Source: an uncultured Clostridia bacterium (lineage in GTDB: Bacteria > Bacillota > Clostridia > Christensenellales > Aristaeellaceae). From it: a stretch of 42,813 nt of DNA. Made by a program: the position numbers and the translations under genes. Location of the stretch: NCBI GenBank assembly GCA_944362695.1, contig CALVTQ010000150.1, forward strand, positions 1 to 42,813. The letters are read 5' to 3'. Of this stretch, positions 1 through 42,813 are shown one piece after another. Below the pieces are notes generated by a model, which was given only the letters and a program-made list of their open reading frames with translations, searched no databases and had not been told where the DNA came from. The first letter of the stretch is position 1. Each line of letters opens with the position of its first letter.

Positions 1-989
1 CGGACAGCGTCATCGCGCTGGAGGGCAATTACAACGGCGTGTCCAGCCGCTATGTCACGCTGCTGGCGGGCATCCGCGCGTATTGCGAGGCGCGGGGCAT
101 CCGCGTGCTGTACAGCGAGGGCAGCCATCTGTTCAAGGATCGCGTGTCCGGTCTGGCGCAGGCGGACGACCGTCTCGCCGAGGCGAAGATCGTCGCGGAG
201 AACGCGGACGTGGTCATCGCGTGCGTGGGCCTCGATTCGCTGATCGAGGGCGAGGAGGGCGACTCCTACAACGGCACCGCCGCGGGCGATAAGCTGGAGC
301 TGGAGCTGCCGCAGAGCCAGAAAAAGCTGATGGAGGCGCTGGAGGCCACGGGCAAGCCGCTGGTGACCGTGCTGGTCGCGGGCAGTGCGCTCAGCGTGCC
401 GCAGGGCAATGCGCAGATCGCCGCGTGGTATCCCGGTCAGGCGGGCGGCACGGCGCTCGCGCGCATCCTGTTCGGCGAGGTCAACCCGTCCGGCAGGCTG
501 CCCGTCACATTCTACAAGGGCCTGGGCGACCTGCCCGCCTTCACCGATTACGCCATGAAGGGCCGCACGTACCGCTACTACACGGGCGAGCCGCTGTATC
601 CGTTCGGTTACGGCCTGAGCTACACGAAATTCGCAATTTCCGATACGTCCGTCGACGCGGCAAGCCGCACCGCGCAGGCGACCGTCAAAAACGCGGGCGG
701 CATGGACGGCGAGACCGTCGTGCAGATCTATGTGCACATGGATTCGCCGGACGCCGAGCCGAATGCGCGTCTTGCGGGCTTTGCACGCGTGGCGCTTGGC
801 GCGGGGGAGGAGAAGCGCGTGAGCATTGCGCTTGACAAGCTGGCCTTCACCGTGGTGAATGACGCGGGCGAGCGCGTAGCCCCGGCCTGCGCCTGCGACG
901 TGTATGTGGGCCTTTACCAGCCGGATGCGCGCTCGGCGCAGCTGACCGGCGTGAACAGCGAGCATCACAGCGTGCAAGTGAACGCGTGA
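1..989 (+). CDS. GH3 family beta-glycosidase, C-terminal part (5' end outside window)
   Basis: This is the C-terminal portion of a glycoside hydrolase family 3 enzyme, which removes terminal beta-linked sugars from oligosaccharides. The reading frame is open from base 3, so the GTG at 39 is internal and the gene begins upstream of the window. Visible landmarks are the C-terminal alpha/beta sandwich that begins with NYNGVSSRYVTLLAGI, an AAWYPGQAGGTALARILFGEVNPSGRLPV-type block near codons 130-165, the RYYTGEPLYPFGYGLSYT segment, and a fibronectin-III-like tail (AQATVKNAGGMDGETVVQIYV) typical of bacterial GH3. The catalytic nucleophile domain is off the left edge, so substrate cannot be judged. 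It lies upstream of a sugar ABC permease and a GH2 enzyme, which fits a glycan-degradation locus. Confidence 0.9.
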   Translation, partial: DSVIALEGNYNGVSSRYVTLLAGIRAYCEARGIRVLYSEGSHLFKDRVSGLAQADDRLAEAKIVAENADVVIACVGLDSLIEGEEGDSYNGTAAGDKLELELPQSQKKLMEALEATGKPLVTVLVAGSALSVPQGNAQIAAWYPGQAGGTALARILFGEVNPSGRLPVTFYKGLGDLPAFTDYAMKGRTYRYYTGEPLYPFGYGLSYTKFAISDTSVDAASRTAQATVKNAGGMDGETVVQIYVHMDSPDAEPNARLAGFARVALGAGEEKRVSIALDKLAFTVVNDAGERVAPACACDVYVGLYQPDARSAQLTGVNSEHHSVQVNA

Positions 990-1066
990 GCAAAAACTAC
1001 GCAAGAATCGGGAATATAAAACGCAACAAACGATACAAACACGTGAATACATGACCAAATTGAACA

Positions 1067-1095
1067 TTGTAAGATTGGGACAAATCCAGTATCAT
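1067..1095 (+). promoter_or_regulatory. Putative sigma-A promoter for the sugar ABC locus
   Basis: TTGTAA (1067-1072) and TATCAT (1090-1095) are separated by 17 bases in the AT-rich gap after the GH3 gene. The next start codon is about 70 bases downstream. The boxes are imperfect, so this is a suggestion only. Confidence 0.4.
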
Positions 1096-1166
1096 AGAAT
1101 TATCGAATTTGATTAGATGGGCTGTTGCCCAACGAGCAATCTGTTCAAATTTCAAGGGGGGTCCGT

Positions 1167-2131
1167 GTGAAAGACATCCAGCCTTCCCTCACGCGAGATG
1201 AGGGAAAACGATTCGCGGGCATGACATGGAAGACGTACATGCGGCGCTACGGCACGCTGTATCTGATGCTCGTCCTGCCGCTGATCTTCTTCATCGTGTT
1301 CCGCTACGCGCCGATGGTCTACATCCTGCAGGCGTTCAAGCAGAACAACATCATCAAGCCGCTCTTCGAGATTCCGTGGGCGAAGAACAACGGCTTCGAG
1401 TGGTTCATCAAGGCGTTCAAGAATCGTGACTTCCTCTACGCGCTGCGCAACACCGTGACGCTGAACCTGCTTGACCTTGTCGTGGGCTTCCCGGCGCCGA
1501 TCATCCTGGCGCTGCTGCTCAACGAGCTGACGTTCAAGGGCTTCAAGCGCGTGACGCAGACGATCGTCTATCTGCCGCACTTCCTGAGCTGGATCATCAT
1601 CTCTGGCCTGGCGCTTCGCCTGCTGGCCCCGACCGACGGTCTGGTCAACATCATCCTCACCCGCTTCGGCTTTGAACCGATTCACTTCCTGGATGACAAA
1701 ACAACTGGGTCTGGACATACGTCATGCTCGGCGTATGGAAGGAGGCCGGCTGGAACACGATCATCTACCTCGCCGCGCTGACGGGCATCAGCCCCGAGCT
1801 CTACGAGGCGGCGGCCGTGGACGGCGCGGGCCGCTTCCGCAGAATGTGGCATGTGACGCTGCCGGGCCTGCGCTCGACGATCATCACGCTGCTGATCATG
1901 AACCTGGGCCGCATCCTCGGTTCCGAGTTCGACAGACCGTATGCGCTGAGCAACAAGCTGGTCACAAGCGTATCCAACACCATCGCGATCTTCGTCTACC
2001 AGAACGGTATTAAGGGATCGCAGTTCTCGCTGACGACGGCCGTCGGCCTGTTCCAGAGCGTTGTGGGCGTGTTCTTCCTGCTCGGCGCGAACAAGCTGGC
2101 CAACAAGTTCGGCGAGCGCGGCGTGTGGTAA
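1167..2131 (+). pseudogene. LplB/YtcP-type sugar ABC transporter permease, frameshifted
   Basis: This is an inner-membrane permease subunit of a CUT1-type carbohydrate ABC transporter. The chosen start is GTG 1167, preceded by AAGGGGGG, giving an N-terminus MKDIQPSLTRDEGKRFAGM followed by the first membrane segment (YLMLVLPLIFFIVF). The first frame runs to about 1700. The rest of the protein (VMLGVWKEAGWNTIIYLAAL, the EAA loop around LYEAAAVDGAGRFRRMWHVTLPGL, ending GERGVW) is in the next frame, from about 1700 to the TAA at 2129-2131. Adding one A to the four-A run at 1698-1701 restores a continuous protein of about 321 residues through DDKNNWVWTYVMLGVW, the usual length and sequence for this family. 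It is therefore either a single-base deletion in vivo or a homopolymer error. The next genes of the transporter are also damaged, which favours real decay slightly. Confidence 0.8.
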
Positions 2132-2146
2132 AGGGGGCGACAGACG

Positions 2147-2382
2147 ATGATTAAATCCAAATCGACAAAACCGATCACTTCAACGTGGGCGCGATCACCG
2201 CTGAGGAAGGCGTCGGCACGTCCCTGACCGAGAAGCGCGATGCGTTCCTGTGCCAGGCGATCGTGGCGCCGGAGTCCGAGTTCGACGCGATCTATGACGC
2301 CGGCATGGCCGATTACCTCTCTTCCGGCGGCCAGGCGATCATCGACGAGCGCGCTGAGAAGCTCGCTGCGATGGGCGAATAA
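2147..2382 (+). pseudogene. Scar: start of a second permease gene joined to the C-terminus of a sugar-binding protein
   Basis: ATG 2147 has a G-rich ribosome binding site and begins MIKSK, as expected for the second permease of an LplB-LplC-LplA set. After about five codons the recognisable sequence switches to a different frame. Frame 2155-2382 reads IDKTDHFNVGAITAEEGVGT and ends GGQAIIDERAEKLAAMGE, which resembles the C-terminal tail of an LplA/YtcQ-type extracellular solute-binding protein. Translation from ATG 2147 would stop near 2227, so neither part makes a working protein. About 2 kb (one permease and most of a binding protein) appears to be missing at a junction near 2152-2165. The assignment of the tail to the binding-protein family is from memory of the family and is less certain than the break itself. 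Confidence 0.6.
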
Positions 2383-2437
2383 TGTGCCTGACGCATGAGC
2401 ACGGGCGCAAGTCCGGCTGATGCAAAAAAGCAATCCT

Positions 2438-2466
2438 GGGGCAGTCTGCGTGGGCTGCCCCTTTTT
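2438..2466 (+). terminator. Rho-independent terminator upstream of GH2
   Basis: A perfect 7-bp stem, GGGGCAG (2438-2444) with CTGCCCC (2455-2461), is followed by TTTTT. It closes the damaged transporter unit and sits only a few bases before the AGGAGG of the GH2 gene, so it may also act as an attenuator for that gene. Confidence 0.75.
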
Positions 2467-2481
2467 ACAGGAGGAGCAACG

Positions 2482-5400
2482 ATGATGGAGCACCTTTTGA
2501 ACGACGGATGGCAATTTGTCAAAATGCCCTGCGGCATTGCGCCCGGCGACGGCGCGCCGTGGGCCGATGTCGATCTGCCGCACGATTTTCTGATCTGGCA
2601 GGCGGATGATCTCTACGAAAGCTGCGACGGGCATTATCGCCGCACGCTCGACGTGCCGGAAGACGGCATGGGCGATGTGTGGCTGCTGCGCTTTGACGGC
2701 GTGTATATGGACTGCGACGTGACCGTCAACGGCGCGCTCGTGTGCACGCATCGCTATGGCTACACGGCGTTCGATGTGGATCTGACGGCGCATATCCACC
2801 CCGGCGTCAACGAGATCGGGGCCGTCATCCGCCATCGCAGCCCGAACAGCCGCTGGTATTCCGGCGCGGGCATCTATCGCGACGTGACGCTCATGCGCCT
2901 GCCGCAGAGGCATATCGTGCCGGATGGGATCTATGTGCATGCGGAAAAGCAGAACGGCGCGTGGCGCATGACGGTGCGCACGGAGCTGACCGGCCCGGCG
3001 GGGGAGGGGACGCTCGTGCATCGCCTGATGGACGCGGACGGGCAATGCGTCGCCGAGGCCGTCGTGAGCGCGGGCGAAGACGTCGTGACCGCCGACATCG
3101 CGGTTGACGATCCGCATCTGTGGAGCTGCGAGAACCCGTATGTCTACACGCTGGAGACGGCGCTGGGGGAGCAGGTAATCCGCCAGAACGTCGGCCTGCG
3201 CACGATCGAGCTGACGGCGGACAGGGGCTTCATTCTCAACGGCGAGGTGGTCAAGCTGCACGGCGTCTGCCTGCATCACGATCTCGGCGCGCTCGGCGCT
3301 GCGTTCCACAAGAAGGCCGCGCGCAGGCAGCTGCTCGCCATGCGCGATATGGGCGTCAACGCGCTGCGCACGTCGCATAACCCGCCCGCGCGGCAGATGC
3401 TCGACCTGTGCGACGAGCTGGGCATCCTCGTGATCGACGAGGCGTTCGACATGTGGGAAGGCTCGAAGACGACATACGATTATGCGCGCTTCTTCCCGGA
3501 ATGTCATACGCAGGACGTCGCCGCATGGGTGCGCCGCGACAGGAATCACCCGTGTTTGGCGATGTGGTCGATCGGCAACGAGATTTACGACACGCACGTC
3601 AGCAGCCGGGGCGAGGAAGTCACCATCATGCTCCGCGACGAGGCGCGCAGCCATGACCCGCTGCGCAATGCGTTCGTGACGATCGGCTCGAACTACATGC
3701 CGTGGGCGGGTGCGCAGCGCTGCGCTGAGCACATCGACGCGGCGGGCTACAACTATGGAGAAAAGTACTACGAAAAGCATCACGCCGAGCACCCGGATTG
3801 GGTGATCTACGGCAGCGAGACGGCGTCCGTGCTCAACAGCCGCGGCGTGTATCACTTCCCGTCGGACGTGAATATCCTCTCTGACGAGGACCTGCAATGC
3901 TCCGCGCTGGGCAACAGCACGTCGAGCTGGGGCGCGCAGGACATGGCGAAGATGATCGTCGACGACCTCAATACGCCGTGGTCGCTGGGCCAGTTCATCT
4001 GGTCGGGCATAGACTACATCGGCGAGCCGACGCCGTATCACACGCGCAGCTGCTACTTCGGCATGATGGACACGGCGTGCTTCGCCAAGGACCTGTACTA
4101 CCTGTTCAAAGCGCTGTGGACGGACGAGCCGATGGTGTATATCGGCGTGCCGTGGGACTGGAACCTCGGCCAGATCATCGACGTGCCTGTGATGACCAAT
4201 GGGGCCGAGGTTGAGCTGCTTTGCAACGGCGAGTCGCTGGGCAGGCGCAGCGTGAACCGCCGCGTCGCCGCCGAGAGCTGGCCGCACTGGAAGGTGCCGT
4301 TTGCGGCGGGCGAGCTGCGGGCCGTCGCCTATGACGAAGCGGGAAATGTGATCGCGCAGGCAGTGCGGCGCACGTCGGGCGACAGCGCGCGCATCGTGCT
4401 TTGCGCCGAGGACGCGGAGCTGATGGCCGACGGCGAGGACATGACGTTTGTCACGATCACGATGGCGGACGAAAACGGCCTGCCGGTTGAAAACGCCCTG
4501 GATCGCGTTCACGTGCGCGTGACGGGCAGCGGCAGGCTGATGGGCCTTGACAACGGCGACAGCACCGACCGCGAGGGATACAAGACGACCACGCGCAGGC
4601 TCTTTTCCGGCAAGCTGCTGGCCATCGTCGGCGCGACGGATGAGCCCGGCGCTGTCCGCATCGAGGTCGCCTCGCCCGGCAAGCAGACCGCTGTGCTCGA
4701 GATTCCCGTGCGCGCGGCCGCAAAGCGCCCCGGCGTGAGCTGCGCACAGCGCATCCCGGATGACGCCATGCCCCGCGACATCCCCATGCGCAGGATTGAG
4801 CTCGTCGCCGAGGGCAGCACGCAGCTCGACGCGGAGCATCGCGAGGTGACGTTCGCCGTGCGCCGCATCCCGGAGGACAGCGACGCGCAGCCCATCGCCT
4901 TCCGCGTCACGAACGAGGCGGGCATCAAGACGCCCTGCGCCGAGGTTGTGACGGACGGCGACCGCGTGACCGTGCGCGCGCTGGGCGATGGCAGGGTCTA
5001 TCTGCGCGCGACGTGCAGCAACGGATACGACCATGCGCGGGTCATCAGCCAGCGCGAGGTGTCCATCACGGGCATGGGCCAGCCGCAGCTCGATCCCTAC
5101 GGCTTCGTGGCTGGCGGCCTGTACGACGTGTCCGAGGGCGAGATCGGCGCGGGCAACGAGCAGGGCCTCGCCTTCGCGCGCGACGGATACAGCATGGCGG
5201 GCTTCACGCAGGTCGATTTCGGCCCGGCCGGTTCGGATGAGATCACGCTGCCGATTTTCGCGCTCAACAACGATGAGCACGTGCTCGGCCTGTGGCTCGG
5301 CGACCCGCGCGACGGCGGCGAGAAGATCTGCGATCTGCACTACAAGAAGCCGAGCATCTGGAACACATACCAGAGCGAGACGTGGAAGCTGCCCAGGCGC

Positions 5401-5853
5401 ATCACGGGCGTGCAGACGATCTGCTTCACGATGATGGACAAGATCCACCTGAAGGGCTTCTCCTTCACCAGGCAGAGCCGCGCGTGGCTGCCGCAGAAGG
5501 CGCTCGAGGCGGACGCGATCTATGGCGACAGCTTCACCAAAACGGCGGACTGCGTCGCGGGCATCGGCAACAACGTGACGCTCAACTACGCCGGTATGGA
5601 CTTCGGCGATGCGAAGCGCGCGCGCCTGATCATCGACGGCGCGACGCCGCTGGCCGTCAACCCGATCTCCATCCTCTATCGCGGCGAGGACGGCGGCGAG
5701 CTGACCGCGATGGCGCGCTTCAAGGGAACGGAGCGCGGGAGCCAGACGTTCGACGTGGACGTGCTTGGCGGCATGTGCACGGTGAGCTTCGTGTTCCTGC
5801 CCGGCTCGCAGTTCGACTTCTATGGCTTCAGGTTTGAAAAAGCGGACGGCTGA
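2482..5853 (+). CDS. GH2 family beta-galactosidase-like enzyme with long C-terminal extension
   Basis: This is a retaining glycoside hydrolase of family 2 (beta-galactosidase or related activity), 1123 residues from ATG 2482. That start has AGGAGG 7-8 bases upstream; an earlier in-frame ATG at 2395 lies before a terminator and is rejected. Domains in order are an N-terminal jelly-roll (about 1-170, with RWYSGAGIYRDVTL), an Ig-like domain (170-255), a TIM barrel (about 255-550), a DUF4982-like domain (LLCNGESLGRR), an invasin/cadherin-like domain, and a C-terminal carbohydrate-binding-like region. The acid/base is Glu367 in MWSIGNEIY and the nucleophile is Glu446 in YGSETAS. No signal peptide is seen, so it is probably cytoplasmic and acts on imported oligosaccharides. 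The sugar specificity cannot be read from sequence alone. Confidence 0.9.
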   Translation: MMEHLLNDGWQFVKMPCGIAPGDGAPWADVDLPHDFLIWQADDLYESCDGHYRRTLDVPEDGMGDVWLLRFDGVYMDCDVTVNGALVCTHRYGYTAFDVDLTAHIHPGVNEIGAVIRHRSPNSRWYSGAGIYRDVTLMRLPQRHIVPDGIYVHAEKQNGAWRMTVRTELTGPAGEGTLVHRLMDADGQCVAEAVVSAGEDVVTADIAVDDPHLWSCENPYVYTLETALGEQVIRQNVGLRTIELTADRGFILNGEVVKLHGVCLHHDLGALGAAFHKKAARRQLLAMRDMGVNALRTSHNPPARQMLDLCDELGILVIDEAFDMWEGSKTTYDYARFFPECHTQDVAAWVRRDRNHPCLAMWSIGNEIYDTHVSSRGEEVTIMLRDEARSHDPLRNAFVTIGSNYMPWAGAQRCAEHIDAAGYNYGEKYYEKHHAEHPDWVIYGSETASVLNSRGVYHFPSDVNILSDEDLQCSALGNSTSSWGAQDMAKMIVDDLNTPWSLGQFIWSGIDYIGEPTPYHTRSCYFGMMDTACFAKDLYYLFKALWTDEPMVYIGVPWDWNLGQIIDVPVMTNGAEVELLCNGESLGRRSVNRRVAAESWPHWKVPFAAGELRAVAYDEAGNVIAQAVRRTSGDSARIVLCAEDAELMADGEDMTFVTITMADENGLPVENALDRVHVRVTGSGRLMGLDNGDSTDREGYKTTTRRLFSGKLLAIVGATDEPGAVRIEVASPGKQTAVLEIPVRAAAKRPGVSCAQRIPDDAMPRDIPMRRIELVAEGSTQLDAEHREVTFAVRRIPEDSDAQPIAFRVTNEAGIKTPCAEVVTDGDRVTVRALGDGRVYLRATCSNGYDHARVISQREVSITGMGQPQLDPYGFVAGGLYDVSEGEIGAGNEQGLAFARDGYSMAGFTQVDFGPAGSDEITLPIFALNNDEHVLGLWLGDPRDGGEKICDLHYKKPSIWNTYQSETWKLPRRITGVQTICFTMMDKIHLKGFSFTRQSRAWLPQKALEADAIYGDSFTKTADCVAGIGNNVTLNYAGMDFGDAKRARLIIDGATPLAVNPISILYRGEDGGELTAMARFKGTERGSQTFDVDVLGGMCTVSFVFLPGSQFDFYGFRFEKADG

Positions 5854-5890
5854 ATGTCCGGCGCGATATGCGCCATATGAATACCATGAG

Positions 5891-5925
5891 CACAGGCTTC
5901 GCCGCACGGCGGGGCCTGTGTTTTT
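5891..5925 (+). terminator. Rho-independent terminator after GH2
   Basis: CACAGGC (5891-5897) pairs with GCCTGTG (5914-5920), with an inner CGCCG/CGGCG helix, followed by TTTTT. It lies 38 bases after the GH2 stop codon. Confidence 0.85.
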
Positions 5926-5983
5926 GTATGCCGATAACCGCTCGCGGGGCGGGCGGCTCAAAAGAAGCCTTCCGGCGATGATG

Positions 5984-6051
5984 AAAAAAACTCCTTTTGC
6001 TGCGCGTCAAACATGCGGTCGGGCAACTGCATGACGAACAACAAAAGGAGT
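5984..6051 (-). terminator. Probable terminator of the GntR gene, with a long loop
   Basis: On the minus strand ACTCCTTTTGTTG (6051-6039) pairs with CAGCAAAAGGAGT (6002-5990), 13 bp with one G-T pair, and runs directly into seven T residues (5990-5984). The loop is 36 bases, long for a terminator, and has some internal pairing potential. It is about 130 bases after the GntR stop. No gene is seen between 5926 and 6183. Confidence 0.55.
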
Positions 6052-6183
6052 CGCTTGGAAAGCGGCATGGATGGATTGACACATCCATCATAAAAAGCGG
6101 AAACGGAATAACGCAGGAAGCACAAAGCCCGTCTGCGCTCGGCGGGCAGCAAGCCCATGCGCGCGGGGAACGCCGGCGCGGCG

Positions 6184-6840
6184 TCAGCAGAACAGCAGAT
6201 CGAAATACTGATCGAAGACCTGACGGACGTTGCGGATATGCTGGGTCATCGCTTTCTCGGCCTTGCGCACGTCGCGCGCGGTGATGGCGGCGAGAATCTG
6301 CTCGTGCTCGTGCAGACCCTGTTCGCAGCGGCCCGGGATCAGGATGGTCTTGCTGTTGTATTTTCGCATCTGATCCTTGAGGTTGGTGATGATATCGACC
6401 ATCGTCTTGTTGGGGCAGACGTTATAGAGCACCTGATGAAACGCGCGGTTGCTCTTGGAATAGGCCTGAAGGTCGCCTTCGGCCTTGTGGCGGCGCATCT
6501 GTTCAAGCTGGTCGGACATGGCGTGAATCTGGGCGTCCGTGATCAACGGCAGCGAAAGGCGGATGAGCAGCCCCTCGAGCGTCTCGCGCACCTCGAGGTA
6601 TTCCAGCACCTCGCGCTTGGAATAGGCGCGAACCTTGGCGCCCTTGTTCTGTTCGATGGTGACAAGCCCCTCGCTTTCCAGCATGAGCAGCGCCTTTTTG
6701 ACGGTGTTGCGGCTCACGCCGTGCGCGGCGGCGAGCTCGGTTTCCGGCAGGCTCTCGGAGGGGGAGAAGCCGCCGTTGAGAATCTTTTCTTTCAATGCGG
6801 CGTAAACCATCGTCGTTTGTGTTGCGGCCAAAATGTTCAC
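6184..6840 (-). CDS. GntR family transcriptional regulator, FCD subfamily
   Basis: This is a DNA-binding repressor or activator that responds to a small acid. It is 218 residues with an N-terminal winged helix-turn-helix (about 8-75; ETELAAAHGVSRNTVKKALLMLESEGLV) and a C-terminal all-helical FCD ligand-binding domain (about 80-210) carrying the metal-site type histidines (AFHQVLYN, HEHEQILAAI, HIRNVRQVF). The longest frame begins at GTG 6840, but the purine-rich site AGAAAGAAG is then too close. TTG 6831 has better spacing, so the exact start is open. It is divergent from the amidohydrolase/TRAP operon, and the shared 300-base gap contains two matching palindromes of the type FCD regulators bind. 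It almost certainly controls that operon. FCD members commonly sense carboxylic acids, which fits the neighbours. Confidence 0.88.
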   Translation of the reverse strand: MNILAATQTTMVYAALKEKILNGGFSPSESLPETELAAAHGVSRNTVKKALLMLESEGLVTIEQNKGAKVRAYSKREVLEYLEVRETLEGLLIRLSLPLITDAQIHAMSDQLEQMRRHKAEGDLQAYSKSNRAFHQVLYNVCPNKTMVDIITNLKDQMRKYNSKTILIPGRCEQGLHEHEQILAAITARDVRKAEKAMTQHIRNVRQVFDQYFDLLFC

Positions 6841-6908
6841 TTCTTTCTGGGTTTAAATCATCGTATATAAATCGCAGCCTATACGACAATCAATAGATTC
6901 ACAGTTTT

Positions 6909-6937
6909 ATTGTACGGCATAGACAGGGGCTTGTCAA
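6909..6937 (-). promoter_or_regulatory. Sigma-A promoter of the GntR gene
   Basis: Read on the minus strand, TTGACA (6937-6932) and TACAAT (6914-6909) are separated by 17 bases. It faces the GntR gene and is back-to-back with the operon promoter at 7022-7050. Confidence 0.75.
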
Positions 6938-6976
6938 TTCATTAAACTGAAAAAAATGAACACAAAAGAAAGCATA

Positions 6977-6992
6977 ATTGTTGATCAATTTT
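6977..6992. promoter_or_regulatory. Operator-like site 1 for the GntR regulator
   Basis: ATTGTTGATCAATTTT is nearly the same as the perfect palindrome at 7064-7082 (shared pattern ATTGTTGAWCAATYTT). It lies between the two divergent promoters, about 40 bases upstream of the operon -35 box, a position suited to looping with site 2 or to autoregulation. Confidence 0.6.
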
Positions 6993-7021
6993 GTTAAAAA
7001 CATAGAAAAGCAAACTTTCCC

Positions 7022-7050
7022 TTGACAGCAGTGAAAACAACCTATATAAT
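7022..7050 (+). promoter_or_regulatory. Consensus sigma-A promoter of the amidohydrolase/TRAP operon
   Basis: TTGACA (7022-7027), 17 bases, TATAAT (7045-7050): both boxes match the consensus exactly. Such a strong promoter would be expected to need repression, and an operator palindrome covers the region just after the predicted start site. Confidence 0.88.
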
Positions 7051-7063
7051 AGTCACAGACCAC

Positions 7064-7082
7064 AAGATTGTTGAACAATCTT
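7064..7082. promoter_or_regulatory. Operator palindrome (site 2) for the GntR regulator
   Basis: AAGATTGTTGAACAATCTT is a perfect 9+1+9 palindrome centred on 7073. It contains TTGT-TGA-ACAA, matching the TNGTN3ACNA arrangement known for FCD-type GntR operators. It sits about 14-32 bases after the -10 box, so a bound regulator would block transcription of the operon. Confidence 0.75.
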
Positions 7083-7148
7083 GAATACAATTGCAAGTTA
7101 TTGCCATTAGAATAGCCAGAAAATTGTATAAAGAGGGGGACATTCACC

Positions 7149-8039
7149 ATGTTTGACACGAGAGAATTGATCTGCGGCGCTTACGATCTGCACGTGCATT
7201 CCGCGCCGGACGTGCTCGCGCGCAAGATGAATGACATCGAGATGGCGCAGCGCATCAAGGACAGCGGTATGGCGGGCTACGCGATCAAGAGCCACTATTT
7301 CTGCACGAGCGAGCGCGCCGAGCTGATCCGCACGATGTTCCCGGAGTGCGACGCCGTGGGCACGATGACGCTCAACTCCAGCGTCGGCGGCATCAACCCG
7401 TCCGCCGTGGAGATGGCGGCTCGCAGCGGCGCGAAGCTGATCTGGTTCCCGACGTGCGATTCCGCGCACGAGCGCAGCTATGTGCTCAGTGGCCAGTACA
7501 AGAAGCTGCCCTACTGGGCGACCATCGTGCAGGAGATGGCGGCGGACGGCAACGCGGCCCCGACGGTCTCCGTGCTCGATGAACACGGCGAGCTGACCGA
7601 GCAGGCGCACACCGTGCTGCGCGTGATGGCGAAATACAACCTGATTCTGGCGACGAGCCACATGAGCCACGAGGAGACCTTCGCGCTGGTGAAGGCGGCG
7701 GGCGAGGCTGGTGTCGGCAAGATCATCGTCACCCACGCCGACTTCCCGACCACGTTCTACACGGTGGAGGAGCAGAAGAAGCTGGTGGACATGGGCGCGT
7801 ACATCGAGCATTGCTACACCACATGGGCCACGGGCAAGATCGACCTTGACACGACCATCGACCAGATTCGCCGCATCGGTGTGGATCACGTCATACTGGC
7901 CACCGACCTTGGCCAGAAGACGGCCATCTACCCCGACGAGGGCATGCTGGCCTTCGCGACCAAGCTCTACGAGGCGGGCTTCAGCGCGGAGGACATCCGC
8001 AAGACGACGGTCTGTAACCCGAAGGCGCTGCTCAGATAA
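7149..8039 (+). CDS. DUF6282-type metal-dependent amidohydrolase
   Basis: This is a 296-residue protein of the metal-dependent hydrolase (amidohydrolase/PHP-like TIM barrel) group, probably DUF6282. Candidate metal ligands are His15 and His17 (DLHVHSAPD), Lys47-Ser48-His49, His171 and His174 (ATSHMSHE), His196 (VTHADFP) and Asp253 (ILATDLGQ). ATG 7149 has AGAGGGGG upstream. It is the first gene of the operon. In the known aromatic lower pathway the 2-pyrone-4,6-dicarboxylate lactonase LigI and the hydratase LigJ are amidohydrolase-superfamily enzymes, and the next gene here is GalB-like. A ring-opening or hydratase role on a polycarboxylic acid is therefore a reasonable inference, but this protein is not a close LigI and its reaction is unknown. 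Confidence 0.75.
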   Translation: MFDTRELICGAYDLHVHSAPDVLARKMNDIEMAQRIKDSGMAGYAIKSHYFCTSERAELIRTMFPECDAVGTMTLNSSVGGINPSAVEMAARSGAKLIWFPTCDSAHERSYVLSGQYKKLPYWATIVQEMAADGNAAPTVSVLDEHGELTEQAHTVLRVMAKYNLILATSHMSHEETFALVKAAGEAGVGKIIVTHADFPTTFYTVEEQKKLVDMGAYIEHCYTTWATGKIDLDTTIDQIRRIGVDHVILATDLGQKTAIYPDEGMLAFATKLYEAGFSAEDIRKTTVCNPKALLR

Positions 8040-8087
8040 AACGGAATGATCCCGCGCGAGTCGGGATGCGATAGAAGGAGGACAACC

Positions 8088-8828
8088 ATGATCGAGGGAA
8101 AGAAGATGCTGGTGGTCAGCGCGCACGCGGCGGATTACGTCTGGCGCAGCGGCGGCACGATTGCCAAATACATCAAGCACGGCGCGCAGGTTCACGTCGT
8201 GGTGCTCAGCTTCGGCGTGCGCGGCGAGAGCAACGACCTGTGGAAGAAGGAGGGCGCGACGGCGGAGAGCGTGAAGGCCGAGCGCTTTGCGGAGACGAAG
8301 GCGGCGGCCGGGATTCTGGGCATTGAGAACATCGAATTCTGGGATCTGCCGGACTACCCGATGTCGCCCGCGCTTGACGAGGCGGCGAGGCTGCGCATGG
8401 TCACCAAGATCCGCGAGGTCGCGCCGGACATCATCATCACGCACGACAAGAACGGCGAGGACGTGCTCAACCCCGACCACAACGCCGTCAGCCGCTTCGT
8501 GTTCGAATGCAGCATCCAGGCCAATTCCAACGGCGTGCGCATCGAGAACACGAAGACGACCAGACAGATGCGCCTGTTCGGTTTTGAGCCGCACCAGACG
8601 GAGCTCTCCCGCTTCGTGCCGGATCAGCTCGTGGACATCTCCGAGGTTTACGACCAGAAGGTCGAAGCGATGAAGTGCTTCAAGGCGCAGAAGCACCTGA
8701 TCGAGTATTACACGCAGCGCGCGTTCCTGCGCGGCAACCACCTGCGCCGCATCTCCGGCAACCAGACCTACAAATACGGCGAGAGCTTCTCCAGCGTATT
8801 CCCGGTTGCGGGCGACGAGCTTGTCTGA
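8088..8828 (+). CDS. PIG-L (LmbE-like) fold protein, GalB-type 4-oxalomesaconate hydratase-like
   Basis: This is a 246-residue PIG-L-superfamily zinc protein starting at ATG 8088 (GAAGGAGG upstream); the earlier in-frame ATG 8046 lacks a ribosome binding site. The usual deacetylase motif AHPDD is replaced by SAHAADYVWRSGG (His13, Asp16), which is how I remember the signature of GalB, the Pseudomonas 4-oxalomesaconate hydratase of gallate breakdown. NPDHNAV (His131), FEPHQTELSRF and RGNHLRRISG also fit GalB better than sugar deacetylases. GalB adds water to 4-oxalomesaconate to give 4-carboxy-4-hydroxy-2-oxoadipate, which a LigK/RraA-type aldolase splits; an RraA-type gene is three genes downstream. 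A related hydrolase of another acid is the main alternative. Confidence 0.7.
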   Translation: MIEGKKMLVVSAHAADYVWRSGGTIAKYIKHGAQVHVVVLSFGVRGESNDLWKKEGATAESVKAERFAETKAAAGILGIENIEFWDLPDYPMSPALDEAARLRMVTKIREVAPDIIITHDKNGEDVLNPDHNAVSRFVFECSIQANSNGVRIENTKTTRQMRLFGFEPHQTELSRFVPDQLVDISEVYDQKVEAMKCFKAQKHLIEYYTQRAFLRGNHLRRISGNQTYKYGESFSSVFPVAGDELV

Positions 8829-8879
8829 GGCAATGAACATCGCCAGACGATGTGAAGTAAAGAGTAAGGAGGCAAACAC

Positions 8880-9821
8880 ATGAAGAAGGTTATCACCCTG
8901 ATCCTGACCCTCTGCCTGCTGAACACGGCTGCGGCGCTCGCCGACGGCGTCGTCTTCGGCACGGCGGCCACCAGCGGCACGTACTACCAGGTGGGCGCGG
9001 CCATCGGTACGGCCGTGCAGAACGCGGGCGAGCTGCAGGTCAACGTCATCCCGACCGCCGGCTCCAACGAGAATGTGACGCTCGTGCAGACGATGGACAT
9101 CGACATCGGCATGGGCAATTCCGATGCGATTTACGGCGCGTACAACGGCGAGCTGACCTACGCCGACGTGGGCCCGCAGGCCATCGAGCAGGTCGCTGCG
9201 CTGTACTACTCCCAGATGCACATCTACACCAGGGCGGACAGCGGCATCCGCAGCATCGAGGACATGAAGGGCAAGCGCATCTGCGTCGGCTCTCAGGGCA
9301 CGAGCTGGCTGTACATGGTCAACGCCGTGCTGGAATACTACGGCATCACGCTTGACGACATCACGCCGTATTACATGAACTACGCCGAGTGCTCCGAGGC
9401 GCTGGCCAACGGCGACATCGACGCGGCCTTCCAGGTCGGCGGCTATCCGCTCTCCGGCATCCAGCAGTACGCGGCGACGACGAGCTTCTATTTCATCCCG
9501 CTGGAGGACGCCGTCATCGACGAGATGCTCAGCCGCTTCTCCTACGCGGTGAAGACCGCGATCCCGGCGGACGTCTATGAGAATCAGGCGAACACCGAGG
9601 AGATTCCCACGCTGGCGTACATGACGTGTCTGTTCTGCGGCGCGGACACCGACGACGACCTGATCTATGCCTTCACCAAGGGCATGATCGAGACCCTGCC
9701 GCAGTATCAGGACACCAACGTCGCTACGCGCCAGATCACGCCGGAGACCATCGCCACGGCGTTCATCCCGCTCAACGAGGGCGCGGAGCGCGCCTATCGC
9801 GAGGCCGGATTGATCGACTGA
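8880..9821 (+). CDS. TAXI-type TRAP transporter substrate-binding protein
   Basis: This is the extracytoplasmic binding subunit of a TRAP transporter of the TAXI class (313 residues). It has a signal peptide (about 1-21, MKKVITLILTLCLLNTAAALA) without a lipobox cysteine. The mature start, GVVFGTAATSGTYYQVGAAIGTAV, is the hallmark of the family, followed by PTAGSNENVTLVQTMDIDIGMGNSDAIYGAYNG and an IRSIEDMKGKRICVGSQGTSWLYMVNAVLEYYGI block. AAGGAGG is 6-8 bases upstream of ATG 8880. TAXI systems are known to take up glutamate, dicarboxylates and related acids. A terminator-like hairpin separates it from its permease gene. Confidence 0.9.
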   Translation: MKKVITLILTLCLLNTAAALADGVVFGTAATSGTYYQVGAAIGTAVQNAGELQVNVIPTAGSNENVTLVQTMDIDIGMGNSDAIYGAYNGELTYADVGPQAIEQVAALYYSQMHIYTRADSGIRSIEDMKGKRICVGSQGTSWLYMVNAVLEYYGITLDDITPYYMNYAECSEALANGDIDAAFQVGGYPLSGIQQYAATTSFYFIPLEDAVIDEMLSRFSYAVKTAIPADVYENQANTEEIPTLAYMTCLFCGADTDDDLIYAFTKGMIETLPQYQDTNVATRQITPETIATAFIPLNEGAERAYREAGLID

Positions 9822-9835
9822 TCATCGGCGACGCT

Positions 9836-9874
9836 GCGGGCGGCGGGCAACATCCTGCCTGCTGCCTGCTTTTT
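9836..9874 (+). terminator. Terminator-like hairpin between TRAP binding protein and permease
   Basis: GCGGGCGGCGGGC (9836-9848) pairs with GCCTGCTGCCTGC (9857-9869), 13 bp with three G-T pairs, followed by TTTTT. Because the permease gene follows at once, it probably acts as a partial terminator that lowers permease relative to binding protein. Confidence 0.75.
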
Positions 9875-9909
9875 GCGTCGCGATGCGTTTGAACGAAAGG
9901 AAGAAACCC

Positions 9910-12060
9910 ATGAGTGAAAAGACCATATCAATCGCACCTCGGGGCGGATTGGATAAGGCGCGTTTGGTGCTTTCCACACTGGTTGCCGTCGTGCTTTGCG
10001 TGTTTCATCTGCTCGCGGCATCGCCGTATCTGCTGCTGAACAACACGGAGCTGGCCGTCATCCACGGCATGCTCATCGTCACATTCTTCGTGCTCGTGCG
10101 CCCCTGTAAGGCGGAAACGCCGGATATGGCGCGCGCCGGCACGGGCAAATTCTTCGCGGGCGCGGCGATTGTCAGCGGCATCCTCTGCCTGCTGTTCGTC
10201 TTCCCGCCGGTCTTTGGCAAGTCCCCGTTCAATTCGGGGGAAAAGAACATCTTCGTGATGATCTTCGCCGTTTCCGCCGTGATGACGCTCCTGCATCTGG
10301 CGGCGCGCCGCAGCAAACCGCTCGGCAGCGCGCTGGGCAAGGCGGACGGCGTGCTCATGGTGCTGTATGATCTGGCGCTGATCGTGCTGACCGTGCTCAC
10401 GGCCATCGAGGTCATCCGCCTGCGCAACGCCAACAGCGCGAGCGCGACGCTGTACAGCCCGTATCAGTATTTCGTGATGATCACGTTCTCGGCCGTGGCG
10501 CTGGCGGTGGGCTATCGCGCGCTGGGCAGGATTCTGCCCTCGCTGTGCATCCTGTTCATCATATACGGCCTGTTCGGTCGCTACCTGCCGGGCATCTGGG
10601 AATGCGCGCGCATGTCGGTCAATCGCCTGGGGTCGTATCTGGCGATCAGCTCCGAGGGACTGTTCGGCAGCTCGCTGAGCACGGCGGCCAATTACATCTT
10701 CCTGTTTGTGCTCTTTGGCTCTGTGCTGAGCTTCATCGGCGCGGGCGAGTTCTTCGTGAAGATCTCGTTCGCGGCGTTTGGCCGCGTCTGCGGCGGACCG
10801 GCGCAGGCGGCGATTTACTCGAGCATGCTCATGGGCATGGTCAACGGCTCCGGCGCGGCCAACGTGGTGACCACCGGCACGTTCACCATCCCGCTGATGA
10901 AGCGCACGGGCTTTGACCCGGACACCGCGGGCGCTGTGGAGGCCGTGGCATCCAACGGCGGACAGATCATGCCGCCGGTCATGGGCGCCGTGGCGTTCCT
11001 GATGGCGGATGCGACGGGCTTCTCCTATGCCAATGTCTGCACGGCCGCGCTCATCCCCGCCGTGCTGTATTACCTGACGCTCTCGGTCTCCGTGCTGGCG
11101 TATTCCCACAAGAACAAGATTCCCGTGCGTCAGCCGAGCCCGGAGGACGAGACCATTGGCCAGATTTTCCGTCAGGGCTGGTATTACTTCGTGCCGATCC
11201 TCATGCTGATTGCGATGATGGTCATGGGCTACAGCACCAAGCGCGCCGCGCTGATCACCATCATCGTGAGCCTGGTCATCGGCCTGATCACCGACAGAAA
11301 GAAATTCACCGCAAAGAATTTGATCGACCTGTGCGTGCAGTCCGCCAAGTCGATGATGACGGTCTCCATCGCCTGCATGATCGCGGGCATCATCGTCGGC
11401 GCGATCAACGTCACCGGCTTTGGCCTGAAGATCTCCGGCCTGATCGCCGCGATTTCTGGCGGCAGCGTGCTGGTGATGGGCATCCTCACGGCGCTGGTCT
11501 GCATCCTGCTGGGCATGGGTCTGCCGACCTCAGCGTGCTACATCGTGCTGTCCATCCTCATCGCGCCCGCGATGGTGGAAATCGGCGTCTCCCTGCCGGC
11601 GGCGCATCTGTTCGTGCTGTATTACGGCGTCATCGCCGCGATCACCCCGCCGGTTGCGCTGGCCGTCTTCGCGGCAATCGGCATTTCCGGCGGCGAGATG
11701 TGGAAGACCGGCCTTCAGGCGATGAAGCTGGCCATATCCGGCCTGCTGATCCCGTTCGTCTTCCTGTGGAACAACGACCTGCTGCTGTATAATCCGGCGA
11801 CGATGAGCTTTGGCATGAGCCCGATCGTGCTGCTGAGCGTGGTGACGGCGTTCATGGGCTGCTCGATCATCGGTCTGGCGCTGTTTGGCTGGTGCGGCCG
11901 CGACCTGAAGATGGCCGAGCGCATCATCCTGATCCCGTGCTCGATCTTCCTGATGATGAATGAACCGCTGTGGCTCAACGGCGTCGGCTTTGTCATCGCC
12001 GCGCTCGTGCTGGGCAAGGCCGTTCTGGACAGGAAAAACGCGAGGAGGGCTGCTGTATGA
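9910..12060 (+). CDS. TRAP transporter permease, 4TM/12TM fusion
   Basis: This is the membrane subunit of the TAXI-TRAP system, with DctQ-like and DctM-like parts fused in one chain (716 residues from ATG 9910, AAAGGAAG upstream; the ATG at 9883 has no site). The N-terminal third has the small-subunit-like helices. The DctM part carries the conserved GSGAANVVTTGTFTIPLMKRTGF, ASNGGQIMPPVMGAVAFLMA and LLGMGLPTSACYIVLSILIAPAMVEIGV blocks. TRAP transport is driven by an ion gradient (Na+ in studied cases) rather than ATP. Its stop codon overlaps the start of the RraA-type gene by 4 bases (ATGA), so the two are translationally coupled and the aldolase probably acts on the imported compound or its product. 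Confidence 0.92.
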   Translation: MSEKTISIAPRGGLDKARLVLSTLVAVVLCVFHLLAASPYLLLNNTELAVIHGMLIVTFFVLVRPCKAETPDMARAGTGKFFAGAAIVSGILCLLFVFPPVFGKSPFNSGEKNIFVMIFAVSAVMTLLHLAARRSKPLGSALGKADGVLMVLYDLALIVLTVLTAIEVIRLRNANSASATLYSPYQYFVMITFSAVALAVGYRALGRILPSLCILFIIYGLFGRYLPGIWECARMSVNRLGSYLAISSEGLFGSSLSTAANYIFLFVLFGSVLSFIGAGEFFVKISFAAFGRVCGGPAQAAIYSSMLMGMVNGSGAANVVTTGTFTIPLMKRTGFDPDTAGAVEAVASNGGQIMPPVMGAVAFLMADATGFSYANVCTAALIPAVLYYLTLSVSVLAYSHKNKIPVRQPSPEDETIGQIFRQGWYYFVPILMLIAMMVMGYSTKRAALITIIVSLVIGLITDRKKFTAKNLIDLCVQSAKSMMTVSIACMIAGIIVGAINVTGFGLKISGLIAAISGGSVLVMGILTALVCILLGMGLPTSACYIVLSILIAPAMVEIGVSLPAAHLFVLYYGVIAAITPPVALAVFAAIGISGGEMWKTGLQAMKLAISGLLIPFVFLWNNDLLLYNPATMSFGMSPIVLLSVVTAFMGCSIIGLALFGWCGRDLKMAERIILIPCSIFLMMNEPLWLNGVGFVIAALVLGKAVLDRKNARRAAV

Positions 12061-12755
12061 TGAATCCCTGTGCGCCGCTTTTGCCCGACGAGGTGATCAG
12101 CCGGGCCCAGAAGCTCAACGTGCCGCTCGTTCTGGACGGCGTCAAGGCCGCCGGCATCGACATCCCCAACGGCGGATGCATGGACATGGAGATCATGCCC
12201 GTGGAGCGCGGCATGACGGTCGTGGGCACGGCGATGACCGTGGAGACGGCCAACGGCGACAATTTCCCGATTCACGTGGCGTCCTATTCCGTCAAGGAGG
12301 ACGGCTATGTGATGGTGATCGACGGCAAGGGCTACAAGGGCCGCGCGTATTTCGGCGACCTGATCATGGGCGCTTGCCAGGCGGCGGGCTTTAAGGGCAT
12401 GGTGGTGGATGGCTGCACGCGCGACCGCGACGGCAACATCGAGCTGGGCTTCCCCGTGTACAGCCGCGGCTTCATGCCGCGCGGCCCGATCAAAAAGGAC
12501 GAGGGCAGCATCAACACGCCGATCATGTGCGGAGGCGTGCGGGTCGAGCCGGGCGATCTGGTCATGGGCGACAGCGACGGCGTCTGCGTGATTCCGCGCG
12601 CGCACATCGAGACCGTGCTCGCCGAGGCGGAGAAGAAGCTCGCCTACGAGAACAAGCGCAACGAGACCATCGCGGCATACCGCAAGGCCAAGGCCGAGGG
12701 CGGCGAGCTGCCGCAGCTGGCGCCCAAGTGGGTGCTGGATATGCTCGGACGCTGA
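12057..12755 (+). CDS. RraA-family aldolase/decarboxylase (LigK/HMG-CHA aldolase-like)
   Basis: This 232-residue protein belongs to the RraA superfamily, whose catalytic members are divalent-metal class II aldolases that split 4-hydroxy-4-methyl-2-oxoglutarate or 4-carboxy-4-hydroxy-2-oxoadipate to pyruvate plus a keto acid, and decarboxylate oxaloacetate. The catalytic segment is GDLIMGACQAAGFKGMVVDG followed by CTRDRDGN: Asp118, Arg122 and Asp123 are the expected metal and substrate ligands, which argues for an enzyme rather than an RNase E inhibitor. PVYSRGFMPRGPIK and GVRVEPGDLVMGDSDGVCVIPR also fit. The start is ATG 12057 with AGGAGG 8 bases upstream and a 4-base overlap with the TRAP permease. 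With the GalB-like protein it gives a hydratase-aldolase pair as in gallate/protocatechuate 4,5-cleavage pathways. Confidence 0.85.
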   Translation: MMNPCAPLLPDEVISRAQKLNVPLVLDGVKAAGIDIPNGGCMDMEIMPVERGMTVVGTAMTVETANGDNFPIHVASYSVKEDGYVMVIDGKGYKGRAYFGDLIMGACQAAGFKGMVVDGCTRDRDGNIELGFPVYSRGFMPRGPIKKDEGSINTPIMCGGVRVEPGDLVMGDSDGVCVIPRAHIETVLAEAEKKLAYENKRNETIAAYRKAKAEGGELPQLAPKWVLDMLGR

Positions 12756-12778
12756 GCATTTCCCTGATCCCCCTTCGT

Positions 12779-12819
12779 GGCCTGCATCGCCCGACGAGAC
12801 GGCGCTGCAGGCCCGTTTT
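12779..12819 (+). terminator. Terminator after the RraA-type gene
   Basis: GGCCTGCA (12779-12786) pairs with TGCAGGCC (12806-12813), with an inner CGCC/GGCG helix, followed by CGTTTT. The T tract is short, so read-through into the AEC gene 40 bases further on is likely. Confidence 0.6.
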
Positions 12820-12858
12820 CTATGGCGCGGCAAAGGAGCCGCGAAAGGAGGAACGGAT

Positions 12859-13809
12859 ATGATCGACAGCTTTTACGCGGCCCTGAACGCCGTCGTGCCC
12901 TTCCTTTGCTATCTGGCGCTGGGCTATGCGTCGCGACGCGCGGGCATCGTGGACGAGCCGTTTCTGAACAGGCTGACACGGCTCATCTTCGCCGTCATGT
13001 TCCCGTTCATGACGTTTTACAACATCTATCAGGGCGAGCGCGGCAATCTGCCCAGCCCGGCGCTGCTGATCTTCTGTGGCGCGTCGATCCTGATCGTGCA
13101 GGGCGTGCTGCTGTTTATCGTCCCGCGCATGGTGCGGGAAAACAGCCGCCGCGGCGTCATCATACAGGCGATATACCGCAGCAATTTCGTGCTGTTCGGC
13201 CTGCCTCTGACGGCGTCGCTCTTTGGCGAGGAAAAGACGGGCATCGCGGCCATGCTGGTGACGGTCGTCATCACGATATACAACATCACGTCCGTCATCA
13301 TCCTTGAGATGTTCAACGACGCGAGCGCCGGCCGCATCCGGCCCGGCCCGCTGCTGGTCAAGCTGGCGAAAAATCCGATGCTGCAAGGCTGCTGCGTCGG
13401 CCTGATCTTCTATGCGCTGGGCGTGCGCCTGCCCGCCGCCATCGAGAAGCCCATCAGCGAATTCGCGGGGATGACGTCGCCTCTGGCGCTCTTTGCGCTG
13501 GGCGGCACGCTGCGCTTTGAGGCGATTGCCAAAAACGCACGCACGCTCGCGGCGGCGCTGTCGGTCAAGCTCGTGTTCCTGCCGCTCGTCCTCGTCGCCG
13601 CGGCGTATGCGCTGGGCCTGCGCGATGTCGAGCTGTTCCTCGTGCTGGCGGTCTTCGCCACGCCGGTGGCTTCCGGCTCCTATCCGATGGCGCAGAACAT
13701 GGGCGGCGACGGCGAGCTCGCCGGTCAATTCGTGTTCCTGAGCACGGCGGCGTCCGTCGTCACGCTCTTTGTCTGGATCTTCGCGCTGCGGCAGATGGGA
13801 TGGATTTGA
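12859..13809 (+). CDS. AEC (auxin efflux carrier) family transporter
   Basis: This is a 316-residue membrane carrier of the AEC family, about ten membrane segments, starting at ATG 12859 after AAAGGAGG. Recognisable parts are the N-terminal VVPFLCYLALGYASRRAGIVDEPFLNRLTRLIFAVMFPFMTFYNI repeat half, QAIYRSNFVLFGLPL, and the matching C-terminal repeat half (TPVASGSYPMAQNMGGDGELAGQFVFLSTAASVVTLF). Bacterial AEC members include malate and other organic-acid permeases (MleP type). It follows the catabolic operon by 100 bases across a weak terminator, so it may export an acid end product or take up a related acid. The substrate is not visible from sequence. Confidence 0.88.
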   Translation: MIDSFYAALNAVVPFLCYLALGYASRRAGIVDEPFLNRLTRLIFAVMFPFMTFYNIYQGERGNLPSPALLIFCGASILIVQGVLLFIVPRMVRENSRRGVIIQAIYRSNFVLFGLPLTASLFGEEKTGIAAMLVTVVITIYNITSVIILEMFNDASAGRIRPGPLLVKLAKNPMLQGCCVGLIFYALGVRLPAAIEKPISEFAGMTSPLALFALGGTLRFEAIAKNARTLAAALSVKLVFLPLVLVAAAYALGLRDVELFLVLAVFATPVASGSYPMAQNMGGDGELAGQFVFLSTAASVVTLFVWIFALRQMGWI

Positions 13810-13827
13810 CGTGCGCGGCGGATTTTC

Positions 13828-13861
13828 GAAGGCTCCCGCTTGGCGGGGGTCTTCCTTTTTT
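13828..13861 (+). terminator. Rho-independent terminator after the AEC gene
   Basis: GAAGGCTCCCGC (13828-13839) pairs with GCGGGGGTCTTC (13843-13854), 12 bp with two G-T pairs and a 3-base loop, followed by six T residues. It closes the whole amidohydrolase-TRAP-AEC region. Confidence 0.85.
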
Positions 13862-14084
13862 GTGGGGGAGAGCGAAGGCCGGTGTGCAGGAAAAGAGGGC
13901 GGCTTTGCCTCGGATCAGGGTCAATGCCGCCGTTGCGTCAATGCGCGCATCGTCGAGCGATCATTTTGACCACGCGCGGCAGAAATACAAAGCGACCCTC
14001 CCGCCGGCGTTCTGCGCTGCGGCGGACGGGTCGTCGTTTGCTGTCCGTCTTTTGGTGGGCGGACTGCATTTTTGTTATGTTCAG

Positions 14085-14573
14085 TGCATCAAAGCAGCTT
14101 TTACACCTTATCACAACGCGCTCCAAACCATTTCAAACGAAGTAAAAGCCTTCGGCGGCAGCGGAAATATACACGGCTGTATTGTCGATATTGATTTTTA
14201 CAATCACATCTACTTAAACCTCTATGACGCAAAAATAACGCCCTATTTTGCATGGGACACGGTTCAAAAAGTAGCGTTTCCCAACATGCGAGATCTGCTT
14301 GAAAACTCTCCCGTGCCACCTCAGCTTCCTAACGGTACGCCCATGCTGAATCGTTTTATTTCCTGCTGCAAGCCGGAAACACTCCCAATCTTATCTCGGA
14401 AAAAGCGCATGAAAGCTGCAAAAGTGCCCGAAATCGTTTTGGATACTTCCATGTATGAACCCAATCGTGCCATGCGCTCGATTCAGTATATATTCGATCA
14501 AGATGTCATTCGCATTTGGCGCGACGAAATACTTACGATGTCACCGGTCCAAAGCATTAAGGCTCTCCCTTAA
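14085..14573 (+). pseudogene. 5'-truncated hypothetical protein fragment in an AT-rich patch
   Basis: About 160 codons read as an intact C-terminal piece (NALQTISNEVKAFGGSGNIHG, CIVDIDFYNHIYLNLYDAKI, TPYFAWDTVQ, ending SPVQSIKALP). The frame stays open upstream to 13800, but that part (13800-14080) lies over the AEC terminator and is GC-rich with no protein-like character, so no credible start exists. Base composition falls sharply to AT-rich from about 14090. I recall similar GSGxIHGCIVDIDF segments in unnamed proteins of gut Firmicutes but know no function. It is best read as the remnant of an acquired gene. No transposase or integrase is nearby. Confidence 0.55.
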
Positions 14574-14614
14574 ATAAAATAAGTTTGTCTTATACCAATT
14601 ATTTCAGGGACAAG

Positions 14615-14662
14615 AAAAGAGTGAGCAAGATCCCCCGTACGGGTCATCAAGCTCACTCTTTT
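14615..14662. terminator. Bidirectional terminator between the AT-rich fragment and the symporter gene
   Basis: AAAAGAGTGAGC (14615-14626) and GCTCACTCTTTT (14651-14662) form a perfect 12-bp stem that starts with A and ends with T on either strand, with inner GATCCC/GGGTC pairing. It lies 40 bases from the stop codon of the minus-strand symporter gene and serves as its terminator. Confidence 0.85.
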
Positions 14663-14701
14663 CCTATGAAGAAGCGGTTTGGGTCGATTCAGCAGGACGG
14701 A

Positions 14702-16255
14702 TCAGTCCGCCTTATCCAGCGCCTTGGCCTTCTCAAACTCGTCGACGATGACCTGCTCGGGCTCGCCGGTGACGAGGCTGACCACGACGCAGAGGACGAG
14801 GCCAACGATGAAGGCGGGCAGGAGCTCGTAGATGGCGAGGATGCCGCCCATCGGCGCGATCAGGTACTTCCAGACGAAGACCATCACGCCGCCGCCGATC
14901 ATGCCGGCCAGAGCGCCCCAGCGGTTTGCGCGCTTCCAGAACAGGGCGCAGAGCATCACCGGGCCGAAGGACGCGCCGAAGCCCGCCCAGGCGAAGGAGA
15001 CGATGGCGAACACGCTGCCCTCCTCGCGGGCCTGCCAGATGCCGAGGATGCCGATGACCACGAGCGTCACGCGGGCGATGATCAGGTTGGTCTTCTGGCT
15101 GATCTTCATGCCGAAGACGCCCTGCAGGATGTCCTGAGAGACGGAGGAGGCGGCGGCCAGCAGCTGGCTGTCGCAGGTGGACATGGTGCAGGCGAGGATG
15201 CCGGCCATGACCACGCCGGCGATGAGCGCGGGCACGATGCCGTGGGAGGCGAGGAGGTTAGCGACCTCGATGATCGCGCGCTGGGAGGACGTGGAGCCGT
15301 TGCCGGTCAGGTCCTGCAGAGCGCCCTGCTTGGTCATGGTCATAGCGACCATGCCGATGATGATGGCGACGCCCATGGCGATGAACACCCAAGCGGTGCC
15401 GACGCGGCGGGCGGTCTTGAGTTCCTTCGGGTCACGGATGGCCATGAAGCGCAGCAGGATGTGCGGCATGCCGAAGTAGCCCAGGCCCCAAGCCAGCGTG
15501 GAGACGATGCCCAGCACGCCGCCGTAGCTCTTGGCAGCGCCGGTCGTCACGTCAAACGAGTTGGCCAGAGAGAGGTAGCCCTCCATGGCGTTGGCCTGAT
15601 CGAGCACAGCGCTCGGGCCGCCCACGACGGAGAAGCCGAAGCACAGCACGCAGATCAGCGCGATGCTCATGACGATGGACTGGACGAAGTCGGTCGTGGA
15701 GGCCGCGAGGAAGCCGCCCAGCGCGGTGTAGCCCACGATGACGACGGCGGAGATCACCATGGCAGTGAAGTAGTCCACGCCGAAGAGAGAGGAGAACAGC
15801 GTGCCGCAGGCGTTGAAGCCGGAAGCCGTGTAGGGCACGAAGAAGACCACGATGACGATGGCGGCGATGGCCGTCAGCAGGTGGGTCTTATCTTTGAAGC
15901 GCTTCTCGAAGAACTCGGGGACCGTGACGGCGTTGCCGCAGACCACAGAGTAATGGCGGAGGCGCTTGGAGACGATCAGCCAGTTGAAGTAGGTGCCGAT
16001 GCCCAGACCCAGCGCGGTCCAGATCGGCTCGCAGATGCCGGCCAGATAAGCCACGCCCGGCAGACCCATCAGCAGCCACGAGGACATGTCCGAAGCCTCG
16101 GCGCTCATCGCCGTGACCAGAGGACCAAGCTGGCGGCCGCCCAGATAGAAGTCGTGAGCGTCCTTGTTCTTATCGGCGCAGCGGACGCCCAGATAGATCA
16201 TGAGGCCCAGATACACCACGATGGAGATCAGGATGCAGATTTGTTCCTGCGTCAT
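14702..16255 (-). CDS. putP: Sodium:proline symporter, SSS family
   Basis: This is a Na+-coupled proline transporter of the solute:sodium symporter family (517 residues, about 13 membrane segments). The start is ATG 16255 with AAAGGGG 8 bases upstream; the TTG six bases earlier is too close to that site. Typical PutP parts are FYLGGRQLGPLVTAMSAEASDMSSWLLMGLPGVAYLAGI near the N-terminus, PEFFEKRF, YTALGGFLAASTTDFVQSIVM, LGYFGMPHILLRFMAIRDPKELKTARRVGTAW, and ILACTMSTCDSQLLAAASSVSQDI, which carries the sodium-site Ser/Thr residues. It is a single-gene unit with its own promoter and terminator. It lies beside a TetR gene on the same strand, but a terminator separates them. Proline is the most likely substrate; another amino acid is possible. 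Confidence 0.9.
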   Translation of the reverse strand: MTQEQICILISIVVYLGLMIYLGVRCADKNKDAHDFYLGGRQLGPLVTAMSAEASDMSSWLLMGLPGVAYLAGICEPIWTALGLGIGTYFNWLIVSKRLRHYSVVCGNAVTVPEFFEKRFKDKTHLLTAIAAIVIVVFFVPYTASGFNACGTLFSSLFGVDYFTAMVISAVVIVGYTALGGFLAASTTDFVQSIVMSIALICVLCFGFSVVGGPSAVLDQANAMEGYLSLANSFDVTTGAAKSYGGVLGIVSTLAWGLGYFGMPHILLRFMAIRDPKELKTARRVGTAWVFIAMGVAIIIGMVAMTMTKQGALQDLTGNGSTSSQRAIIEVANLLASHGIVPALIAGVVMAGILACTMSTCDSQLLAAASSVSQDILQGVFGMKISQKTNLIIARVTLVVIGILGIWQAREEGSVFAIVSFAWAGFGASFGPVMLCALFWKRANRWGALAGMIGGGVMVFVWKYLIAPMGGILAIYELLPAFIVGLVLCVVVSLVTGEPEQVIVDEFEKAKALDKAD

Positions 16256-16289
16256 AGTCAAAACCCCTTTTCCTCAGTAAGTGGTTACC

Positions 16290-16318
16290 AGTTTAGCACA
16301 ATAAAGAACCAGACGCAA
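16290..16318 (-). promoter_or_regulatory. Weak putative promoter of the proline symporter gene
   Basis: On the minus strand TTGCGT (16318-16313) and TAAACT (16295-16290) are 17 bases apart, 35 bases before the start codon. The rest of the AT-rich gap to 16500 contains a direct repeat AGACTAAATTAC/AGACTAATTTCA near 16400 of unknown meaning and no gene. Confidence 0.35.
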
Positions 16319-16501
16319 TAAAGAAGTAAGTATAGACGAAATCATATACGAAATTGAGCATATACTTTCATAAAGCATTGAAAACAAAAGAAAATTTACT
16401 AGACTAAATTACAGACTAATTTCAATACCATAAATTATTGGATATTTTCGCAAGATATGCACAATCGTTTTTTAAAAGCTGCAAATTCTTCCAAATCATT
16501 C

Positions 16502-16534
16502 AAAAAACAGGCCCTCATGTGAAGCGAGAGCCTG
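16502..16534 (-). terminator. Rho-independent terminator of the TetR gene
   Basis: Read on the minus strand, CAGGCTCTC (16534-16526) pairs with GAGGGCCTG (16516-16508) with one mismatch, followed by six T residues (16507-16502). It lies 30 bases after the TetR stop codon. Confidence 0.8.
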
Positions 16535-16563
16535 CATTTTGCAAGAAATTTGATGATTTGGGC

Positions 16564-17151
16564 TTATTTCACCCGGATGAAGTCCAGCATCAACGGCAGC
16601 AGCCTGGCGGACTCTGACGCCAGAGAGTAGTCGCCGCCGCGGATGCACCACTCGTAGATCAGCGCGCGCTCGCACATGGCGTAATGGCGGCTGACCTCGG
16701 CAGCGGAGATTTCGCGGGTGATCTCTCCGCGCTCCTGACCCTGCGCGGCGATCTTGCGCAGCAGCTTATAATAGGTACGATTTCTGTCGAGCAGGTGCTT
16801 ATCGCCCTGCGTAGTGAGCTGCGTGGCGTACATGCGGGCCATGAGATCGACCGACACGGTGTTCTCAATCATCGAAAACAGCTCGCGGTTGAGGAACATG
16901 AGCTGGTCGAACGAGGACATCTCCGGCGAAAGCTGGTCCATCAGCTCCTCGTACTTGTCGTCAAAGAGCGTGGACAGCGAGGACAGCAGCGCGTCCTTGC
17001 CCGGGAAGTAGTGATAGAAGGAACCCTTCGACGTGCGGCTCGAGGCGATGATGTCGTCCACCGTCGTGGCGTCGTAGCCCAGCTCGTAAAAGAGCTTCCA
17101 AGCGGCAGAGACGATCTTGCCCTTGGTGTTCTTGGTGCTTATGCGGGGCAT
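16564..17151 (-). CDS. TetR/AcrR family transcriptional regulator
   Basis: This is a 195-residue dimeric repressor. The N-terminal helix-turn-helix spans about residues 10-56 (KIVSAAWKLFYELGYDATTV, DDIIASSRTSKGSFYHYFPGKDALL), a very typical TetR signature. The C-terminal domain is helical and variable, so the ligand cannot be guessed. ATG 17151 has AAAGGAGG 7 bases upstream. It is transcribed alone from the promoter at 17184-17213 and closed by a terminator. Possible targets are itself and the downstream proline symporter, whose promoter region is just beyond its terminator. No clear palindromic operator is visible at its own promoter. Confidence 0.9.
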   Translation of the reverse strand: MPRISTKNTKGKIVSAAWKLFYELGYDATTVDDIIASSRTSKGSFYHYFPGKDALLSSLSTLFDDKYEELMDQLSPEMSSFDQLMFLNRELFSMIENTVSVDLMARMYATQLTTQGDKHLLDRNRTYYKLLRKIAAQGQERGEITREISAAEVSRHYAMCERALIYEWCIRGGDYSLASESARLLPLMLDFIRVK

Positions 17152-17183
17152 GGGGAATCCTCCTTTCCGGGTGGGTATGGGTT

Positions 17184-17213
17184 ATTATAGCATAGTGGGG
17201 AATGGGGTGGCAA
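17184..17213 (-). promoter_or_regulatory. Sigma-A promoter of the TetR gene
   Basis: On the minus strand TTGCCA (17213-17208), 18 bases, and TATAAT (17189-17184). It lies 33 bases before the start codon. Confidence 0.65.
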
Positions 17214-17244
17214 TGGGGAGAGATTGAAGGAACGCCTATAAGGA

Positions 17245-17632
17245 TTACTGGTTTTCACTGGAATGGAGTTTTTCAATATCTTCCAGAAATTTTAACAGAT
17301 CGAAATCTTGCTGTGCTTCTTCTTCTTCTCGATGGAGTTCTTCCCACTCCTCTGCGGATAAAATCTTTAGACGATAACGAATATCGTTGGGAATATTCTG
17401 GTTAAGTAAATTCTTGTGCTCTAGCGAGTGGGCGTATAGTGCTAACTGTGACAGAACGTAGTATTCGAGATTTGTTTCCGCTTCACTGAATGAAACATAT
17501 TTTTCGAGAAATGATCGTGTATTTTCTATGTGCCAATTGTATGTATAATATGAATCGGGGGCATTGCATAGTTCATATAGCTTACCTAAGTGATAACCTA
17601 TCTGGAGATAAATTGATCACGGTTTTTCGCAT
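17245..17632 (-). pseudogene. Decayed AT-rich small hypothetical gene
   Basis: The minus strand has a protein-like frame of about 124 codons (17616 down to the TAA at 17247-17245). It reads QIGYHLGKLYELCNAPDSYY and TRSFLEKYVSFSEAETNLEY, with an acidic, charged end (SAEEWEELHREEEEAQQDFD). It has no ATG, GTG or TTG start in frame. A good ribosome binding site (AAAGGAG) and ATG at 17632-17630 lie just upstream, but that ATG reads only 16 codons (MRKTVINLSPDRLSLR) before a stop. Inserting an A early in this leader gives MRKNRDQFISR, and a second small indel would join the main frame, so two small lesions near 17600-17625 best explain it. The gene is unnamed, AT-rich and foreign in composition. 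Confidence 0.55.
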
Positions 17633-17644
17633 TGTGACACTCCT

Positions 17645-17705
17645 TTTGTTCTATAATTAGCTTTGCACGACATAATAAAATGATGCGACTTCATTATAGA
17701 ACAAA
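17645..17705. repeat. 13-bp perfect inverted repeat upstream of the decayed gene
   Basis: TTTGTTCTATAAT (17645-17657) and ATTATAGAACAAA (17693-17705) are exact inverse copies around a 35-base centre. Each arm includes TATAAT facing inward, so each could be a -10 box. It lies just upstream of the ribosome binding site of the decayed minus-strand gene. It may be a pair of regulator sites or a paired promoter; no transposase is associated. Confidence 0.6.
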
Positions 17706-17761
17706 CCATAACAAGAAGAAAGGGGAAATTTCAGTTTTTATAAAAACCAACGAAGAATCCC

Positions 17762-18613
17762 TCACCCCTCCTCCCGTTTCTCATCCCCAAGCGCCCGCAT
17801 CTTCTCCGCTCTATACTCCGAAGGGCTGACGCCCTTTTTTTGATGGAATAATTTAGAGAAGTAGAGGGGATACTGATAGCTGACCGAATGGGCGACGACC
17901 TGAATGGGCAGGTCGGTGGTGCGCAGGAGGATGCAGGCCTGGCGGATACGGCGGTCGAGCAGGTAGTCCTGAATGGAGATGCCCATCACGGCCTTGAACT
18001 TGCGGTGGAGATAGGAGCGGTTGAGGCTCAGGTGGTCGGCGATGTCCTGCACGGTGATCGGGTCGCAGTATGCGCCCTCGATGATGCTCAGGGCCTCCTC
18101 GACGTAGGTGGAGTGGGTCTGCGCCTCGGGAAGATCGGGATTGGGGAATTTGTCGGCGAGGAGGAAGAGATACTCGTAGAGGATGCTGTTCATCAGCAGG
18201 TCGCGGCTGCGGGTGTGCTGCGCGGCCTTGAACAGGCGCTCGTGGCAGGCGCGCAGGGCGGGATCGTCGCCGTACTGAAAGACCAGCTTGTCAAGCAGGC
18301 TGGTGCGCCCGAGGTAGCCGCCTACCTTGATGCCCTGCATGCCGATCCACGTGTAGCTCCACGGGTCCTCGCGGTCGGCCTCGTAGTAGATCACGTCGGA
18401 CGGGCAGATCAGGAACGCGTCGCCCGCTTGCAGGTGAAACTCCTTGCCGCGCGTGCGGTAGAGGCCCTTGCCGGAGAGGACGTAGTGGACCATGTAGCCC
18501 GTGCGAAGCAGAGGACCGTAGCTGTGGCCCGGCTCGCAGCTCTCGTAGCCGCAGGTGTAGATCATCGCGTCGATATTCTTGGAGAAGTCGTTTGAAAATA
18601 TGTAGTCTTTCAC
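17762..18613 (-). CDS. AraC family transcriptional regulator
   Basis: This is a 283-residue regulator with an N-terminal cupin sugar-sensing domain (about 25-150; GPLLRTGYMVHYVLSGKGLY, HLQAGDAFLICPSDVIYYEAD) and a C-terminal double helix-turn-helix (about 180-275; ITVQDIADHLSLNRSYLHRKFKAVMG, QVVAHSVSYQYPLYFSKLFHQKKGVSPSEYR). The start is GTG 18613, which has GGAGG 8 bases upstream; the longer frame to 18715 runs into the promoter and is rejected. It is divergent from the PTS operon and probably activates it, since the PTS promoter has a good -10 but a poor -35 box. A decayed second copy of its 3' part lies at the far end of the PTS operon (23701-23850). Confidence 0.9.
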   Translation of the reverse strand: MKDYIFSNDFSKNIDAMIYTCGYESCEPGHSYGPLLRTGYMVHYVLSGKGLYRTRGKEFHLQAGDAFLICPSDVIYYEADREDPWSYTWIGMQGIKVGGYLGRTSLLDKLVFQYGDDPALRACHERLFKAAQHTRSRDLLMNSILYEYLFLLADKFPNPDLPEAQTHSTYVEEALSIIEGAYCDPITVQDIADHLSLNRSYLHRKFKAVMGISIQDYLLDRRIRQACILLRTTDLPIQVVAHSVSYQYPLYFSKLFHQKKGVSPSEYRAEKMRALGDEKREEG

Positions 18614-18686
18614 GGTACTGGCCTCCAAACTTTTATAAGAAGTCACATAGGCAAATGGCAAAGTCACATTATTCCATACCAATTCT

Positions 18687-18715
18687 ATTATAGGATAAGT
18701 ATAATGAATGCACAA
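18687..18715 (-). promoter_or_regulatory. Promoter of the AraC gene, overlapping the PTS promoter
   Basis: On the minus strand TTGTGC (18715-18710), 17 bases, TATAAT (18692-18687). A TATAAT on the plus strand at 18700-18705, with no good -35 box, is the likely PTS-operon -10. The two promoters overlap, so the AraC protein could switch between them. Confidence 0.6.
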
Positions 18716-18763
18716 GAGAGAAACGGCCGACTTCTTTTAAAAAAACATGAAGGAGGGTTCATC

Positions 18764-20710
18764 ATGGACGCAACCAAGCGTCAGCGATACGAGAAAATCG
18801 CGGAAGAGATCACCAAACTTGCCGGCGGCAAGGACAACATTCAGGGCATTGCCCACTGCGCGACCCGACTGAGGATCGTTCTCAAGGATAACGATCTGGC
18901 AGACCTGAAGGCAATGGAAGATGTGGACCTGGCTAAAGGCGTGTTCGTCGCGGGCGATCAGGTGCAGATCATCTTCGGCGCGGGCCTCGTCAACGACGTG
19001 TACGAGGTCGTCGCGGACTACAACAACATGAAAAACATGAGCCTGAGCGACCTGAAAACCGTGGCTAACCAGAAGATGAATCCGCTGCAGAGGATCATCA
19101 AGGCGCTGTCCGACGTGTTCGTGGACATCATGCCCGGCATCCTCGCGGCGGCGCTGCTGACGGGTCTGTCCGGCGTGCTGGGCAACATCGAGTTCGTGCA
19201 GAACAATGCGACGCTCTACGGCATCACGACGCTGGTCAACATCGCCTCCGGCGCGATCTTCGGCTTCCTGCCGCTGGCCGTGGCGTACAGCGCGTGCAAA
19301 CGCTTCGGCGGACGTCCGATACTGGGCATCGTCATGGGCTGCATCATGCTCAGCGGCAGCCTCGCGGATGCGTATCAGGCGGCGCAGGGCCTCGTGGAAG
19401 TCACAACTCTGCATATCTTCGGCTTCCCGGTCGAGCTGGTCGGCTTCCAGGGCGGCATCATCGTGGCGCTGCTGATGGGCTACGTCACCGCGATGCTCGA
19501 CAAGTTCTTTGAGCGCAAGGTGCCCGAGGTCGTGCGCCTGCTCGTCTCGCCGCTGCTGACGACGCTGGTTGGCGCGCTGCTGCTGTTCACCGTGATCGGC
19601 CCTGTCGGACGCGGTCTGTCCAGCGGCCTGACCAACGTGCTCGTCTGGATGACGCAGAACCTCGGCCTGATCGGTTACGCCGTGTTCTCGGGCCTGCAGC
19701 AGCTGCTGGTCATCACGGGCCTGCACCACATCCTCGGCGCGGTCGAGGCGCAGCTTCTGGCCGACACGGGCCGCAACTTCCTCAACCCGCTGATGTCCGT
19801 GGCGATCATCGCGCAGGGCGGCGCGGTGCTTGGCTACATGCTGCGCCATCGTGACAACGTGAAGATCCGCGAGCTGTCCATCCCGAGCTTCATCTCGGTG
19901 CTGTTCGGCATCACGGAGCCGGCGCTGTTCGGCGTCAACCTGCGCTATCGCTACCCGATCATCGGCGGCTGCATCGGCGGCGCGCTGGGCGGCGTGGTCG
20001 TGTATCTGACGAACCTCGCGGCGCTGGGCTTCGGCACGACGGTTCTGCCGGGCATCGCGCTGGCCGATCCGTCCGGCAACGGCTATGTCAACTACATCAT
20101 CGCTCACGCGGTGGCCATCGCTGCGGGCTTCATCATGACGATGGTGCTCGGCGGCTTCATGGACAAGGCGCCCGAGCAGGCTGCCAGCGCTCCGGCCAAG
20201 GCGGAGGAGAAGAAGGACGACGCCCCGGCGATCGTGCCCGCCGAGACCGCGCAGCCCGAGAGCTTCTACGGCTACGCGAACGGCACCATCCTGCCGCTTG
20301 AGCAGGTGAAGGACGAGACCTTTGCCTCCGGCGTGCTGGGCGACGGCGTGGCCGTGATCCCCAGCGAGGGCAAGATTTACGCGCCGGCCGACTGCGTGGT
20401 GACCAACGTCGCCGAGACGAAGCACGCTATCGGCCTGATGACCGCGGGCGGCAACGAGATCCTGATCCACATCGGCGTGGACACGGTGAAGCTCGGCGGA
20501 AAGTTCTTCACGGCGCTGGTCAAGGACGGCGACAGCGTGCGCAAGGGTCAGCCGCTCATCGCCTTCGATCTGGAGCAGATCAAGAAGGCGGGCTATGAGA
20601 CGGCGATCCCGATGCTCTTCACCGACGCGCCGGACGACATGACCCTCAGCAAGGAAACCGCCGGTGCGATGAGCACGCAGACCAAGGTTGCAGAAATGAA
20701 GAAAGCGTGA
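18764..20710 (+). CDS. PTS glucose/sucrose-superfamily EIIBCA permease
   Basis: This is a 648-residue membrane protein that imports and phosphorylates a sugar. Domains run B-C-A. The EIIB domain (about 1-85) has phospho-site Cys32 in HCATRLRIVLKD. The EIIC membrane domain (about 100-475) has LLVITGLHHILGAVEAQL and FGITEPALFGVNLRYRYPI. A charged Ala/Glu/Lys linker precedes the EIIA domain (about 505-640) with phospho-site His569 in ILIHIGVDTVKLGG. ATG 18764 follows AGGAGGG. The EIIC sequence is closest, by eye, to the sucrose/trehalose/beta-glucoside group, but no glycosidase or phosphorylase is in the operon, so the sugar is not assigned. The HAD phosphatase, HPr and enzyme I follow on the same strand. 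Confidence 0.92.
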   Translation: MDATKRQRYEKIAEEITKLAGGKDNIQGIAHCATRLRIVLKDNDLADLKAMEDVDLAKGVFVAGDQVQIIFGAGLVNDVYEVVADYNNMKNMSLSDLKTVANQKMNPLQRIIKALSDVFVDIMPGILAAALLTGLSGVLGNIEFVQNNATLYGITTLVNIASGAIFGFLPLAVAYSACKRFGGRPILGIVMGCIMLSGSLADAYQAAQGLVEVTTLHIFGFPVELVGFQGGIIVALLMGYVTAMLDKFFERKVPEVVRLLVSPLLTTLVGALLLFTVIGPVGRGLSSGLTNVLVWMTQNLGLIGYAVFSGLQQLLVITGLHHILGAVEAQLLADTGRNFLNPLMSVAIIAQGGAVLGYMLRHRDNVKIRELSIPSFISVLFGITEPALFGVNLRYRYPIIGGCIGGALGGVVVYLTNLAALGFGTTVLPGIALADPSGNGYVNYIIAHAVAIAAGFIMTMVLGGFMDKAPEQAASAPAKAEEKKDDAPAIVPAETAQPESFYGYANGTILPLEQVKDETFASGVLGDGVAVIPSEGKIYAPADCVVTNVAETKHAIGLMTAGGNEILIHIGVDTVKLGGKFFTALVKDGDSVRKGQPLIAFDLEQIKKAGYETAIPMLFTDAPDDMTLSKETAGAMSTQTKVAEMKKA

Positions 20711-20716
20711 TCGTGT

Positions 20717-21553
20717 ATGGAAAGAAAGCTGATTTTTCTCGATGTGGACGGCACAATCGTGGCCGATCTGTCCAAGCCGACGCAGGCGGTGCGCGATGCC
20801 TTGCGGCAGGCGCGTGCGCAGGGCCATCTGGTCTTTCTGAGCACGGGCCGCAATCTGCCGATCATCGGTCGGGACATCCTGGAAATAGGCTTTGACGGCA
20901 TCATCGCCAGCGCGGGCAGCTACGTCGTGGCGGGCAAGGACGTCCTCTACGACTCGCTGCTGCCCGAGAGCCTGGTGCAGGAGTGCCTGACGGTGTTCCA
21001 CGAGCGCGGCATGTTCTGCCGGATCGAGACGCCGGAGGGCATCTACACCGACCCGCAGATGGAGAACCTGCTGATGAGCGCGTCCGCCGACCCCGCGAAC
21101 TCCGAGCTGATCCGCATGCAGAAGGAGATCGAGGCCGGGCTGGACATCCGCAAATACGCCGACTATCCGAAGAACGGCGCGTACAAGATCTGCTTTACGA
21201 GCGTGGACCTTGAAAGCGTGCGCGAGGCGGAGAAGATTCTGGGCGACAGGTTTGACTTTGTGGTGCACGCCTACGGCCACAGCGGCGGCGTTTTCAACGG
21301 CGAAATCATGCGCAAGGGCGTGGACAAGGGCAAGGGCATCGAGATGATCTGCGATTACTACAACGAGGACATCGCGGACACCATCGCCTTCGGCGACAGC
21401 ATGAACGACGCCGCCATGATCCGCACCGCCGGTCTGGGCGTGGCGATGGGCAACGCGAGCGACGAGCTCAAGGCGATTGCCGACGTGGTCTGCGAGGACG
21501 TGGCGCACGACGGCGTGGCCGTGCAGCTCCGGCGCATGGGCCTGTGCGGTTGA
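20717..21553 (+). CDS. Cof-type HAD-IIB sugar-phosphate phosphatase
   Basis: This is a 278-residue haloacid-dehalogenase superfamily hydrolase of the Cof subfamily, which removes phosphate from sugar phosphates and related compounds. Motif I is FLDVDGT with nucleophile Asp9 and Asp11, motif II is LSTGRN, the motif III Lys is in GVDKGKGIEMI, and motif IV is AFGDSMNDAAMI. The cap lies between motifs II and III. ATG 20717 is only 6 bases after the EIIBCA stop and has no clear ribosome binding site, so translation is probably coupled. The position suggests it acts on the sugar phosphate made by the PTS, either to relieve sugar-phosphate stress or as a catabolic step. Confidence 0.88.
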   Translation: MERKLIFLDVDGTIVADLSKPTQAVRDALRQARAQGHLVFLSTGRNLPIIGRDILEIGFDGIIASAGSYVVAGKDVLYDSLLPESLVQECLTVFHERGMFCRIETPEGIYTDPQMENLLMSASADPANSELIRMQKEIEAGLDIRKYADYPKNGAYKICFTSVDLESVREAEKILGDRFDFVVHAYGHSGGVFNGEIMRKGVDKGKGIEMICDYYNEDIADTIAFGDSMNDAAMIRTAGLGVAMGNASDELKAIADVVCEDVAHDGVAVQLRRMGLCG

Positions 21554-21612
21554 CGCACGAGCAATTTTCCCAACGATCCCGGCAGCTTGCCGATTTTATA
21601 CCGGGTATCGTA

Positions 21613-21647
21613 GCGGCTCCGGGTCATCCCCTTTCACCCGGAGCCGC
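21613..21647. other. Strong hairpin without a T tract, upstream of ptsH
   Basis: GCGGCTCCGGGT (21613-21624) and ACCCGGAGCCGC (21636-21647) form a perfect 12-bp stem with an 11-base loop. No T run follows on either strand, so it is not a standard terminator. It could be an RNA processing or stability element separating EIIBCA-HAD from ptsHI. Confidence 0.6.
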
Positions 21648-21680
21648 ATCCCCCAAACAACGCAGGCGCAAGGGCTGCGC

Positions 21681-21709
21681 TTGACATAGCACACACGACA
21701 ACCCACAAT
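21681..21709 (+). promoter_or_regulatory. Internal promoter for ptsH-ptsI
   Basis: TTGACA (21681-21686), 17 bases, CACAAT (21704-21709), 22 bases before the ptsH start. It would let HPr and enzyme I be made independently of the sugar-specific genes. Confidence 0.65.
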
Positions 21710-21730
21710 TTCAGAAAGGAAGGAATCATC

Positions 21731-21991
21731 ATGAAGCAGTTCACCTACACCATCACCGATCCTCTGGGCATCCACGCCCGTCCCGCCGGCCTGCTGGCCA
21801 AGGTCGCCAAGGGCTTCGGCGACACCGTCGTCACCGTGACCAAGGACGGCACGACCGTCAAGGCCAGCCAGCTGATGAAGCTGATGGGCCTGGGCGTCAA
21901 GCAGGGCAACGTCGTCACCGTGGCTGCCGAGGGTCCCGCCGAGGAGGAGGCCATCGCCGCTGTGGAGGAATTCTTCAGGACGAACCTGTAA
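21731..21991 (+). CDS. ptsH: HPr, phosphocarrier protein of the PTS
   Basis: This is an 86-residue cytoplasmic phosphocarrier that passes phosphate from enzyme I to EIIA. His15, the phosphorylation site, is in DPLGIHARPAGLLAK. Ser46, the HPr-kinase site used for carbon catabolite control in Firmicutes, is present in VKASQLMKLMGLGVKQG, though the surrounding residues differ from the usual SIMGVMSLG. The start is ATG 21731 with AAAGGAAGG upstream. ptsI follows 27 bases later with its own AGGAGG, so the two form a ptsHI pair, here linked to a single EII operon. Confidence 0.95.
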   Translation: MKQFTYTITDPLGIHARPAGLLAKVAKGFGDTVVTVTKDGTTVKASQLMKLMGLGVKQGNVVTVAAEGPAEEEAIAAVEEFFRTNL

Positions 21992-22018
21992 GACCGGGCA
22001 GTCAGGAGGAACCTCGCC

Positions 22019-23674
22019 ATGATTTTGATGCAAGGTAAAGGCGTCTCCAAGGGAGTCGCCCACGGCCCGATCTATTTCTTCCGCCGGGCGGAGGCCGTCA
22101 GCGCCAGGGCGCAAAATGCCGACCCCGAGACGGAAAAGCAGCGCATCGCCGCCGCGCAGGAGCAGGCCATCGCGCAGCTCGAGCAGCTCGCCGAGAAAGC
22201 CCGCGAGGAGGCCGGCGACGAGGCTGCCGTGCTGTTTGAGACGCACGCGATGTTCGTGGAGGACGAGGACTACGTCGATTGCATGATGACGGCGCTCGAC
22301 GAACGCCATTGCAGCGCCGAGGAAGCCGTCGAGCTGGCGGGCAAGGAGTTCGCCGCCATGCTCGCCGCGATGGACGACGCCTACATGCAGGCGCGCGCCG
22401 CGGACATTCAGGACGTGACGCGCCGCATCGTCAACAACCTGATGGGCGTCGCCGAGGGCGGCATCGAGTCCGACGTGCCGGTGATCCTCGCGGCGGACGA
22501 CCTCGCGCCGTCCGAAACGCTTCAGCTGGACAAGAGCAAGATTCTCGGCTTCATCACGCAGGGCGGCTCCGGCAACAGCCACACGGCCATCCTCGCCAGA
22601 ACGATGGGCATCCCGGCCATCTGCGGCCTCGGCGAATCGCTGAGCGCCGAGATGAACGGGCGCGACGCCTACATCGACGGCGACACCGGTCAGGTGGCCA
22701 TCGAGCCGGACGAGATCACGCTCGGCGCGTTCCAGGCGAAGTTTGAGACGCAGCGCGAGATGAAGGAACTGATGGAGGCCATGAAGGGCCAGAAGGACGT
22801 GACGCTCGACGGGCGCGATATGATGCTCTACTGCAACATCGGCTCGCCCGAGGACGTCGCCGCCGTGCAGGCCAACGACGGCCAGGGCATCGGCCTGTTC
22901 CGCTCCGAATTCCTGTACCTCGCTGCCAGCGACTACCCGAGCGAGGAGGAGCAGTTCCGCGCGTACAAGGCCGTCGCCAGCGCGATGGGCGGCAAGCGCG
23001 TCGTGATCCGCACGCTGGACATCGGCGCGGACAAGCAGGTCGATTATTTCAAGCTGCAAAAGGAGGAAAACCCGGCGCTGGGCGTGCGCGCGATCCGCAT
23101 CTGCCTCAACCGCCCGGAGGTCTTCCGCACGCAGCTGCGCGCGCTGTACAGGGCGTCCGCCTACGGCAAGGTGGCCATCATGTTCCCGATGATCACCTCC
23201 GTTTGGGAGGTCAAGGAGTGCAAGCGCGCCTGCCAGAAGGTGATGGCGGAGCTGGACAAAGAGGGCGTGCCCTACCGGCGCGACACGGAGATCGGCGTGA
23301 TGATCGAGACGCCGGCTTCGATCTTTGTCGCCGAGGAGCTGGCCCGCGAGGTCGATTTCTTCTCCGTGGGCACCAACGACCTGACGCAGTACACGCTCGC
23401 GTGTGACCGGCAGGCCAACGACCTGGGCAAGTTCTTCGATCCGCACCATCCCGCCGTGCTGCGGGCGCTGAAGATGGCCGCCGACGCCGCGCACAAGGCC
23501 GGCATCTGGATCGGCATCTGCGGCGAGCTGGGTGCGGACCTCGAGATGCTTGAGACGTTCCTGGCTATTGGCATCGACGAGCTGTCCGTCGCGCCGACGG
23601 CCGTACTGCCGCTGCGCGCGAAGATCAGGAAGTCCATCGCCAAGACCTGCACGCTCGAGAGGCTGGAGAGCTGA
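22019..23674 (+). CDS. ptsI: PTS enzyme I (phosphoenolpyruvate-protein phosphotransferase)
   Basis: This is a 551-residue cytoplasmic enzyme that takes phosphate from phosphoenolpyruvate and gives it to HPr. The N-terminal HPr-binding helical domain is followed by the swivelling domain with active His188 in QGGSGNSHTAILARTMGIPA. The C-terminal PEP-binding barrel includes GIGLFRSEFLYL, FSVGTNDLTQYTLACDR and catalytic Cys501 in IGICGELGAD. The length and the His/Cys positions match E. coli enzyme I closely (His189, Cys502). ATG 22019 has CAGGAGGAAC upstream. It ends the PTS operon; no clear terminator is visible, and the next 150 bases contain the AraC remnant. Confidence 0.95.
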   Translation: MILMQGKGVSKGVAHGPIYFFRRAEAVSARAQNADPETEKQRIAAAQEQAIAQLEQLAEKAREEAGDEAAVLFETHAMFVEDEDYVDCMMTALDERHCSAEEAVELAGKEFAAMLAAMDDAYMQARAADIQDVTRRIVNNLMGVAEGGIESDVPVILAADDLAPSETLQLDKSKILGFITQGGSGNSHTAILARTMGIPAICGLGESLSAEMNGRDAYIDGDTGQVAIEPDEITLGAFQAKFETQREMKELMEAMKGQKDVTLDGRDMMLYCNIGSPEDVAAVQANDGQGIGLFRSEFLYLAASDYPSEEEQFRAYKAVASAMGGKRVVIRTLDIGADKQVDYFKLQKEENPALGVRAIRICLNRPEVFRTQLRALYRASAYGKVAIMFPMITSVWEVKECKRACQKVMAELDKEGVPYRRDTEIGVMIETPASIFVAEELAREVDFFSVGTNDLTQYTLACDRQANDLGKFFDPHHPAVLRALKMAADAAHKAGIWIGICGELGADLEMLETFLAIGIDELSVAPTAVLPLRAKIRKSIAKTCTLERLES

Positions 23675-23700
23675 TTGAGTTGTGTATCTTGGAACGGCAA

Positions 23701-23850
23701 GCTAGAGGAGATCCTGATAGCTGACCGAATGGCTGACGACCTGCATGAGAAGTGCGGTGATATGATTGATTGCAGGCTTGGCGGATGCGCCGGTCGAGCA
23801 GGTAGTCCTGAATGGAGAAGCCCATTACGGCATTGAACTTGCAATAGAGA
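23701..23850 (-). pseudogene. Decayed fragment of an AraC-family regulator, paralogous to the gene at 17762-18613
   Basis: The DNA closely follows 17865-18010 base by base, with several substitutions and small indels. Both contain ATAGCTGACCGAATGG near one end and GGTCGAGCAGGTAGTCCTGA in the middle. On the minus strand it reads CKFNAVMGFSIQDYLLDRRI, as in the intact gene (RKFKAVMGISIQDYLLDRRI), then loses frame after RQAC. Only the helix-turn-helix part is left. Its orientation is the same as the intact copy, and the two bracket the PTS operon. Confidence 0.85.
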
Positions 23851-23997
23851 GAAAAACTTGGGGCATGGACATTCGGTGAAAGTGAATAAATACATGTGGT
23901 CAAACAGCCTAATCACATGCCGACACGAAAAGTTTCCAATTTCCCCATTTTGACGAAATATTTTTTGGAATAAAGGCTTCCATTTTTGACAAAAAGG

Positions 23998-24006
23998 TGG
24001 TAAAAT
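23998..24006 (+). promoter_or_regulatory. Possible extended -10 promoter for the dipeptidase gene
   Basis: TGG followed by TAAAAT (24001-24006) fits an extended -10 box about 60 bases before the start codon. There is no good -35 box at 17 bases. The AT-rich stretch from 23850 shows nothing else I can name. Confidence 0.3.
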
Positions 24007-24065
24007 ACCAAGGTCTTTAGTGCGGTGAAGTGATAAACGATTAAAACGAGAAAAGAGGCGGTCGC

Positions 24066-25514
24066 ATGACCGAGGAACAGTCACAGCTGATCAAGGAGCC
24101 GGTGTTCCGGTTTTTTCATGAAATCTGCCAGATCCCAAGGCCGAGTCACCATGAGCAGAGGGTGAAGGAATACGTGATGGCGTGGGCCAAAGGGCTTGGG
24201 CTGGACGTGGAGAGCGACGCGAGGGGCAACGTCCTCATTCGCAAGAGCGCGTCGCCCGGCTATGAAAACGCACCGTGGGTGCTGCTGCAAGCCCACATGG
24301 ACATGGTGTGCGAGAAGGCGCACGGCGAGCAGCACGACTTCCTGAAAGACCCGATCGAGTGGGTCATCGACGGCGATTGGATCACGACCGGCGGCAAGAC
24401 CACGCTGGGCGCGGACAACGGCATCGGCATGGCGCTCGCGATGGCCGTGCTGGTGGACGACACGATTCCGCATCCGCCGATCGAGGTGCTGTTTACCACG
24501 TCCGAGGAGGACGACATGTCCGGCGCGGAGGGCGTGGACATGGAGCGGATCAAGGCACGGATGCTGTTCAATCTGGATCACGCCAACGAGCGCGAAATCC
24601 TGTGCGGCAGCTGCGGCGGCATGCAGGTGGACATGCGATTCCCGGTCGAGGCGGCTGCGGCTCCGGCGGGCTGGTCGGCGTATCGCGTGAGCGTGGACGG
24701 TTTGAAGGGCGGCCACTCCGGCGAGGACATCCACAGAGGCCGAGGCAGCGCGAACATCCTGCTGTGCAGGGCGCTGCTGGCGCTCGAGGCTTGCGGGCCT
24801 TTCCGGCTGGGTGCGATTCGCGGCGGTTCGTTCCGTCTGGCGATCCCGAGGGATTCGGAGGCCGTTGTATGGATGGCCGCGGACATCGCGGAAAAAGCCA
24901 AGAGTGCTTTGGCCGATCTGGAAAAACAGGCCAGAGGAGAGATGGCCAGAACGGGCGATTCGGTGGCGATCGGCTTTGCGCCGGTCGACGCGCCGGATTG
25001 GAGCGTGGCGCCGGAGAAGGTCTTGGACGCGTTGGCGCTCTGCCCGGACGGTGTGTTCCAGATGAACGAGATGTTCGACGGGCTGGTGGACCCCTCGGAC
25101 AACCTCGGCGAGATTTATCTGGACGAAAACGAGCTTCATTTCGTGATCGAGATCCGCTCGGCGCGTGACAGCCTGAGAACGTATCTGTTCCAGCGCATGC
25201 AGCGTCTGGCGTGGCTGCTGGGCGGCACGTGCGTGTGGAGCAACGACTACCCGAGCTGGAATTTGCAGGCCGTGTCGCCGCTGCGCGACATTTGCGCGCG
25301 CGTATACGAGCAGACCTTCGGCGGACAGCCCGTCATGCTCACCGTGCACGGCGGGCTTGAGGTCGGCTACTTCACGGCGCGCTGCCCTGGCATGGACGCC
25401 GTGTCCATCGGCCCGGACTGCCGCAATTTCCACTCGCCCAGCGAGATGGTCAGCATTCCCTCGGTGCGCAGGGTGTACGGCTACCTTTGCAGCGTGCTGA
25501 AGGAAATCCGTTAA
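24066..25514 (+). CDS. pepD: Xaa-His dipeptidase (aminoacyl-histidine dipeptidase), M20 family
   Basis: This is a 482-residue cytoplasmic di-zinc metallopeptidase of the PepD type that splits dipeptides such as beta-Ala-His and other Xaa-His. Metal and catalytic residues are visible: His77 and Asp79 in LLQAHMDMV, bridging Asp117 in LGADNGIGMA, catalytic Glu147 and metal Glu148 in TTSEEDDMSGAEG, Asp171 in NLDHANE, and C-terminal His456 in RNFHSPSEM. A lid/dimerisation domain with GLKGGHSGEDIHRGRG is inserted. The length matches E. coli PepD (485). ATG 24066 follows AGAGG. It is followed 57 bases later by a YfcC-type carrier, so the pair may import and cleave a dipeptide. Confidence 0.9.
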   Translation: MTEEQSQLIKEPVFRFFHEICQIPRPSHHEQRVKEYVMAWAKGLGLDVESDARGNVLIRKSASPGYENAPWVLLQAHMDMVCEKAHGEQHDFLKDPIEWVIDGDWITTGGKTTLGADNGIGMALAMAVLVDDTIPHPPIEVLFTTSEEDDMSGAEGVDMERIKARMLFNLDHANEREILCGSCGGMQVDMRFPVEAAAAPAGWSAYRVSVDGLKGGHSGEDIHRGRGSANILLCRALLALEACGPFRLGAIRGGSFRLAIPRDSEAVVWMAADIAEKAKSALADLEKQARGEMARTGDSVAIGFAPVDAPDWSVAPEKVLDALALCPDGVFQMNEMFDGLVDPSDNLGEIYLDENELHFVIEIRSARDSLRTYLFQRMQRLAWLLGGTCVWSNDYPSWNLQAVSPLRDICARVYEQTFGGQPVMLTVHGGLEVGYFTARCPGMDAVSIGPDCRNFHSPSEMVSIPSVRRVYGYLCSVLKEIR

Positions 25515-25571
25515 AAACACGGCGGGCGCGCTCGCCTTGATCCAGAGTTCAAAAGAAAAGGGGAAGTGTGT

Positions 25572-26987
25572 ATGTCCAAGGTGAAAAAGGAAAAGAAAAC
25601 CCTTGAGGGAATCAACCCCATGATCTTCCTTGTGGTCGTCATGGTGCTGGTCGTCATCGCGTCCTACATCGTGCCCGCCGGCAGCTTTGACCGCGAGTAC
25701 GTCGAGGCGATGGACCGCGAGATCGTGGTGCCCGGCAGCTTCCATTACACAGAAAAGAGCCCGGTCGGCCTGTTTGACCTGATGAAGTCGCTGACGCTGG
25801 GCATTCAGAACGCGTCGTACATCATCGCGTTCCTGCTGATCATCGGCGGCATGTTCGCCATCATGGACGGCACGGGCGCGATCAACGCGGGCCTGGCGAA
25901 CGTGGTGCGCGCGACGCGCGGACGCGAAATCGTGATGATCCCGGTCGTGATGACCGTATTCGGCCTGATGTCCTGCTTCTGCGCGAACTTCGAGGAGTTC
26001 CTGGCCTTCGTGCCGCTGGTGCTGGCGGTATGCCTGTCGATGGGCTTTGACTCGCTGACGGCGCTGGGCATCGTGTTCGGCGCGGTCGCTGCGGGTTACG
26101 GCGGCGCGGCTACGAACGCCTTCACCGTGGGCGTGGCGCAGAGCATCGCCGGTCTCCCCACCTTCTCGGGCATGGGCCTGCGTCTGGTTCTCTTCGCCGT
26201 CATTCTCGTGGTCAGCATGGCTTATGTCATGATCCACGCCAAGCGCGTGAAGCGCGACCCGCAGAGCAGCCCGTGCTATCAGGCCGACCTGCTCAACGCG
26301 AAGAAGTACGTGCTCGACGCGGACAGCATTCCCGCGCTGACCGGCCGCCAGAAGCTGGTGCTGGTCGTGCTGCTGCTGGCGATCCTGTGGACGGTGTACG
26401 GCGTGCTCAAGTACGGCTTCTACATCGACGAGCTGGCCGCGATCTTCCTGACCGCGGGCGTGGTCGCCGGTCTGGTCGGCGGCAGCAACCCGAGCAAGAT
26501 CTGCGACGACTTCCTCAAGGGCGCGGCCAACATGCTCGCGCCGTGCATGATGATCGGCATGGCGAACGCGGTTGTCCTGATGATGACCGACGCGCAGATC
26601 ATCGACACGATCATCTACGCGCTGTCGAACCTGCTCGTGGGCCTGCCGACTGCGCTGCTGGCGAGCGGCATGTTCGTGGTGCAGACGCTGTTCAATCTGG
26701 CGGTGCCGTCCGGCTCCGGCCAGGCGGCGATCACGATGCCGCTGATGGCTCCGCTGGCTGACATGGTTGGCCTTACACGCCAGACCGCCGTGCTGGCCTT
26801 CCAGCTCGGCTCCACCTTCACCGACCTGATCGGACCGACCTCCGGCGAGGTGCTCGTCGCGCTGGCGATGTGCGGCGTGTCCTATCCCAAGTGGGTCAAG
26901 TGGCTGCTGCCGCTGTTCCTGCTGTGGTGCGTGGTGGCGTTCGGGTTCCTGACGTTTGCGAGCCTGACGGGGTATGGGCCGTTCTAA
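25572..26987 (+). CDS. YfcC/DcuC-family membrane carrier
   Basis: This is a 471-residue carrier with about twelve membrane segments from the YfcC / C4-dicarboxylate anaerobic carrier family, whose relatives include arginine-ornithine exchangers. The start is ATG 25572 with AAGGGG 8 bases upstream; GTG 25566 is too close. Family-like parts are LEGINPMIFLVVVMVLVVIASYIVPAGSFDRE at the N-terminus, SCFCANFEEFLAFVPLVLAV, GAVAAGYGGAATNAFTVGVAQSIAGLP, TLFNLAVPSGSGQAAITMPLMAPLADMVG and FTDLIGPTSGEVLVALAMCGVSYPKWVKW. It is paired with PepD, which suggests uptake of peptides or amino acids. The true substrate is open. Confidence 0.85.
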   Translation: MSKVKKEKKTLEGINPMIFLVVVMVLVVIASYIVPAGSFDREYVEAMDREIVVPGSFHYTEKSPVGLFDLMKSLTLGIQNASYIIAFLLIIGGMFAIMDGTGAINAGLANVVRATRGREIVMIPVVMTVFGLMSCFCANFEEFLAFVPLVLAVCLSMGFDSLTALGIVFGAVAAGYGGAATNAFTVGVAQSIAGLPTFSGMGLRLVLFAVILVVSMAYVMIHAKRVKRDPQSSPCYQADLLNAKKYVLDADSIPALTGRQKLVLVVLLLAILWTVYGVLKYGFYIDELAAIFLTAGVVAGLVGGSNPSKICDDFLKGAANMLAPCMMIGMANAVVLMMTDAQIIDTIIYALSNLLVGLPTALLASGMFVVQTLFNLAVPSGSGQAAITMPLMAPLADMVGLTRQTAVLAFQLGSTFTDLIGPTSGEVLVALAMCGVSYPKWVKWLLPLFLLWCVVAFGFLTFASLTGYGPF

Positions 26988-27004
26988 GACAACACTGTAA
27001 TTGG

Positions 27005-27049
27005 GAAGCGCGGTTTCCGGCTTTGGCGATCCGGGAGCCGCGCTTCTTT
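27005..27049 (+). terminator. Terminator of the pepD-carrier operon
   Basis: GAAGCGCGG (27005-27013) pairs perfectly with CCGCGCTTC (27038-27046), with inner TCCGG/CCGGGA pairing, followed by TTT. The T tract is short but the stem is strong. Confidence 0.7.
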
Positions 27050-27125
27050 GCGTTGCAAGGGATGATTGGCTTGTTTTCAGGAGTTCATCGGGTATTGCCT
27101 GAACCCGAGCAAGGAGGGCCAGCGG

Positions 27126-27395
27126 ATGATGATCATCAAGGGAAAAGGCGGCGAGGACCTTGGGCGGCTGACCGGCAATGGCGAGAAGTACCATTTCGAA
27201 TATAAAGGTTTCTTGAAATGGCTGAACGGGTATTGTATAATAAAAAACGATTGCTTTTTTGATGCTATGAATGTGGTGTCGATTCAGCGGGATAATGCGG
27301 GAGCAGTGAAGGTAATTGCAAATCTGAAAAAGATCAGAAAAAGAAGAGAGTCAGAGGGTGCTTTACATGGAAGGAAATTGTGCCATTTGCGGTAA
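27126..27395 (+). CDS. Small hypothetical protein overlapping the next gene
   Basis: This is an 89-residue frame starting at ATG 27126, with AAGGAGG 8 bases upstream, ending 29 bases inside the next gene. It reads MMIIKGKGGEDLGRLTGNGE at the start and becomes basic at the end (NLKKIRKRRESEG). I recognise no family. Composition changes from GC-rich to AT-rich around 27190, inside the frame. The good ribosome binding site supports translation. It could instead be a leader of the downstream zinc-ribbon gene or the broken start of an older gene, since the frame is also open upstream to 27066. Confidence 0.4.
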   Translation: MMIIKGKGGEDLGRLTGNGEKYHFEYKGFLKWLNGYCIIKNDCFFDAMNVVSIQRDNAGAVKVIANLKKIRKRRESEGALHGRKLCHLR

Positions 27396-28173
27396 GAAAT
27401 TTGGGGTGTTTAACCTCCAAATCGAAATTAGAGACAAGAGACGCGTTTGTACCAAGTGTTGGCGCAGAGCAGGACTTAGAATGCTTGACGACATTTCGAG
27501 GGCAAAGGAGATTGAGGCGCAAGAAATTTACGAACGAATCGAAGAAGCTGTGGCGCATGAAGATGCCGTCCGTGTATTTGAAGCGACATTGGATCTCGGA
27601 GAGGCGGCAAAATTCAACGACAATACAAGGCAAATGATCCTTGCGGGCCATAAAAAAGTATACGATTCGATAGACCCTCAAAGAAAGCTGCCGGGTTGTT
27701 ATGGCCTGTTTCGCTATGACCAGATTGTCGGATTTGAATTGCTTGAAAACGGAGAAAGCATAAGTACCAGCTTGCCCTTCGATAATATCGGAACGAGCAC
27801 CGATTGCCGGGAATTAAATATTAAAGTGACAGTGAAGGATTATAAAGAACCTGCATTTTATGTCCCGATGCTTTCATATACTGTCAACACAACTTCACGA
27901 ACATTCAAAAAGAAAATGAAAACGGCACAAGATATTCTTTCGAAACTACAGCTCATTATGAATGAAAAATCGCAGCATAGATATGAACCGACAGATACGC
28001 CGATGGATAAATTTGAAGAAATCCGCAAGTATAAGATGCTGGTGGACGAAGGAATTATTTCTGCGGAAGAATATGAACACAAGAGAAGAGAATTGCTCGG
28101 TCTGGGGGATGAAGAGCTTTATCAAGAAGAAGCGCCCAGAATTGAAGGTCACAGACGGAGGCGTCGCTGTTAA
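27367..28173 (+). CDS. Zinc-ribbon (DUF4428-like) protein with C-terminal SHOCT domain
   Basis: This is a 268-residue cytoplasmic protein from ATG 27367 (AGAGGG upstream; GTG 27358 also possible). The N-terminus has a four-cysteine zinc ribbon, CAICGKKFGVF then RRVCTKCWRRAG, as in DUF4428. A middle domain of unknown fold (LPGCYGLFRYDQIVGFELLENGE) follows, and the C-terminus has a short SHOCT motif, EEIRKYKMLVDEGIISAEEYEHKRRELLGL, often seen in proteins of unknown function that form oligomers. The basic tail is HRRRRRC. The gene is much richer in AT than its neighbours and lies between a terminator and a tRNA gene, so recent acquisition is likely. No function can be given. Confidence 0.75.
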   Translation: MEGNCAICGKKFGVFNLQIEIRDKRRVCTKCWRRAGLRMLDDISRAKEIEAQEIYERIEEAVAHEDAVRVFEATLDLGEAAKFNDNTRQMILAGHKKVYDSIDPQRKLPGCYGLFRYDQIVGFELLENGESISTSLPFDNIGTSTDCRELNIKVTVKDYKEPAFYVPMLSYTVNTTSRTFKKKMKTAQDILSKLQLIMNEKSQHRYEPTDTPMDKFEEIRKYKMLVDEGIISAEEYEHKRRELLGLGDEELYQEEAPRIEGHRRRRRC

Positions 28174-28396
28174 AGGCGGCGCTTTTGCTATGGAAAGCAA
28201 AAAGGAGAGACGCGGCCATCGTTTCTCTTTATTTAGCAGAGTATAAAAGAAATGCCATATATGAGCGGCTATGACAGCTTGCCGGACGGTCATTTGCCGC
28301 TTTCAAATTCTGCGCTATCGACCAAAGCGGCACATATGAAAAATCGGACGGTGGCCGCGCGCTGCAATTTTCTGTCAAAAAATTTCGATTTAAGTA

Positions 28397-28425
28397 TTGA
28401 CAAGCGCGCTATGCCGATGTATAAT
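28397..28425 (+). promoter_or_regulatory. Consensus promoter of tRNA-Val
   Basis: TTGACA (28397-28402), 17 bases, TATAAT (28420-28425), exactly consensus, 13 bases before the mature tRNA. The gap from 28174 to 28396 shows no gene that I can support. Confidence 0.9.
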
Positions 28426-28438
28426 ACATCTCGTGCTT

Positions 28439-28515
28439 GGGGTCGTAGCTCAGCTGGTCAGAGCGCCACGTTGACATCGTGGAGGTCGTAGGTTCGAGCC
28501 CTATCGACCCCACCA
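28439..28515 (+). tRNA. tRNA-Val (anticodon GAC), CCA encoded
   Basis: It is a complete cloverleaf. The acceptor stem is GGGGTCG (28439-28445) with CGACCCC (28505-28511), the D arm is GCTC/GAGC, the anticodon stem is CCACG/CGTGG with loop TTGACAT, the T arm is GTAGG-TTCGAGC-CCTAT, and the discriminator is A followed by encoded CCA (28513-28515). Anticodon GAC is at 28473-28475 and reads GUC/GUU valine codons. Confidence 0.97.
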
Positions 28516-28545
28516 GCTACATTGAGAGTTTGTCGCCTCAGTGGG

Positions 28546-28571
28546 AACCGCCTGAATAAGGCGGTTTTTTT
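28546..28571 (+). terminator. Rho-independent terminator after tRNA-Val
   Basis: AACCGCC (28546-28552) pairs with GGCGGTT (28560-28566), followed by five further T residues. Confidence 0.9.
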
Positions 28572-28584
28572 GTATGCATATAAA

Positions 28585-28612
28585 GAAAAACCCGCGCCCG
28601 TGGCGGACGCGG
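28585..28612 (-). terminator. Terminator of the first MATE gene
   Basis: On the minus strand CCGCG (28612-28608) pairs with CGCGG (28596-28592), followed by GTTTTTC. It lies 24 bases after the MATE stop codon. Confidence 0.65.
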
Positions 28613-28635
28613 AGATATGCGGATGAAACGGGGAA

Positions 28636-30027
28636 TCACTCGAGCTCGTGGCCGATGGCGTTCTTCTTCGCCCACTTGCCGCGGCGATAGAAGATCGTGG
28701 TGAGGATGGCGCCGATGACCCAGGAAAAGAGCAGGGAATAGAACAGGCAGTCCGGCGTGCCAAGCGGCTGCTCGGGGCTGCGGGTGAGGAAGGCGATGCC
28801 GTAGGCGACGGGGACGCGGATGACGACCGGGGTGATCAGCGAGATCCACATGGGGGTCATGGTGTCGCCCGCGCCGCGCATGACGCCGGAGAGGCTCTGC
28901 GTGACGGCCATGGCGATGTAGCCCAGCGCGAGGATGCGCAGCATGTGCACGCCCAGGGCGACGACCTCGGGGGTGTCGGTGAACATGCGCATCAGGCCCT
29001 CGCCGAAGAGCAGGATGCACGCGACGAGCGCGACCGAGATCGCGAGGCCGGCCTTGATGCCCACGCGCACGCCTTCGCGGACGCGATCCATGCGCTGCGC
29101 GCCGACGTTCTGGCCGACGAAGGTGGTCATCGCCATGCCGAACGTGAAGTTGGGCATCATCGCGAAGCCGTCCACGCGCATGACGACGATGGAGCAGGCC
29201 ATGACGGTGGTGCCGAAGGAGTTGGTCAGCGACTGCACGACGATGGCGGCCATCGAGAAGATCGCCTGCGTCAGGCCCGAGGGCAGGCCCAGGTGCACAA
29301 TGCGCATGGACATGCGCTTGTCCGGGATGAGCGCGCGCAGATTGAGCGTGATGCCGGGCATATGCCAGAGCTTGACCATGCACAGCGCGGCGGAGATCGA
29401 CTGGGCGATGATGGTCGCCAGCGCGACGCCCGCGGCGGCCATGTCAAAGGCGATGACGAACAGGAGGTCAAGGAAGATGTTGAGCACGCAGGCGACGATC
29501 AGGAACAGCAGCGGCGTCACGGAGTCGCCCAGGCCGCGCAGCACGCCGGAGAGGATGTTGTAATACGCCGCGCCGAGGATACCCAGCACGATGATCGTCA
29601 GGTAATCCACCGCCATGTCGTAGACGTCCGGCGGGGTCTTGAGCAGGGACATCAGCGGCTCGACGAGCAGCGTGCCCACGACCATGATGATGATGCCGGA
29701 GATGAACGTCAGCGCGATGCACGTGCCGATCGTGGTGTTGAGCTCCTTCTCCTTGCGCGCGCCGAAGTACTGCGAGACGAGGATGCCCGCGCCGGTGGAG
29801 ATGCCCATGAACAAAAGGAGCAGCAGGTTGAGGATCGGGCCGGATGCGCCGACGGCGGCCAGCGCGGCATCGCCCACGTATTGGCCGACGATGATCGAGT
29901 CGACGGTGTTGTACATCTGCTGGGCGAGGTTGCCGATGAGCAGCGGAATCGAGAACGCGGCGAGATTCGCCAGCGGCTTGCCCACGGTCATGTCCTGCGC
30001 GCCGAACATCTTTCTGATTTTCTGCAT
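28636..30027 (-). CDS. MATE family multidrug/toxin exporter (first copy)
   Basis: This is a 463-residue exporter with twelve membrane segments in two repeated halves, driven by a Na+ or H+ gradient. The halves begin with FSIPLLIGNLAQQMYNTVDSIIVGQYVGDAALAAVGASGPI and GLPSGLTQAIFSMAAIVVQSLTNSFGTTVMAC, the usual MATE repeat pattern. GVLRGLGDSVTPLLFLIVACVLNIFLDLLFV and SGVMRGAGDTMTPMWISLI are the matching inner segments. ATG 30027 has GGAGG 7 bases upstream and a good promoter 50 bases away. It is a single-gene unit. The substrate cannot be told from sequence. A second, divergent MATE gene lies at 39614-41008. Confidence 0.92.
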   Translation of the reverse strand: MQKIRKMFGAQDMTVGKPLANLAAFSIPLLIGNLAQQMYNTVDSIIVGQYVGDAALAAVGASGPILNLLLLLFMGISTGAGILVSQYFGARKEKELNTTIGTCIALTFISGIIIMVVGTLLVEPLMSLLKTPPDVYDMAVDYLTIIVLGILGAAYYNILSGVLRGLGDSVTPLLFLIVACVLNIFLDLLFVIAFDMAAAGVALATIIAQSISAALCMVKLWHMPGITLNLRALIPDKRMSMRIVHLGLPSGLTQAIFSMAAIVVQSLTNSFGTTVMACSIVVMRVDGFAMMPNFTFGMAMTTFVGQNVGAQRMDRVREGVRVGIKAGLAISVALVACILLFGEGLMRMFTDTPEVVALGVHMLRILALGYIAMAVTQSLSGVMRGAGDTMTPMWISLITPVVIRVPVAYGIAFLTRSPEQPLGTPDCLFYSLLFSWVIGAILTTIFYRRGKWAKKNAIGHELE

Positions 30028-30073
30028 GATATCCTCCGTAAGAGAAATTCAACACGTTATGTGCTTCATTCTT

Positions 30074-30102
30074 ACTATATATGATGCGGCGTGGCTTGTC
30101 AA
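30074..30102 (-). promoter_or_regulatory. Promoter of the first MATE gene
   Basis: On the minus strand TTGACA (30102-30097), 17 bases, TATAGT (30079-30074). Confidence 0.8.
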
Positions 30103-30212
30103 TAACGTGCGATGTGGAAAGCGGGGCCGGCGGGGGGAGAAAGATTCGCGGAAAACCGCGCAGAATATGCGCAGAGCATGCAGTTTTTCATGCAGAAAAT
30201 GCGATTTCATGA

Positions 30213-30241
30213 TTTACAATGCTGCACATCTGGGTTATAAT
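30213..30241 (+). promoter_or_regulatory. Promoter of the AfuA-type ABC/GlpA-like unit, with repeats upstream
   Basis: TTTACA (30213-30218), 17 bases, TATAAT (30236-30241). Upstream are two direct CATGCAG copies 12 bases apart (30177-30183 and 30189-30195) and the inverted repeat TTTTC-ATGCA-GAAAA (30185-30199). These are possible regulator sites just before the -35 box. No regulator gene is adjacent. Confidence 0.75.
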
Positions 30242-30331
30242 GTTATCATACACGATGCATGAACGCGACGAAATTGCAACCGTCGTCAATGGGCAAATTG
30301 GCGATTGAATATGAAAAGGAGGACCCCACTT

Positions 30332-31354
30332 ATGAAGAAACTGCTCCCCCTGCTCCTGTGCATCGCGCTGATCCTGGGCATCGTGCCGGGCGCGCTGGCC
30401 GTCAACGAGGACATCACCGGCGATGTGATGATCTACACCTCGATGTACCAGTTCGTCATCGACATGATGGACGAGGCGCTGGCCAAGGAATTCCCGAACC
30501 TGAACGTCGAGTTCTTCTACGGCGGCACCGGCTCGCTGCAGACCAAGCTCGCGGGCGAGATGGAGAACGGCACGCTGGGCTGCGACATGATGCTCGTGGC
30601 GGAGCCGGCGTATTCCCTCGAGCTCAAGGAAGGCGGCTGGCTGGAGCCCATGGAGGCCGACGGCGACGCGCTGCGCTTTGAGTACGACTCCGAGGGCTAT
30701 TGGTATCCGGTGCGCGTGTGCAACATGGTGCTGGCCTACAACCCGGAGCTCTACGCGGCGGAGGACCTGCCGGGCAGCTTCGAGGCGTTCGCCAACGACG
30801 AGTCCGTCAAGGGCATGATCTCCATGGGCAACCCGCTGACCTCCGGCACGACGATGGCCGCCGTGGCCGCGCTCAGCGAGAAGTACGGCTATGACTACTT
30901 CACCGCGCTGGGCAAGAACGGCGTGATGATCGAGTCCGGCTCCACCGCGCTGGCGAAGCTGCAGACCGGCGAATGCAAGATGGTCATGATCCTCGAGGAG
31001 TCCGTGCTCAAGGTCCGCAAGGAGGAAGGCTCCAAGCTGGCGTGCATCTACCCGAGCGACGGCGTCATCCTGATCCCGTCCACGATCATGACCGTGGCCG
31101 AGGACCGCAGCGCGAACATGAACATCGAGGCCTGCCAGGCGATCACCGACTGGATGCTCGGCGCGGAAGGCCAGAAGTACATGATGGAAGGCTACATGCA
31201 CAGCGTGCTCGCCGGCGAGACCGCCGTCCCGTATGACTCCGTGAGCACCGACGAGCTCATCGCCAAGGATATGGGCCTTGACTGGGTCCGCTGCTACACC
31301 CAGCGCGAGGAGATCCGCACGAAGTTCCAGGAGAGCGTGACGATTCCGCAGTAA
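30332..31354 (+). CDS. ABC transporter substrate-binding protein, AfuA/FbpA-like (ferric or phospho-sugar class)
   Basis: This is a 340-residue periplasm-side binding protein with a signal peptide (about 1-23, MKKLLPLLLCIALILGIVPGALA) and no lipobox cysteine. The mature part has the type II binding-protein pattern of the iron/2-aminoethylphosphonate/spermidine group: VMIYTSMYQFVIDMMDEAL, FFYGGTGSLQTKLAGEMENG, CDMMLVAEPAYSLELKEGGW. The conserved iron-ligand tyrosine pairs of true FbpA proteins are not obvious, and AfuA relatives are known to carry hexose phosphates. The downstream genes (a GlpA-like dehydrogenase and a HAD phosphatase) favour a phosphorylated small molecule. ATG 30332 has AAAAGGAGG 9 bases upstream. 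Confidence 0.8.
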   Translation: MKKLLPLLLCIALILGIVPGALAVNEDITGDVMIYTSMYQFVIDMMDEALAKEFPNLNVEFFYGGTGSLQTKLAGEMENGTLGCDMMLVAEPAYSLELKEGGWLEPMEADGDALRFEYDSEGYWYPVRVCNMVLAYNPELYAAEDLPGSFEAFANDESVKGMISMGNPLTSGTTMAAVAALSEKYGYDYFTALGKNGVMIESGSTALAKLQTGECKMVMILEESVLKVRKEEGSKLACIYPSDGVILIPSTIMTVAEDRSANMNIEACQAITDWMLGAEGQKYMMEGYMHSVLAGETAVPYDSVSTDELIAKDMGLDWVRCYTQREEIRTKFQESVTIPQ

Positions 31355-31417
31355 TGCAAAAGCCGCACAGCCGCAGCCGCGACACGCGCGCGGACACGGC
31401 ATGACAGACTGACCAAG

Positions 31418-31451
31418 GCGCCGGACGCGGCCAAGCGCCCGGCGCTTTTTT
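31418..31451 (+). terminator. Terminator-like hairpin between the binding protein and permease genes
   Basis: GCGCCGG (31418-31424) pairs with CCGGCGC (31439-31445), followed by TTTTTT. With the rest of the unit directly downstream, it probably works as a partial terminator. Confidence 0.8.
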
Positions 31452-31512
31452 AAGCGCATGAAGCGGCGACAGGCCCCGAAATGCCGGGGCGAACACGAGG
31501 GAGTGCAGACAG

Positions 31513-34032
31513 ATGAAAAACAAGGCACAGCCTAAGGACAGACCGACGCGCGACATCGAGCCGATGATCGTCAAGGCCGTATTGGCGGCGCTCTTTGTGC
31601 TGAGCGTCGCGATGGTGCTCTCGGGCATCACGGGCAGCCGGTCGTTCGACGCCTCCGGTTACGACCAGGAGGCGGGCTACACGTGCATATACAAAATGAG
31701 CGGCGAGGTCCGCGATTACAGCAAGGCGCATTTCATGCCCGCGCTCGATACGCTTGGGGAGCAGGAGCGCGCGGATGTCAGCGCCAAGCTGCATGAGATG
31801 ATGGTTTCCTACTGGGGCGAGCTCTCCGGCTTGGCGGACACGGCGCAGGCGGAAGCGGACGCGTTCATCGCCTCCCTGCCCGAGGGCGAGCAGGCCGACG
31901 CGGCGGCGCGCTTTTTCACGGCGGCGTTTGCCGTGGACGGGCCGAAGGTGTCCTCCAAGATCAAAAAGCAGCTCTCGCCGATGAGCGACGCGGAGCGCGG
32001 CGAGTTCCGCAAGGCGATGCTGCTGGCGCTGACCGATGAAAGCGCGCAGCTGCCGCAGGCCGCCGCCGACGCCGTGGGCGATGCGCAGGGCGTGGAGCGC
32101 GAGCGGATGCTCCTGCAGCTGTTCCTCGTGAGCGCCACGCAGGACAACGAGAGCGTGCCGACGGAGCTGGCGAACAGCTTCAAAAAGTCGATCCGCAAGG
32201 ACCCGGCGAGGCTCGATGCATACCAAAAGACGGTGGCGGGGAGCGTGTCGTGGGTGACGCAGTTTACCATCAGCGCGAGCCGCACGGTCATCATGCTGGG
32301 CATACTGCTGATGCTCGATACGGTGCTGCTGTTCCTGCTGATGCTGGCGGATCACAACTGGCAATTTGACTTCAAGTGGGTCGCGATTCTGCTGATTATC
32401 GACTTCATGCTGCTGTTCATGATGCTGCCGCTGCTCTACCTCGTGGTGAAGGCGTTCTTCCCGGAGGGCAGCTTCACGCTGGAGACGTTCACGCGCCTGT
32501 ACACATACGCGATGAACCTCGACGCGCTCAAGAACACGCTGATCGCGGCGACGGCAACGATGATTCTGGGCACGCTGCTGGCGTTCCCGCTGGCGTGGCT
32601 GGTGGGCCGCACGAATCTCTATGGAAGGAAATTCTTCCGCTCGCTGTTTGTTTTGACGTACATGGTGCCGCCGTATCTGGGCGCGATGGCGTGGCTGCGC
32701 CTGCTCAACCCGAACGTCGGCACGCTCAACGTGGTCTTCCGCACGCTGCTGAACATGCCGGAGGGATCGACCGGCCCGATCAACATCTACTCGCTGGGCG
32801 GCCTGATCTGGGTGCTCACGACGTTCTATTATCCGTATGCGTTCATCACGATCTCGCGCGCGATGGAGAAGATGGACCCGACGCTCGAGGAGGCGAGCCG
32901 CATCTCCGGCGCGTCGCCGCTCAAGACGCTGTTCACCGTCACGCTGCCGATGATGACGCCGTCGCTGATCGCGGGCGCGCTGCTCGTGTTCGTCTGCGCG
33001 GCGAGCTGCTACGGCATCCCGTCGATCATCGGCGCGCCGGGCAAGGTGCATACCGTGACGACGCGCATCATCGAATACTACGGCCTCGGTACGCAGGGCA
33101 TCAACGACGCGACGGGGCTTGCGGTCTTCCTGATGGTGATCGCGGTGGTCGTGCTCTACGTGTCCGACGTGGTCATGGCCAAGCGGCAATACATCACCGT
33201 TTCGGGCAAATCGACGCGGCCGAACATCGTGGATCTGGGGCGCTGGCGCCTGCCGATCACGCTGGGCGTCGTGGCGTTTGCGGTGGTCGTGATCCTCATT
33301 CCGTTCGCGACGATCCTGACGACGAGCTTCAAGGTCGACGTCGGCAAGAGCCTGTTTGACCCCGGCAACTTCACCATCGGCCAGTGGACGCTGATCTTCT
33401 CGCGCGAGGAGACGCTCATGTGCCTGAAGAACAGCCTGATCTTCGGCGCGGTGACGGCGACCATCGGCATCTTCATCGCCTGCGTGATGAGCTATCTGCT
33501 CCAGCGCACGCGGATTCGCGGCCGCAAGCTGCCGGACTTCATGATCACGCTGGGCAGCGGCATGCCGTCGGTGGTCATCGCGCTGGGCCTCATCATGACG
33601 ATGAAGGGCGATTTCGGCGTGAACATCTACAACACGGCGTACATCATGATCGTGGCGTATCTGATCAAATATCTGATGATGGGCATGCGCACGGTCGTCT
33701 CGGCGATGAGCCAGATTCACGTCTCGCTTGAGGAATGCTCACAGATCTCCGGCGCGAGCTGGACGCGCACGATGGTGCGCATCACGGGGCCGCTGATCTT
33801 CCCGTCGATTGCGGCGGGCTGGTTTTTGATCTTCATCCCGAGCTTCTACGAGCTGTCGATGACGACGCTGCTGTATTCCAACACGACCAAGACGATCGGC
33901 TTCCAGCTCTACGAATACTGGACGTACACCAGCCAGCCGCAGGCCTGCGCGATGGCCTTCGGCATCCTGATGATCGTCGTGGCGCTCAACTTCCTGCTCA
34001 ACAAGCTGACCAAGGGCGAGTTCTCCATCTGA
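31513..34032 (+). CDS. Fused ABC permease (two BPD domains) with a large N-terminal extracytoplasmic domain
   Basis: This is an 839-residue inner-membrane permease of the ferric/AfuB type in which two permease modules are fused. The ATPase-contact EAA loops are at about residues 457-490 (TLEEASRISGASPLKTLFTV) and 737-770 (SLEECSQISGASWTRTMVRI). Relatives are usually about 500-700 residues. Here an extra N-terminal part is present: one membrane segment (about 20-42), then about 200 mostly polar and helical residues (about 45-250; SAKLHEMMVSYWGELSGLAD, PMSDAERGEFRKAMLLALTD), then the normal membrane core from about 257. By membrane topology this part should lie outside the cell. ATG 31513 has a weak GAGGGAG site. 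The ATPase gene follows 22 bases later. Confidence 0.85.
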   Translation: MKNKAQPKDRPTRDIEPMIVKAVLAALFVLSVAMVLSGITGSRSFDASGYDQEAGYTCIYKMSGEVRDYSKAHFMPALDTLGEQERADVSAKLHEMMVSYWGELSGLADTAQAEADAFIASLPEGEQADAAARFFTAAFAVDGPKVSSKIKKQLSPMSDAERGEFRKAMLLALTDESAQLPQAAADAVGDAQGVERERMLLQLFLVSATQDNESVPTELANSFKKSIRKDPARLDAYQKTVAGSVSWVTQFTISASRTVIMLGILLMLDTVLLFLLMLADHNWQFDFKWVAILLIIDFMLLFMMLPLLYLVVKAFFPEGSFTLETFTRLYTYAMNLDALKNTLIAATATMILGTLLAFPLAWLVGRTNLYGRKFFRSLFVLTYMVPPYLGAMAWLRLLNPNVGTLNVVFRTLLNMPEGSTGPINIYSLGGLIWVLTTFYYPYAFITISRAMEKMDPTLEEASRISGASPLKTLFTVTLPMMTPSLIAGALLVFVCAASCYGIPSIIGAPGKVHTVTTRIIEYYGLGTQGINDATGLAVFLMVIAVVVLYVSDVVMAKRQYITVSGKSTRPNIVDLGRWRLPITLGVVAFAVVVILIPFATILTTSFKVDVGKSLFDPGNFTIGQWTLIFSREETLMCLKNSLIFGAVTATIGIFIACVMSYLLQRTRIRGRKLPDFMITLGSGMPSVVIALGLIMTMKGDFGVNIYNTAYIMIVAYLIKYLMMGMRTVVSAMSQIHVSLEECSQISGASWTRTMVRITGPLIFPSIAAGWFLIFIPSFYELSMTTLLYSNTTKTIGFQLYEYWTYTSQPQACAMAFGILMIVVALNFLLNKLTKGEFSI

Positions 34033-34054
34033 GCCCGCAAGGAGGATAAACGAA

Positions 34055-35128
34055 ATGGCAAGTGTCAAGATACAGGGCGTGACCAAGGCGTTCGGAAGCG
34101 CGGTCGTGCTCGAAACATTCGATGCCACGTTTGAAAACGGCGAGTTCGTCACGCTGCTCGGCCCGTCGGGCTGCGGCAAGACGACCATGCTGCGCATCAT
34201 CGCGGGCTTTGAAAAGCCGACCGCCGGAAGCGTGAGCTTTGATGACAAGGTGGTCTCCGGCGGAAAGGTCTTCCTGCCGCCCGAGAAGCGCGACATCGGC
34301 ATGGTGTTCCAGAGCTACGCCGTCTGGCCGCACATGACGGTCTATGATAACGTGGCGTACCCGCTGCAAATCAAGAAGGTGGGCAAGCAGACGATCAAGC
34401 AGAAGGTCGATCGCGTGCTCGCCGCCGTGCATCTTTCCCAGTACGCCGAGCGCATCCCGAGCCAGCTCTCCGGCGGACAGCAGCAGCGCGTCGCACTGGC
34501 CCGCGCGCTCGTGGCGAGCCCGGCGCTTTTGCTGCTCGATGAGCCGCTTTCCAACCTCGACGCGAAGCTGCGCGAGTCGATGCGCTTTGAGATCAAGGAG
34601 ATTCAGAAGGACTACGGCATCACCGTCGTCTACGTCACGCACGACCAGACCGAGGCGATGGCCATGAGCGACCGCATTGTCGTCATCAACCGCGGCGTGA
34701 TCCAGCAGATCGGTTCGCCGAAGGAGATTTACACCAACCCGTCGAATCCCTTTGTGGCGGATTTTGTGGGCAAGATCGAGTTCCTCGAAGGCACGGCGAA
34801 GGACGGCGTCATCGAGCTGGACGGCTGCGGGCAGAGCCTGCACTATGACGGCGCGCTGCGCGGGCGCGTGCTGGTGGGCATCCGGCCCGAGCAGCTGCAA
34901 TTCGCGGAAGGCGGCGAGCTGCACGGTACGGTCAAGAGCCACTTCTATCTGGGCGACGTGAACGACTGCCGCATCGACCTTGGCGGCGGCAAGGAGGTTC
35001 GCATCATCGCCGACCCGTTCGAGAGCGCGGACGTGAAGGCCGGCATGCAGGTGAGCCTGCGCGTGCGCGGCTGCCATGTCTATGCGATGGACGAGGGAGC
35101 GGAGGACTTCCGCAAGATCCTGACCTGA
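34055..35128 (+). CDS. ABC transporter ATPase with TOBE domain
   Basis: This is a 357-residue cytoplasmic ATPase that powers the preceding permease. Walker A is GPSGCGKTT (Lys42), the signature is LSGGQQQR (138-145), Walker B is LLLLDEPLSNLD (Asp162, Glu163), the Q-loop is in MVFQSYAVWPHM, and the switch His is in VTHDQTEAMA. The C-terminal about 120 residues form the TOBE-type regulatory domain (VGIRPEQLQF, HFYLGDVNDCRI). It is of the FbpC/AfuC/PotA group. ATG 34055 has AAGGAGG 11 bases upstream. It overlaps functionally with the unit that continues into the dehydrogenase genes 28 bases further on. Confidence 0.93.
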   Translation: MASVKIQGVTKAFGSAVVLETFDATFENGEFVTLLGPSGCGKTTMLRIIAGFEKPTAGSVSFDDKVVSGGKVFLPPEKRDIGMVFQSYAVWPHMTVYDNVAYPLQIKKVGKQTIKQKVDRVLAAVHLSQYAERIPSQLSGGQQQRVALARALVASPALLLLDEPLSNLDAKLRESMRFEIKEIQKDYGITVVYVTHDQTEAMAMSDRIVVINRGVIQQIGSPKEIYTNPSNPFVADFVGKIEFLEGTAKDGVIELDGCGQSLHYDGALRGRVLVGIRPEQLQFAEGGELHGTVKSHFYLGDVNDCRIDLGGGKEVRIIADPFESADVKAGMQVSLRVRGCHVYAMDEGAEDFRKILT

Positions 35129-35156
35129 TCCCTTTGATACATAGAGGAGGACGACG

Positions 35157-36614
35157 ATGCATTCCGACATCATCATCGTGGGCGCGGGCGTGACGGGCTG
35201 CGCCGTGGCGCGGGTGCTCAGCCGGTATGAGGCGGACGTGACGGTCATCGACCGGGGCGCGGACGTCGCAGACGGCGCGAGCAAGGCCAACAGCGGCATC
35301 GTGCATGCGGGCTTTGACGCGCATCCCGGCACGCTCAAGGCAAAGCTGAACGTGCAGGGCGCGCAGATGTACCCCGACCTCTGCGAGGAGCTGGGCGTGC
35401 CGTACAGCCAGCCCGGCGCGCTGGTCATCGGCTTTAACGAGGAGGACAGGGCGACGCTCGAACGTCTGGTCGATCAGGCGGAGGAAAACGGCGTCCCCGG
35501 CGTGCGCATACTCGAACGGGAGGAAGCGCTGGCCCTCGAGCCGCAGATGAACCCGCAGGTGCTCTGCGCGCTGTATGCGCCGACGAGCGGCCTGACCAGC
35601 CCGTATGAGATGACATTCGCCCTCGCGGATCACGCGGCACTAAACGGCGTGAAGTTCCGGCTGAGCGAGGAGGTCGAGGGCGTCGTGCGCGGCGCGGACG
35701 GCCTCTGGCACATCACCACAGACAAGGATGAGCACACATGCCGCGTGTTCGTCAACTGCGCGGGCGTGGGCTCGGCGAGCCTGCACAACATGATGGGCGG
35801 CCAGCCGCTGCGCATCATCGACAGGCGCGGGCAGTATTACCTGCTCGACCGCATCAGCAAGCTGCCGTTTGAAATGACGATTTTCCAGTGTCCCACGAAG
35901 ATGGGCAAGGGCGTGCTCGTCTCCCCGACGGTGCACGGCAATCTGCTGCTCGGTCCGTCCGCCGAGGACATCCCGGACGAGCTGGACACGTCGACGACCG
36001 CCGAAGGGCTGGCTTTCGTGCTGGAAAAGAGCCGCCTCACGTGGCCGAACGTCGCCGTGCGCGGCACGATCACCAATTTTTCGGGCATCCGCGCGCACGA
36101 GGAGAAGGGCGACTTCATCATCGGCAGCGTCGAGGGATGCGAGGGCGCATATGAGGCCGTGGGCATCGAGAGCCCCGGTCTGACCGCCGCGCCAGCCATC
36201 GGCGAGATGCTCGGCGGGATGATCGCAAGCGAGCAGAATCTCAGGAAGAAGGCGGAAATCGAGCCGCCTTATCAGCGGAAGAAGCCGTTCCACGAGATGA
36301 CAAACGACGAACGCGCGCAGGCCGTGGCGGAAAACCCGCTCTACGGCAACGTGGTCTGCCGCTGCGAGGTCGTCACCGAGGCGGAGATCCGCGAGGCGAT
36401 TCATCGGCCCGTCGGCGCGACGACCATCGACGGCGTCAAGCGCAGGACGCGGGCGGGCATGGGCCGCTGTCAGGGCGGCTTCTGCTCGCCGAGGGTGGCG
36501 CAGATTTTGTCGCAGGAGCTGGGCATTTCGATGCTGGAGGTCACCAAGAGCGGCGGGGAGAGCCGCCTTTTGACCGGGACGATTCACGACGCGATGAAGG
36601 GGGAGACGCCATGA
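35157..36614 (+). CDS. GlpA-like FAD-dependent glycerol-3-phosphate dehydrogenase-type oxidoreductase with BFD [2Fe-2S] domain
   Basis: This is a 485-residue flavoprotein of the DAO family. The FAD-binding GxGxxG is at 9-14 (IIVGAGVTGCAVARVLSRYE), with SKANSGIVHAGFDAHPGTLKAKLN as in GlpA-type and YgaF/LhgO-type enzymes. The C-terminal BFD-like domain has four cysteines, Cys401 and Cys403 (VVCRCEVVTEAEI) and Cys438 and Cys443 (GRCQGGFCSPR), expected to hold a [2Fe-2S] cluster. It probably oxidises glycerol-3-phosphate to dihydroxyacetone phosphate anaerobically; a 2-hydroxy acid such as 2-hydroxyglutarate is an alternative. ATG 35157 follows GAGGAGG, and its end overlaps the next gene by 4 bases. 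Confidence 0.85.
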   Translation: MHSDIIIVGAGVTGCAVARVLSRYEADVTVIDRGADVADGASKANSGIVHAGFDAHPGTLKAKLNVQGAQMYPDLCEELGVPYSQPGALVIGFNEEDRATLERLVDQAEENGVPGVRILEREEALALEPQMNPQVLCALYAPTSGLTSPYEMTFALADHAALNGVKFRLSEEVEGVVRGADGLWHITTDKDEHTCRVFVNCAGVGSASLHNMMGGQPLRIIDRRGQYYLLDRISKLPFEMTIFQCPTKMGKGVLVSPTVHGNLLLGPSAEDIPDELDTSTTAEGLAFVLEKSRLTWPNVAVRGTITNFSGIRAHEEKGDFIIGSVEGCEGAYEAVGIESPGLTAAPAIGEMLGGMIASEQNLRKKAEIEPPYQRKKPFHEMTNDERAQAVAENPLYGNVVCRCEVVTEAEIREAIHRPVGATTIDGVKRRTRAGMGRCQGGFCSPRVAQILSQELGISMLEVTKSGGESRLLTGTIHDAMKGETP

Positions 36615-37864
36615 ACAGGCAGGTGGACGTGCTGGTGATCGGCGCGGGCCCAGCGGGTCTGGCGGCGGTGATCGCGGCAAAGGAGGACGGCATCGACAAT
36701 CTGCTCGTGCTCGAGCGCGAGCATGAGAGCGGCGGCATCCTGCGCCAGTGCATACACAACGGCTTCGGCCTGCACAGGTTTGGCGAGGAGCTGACCGGCC
36801 CGGAATACGCGCAGCGCGACATCGACCGCGCCGCAGAGCTGGGCATCGAGATCCAGACGGACACGACTGTGCTGTCCGTGTCGCATGCGCGCGAGGTGAC
36901 GTGCGTGTCGGCCAAGCATGGCTTGCAGATCATACAGGCGAAGGCCATCGTGCTGGCGATGGGCTGCCGCGAGAGGCCGCGTGGGGCGCTGGGCACGCCC
37001 GGCACGCGGTGCGCGGGCATCTACTCGGCGGGCACGGCGCAGAAGTTTGTGAACCTCGAGGGCTACATGCCCGGCAAGCGCGTGGTGATCCTCGGCTCGG
37101 GCGACATCGGCCTGATCATGGCGCGGCGCATGACGCTTCAGGGCGCGAAGGTGCTCGCATGCGTGGAGCTGATGCCGTATTCCTCCGGCCTCAACCGCAA
37201 CATTGTGCAGTGCCTGAATGACTACAACATCCCGCTCTACCTGTCGCACACGGTCGTAGACATCAAGGGCCGCGAGCGCTTGACCGGCGTGACCGTCGCG
37301 CGCGTGGACGAGCACAGGCAGCCCATCCCCGGCAGCGAGATCGAGTTCGACTGCGACACGCTGCTGCTGAGCGTGGGCCTTCTGCCGGAAAACGAGCTGA
37401 GCGAGGGCGCGGGCGTCAAGCTCAGCCCCGTCACGATGGGCGCGGAGGTCAATGACGCGTTGGCGACGAGCGTGCCGGGCATATTCGCATGCGGCAACGT
37501 GCTGCACGTGCATGACCTCGTCGACCATGTGTCGAATGAATCGTTCCGCGCGGGCAGGGCGGCGGCGGCGTTTGCGCGCGGCGAGCTGGATGATATGGAA
37601 GAAATCGCCGTGCGCGACGGCGAGGGCGTGCGCGGCGTCGTGCCGCAGAGAATCCGCAAGGGCGCGGCGCAGGGCGTCGACCTGATGTTCCGCCCGACGA
37701 GCGTGTATAAGAACGCGGCATGCGTGGTGACCTGCGGCGAGCGCGAGGTCGCCAGGAAGCGTGCGCTGATCTTCACGCCGGGCGAGATGGCCGTCGTGAG
37801 CCTGAAGCCGGACGCTGTCGCGGGCCTCGACGGGCCGGTGACCGTGCGCATCGAAAGGAGCTGA
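36611..37864 (+). CDS. GlpB-like FAD/NAD-dependent oxidoreductase
   Basis: This is a 417-residue pyridine-nucleotide-type flavoprotein that partners the GlpA-like protein. The FAD motif is VLVIGAGPAGLAAVIAAKEDG (11-16), followed by ESGGILRQCIHNGFGLHRFGEELTGPEYA. The second dinucleotide motif is VVILGSGDIGLIMARRMTLQGA near 160-180, and a C-terminal GIFACGNVLHVHDLVDHVS gives the usual FAD closing motif. In many Firmicutes the same three genes (GlpA-like, this flavoprotein, DUF1667) occur together. It overlaps the previous gene (ATGA) and lies 6 bases before the DUF1667 gene, so the three are translated together. It probably passes electrons from the dehydrogenase to NAD+ or the membrane. Confidence 0.87.
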   Translation: MNRQVDVLVIGAGPAGLAAVIAAKEDGIDNLLVLEREHESGGILRQCIHNGFGLHRFGEELTGPEYAQRDIDRAAELGIEIQTDTTVLSVSHAREVTCVSAKHGLQIIQAKAIVLAMGCRERPRGALGTPGTRCAGIYSAGTAQKFVNLEGYMPGKRVVILGSGDIGLIMARRMTLQGAKVLACVELMPYSSGLNRNIVQCLNDYNIPLYLSHTVVDIKGRERLTGVTVARVDEHRQPIPGSEIEFDCDTLLLSVGLLPENELSEGAGVKLSPVTMGAEVNDALATSVPGIFACGNVLHVHDLVDHVSNESFRAGRAAAAFARGELDDMEEIAVRDGEGVRGVVPQRIRKGAAQGVDLMFRPTSVYKNAACVVTCGEREVARKRALIFTPGEMAVVSLKPDAVAGLDGPVTVRIERS

Positions 37865-37870
37865 CGCGCG

Positions 37871-38215
37871 ATGGAAATCACATGCATCAATTGCCCGGTC
37901 GGCTGCCGGCTGACCGTGGAGCTTGAAAACGGCGAGGTCAAGAGCGTGACGGGCAACACGTGCAGGCGCGGCGAGACGTATGCCAAACAGGAATGTACCG
38001 ACCCGCAGCGCATGGTGACCGCCGTGATTCCCGTGGAGGGGGCGAGCATGCCGCTGAGCGTCAAGACGCGCACGCCGATCCCCAAGGCGAAGATCGAGGC
38101 CTGCATGGCCGCGCTCGCCGATGTGAAGATCAGCGCGCCGGTGAAGGCCGGGAGCGTCGTGCTCGCCGACGTGTGCGGCACGGGCGTCGATGTGATCGCG
38201 ACCAAATCCGTGTGA
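37871..38215 (+). CDS. DUF1667 small Cys-rich electron-transfer protein
   Basis: This is a 114-residue protein of DUF1667. The N-terminus has Cys5, Cys8, Cys12 and Cys31 (CINCPVGCRL then TGNTCRRGETYA), a pattern that could hold an iron-sulfur cluster and resembles the N-terminus of molybdopterin oxidoreductases. The C-terminal half (RTPIPKAKIEACMAALADVKI, VLADVCGTGVDVIATKSV) is the conserved domain of the family. It always seems to follow GlpA/GlpB-like genes in Firmicutes, so it is probably the third subunit of that dehydrogenase. ATG 37871 follows GAAAGGAG. Confidence 0.88.
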   Translation: MEITCINCPVGCRLTVELENGEVKSVTGNTCRRGETYAKQECTDPQRMVTAVIPVEGASMPLSVKTRTPIPKAKIEACMAALADVKISAPVKAGSVVLADVCGTGVDVIATKSV

Positions 38216-38230
38216 TACAGAGGGATGACG

Positions 38231-39052
38231 ATGGATAAGCTGAATACGGGCATGACGGATGCGCAGATTCGCGAGAGACTGGCGGGCGTGCGCTGCTTCC
38301 TGCTGGATATGGACGGCACGTTCTACCTCGGCGATAAGCTGATCGACGGGTCGCTTGACTTCCTGCAAGCATTGGAGCGCACCGGCAGGACGGCGCGGTT
38401 TCTCACCAATAACTCGAGCAAGTCCGCCGATGTGTACGCAAAGAAACTGGCGCGCATGGGCGTCGATGAAAAATACCGCGATGTGATCTCGTCGGGTCAC
38501 GCCGCCGCGCATTACTGCATGCGCACGTTTCCCGGCAAGAAATGCTATCTGCTGGGCAACCCCATGCTCACCGAAGAGATGAAGCGGATGGGCATGACGC
38601 TGACCGACGAGGACGCCGATTACGTGCTGGTCGCGTTCGACACGACGCTCGATTACGCGAAGATGTGCCGCGTGTGCGACTACATCCGCGCGGGCAAGCC
38701 GTATATCGCCACGCACCCGGACTATAACTGCCCAACGGAGACCGGCTTCATCCCCGATATGGGCGCGATCATGGCGTTCATCGAGGCGAGCACGGGCAGG
38801 AAGGCCGATGTGATATTGGGCAAGCCGTACCGCGGCATCGTCGATGAGGCGCTCTCGCGCACGGGCTTTGCGCTTTGCGAGATGGCGATGGTCGGCGACA
38901 GGCTGTATACCGACGTGGCGACGGGCGTCAACCACGGCATGACCGGCATCCTCGTGCTCAGCGGCGAGGCGACGATGGCGGATGTGGAAAAAAGCGATGT
39001 GAAGCCGGATCTGATCTTTGGGAAATTGGCGGATATGATTCCGTATCTGTAA
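38231..39052 (+). CDS. NagD/AraL-type HAD-IIA phosphatase
   Basis: This is a 273-residue phosphatase of HAD subfamily IIA. The nucleophile is Asp26 with Asp28 in FLLDMDGTFYLGDKLIDGS, motif II is FLTNNSSKS, the cap follows with DYVLVAFDTTLDYAKM, motif III Lys is in VILGKPYRGI, and motif IV is AMVGDRLYTDVATGVNHGM. The family includes sugar-phosphate and glycerol-phosphate phosphatases. ATG 38231 has AGAGGG 6 bases upstream; ATG 38225 abuts the site and is rejected. Coming last in the ABC/GlpA-like unit, it may dephosphorylate a glycerol- or sugar-phosphate. Confidence 0.88.
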   Translation: MDKLNTGMTDAQIRERLAGVRCFLLDMDGTFYLGDKLIDGSLDFLQALERTGRTARFLTNNSSKSADVYAKKLARMGVDEKYRDVISSGHAAAHYCMRTFPGKKCYLLGNPMLTEEMKRMGMTLTDEDADYVLVAFDTTLDYAKMCRVCDYIRAGKPYIATHPDYNCPTETGFIPDMGAIMAFIEASTGRKADVILGKPYRGIVDEALSRTGFALCEMAMVGDRLYTDVATGVNHGMTGILVLSGEATMADVEKSDVKPDLIFGKLADMIPYL

Positions 39053-39087
39053 AAAGCTGCGGGGATAGGCGCGAAGCGAAGAGGGGT

Positions 39088-39149
39088 GCAGGGACTGGTC
39101 CCTGCTGGGGTCGAGGGGCAAAGCCCTCGCGGGTCTGGGCAGAGCCCAG
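39088..39149. repeat. Three consecutive hairpins in an intergenic element
   Basis: Three perfect hairpins follow one another: GCAGGGAC-TG-GTCCCTGC (39088-39105), CGAGGG/CCCTCG (39112-39129) and CTGGGC-AGA-GCCCAG (39135-39149). A GC palindrome AGGCGTGCGCGCACGCCT follows at 39185-39202. I recall similar G-rich hairpin chains as repeated intergenic elements in Clostridia. None is followed by a T tract, so they are not ordinary terminators. Confidence 0.6.
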
Positions 39150-39287
39150 CGTACCCCCAATATCATCCCAATGTAGTCCCGGAACAGGCGTGCGCGCACG
39201 CCTATGATCGGGACGGGTTCAGAGCGCAAACGCTTCATTCACAGCAAACCCCGTAACTCCCATCTCAAAAAAGAAAGGAGCGCCGCC

Positions 39288-39368
39288 ATGAAACAGGGCA
39301 TCATTTCCTTCCTCGGCCTCGGCTTTTTCCTGATCGCGCTGGCGCTCTGGCTGCACGGGCGGGCGTGA
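39288..39368 (+). CDS. 26-residue single-pass membrane micro-protein
   Basis: ATG 39288 is preceded by AAAGGAG at 7 bases and reads MKQGIISFLGLGFFLIALAL, then WLHGRA and stop. About 19 hydrophobic residues make one membrane segment with a short basic end. It is closed by a terminator 22 bases after the stop. The strong ribosome binding site and tight terminator support a real small gene. I do not recognise its function; small membrane proteins of this size in Firmicutes can be transporter partners or sporulation-linked. Confidence 0.55.
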   Translation: MKQGIISFLGLGFFLIALALWLHGRA

Positions 39369-39389
39369 AGATGTAACGCAAAAAATCGG

Positions 39390-39416
39390 CCGGACACGGA
39401 TGCGTGCCCGGTTTTT
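39390..39416 (+). terminator. Terminator of the micro-protein gene
   Basis: CCGGACACG (39390-39398) pairs with CGTGCCCGG (39403-39411), one mismatch, 4-base loop GATG, followed by TTTTT. Confidence 0.8.
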
Positions 39417-39561
39417 GATGGATGAAAGGATCGCGGAACGGATTGTCATCAGAAAAGCGAAACGCATAGCGCGCAAGTTTCGATACATGACGCGAGCCTG
39501 CGGCGGTGCGTCTCCCGCGCGGGCGATGCGAGTGTGCCGCGCGGAACATTTTTCACCGAAA

Positions 39562-39600
39562 CAAAGAAACCGGACACGAAACATGCCCGGTTTTTCTTTG
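39562..39600. terminator. Bidirectional terminator, similar to the one at 39390
   Basis: CAAAGAAA-CCGG on one side and CCGG-TTTTTCTTTG on the other form a long stem. The core (CCGGACACG...ATGCCCGG) repeats the terminator at 39390-39416. On the minus strand it closes the second MATE gene. The 150 bases between the two terminators contain no gene I can support. Confidence 0.75.
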
Positions 39601-39613
39601 CATATGGGGGATT

Positions 39614-41008
39614 TTACACGCGCTCCGTGCGCCGGATCCACTTGCCGGAGTTGAGCCTGTGCAGGCACCAGAAGGACTTGATCGCCCAGTCGATGCGCAG
39701 GCACAGGATCGTCAGCCACGCGGGGGCGTGCAGGACGAGGCCCACGACGAAGCCCAGCGGCAGGCTCACGATCCACAAAAACAGCACGTCCGCCACGAGC
39801 AGGAAGCGCGCATCGCCGCCGCCGCGAAGGACGCCCTTGGTCATGACGTTCTGCATGATCTGGAAGAACGAAATGACCGAATAGGAGAGCATCATCTGGT
39901 TTGCGATGACGCGCGTCGATTCGTCGATGCTGTACGCGCCGACGGTCATGCGGCCAAAGAGCAGCACGAGCACCGCCGCAATCGCTCCGAACGCGCAGGA
40001 GAGCCAGTAGAACGTCTGCCCCTGCTCGAGCGCCTTCTTCGTGTCGCCGCGGCCGACGGTGTTGCCGGTGACGATGCTGGCCGCGTTGCCGATGCCCGTG
40101 CCGACGACGGTGAACAGGCGGTCGACGACCTGACAGGTGGCGTTCGCCGCGACGACCGCCGCGCCCATGCGCCCGAGCACCATGTTCATGGCGTTGATGC
40201 CCAGACCGAGTATGCCGTCGCTGAACAGAACCGCGAGGCCGAGACGGCGGTAGTTGTGGAAGATCTCGCGGCCAGGCCCGCGGATGAGGTCGGGAATGCG
40301 CAGACCGAGCTTCCTGTCGATGACGAGGACATAGGTAAACGTCACGGCGAACTCGACCATGCGCGCGATGAGCGTGCCGAGCGCGGCACCGGCGATTTCC
40401 ATGCGCGGCGCGCCGAGCTTGCCGAAGATAAACACCCAGTTCGCGAAGATGTTGACCGCAAAGGACACGCACGAGACGAGCAGGCCGAGGCGCGGCTGCT
40501 GCACCGAGCGCATGAGGAAGGAGATGACCTGCGCGCAGCCGTGGAACAGATAGACGAATGTCGTGATGCGCAGATAGCGCACGCCGTAGGCGATGACGTC
40601 CGGCTCCGGTGTGTAAAGCCGCATGATCTGCGCGGGGAAGAGCGCTGTGACGATGGCGAAGATCAGCGACAGCGAGAGCGACAGGCGCAGCGCGAGGCTG
40701 AACGTGCGGCGGGCGCTGACCTTGTCCTGCGCGCCCCAGTACTGCGCGGCGAGCACGCTGCATCCGCCGATGATGCCCATGCACAGGATGGTGAACAGGT
40801 TGTAAAAACTGTTGGCGAGCGAGGAGGCCGAGAGCTGCGCCTCGCCCAGCGAGCCGAGCATCACCGTGTCCATCATGTTCACGCCGATGTTGATGGCCTG
40901 CTGCGCGGCGACGGGCAGCATGATGCGCAGGACCTGCCGGTAGAAATCCGGGTCGCGCACGATGCTCATGCCGAAGAGTTTGAAGGGTGGTTTCGTCGTG
41001 GTCTGCAT
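39614..41008 (-). CDS. MATE family multidrug/toxin exporter (second copy, diverged)
   Basis: This is a 464-residue, twelve-segment exporter of the MATE family. The start is ATG 41008 with AAAGGA upstream; the frame extends to 41068 without a site. The repeat halves are IMLPVAAQQAINIGVNMMDTVMLGSLGEAQLSASSLANSFYNLF and GLAVLFSDGILGLGINAMNMVLGRMGAAVVAANATCQVVDRLFTV, with CSVLAAQYWGAQD and ASIVTGNTVGRGDTKKALEQG. It is only distantly like the exporter at 28636-30027, so the two are not a recent duplication. The substrate is not visible. It is a single-gene unit between two terminators. Confidence 0.92.
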   Translation of the reverse strand: MQTTTKPPFKLFGMSIVRDPDFYRQVLRIMLPVAAQQAINIGVNMMDTVMLGSLGEAQLSASSLANSFYNLFTILCMGIIGGCSVLAAQYWGAQDKVSARRTFSLALRLSLSLSLIFAIVTALFPAQIMRLYTPEPDVIAYGVRYLRITTFVYLFHGCAQVISFLMRSVQQPRLGLLVSCVSFAVNIFANWVFIFGKLGAPRMEIAGAALGTLIARMVEFAVTFTYVLVIDRKLGLRIPDLIRGPGREIFHNYRRLGLAVLFSDGILGLGINAMNMVLGRMGAAVVAANATCQVVDRLFTVVGTGIGNAASIVTGNTVGRGDTKKALEQGQTFYWLSCAFGAIAAVLVLLFGRMTVGAYSIDESTRVIANQMMLSYSVISFFQIMQNVMTKGVLRGGGDARFLLVADVLFLWIVSLPLGFVVGLVLHAPAWLTILCLRIDWAIKSFWCLHRLNSGKWIRRTERV

Positions 41009-41130
41009 GTGTTCCTTTCCGCGCCGTGCGCGTCGAATGTGGAAATAGCGTATACCCCTATCATACACAAAATGCGCGGTTTGGGGAAGGGGAAAAATGC
41101 AGTTTTTCGGCGATTCTTTCCTTATAAATG

Positions 41131-41155
41131 AAAAAAGCCGGGCGCGTGACCCGGC
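41131..41155 (-). terminator. Terminator of the LacI-type gene
   Basis: On the minus strand GCCGGG (41155-41150) pairs with CCCGGC (41142-41137), followed by six T residues (41136-41131), 7 bases after the stop codon. Confidence 0.85.
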
Positions 41156-41161
41156 GTGGAT

Positions 41162-42214
41162 TTACGGTTTGGCGGCTGCGGCGCTCCCTGCGGCATCCTC
41201 GAGCTCCGGCAGCTTGGCGGGCTTGTCCGGCGCGGGGGCGGTGGAGTCGCGCTCGATGAGCTGCGGGTGCAGCAGGAACGTGCTGATGGGCACGCCGTCC
41301 ATGAGGCTCTTGAGGGCGTAGAAGCCGCTCTTGCCCAGCTCGGTGCGGTTCTGGCGGACGGTCGTCAGCTTGGGCGAGGTGTAGGAGGCCATCGGGATGT
41401 CGTCGTAGCCCACGACGCTGATGTCCTGCGGAACGTGCAGGCCCAGCTCCCAGCAATGGAGCATGAGGCTGGAAGCGAGCAGGTCGTGGGAGCACATGAT
41501 GGCCGTGCAGCCCTCCTTGATGAGGCGGGGGAGGTGGCTTTGCAGGCAGACCGGCGTTTGAAGCGCGGAGCCGGCGAGCGTCTGCCGGTCGTCCATGCCG
41601 TTCTCGCGCAGGGCCTGGAAGAACGCGGCGTAGCGCTGACGGTAGACATAGCTGCCCAGCGCGCTGGAGAGATAGCCGATGCGCTTGTGGCCGAGGCTTT
41701 TGAGGTGCGCGACGGCCAGGCACATGCCCTCCGTGTTGTCCGCCGCGACATAGGCCACGTTCGGGTTGCCGGGGACGTGGTTGTCGTAGAGCACGGTCGG
41801 CGTGCGGCAAGTTTCGAAAAGTTTCATCCACGGGTCGGTGAGCGTCATGCCCAGGAAGAACGCGCCGCGGAAATTTTCGCGCAGCATGAACTCGTCGTAC
41901 TGCGTTTCCAGCTGCATCTGCGTGGTCAGCGGCACGATGACGACCTCATAGCCCGCTGGCTCGGCCATCTTGCGGAAGCCCACCACCATGTCATAGCCGA
42001 AGTCGTCCGGCTTGTCGTAGCTCATATTTAGGATGAAAAGCGCGAGGCGCGGGCGCTCCTGCGTGCGGCTGATGCGGGAATAGCCCAGCTCGACAGCCTT
42101 CTCCACAACAGCCTTTCGTGTAGTTTCGCTCACGTCCTCCGCGCCGGAGAGCGCCTTGGAAACGGTTCCCTTGGTGATGCCCAGTTCGCGGGCAATATCG
42201 TCCATGGTGGCCAT
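41162..42214 (-). CDS. LacI family transcriptional regulator
   Basis: This is a 350-residue sugar-responsive regulator. The N-terminal helix-turn-helix is at about 4-25 (MDDIARELGITKGTVSKALSG), followed by the hinge (TTRKAVVEKAVELGYSRISR) and a periplasmic-binding-protein-like sensor (RPRLALFILNMSYDKPDDFG to GYDDIPMASYTSPKLTTVRQ). The C-terminal about 25 residues (DSTAPAPDKPAKLPELEDAA, then Ala/Lys-rich) are an unusual low-complexity tail after the normal end of the fold. ATG 42214 has GGAGG 7 bases upstream; the TTG six bases earlier is too close. It is divergent from a sugar-binding lipoprotein gene and probably controls that transporter. Confidence 0.92.
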   Translation of the reverse strand: MATMDDIARELGITKGTVSKALSGAEDVSETTRKAVVEKAVELGYSRISRTQERPRLALFILNMSYDKPDDFGYDMVVGFRKMAEPAGYEVVIVPLTTQMQLETQYDEFMLRENFRGAFFLGMTLTDPWMKLFETCRTPTVLYDNHVPGNPNVAYVAADNTEGMCLAVAHLKSLGHKRIGYLSSALGSYVYRQRYAAFFQALRENGMDDRQTLAGSALQTPVCLQSHLPRLIKEGCTAIMCSHDLLASSLMLHCWELGLHVPQDISVVGYDDIPMASYTSPKLTTVRQNRTELGKSGFYALKSLMDGVPISTFLLHPQLIERDSTAPAPDKPAKLPELEDAAGSAAAAKP

Positions 42215-42297
42215 AGACAAACCTCCATTTTGTCACAGTCATCATTGATTTTGAGTGGAGTGTATCGAACAGGTATTTTTCGAATCCTTTTGAGAAT

Positions 42298-42326
42298 ATT
42301 ATACAGGAAATGGGCGCAAATTGCAA
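42298..42326 (-). promoter_or_regulatory. Promoter of the LacI-type gene
   Basis: On the minus strand TTGCAA (42326-42321), 17 bases, TATAAT (42303-42298). The 330-base AT-rich gap around it has several TCGAA-like motifs, including TTTCGA twice near 42355-42372, that may be operator halves, but I see no clean palindrome. Confidence 0.65.
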
Positions 42327-42470
42327 ACCAAATGGGAAAAAAGATGGGAGAAAATTTCGAGATGTTTCGACGCAAGCAAAGGGATTGTAAGGATTATACA
42401 ATTACAGATGCGAAATTACGGTGGACATATGGATTAAAATGACAAAGTGCAACAAAATGGAAAAATATCC

Positions 42471-42499
42471 TTGACGGATTCTGTCGAAAGTTCTATAAT
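42471..42499 (+). promoter_or_regulatory. Promoter of the sugar-binding lipoprotein gene
   Basis: TTGACG (42471-42476), 17 bases, TATAAT (42494-42499), 50 bases before the start codon. Confidence 0.85.
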
Positions 42500-42548
42500 G
42501 CCCCATAGCGAAACATTCCGAAATTCTTTGGGAAGGAAGGAACAAATC

Positions 42549-42813
42549 ATGGCAAGCAACAAACTCAGAAACGCGCTCGTGCTCGCGATGTGCGCGGCGC
42601 TGCTGATGCTGCTTTGCGGCTGCGGTTCGCAGCAGACCCAAAGCGGCGACGCCACGCCCGTGCGCCTGATGGTCTGGTCCCCGTCGGAGGATCAGAGCAA
42701 GGCCAGCGGCGAGTGGCTGCAAACCTGCTGCGAGAATTTCGCGGCGCTCCATCCCGAGTGGGACATCACGTTTGTCTACGGCGTGGCCGATGAGGCGACG
42801 GCGGCGGACACCG
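42549..42813 (+). CDS. Carbohydrate ABC transporter substrate-binding lipoprotein (3' end outside window)
   Basis: The first 88 codons of an extracellular sugar-binding lipoprotein are present. The N-terminus MASNKLRNALVLAMCAALLM is a lipoprotein signal peptide ending in LLCGCGS, with a lipobox-type cysteine around residue 23-25. The mature part begins TPVRLMVWSPSEDQSKASGEW then FAALHPEWDITFVYGVADEA, the start pattern of the MalE/UgpB-type binding-protein family. ATG 42549 follows AAGGAAGG. With the divergent LacI gene it marks the start of another sugar ABC operon to the right of the window. Confidence 0.88.
   Translation, partial: MASNKLRNALVLAMCAALLMLLCGCGSQQTQSGDATPVRLMVWSPSEDQSKASGEWLQTCCENFAALHPEWDITFVYGVADEATAADT

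Follow-up and report, generated by a model that had tools for sequence, protein, structure and literature searches.

The closest described counterparts of the locus studied here are the final enzymes of the aerobic gallate and protocatechuate pathways. GalB of Pseudomonas putida (5cgz), the hydratase of 4-oxalomesaconate (4-carboxy-2-hydroxymuconate), belongs to the PIG-L family; in a 2016 study, a His/Asp/His set reportedly binds the metal, a Glu and a His are catalytic, and an Ala replaces the general-base Asp of the deacetylases. LigI, the 2-pyrone-4,6-dicarboxylate lactonase, is built on an amidohydrolase-type barrel. The LigK/GalC aldolase (3noj) carries the catalytic residues Arg-123, Asp-124 and Glu-199, and the accessible text of PMC5065237 describes the HMG/CHA aldolase as accepting both HMG and CHA. 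For import, the nearest described relative is the TAXI-TRAP glutamate system VcGluPQM of Vibrio cholerae. Its binding protein VcGluP contacts glutamate through Q93, E125 and Y200, and the E125A change lies outside the two severe ones. On plasmid p4 of Azospirillum argentinense, a protocatechuate/gallate cluster holds adjacent GalB-type and LigK genes, as well as genes for a tautomerase, a LigI-type amidohydrolase and a LigAB-type dioxygenase.

The locus lies in the window, a stretch of 42,813 nucleotides from an uncultured Clostridia bacterium, where positions 7149-12755 look like one transcription unit on the plus strand. Profile matches place its five genes where the sequence-only reading had put them: a DUF6282 protein with an amidohydrolase-type barrel (7149..8039; PF19799, 229 bits), a GalB-type PIG-L protein (8088..8828; PF02585, 94.9 bits), the TAXI-type solute-binding protein of a TRAP importer (8880..9821; TIGR02122, 248.9 bits), a fused TRAP permease (9913..12060, starting at about 9913 or alternatively at 9883; TIGR02123, 544 bits; PF06808, 275 bits), and an RraA-type class II pyruvate aldolase (12060..12755, start 12057/12060; PF03737, 130.7 bits). 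Both TIGR02122 and TIGR02123 are matched above their cut-offs, so the TAXI binding protein and fused permease are present as claimed. The reading frames likewise bear out the ATGA coupling, the in-frame ATG of the RraA gene at 12057 overlapping the permease stop at 12058-12060. Between the binding-protein and permease genes lies a hairpin of 14 pairs with a T-run (9836..9869, plus strand), a possible attenuator. The AEC-family permease gene that follows the aldolase (12859..13809, plus strand; PF03547, 103.6 bits) is probably the final gene of the unit and an optional one among relatives, where tblastn detects it in 5 of the 19 named loci. Beyond it stands a terminator-like hairpin of 12 pairs with a T-run (13828..13854, plus strand); the stretch holds 16 terminator-like sites against a shuffle mean of 6.0.

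The unit extends beyond its earlier description, which lacked the divergent GntR/FCD regulator, the promoter and operator (7022-7079), the AEC-type permease and the terminator-like hairpin. The regulator gene (6184..6840, minus strand; PF00392, 67 bits; PF07729, 113 bits) is the divergent neighbour in 15 of the 19 named loci, and two of the remaining four begin at a contig end. A sigma-70-like promoter of the operon (TTGACA-17-TATAAT, 12/12; 7022..7050, plus strand) is accompanied by one directed toward the GntR gene (TTGACA-17-TACAAT, 11/12; 6909..6937, minus strand). The former is the sole 12/12 match in the stretch, which contains five promoter-like sites against a shuffle mean of 2.7. The palindrome ATTGTTGAACAAT (7067..7079), embedded in a 19-bp palindrome, is the probable GntR site, and a second operator-like copy, ATTGTTGATCAAT, with one mismatch, is located at 6977..6989. 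In each of 16 intergenic regions the operator recurs with no more than two mismatches, and 14 of them hold the exact operator core, which turned up in 1 of 3200 shuffled regions; in 12 of 16 loci the top-scoring promoter places the operator 12-21 bp past the -10 box. The exact operator is a single site across the 2.93 Mb assembly; among seven genomes, five carry exactly one, at the cluster, and two carry none, so that the exact operator revealed no wider regulon with upstream enzymes in these seven. The arrangement suggests that the GntR/FCD protein likely represses the operon.

The PIG-L protein shares 42% identity with P. putida GalB and scores 162.9 bits against it, versus 38.7 bits against the best deacetylase. 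The metal and catalytic positions of the two proteins are identical, down to the Ala found in place of the base of the deacetylases. H13, A15, D16, E47, H131 and H169 are present in 27 of 27 GalB-type rows, a set partly different from the 27 loci surveyed below (Thermus and proteobacterial plasmid loci are among the rows only, four Negativicutes loci among the loci only). Bit scores and residues thus uphold the GalB-like signature SAHAADYVWRSGG (residues 11-23), and the outcome named beforehand as damaging to that assignment, a grouping with sugar N-deacetylases, was not what we found (163 versus 39 bits). Unlike P. putida GalB, the window protein comes from clostridial kin and falls on a separate branch within the family. 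Because the outgroup branches of this tree are very long (~10) and its outer split is weakly supported (90/68), the assignment leans on scores and residues rather than on the tree. By these measures the protein is of GalB type and not a sugar deacetylase, and we propose that it may act as a hydratase of a 4-oxalomesaconate-like acid.

The RraA-type protein matches 3noj with 111 bits and 34% identity over the 3noj stretch. Its conserved R121, D122 and E197 are the equivalents of Arg-123, Asp-124 and Glu-199, and with N68 and H72, also conserved, the active-site Arg, Asp, Glu, Asn and His are common to both enzymes. The intact Arg122/Asp123 pair of the earlier description is confirmed when counted from start 12057 and becomes 121/122 from start 12060. 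Unlike LigK/GalC, the window aldolase has its gene tied to an importer, and it misses both LigK equivalog cut-offs of NCBIfam (143.6 versus 179 and 131.3 versus 304.5 bits). The LigK-like role formerly assigned to it is therefore retained for the catalytic residues of an HMG/CHA aldolase and not for equivalog membership. Since the protein stays under both cut-offs, its substrate may differ, which counts against our preferred explanation.

The window TAXI protein matches the VcGluP structure (8s4j) with 116 bits and shares its family. Its pocket differs from that of VcGluP, with N, Q and Q at the positions of Q93, E125 and Y200. The position of Glu-125 is not Glu in any of 20 binding proteins, a point in favour of our preferred explanation. 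Counting against it, Glu is also missing there in 3 of 3 TAXI proteins encoded at GalB-free DUF6282 loci, so that its loss is not specific to GalB loci, and E125A is outside the two severe changes in VcGluP. The importer varies among GalB-type loci between four carboxylate families, namely TAXI-TRAP, DASS, TTT and SDF.

The structure model of the DUF6282 protein (pLDDT 87.9) predicts an amidohydrolase-type fold, a barrel with an HxH motif and further His/Asp ligands. A fold search gave best TM values of 0.60-0.63, but with large rmsd, and generic nearest folds (a phosphotriesterase homologue, dipeptidases, dihydroorotase and TatD). LigI was absent among the 50 folds listed, and shallow hhalign comparisons with two LigI-type proteins yielded a probability of 1.6% (E 0.031). 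PF19799 was the only profile matched, Amidohydro_2 (PF04909) was not found, and the search for sequence relatives in the PDB returned none. Fold search and profile comparison thus led us to reject LigI membership, and the claim of a LigI-type lactonase is unsupported in that form. H15, H17, H171, H196 and D253 are kept in 14 of 15 rows; the L059 copy lacks H171 and H196, two predicted metal ligands, and speaks against the preferred explanation. Both LigI and DUF6282 are amidohydrolase-type barrels that may occupy a common functional slot, although DUF6282 belongs to another family, and we propose that it opens a lactone or ring form of the imported acid. No paper naming DUF6282 was found in the literature searched.

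A survey of gene neighbourhoods, suggested together with the sequence-only reading, shows that the same set recurs. DUF6282 adjoins the GalB-type gene in 24 of 27 loci, and the RraA gene is found in 22 of 27, while each of the remaining five reaches the end of its contig; the grouping is therefore not chance. Three loci lack DUF6282 beside GalB, a further point against the preferred explanation, and for one of them a search of the entire genome did not recover the gene, so ring opening is no fixed part of the pathway. An Alicyclobacillus plasmid copy stands outside the 27 loci; its PIG-L match is split in two, and an RraA match is missing in the two stretches examined.

In line with the earlier claim that no dioxygenase takes part, a search for LigB-family ring-cleavage genes found none in the window's genome (83% complete) or in 7 of 10 cluster genomes, this one included, and in the other three the gene lies on contigs other than the cluster's. 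A scan of the ten window proteins of this neighbourhood likewise gave no counterpart of the tautomerase, LigI-type amidohydrolase and dioxygenase of the A. argentinense cluster. On a Thermus oshimai plasmid, DUF6282, GalB and LigK genes adjoin a ring-cleavage dioxygenase gene. According to the accessible text of PMC10815724, T. oshimai decarboxylates protocatechuate to catechol, which weakens this aerobic parallel. In the accessible parts of the literature searched we found no description of such a pathway, and no paper there linked 2-pyrone-4,6-dicarboxylate with faeces and metabolomics.

We postulate that the TAXI-TRAP importer brings in a polycarboxylate and that DUF6282 would open its lactone or pyrone form, a step that some species may skip. 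The product, an enol or unsaturated 2-oxo acid (4-oxalomesaconate or something closely similar), would be hydrated by the GalB-type enzyme. The RraA-type class II aldolase would cleave the 4-hydroxy-2-oxo acid, releasing pyruvate together with another oxo-acid, which would be oxaloacetate in the case of 4-carboxy-4-hydroxy-2-oxoadipate. The GntR regulator would block the promoter at the palindromic operator until an inducer is present. The analysis establishes gene content, conservation, catalytic residues and operator sequence; we infer the reactions, import, repression and substrate, the last of which may be 2-pyrone-4,6-dicarboxylate or a similar polycarboxylate. Taken as a whole, this explanation, in which anaerobes possess a regulated catabolic unit complete in itself, is in our judgement probably correct. 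The lower 4-oxalomesaconate steps proposed earlier survive in it through the GalB-type enzyme, the aldolase residues and the importer, while the LigI link, LigK equivalence and a fixed ring opening do not.

The least probable alternative, which we regard as very improbable, makes the PIG-L protein a deacetylase of N-acetyl sugars or thiol conjugates and the RraA-type protein a non-enzymatic regulator, in a cluster handling an acetylated compound. It draws on the PIG-L annotation and on a BshB1 match of 73.6 bits, under the NCBIfam cut-off of 182.5. Against it, the general-base position is Ala in 27 of 27 GalB-type rows, whereas all three of the other PIG-L proteins have Asp there and none of them shows the HxAD pattern, and both the 163 bits to GalB and the intact aldolase residues point elsewhere. 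We rejected the deacetylase reading of the PIG-L protein as largely refuted by these residues. The same chemistry on another substrate has a more appreciable chance and still seems unlikely; this could be a plant lactone acid, or a dicarboxylate such as 4-methylene-2-oxoglutarate, which would yield two pyruvates via 4-hydroxy-4-methyl-2-oxoglutarate. SDF and DASS importers transport dicarboxylates too, which would suit it, as would the clostridial aldolases under the LigK cut-offs. The use of both HMG and CHA by the HMG/CHA aldolase (accessible text of PMC5065237) fits it as well. R20, R45, Y207, Y208, R215 and R221, in contrast, are shared by all 27 rows, P. putida GalB included, and by 0 of 3 other PIG-L proteins, which suggests a substrate of the kind that GalB uses.

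A third alternative concerns a single step and is compatible with the other steps of the preferred explanation. DUF6282 could be another enzyme that makes the GalB substrate, such as a decarboxylase, isomerase or amidase of the amidohydrolase fold, and we give this nearly even weight with the contrary. It accords with the generic nearest folds and with other DUF6282 genes adjoining HpcH/HpaI-aldolase-like frames (by eye), an HMGL-type synthase gene and TRAP genes. What speaks for a lactonase instead, by position only, is its usual location ahead of GalB together with the plasmid contexts in Thermus and Alicyclobacillus.

Returning to the preferred explanation, its furthest extension is one that we advance tentatively: a mobile, single-operator set by which gut and rumen anaerobes feed on 2-pyrone-4,6-dicarboxylate or 4-oxalomesaconate-type acids from oxygen-using neighbours or plants, in which DUF6282 would be a novel type of lactonase without kinship to LigI. 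Organisms incapable of the oxygen step would then run half of an aerobic aromatic pathway. If this holds, DUF6282 would have its first function open to testing, and this branch of the PIG-L family would lose its deacetylase-style annotation. The final gallate and protocatechuate steps would exist alone in gut anaerobes of herbivores and humans, pointing to a dietary or cross-fed acid that has so far gone unrecognised. Confirmed at the bench, this might amount to a food chain of a new kind, using the last two enzyme types of the aerobic tannin and lignin pathway.

The cluster lies on contig C150, one of 174 contigs in a draft genome that totals 2,929,123 bases and has a stated completeness of 83.3%. 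Six genes follow one another on the plus strand, encoding DUF6282 (7149-8039), PIG-L (8088-8828), TAXI solute-binding (8880-9821), fused TRAP permease (about 9913-12060), RraA-type (12060-12755) and AEC permease (12859-13809) proteins; a GntR/FCD regulator gene (6184-6840) is divergent from this operon. The intervening region contains a 12-of-12 sigma-70 promoter (7022-7050) and the palindrome ATTGTTGAACAAT (7067-7079), and a terminator-like hairpin (13828-13854) is located 3' of the AEC gene. Between 6800 and 14600, we counted 5 promoter-like and 16 terminator-like sites, against means of 2.7 and 6.0 in shuffles. A strong hairpin with a T-run at 9836-9869, separating the binding-protein and permease genes, is possibly an attenuator that would favour the binding protein over the permease.

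The top solved relative of the PIG-L protein is the 4-oxalomesaconate hydratase GalB of Pseudomonas putida (5cgz; 162.9 bits, E 9e-47, 42% identity), followed by the mycothiol-pathway deacetylase MshB with 38.7 bits. Residues H13, A15, D16, E47, H131 and H169 are identical in 27/27 GalB-type rows (the window, 19 loci from a scan of named genomes, genomes G008, G168 and G349, Thermus, two proteobacterial plasmids and P. putida GalB). R20, R45, Y207, Y208, R215 and R221 are constant in the same rows and missing in three other PIG-L proteins of the class, which carry HPDD and have other residues at 47 and 169. Scores and residues together group the protein with GalB and not with the sugar deacetylases, as the sequence-only reading had proposed; the family tree is consistent with a GalB-type group, but its outgroup branches are very long. 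In a 2016 GalB study, alanine reportedly replaces the deacetylase base, and Glu-48 and His-164 are said to be catalytic. Counted from the alignment to 5cgz, E47 and H169 are chain positions 44 and 160, both offset by four from these numbers, which fits.

Among solved structures, the RraA-type protein matches the HMG/CHA aldolase 3noj best (111 bits). PMC5065237 describes an essential Arg-123 in the aldolase, metal binding by Asp-124 and Glu-199, and a pocket whose residues include Asn-71, His-75 and Lys-147. The alignment places R121, D122, E197, N68 and H72 from the window at Arg-123, Asp-124, Glu-199, Asn-71 and His-75, respectively; all five are invariant in nine rows and in ten partly different rows, and they include the Arg-Asp pair pointed out in the sequence-only reading. 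A LigK identity is not supported. Because its scores fall below both LigK equivalog cut-offs (143.6 vs 179; 131.3 vs 304.5), the protein is classed as a putative pyruvate aldolase of the RraA type rather than as LigK. The copies in Hungatella and Veillonella likewise score below both cut-offs, the Thermus aldolase clears only the lower one, and two proteobacterial LigK proteins exceed 360 on both models.

The DUF6282 model (mean pLDDT 87.9, built from 15 sequences) resembles amidohydrolase-type barrels, namely a phosphotriesterase homology protein (TM 0.60, rmsd 10.7), dipeptidases, TatD and dihydroorotase; neither LigI nor LigJ appears in the best 50 of 153 fold matches (E up to 0.001). Profile comparison with two LigI-type proteins, from shallow alignments, gave a probability of 1.6% (E 0.031). 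DUF6282 is therefore a family distinct from LigI that may fill the same slot: of the LigI-like step suggested before, the amidohydrolase-type fold stands and LigI membership falls. H15, H17, H171, H196 and D253 are kept in 14/15 rows, presumably at the metal-holding positions of such enzymes. The DUF6282 of an Oscillospiraceae genome (L059:9026-9916) has N at 171 and L at 196; with two predicted metal ligands gone, it may catalyse a metal-free reaction or none. No paper naming DUF6282 was found in the literature searched. Distant DUF6282 genes, about 31% identical, occur at L077:7031-10251 and L104:3609-5661 near cupin-like and HpcH/HpaI-aldolase-like reading frames, judged by eye from their first residues, and again adjoin a possible pyruvate aldolase. 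Another (L083:6015-12904) belongs to a TAXI-TRAP cluster that also encodes an HMGL/homocitrate-synthase-like enzyme and an aldehyde ferredoxin oxidoreductase.

The 19 named loci (66-87% identity to the window protein) belong to Clostridia, including Hungatella hathewayi, to Veillonella sp. KGMB01456 and to a Spirochaetia bacterium. DUF6282 adjoins GalB in all 19, and RraA is present in 15, the other four running off the contig. With the window, G008, G168, G349 and four Negativicutes genomes added, DUF6282 is adjacent in 24/27 loci and RraA is present in 22/27 (five misses, all at contig ends); the set recurs in other Clostridia. The loci without adjacent DUF6282 (L095, L097, L098) are all Negativicutes; DUF6282 was not found in one of these genomes, and in the other two it occurs only elsewhere, as distant genes 29-32% identical to the window's. 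With the window's or centre's own genome counted each time, GalB-type genes occur in 3/60 relatives, in 3/391 of the class's genomes (identity >=63%) and in 5/250 of the Veillonella class; three further PIG-L matches among the 391 are weak, near 30%. DUF6282 passes its cut-off in 13/391, so 10 of these 13 genomes have no GalB-type gene. Close to the DUF6282-GalB-RraA-DASS set of Veillonella sp. KGMB01456, a LigI-type amidohydrolase (L055:15450-16262), which scores 85 bits against LigI and 215 bits against a putative pyrone dicarboxylate hydrolase, adjoins a MatC-type carrier. In the G008 cluster, a mandelate racemase/muconate lactonizing-type gene (L039:3909-5018) is next to the TRAP genes and perhaps provides an extra substrate entry step.

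The importer next to the core is TAXI-TRAP in 20 of the 27 loci (two contigs end inside the binding-protein gene), DASS in two (L055, L097), TTT in two (L059, L095) and SDF in one (L098); none was seen in L060, at a contig end, or L096. According to PMC11574862, side chains of Y45, Q93 and E125 hold the glutamate amino group in the V. cholerae TAXI protein, and only Y45A and Q93A severely cut glutamate affinity. We took 8s4j as this protein, since the entry is cited in that paper and the residue offset agrees. Aligned to it, the window protein keeps Y45 and S75, whereas Q93, E125 and Y200 of the glutamate system are replaced by N, Q and Q. Among the 20 TAXI proteins encoded at GalB-type loci, N is invariant at position 93; position 125 carries Q in 17 proteins and A in 3, and F (12), Y (7) and A (1) occur at position 45. 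The changes at the glutamate-contact positions 93 and 125 suggest a ligand different from glutamate, possibly one that lacks an amino group. A control comparison blurs the picture: Q93 and E125 are also missing from three TAXI proteins whose DUF6282 loci have no GalB, so, judged by these alignments, the change is not special to the GalB-type cluster.

We surveyed 16 GntR-DUF6282 intergenic regions, namely that of the window and those of 15 named loci; the four remaining named loci have no such divergent region. The palindrome occurs with at most two mismatches in 16/16, and its exact core TTGTTSAACAA in 14/16 against 1/3200 base-shuffled regions, a rough mononucleotide control covering the exact core only. 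In 12/16 regions, including L057 and L058, which are nearly identical to each other, a palindrome copy starts 12-21 bases past the end of the best-scoring -10 box, the position of a putative repressor site. The exact 13-mer has one site in the window's assembly; of six other cluster genomes searched, four have one site each, at the cluster, and two have none. With at most one mismatch, one Negativicutes locus has two copies, and none was found in L055, L039, L061, L075, L076 or L098. An Alicyclobacillus dauci plasmid with Cas12b genes (L062) also bears a GntR-DUF6282-PIG-L locus, where a search allowing one mismatch found two operator copies, both perfect; for GntR as well as PIG-L, the annotation or the match is split into pieces. 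Given this distribution, with a single site at the cluster and none in some loci, the regulator seems to serve the DUF6282-GalB-RraA unit alone, in part of the family.

Regarding oxygen, we infer an anaerobic lifestyle of the host from its clostridial kin. A search confined to the LigB family found no member in the host genome or in 6/9 other cluster genomes. The three genomes with matches carry them on contigs other than the cluster's: two resemble DOPA dioxygenase, one over and one under the model's cut-off, and one of these genomes holds a second, weaker match; the third gives 156 bits to PF02900 and is only weakly like any named dioxygenase. Plasmid pTHEOS01 of Thermus oshimai has the order catechol 2,3-dioxygenase, GntR, DUF6282, PIG-L, LigK-annotated aldolase and DUF1932 dehydrogenase, with a 4-hydroxybenzoate 3-monooxygenase gene close by. 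In Azospirillum, GalB-type and LigK genes stand alongside tautomerase, LigI-type amidohydrolase and LigAB-type genes. These two contexts place DUF6282 close to the slot of LigI. A 2021 study cited in PMC10815724, in which protocatechuate is decarboxylated to catechol by T. oshimai, counts against a simple transfer of the aerobic logic.

No paper joining oxalomesaconate, anaerobic and TRAP transporter was found in the literature searched; one joining oxalomesaconate and gut discusses E. coli ybhH. The DUF6282 reaction is the least secure step, and 2-pyrone-4,6-dicarboxylate, 4-oxalomesaconate itself or an analogue are candidate substrates. Because the GalB-type and RraA-type pair is constant and accompanied by importers of four carboxylate families, the most economical reading is that a polycarboxylate-type acid would be imported, hydrated by the GalB-type protein and then split by retro-aldol cleavage by the RraA-type aldolase.
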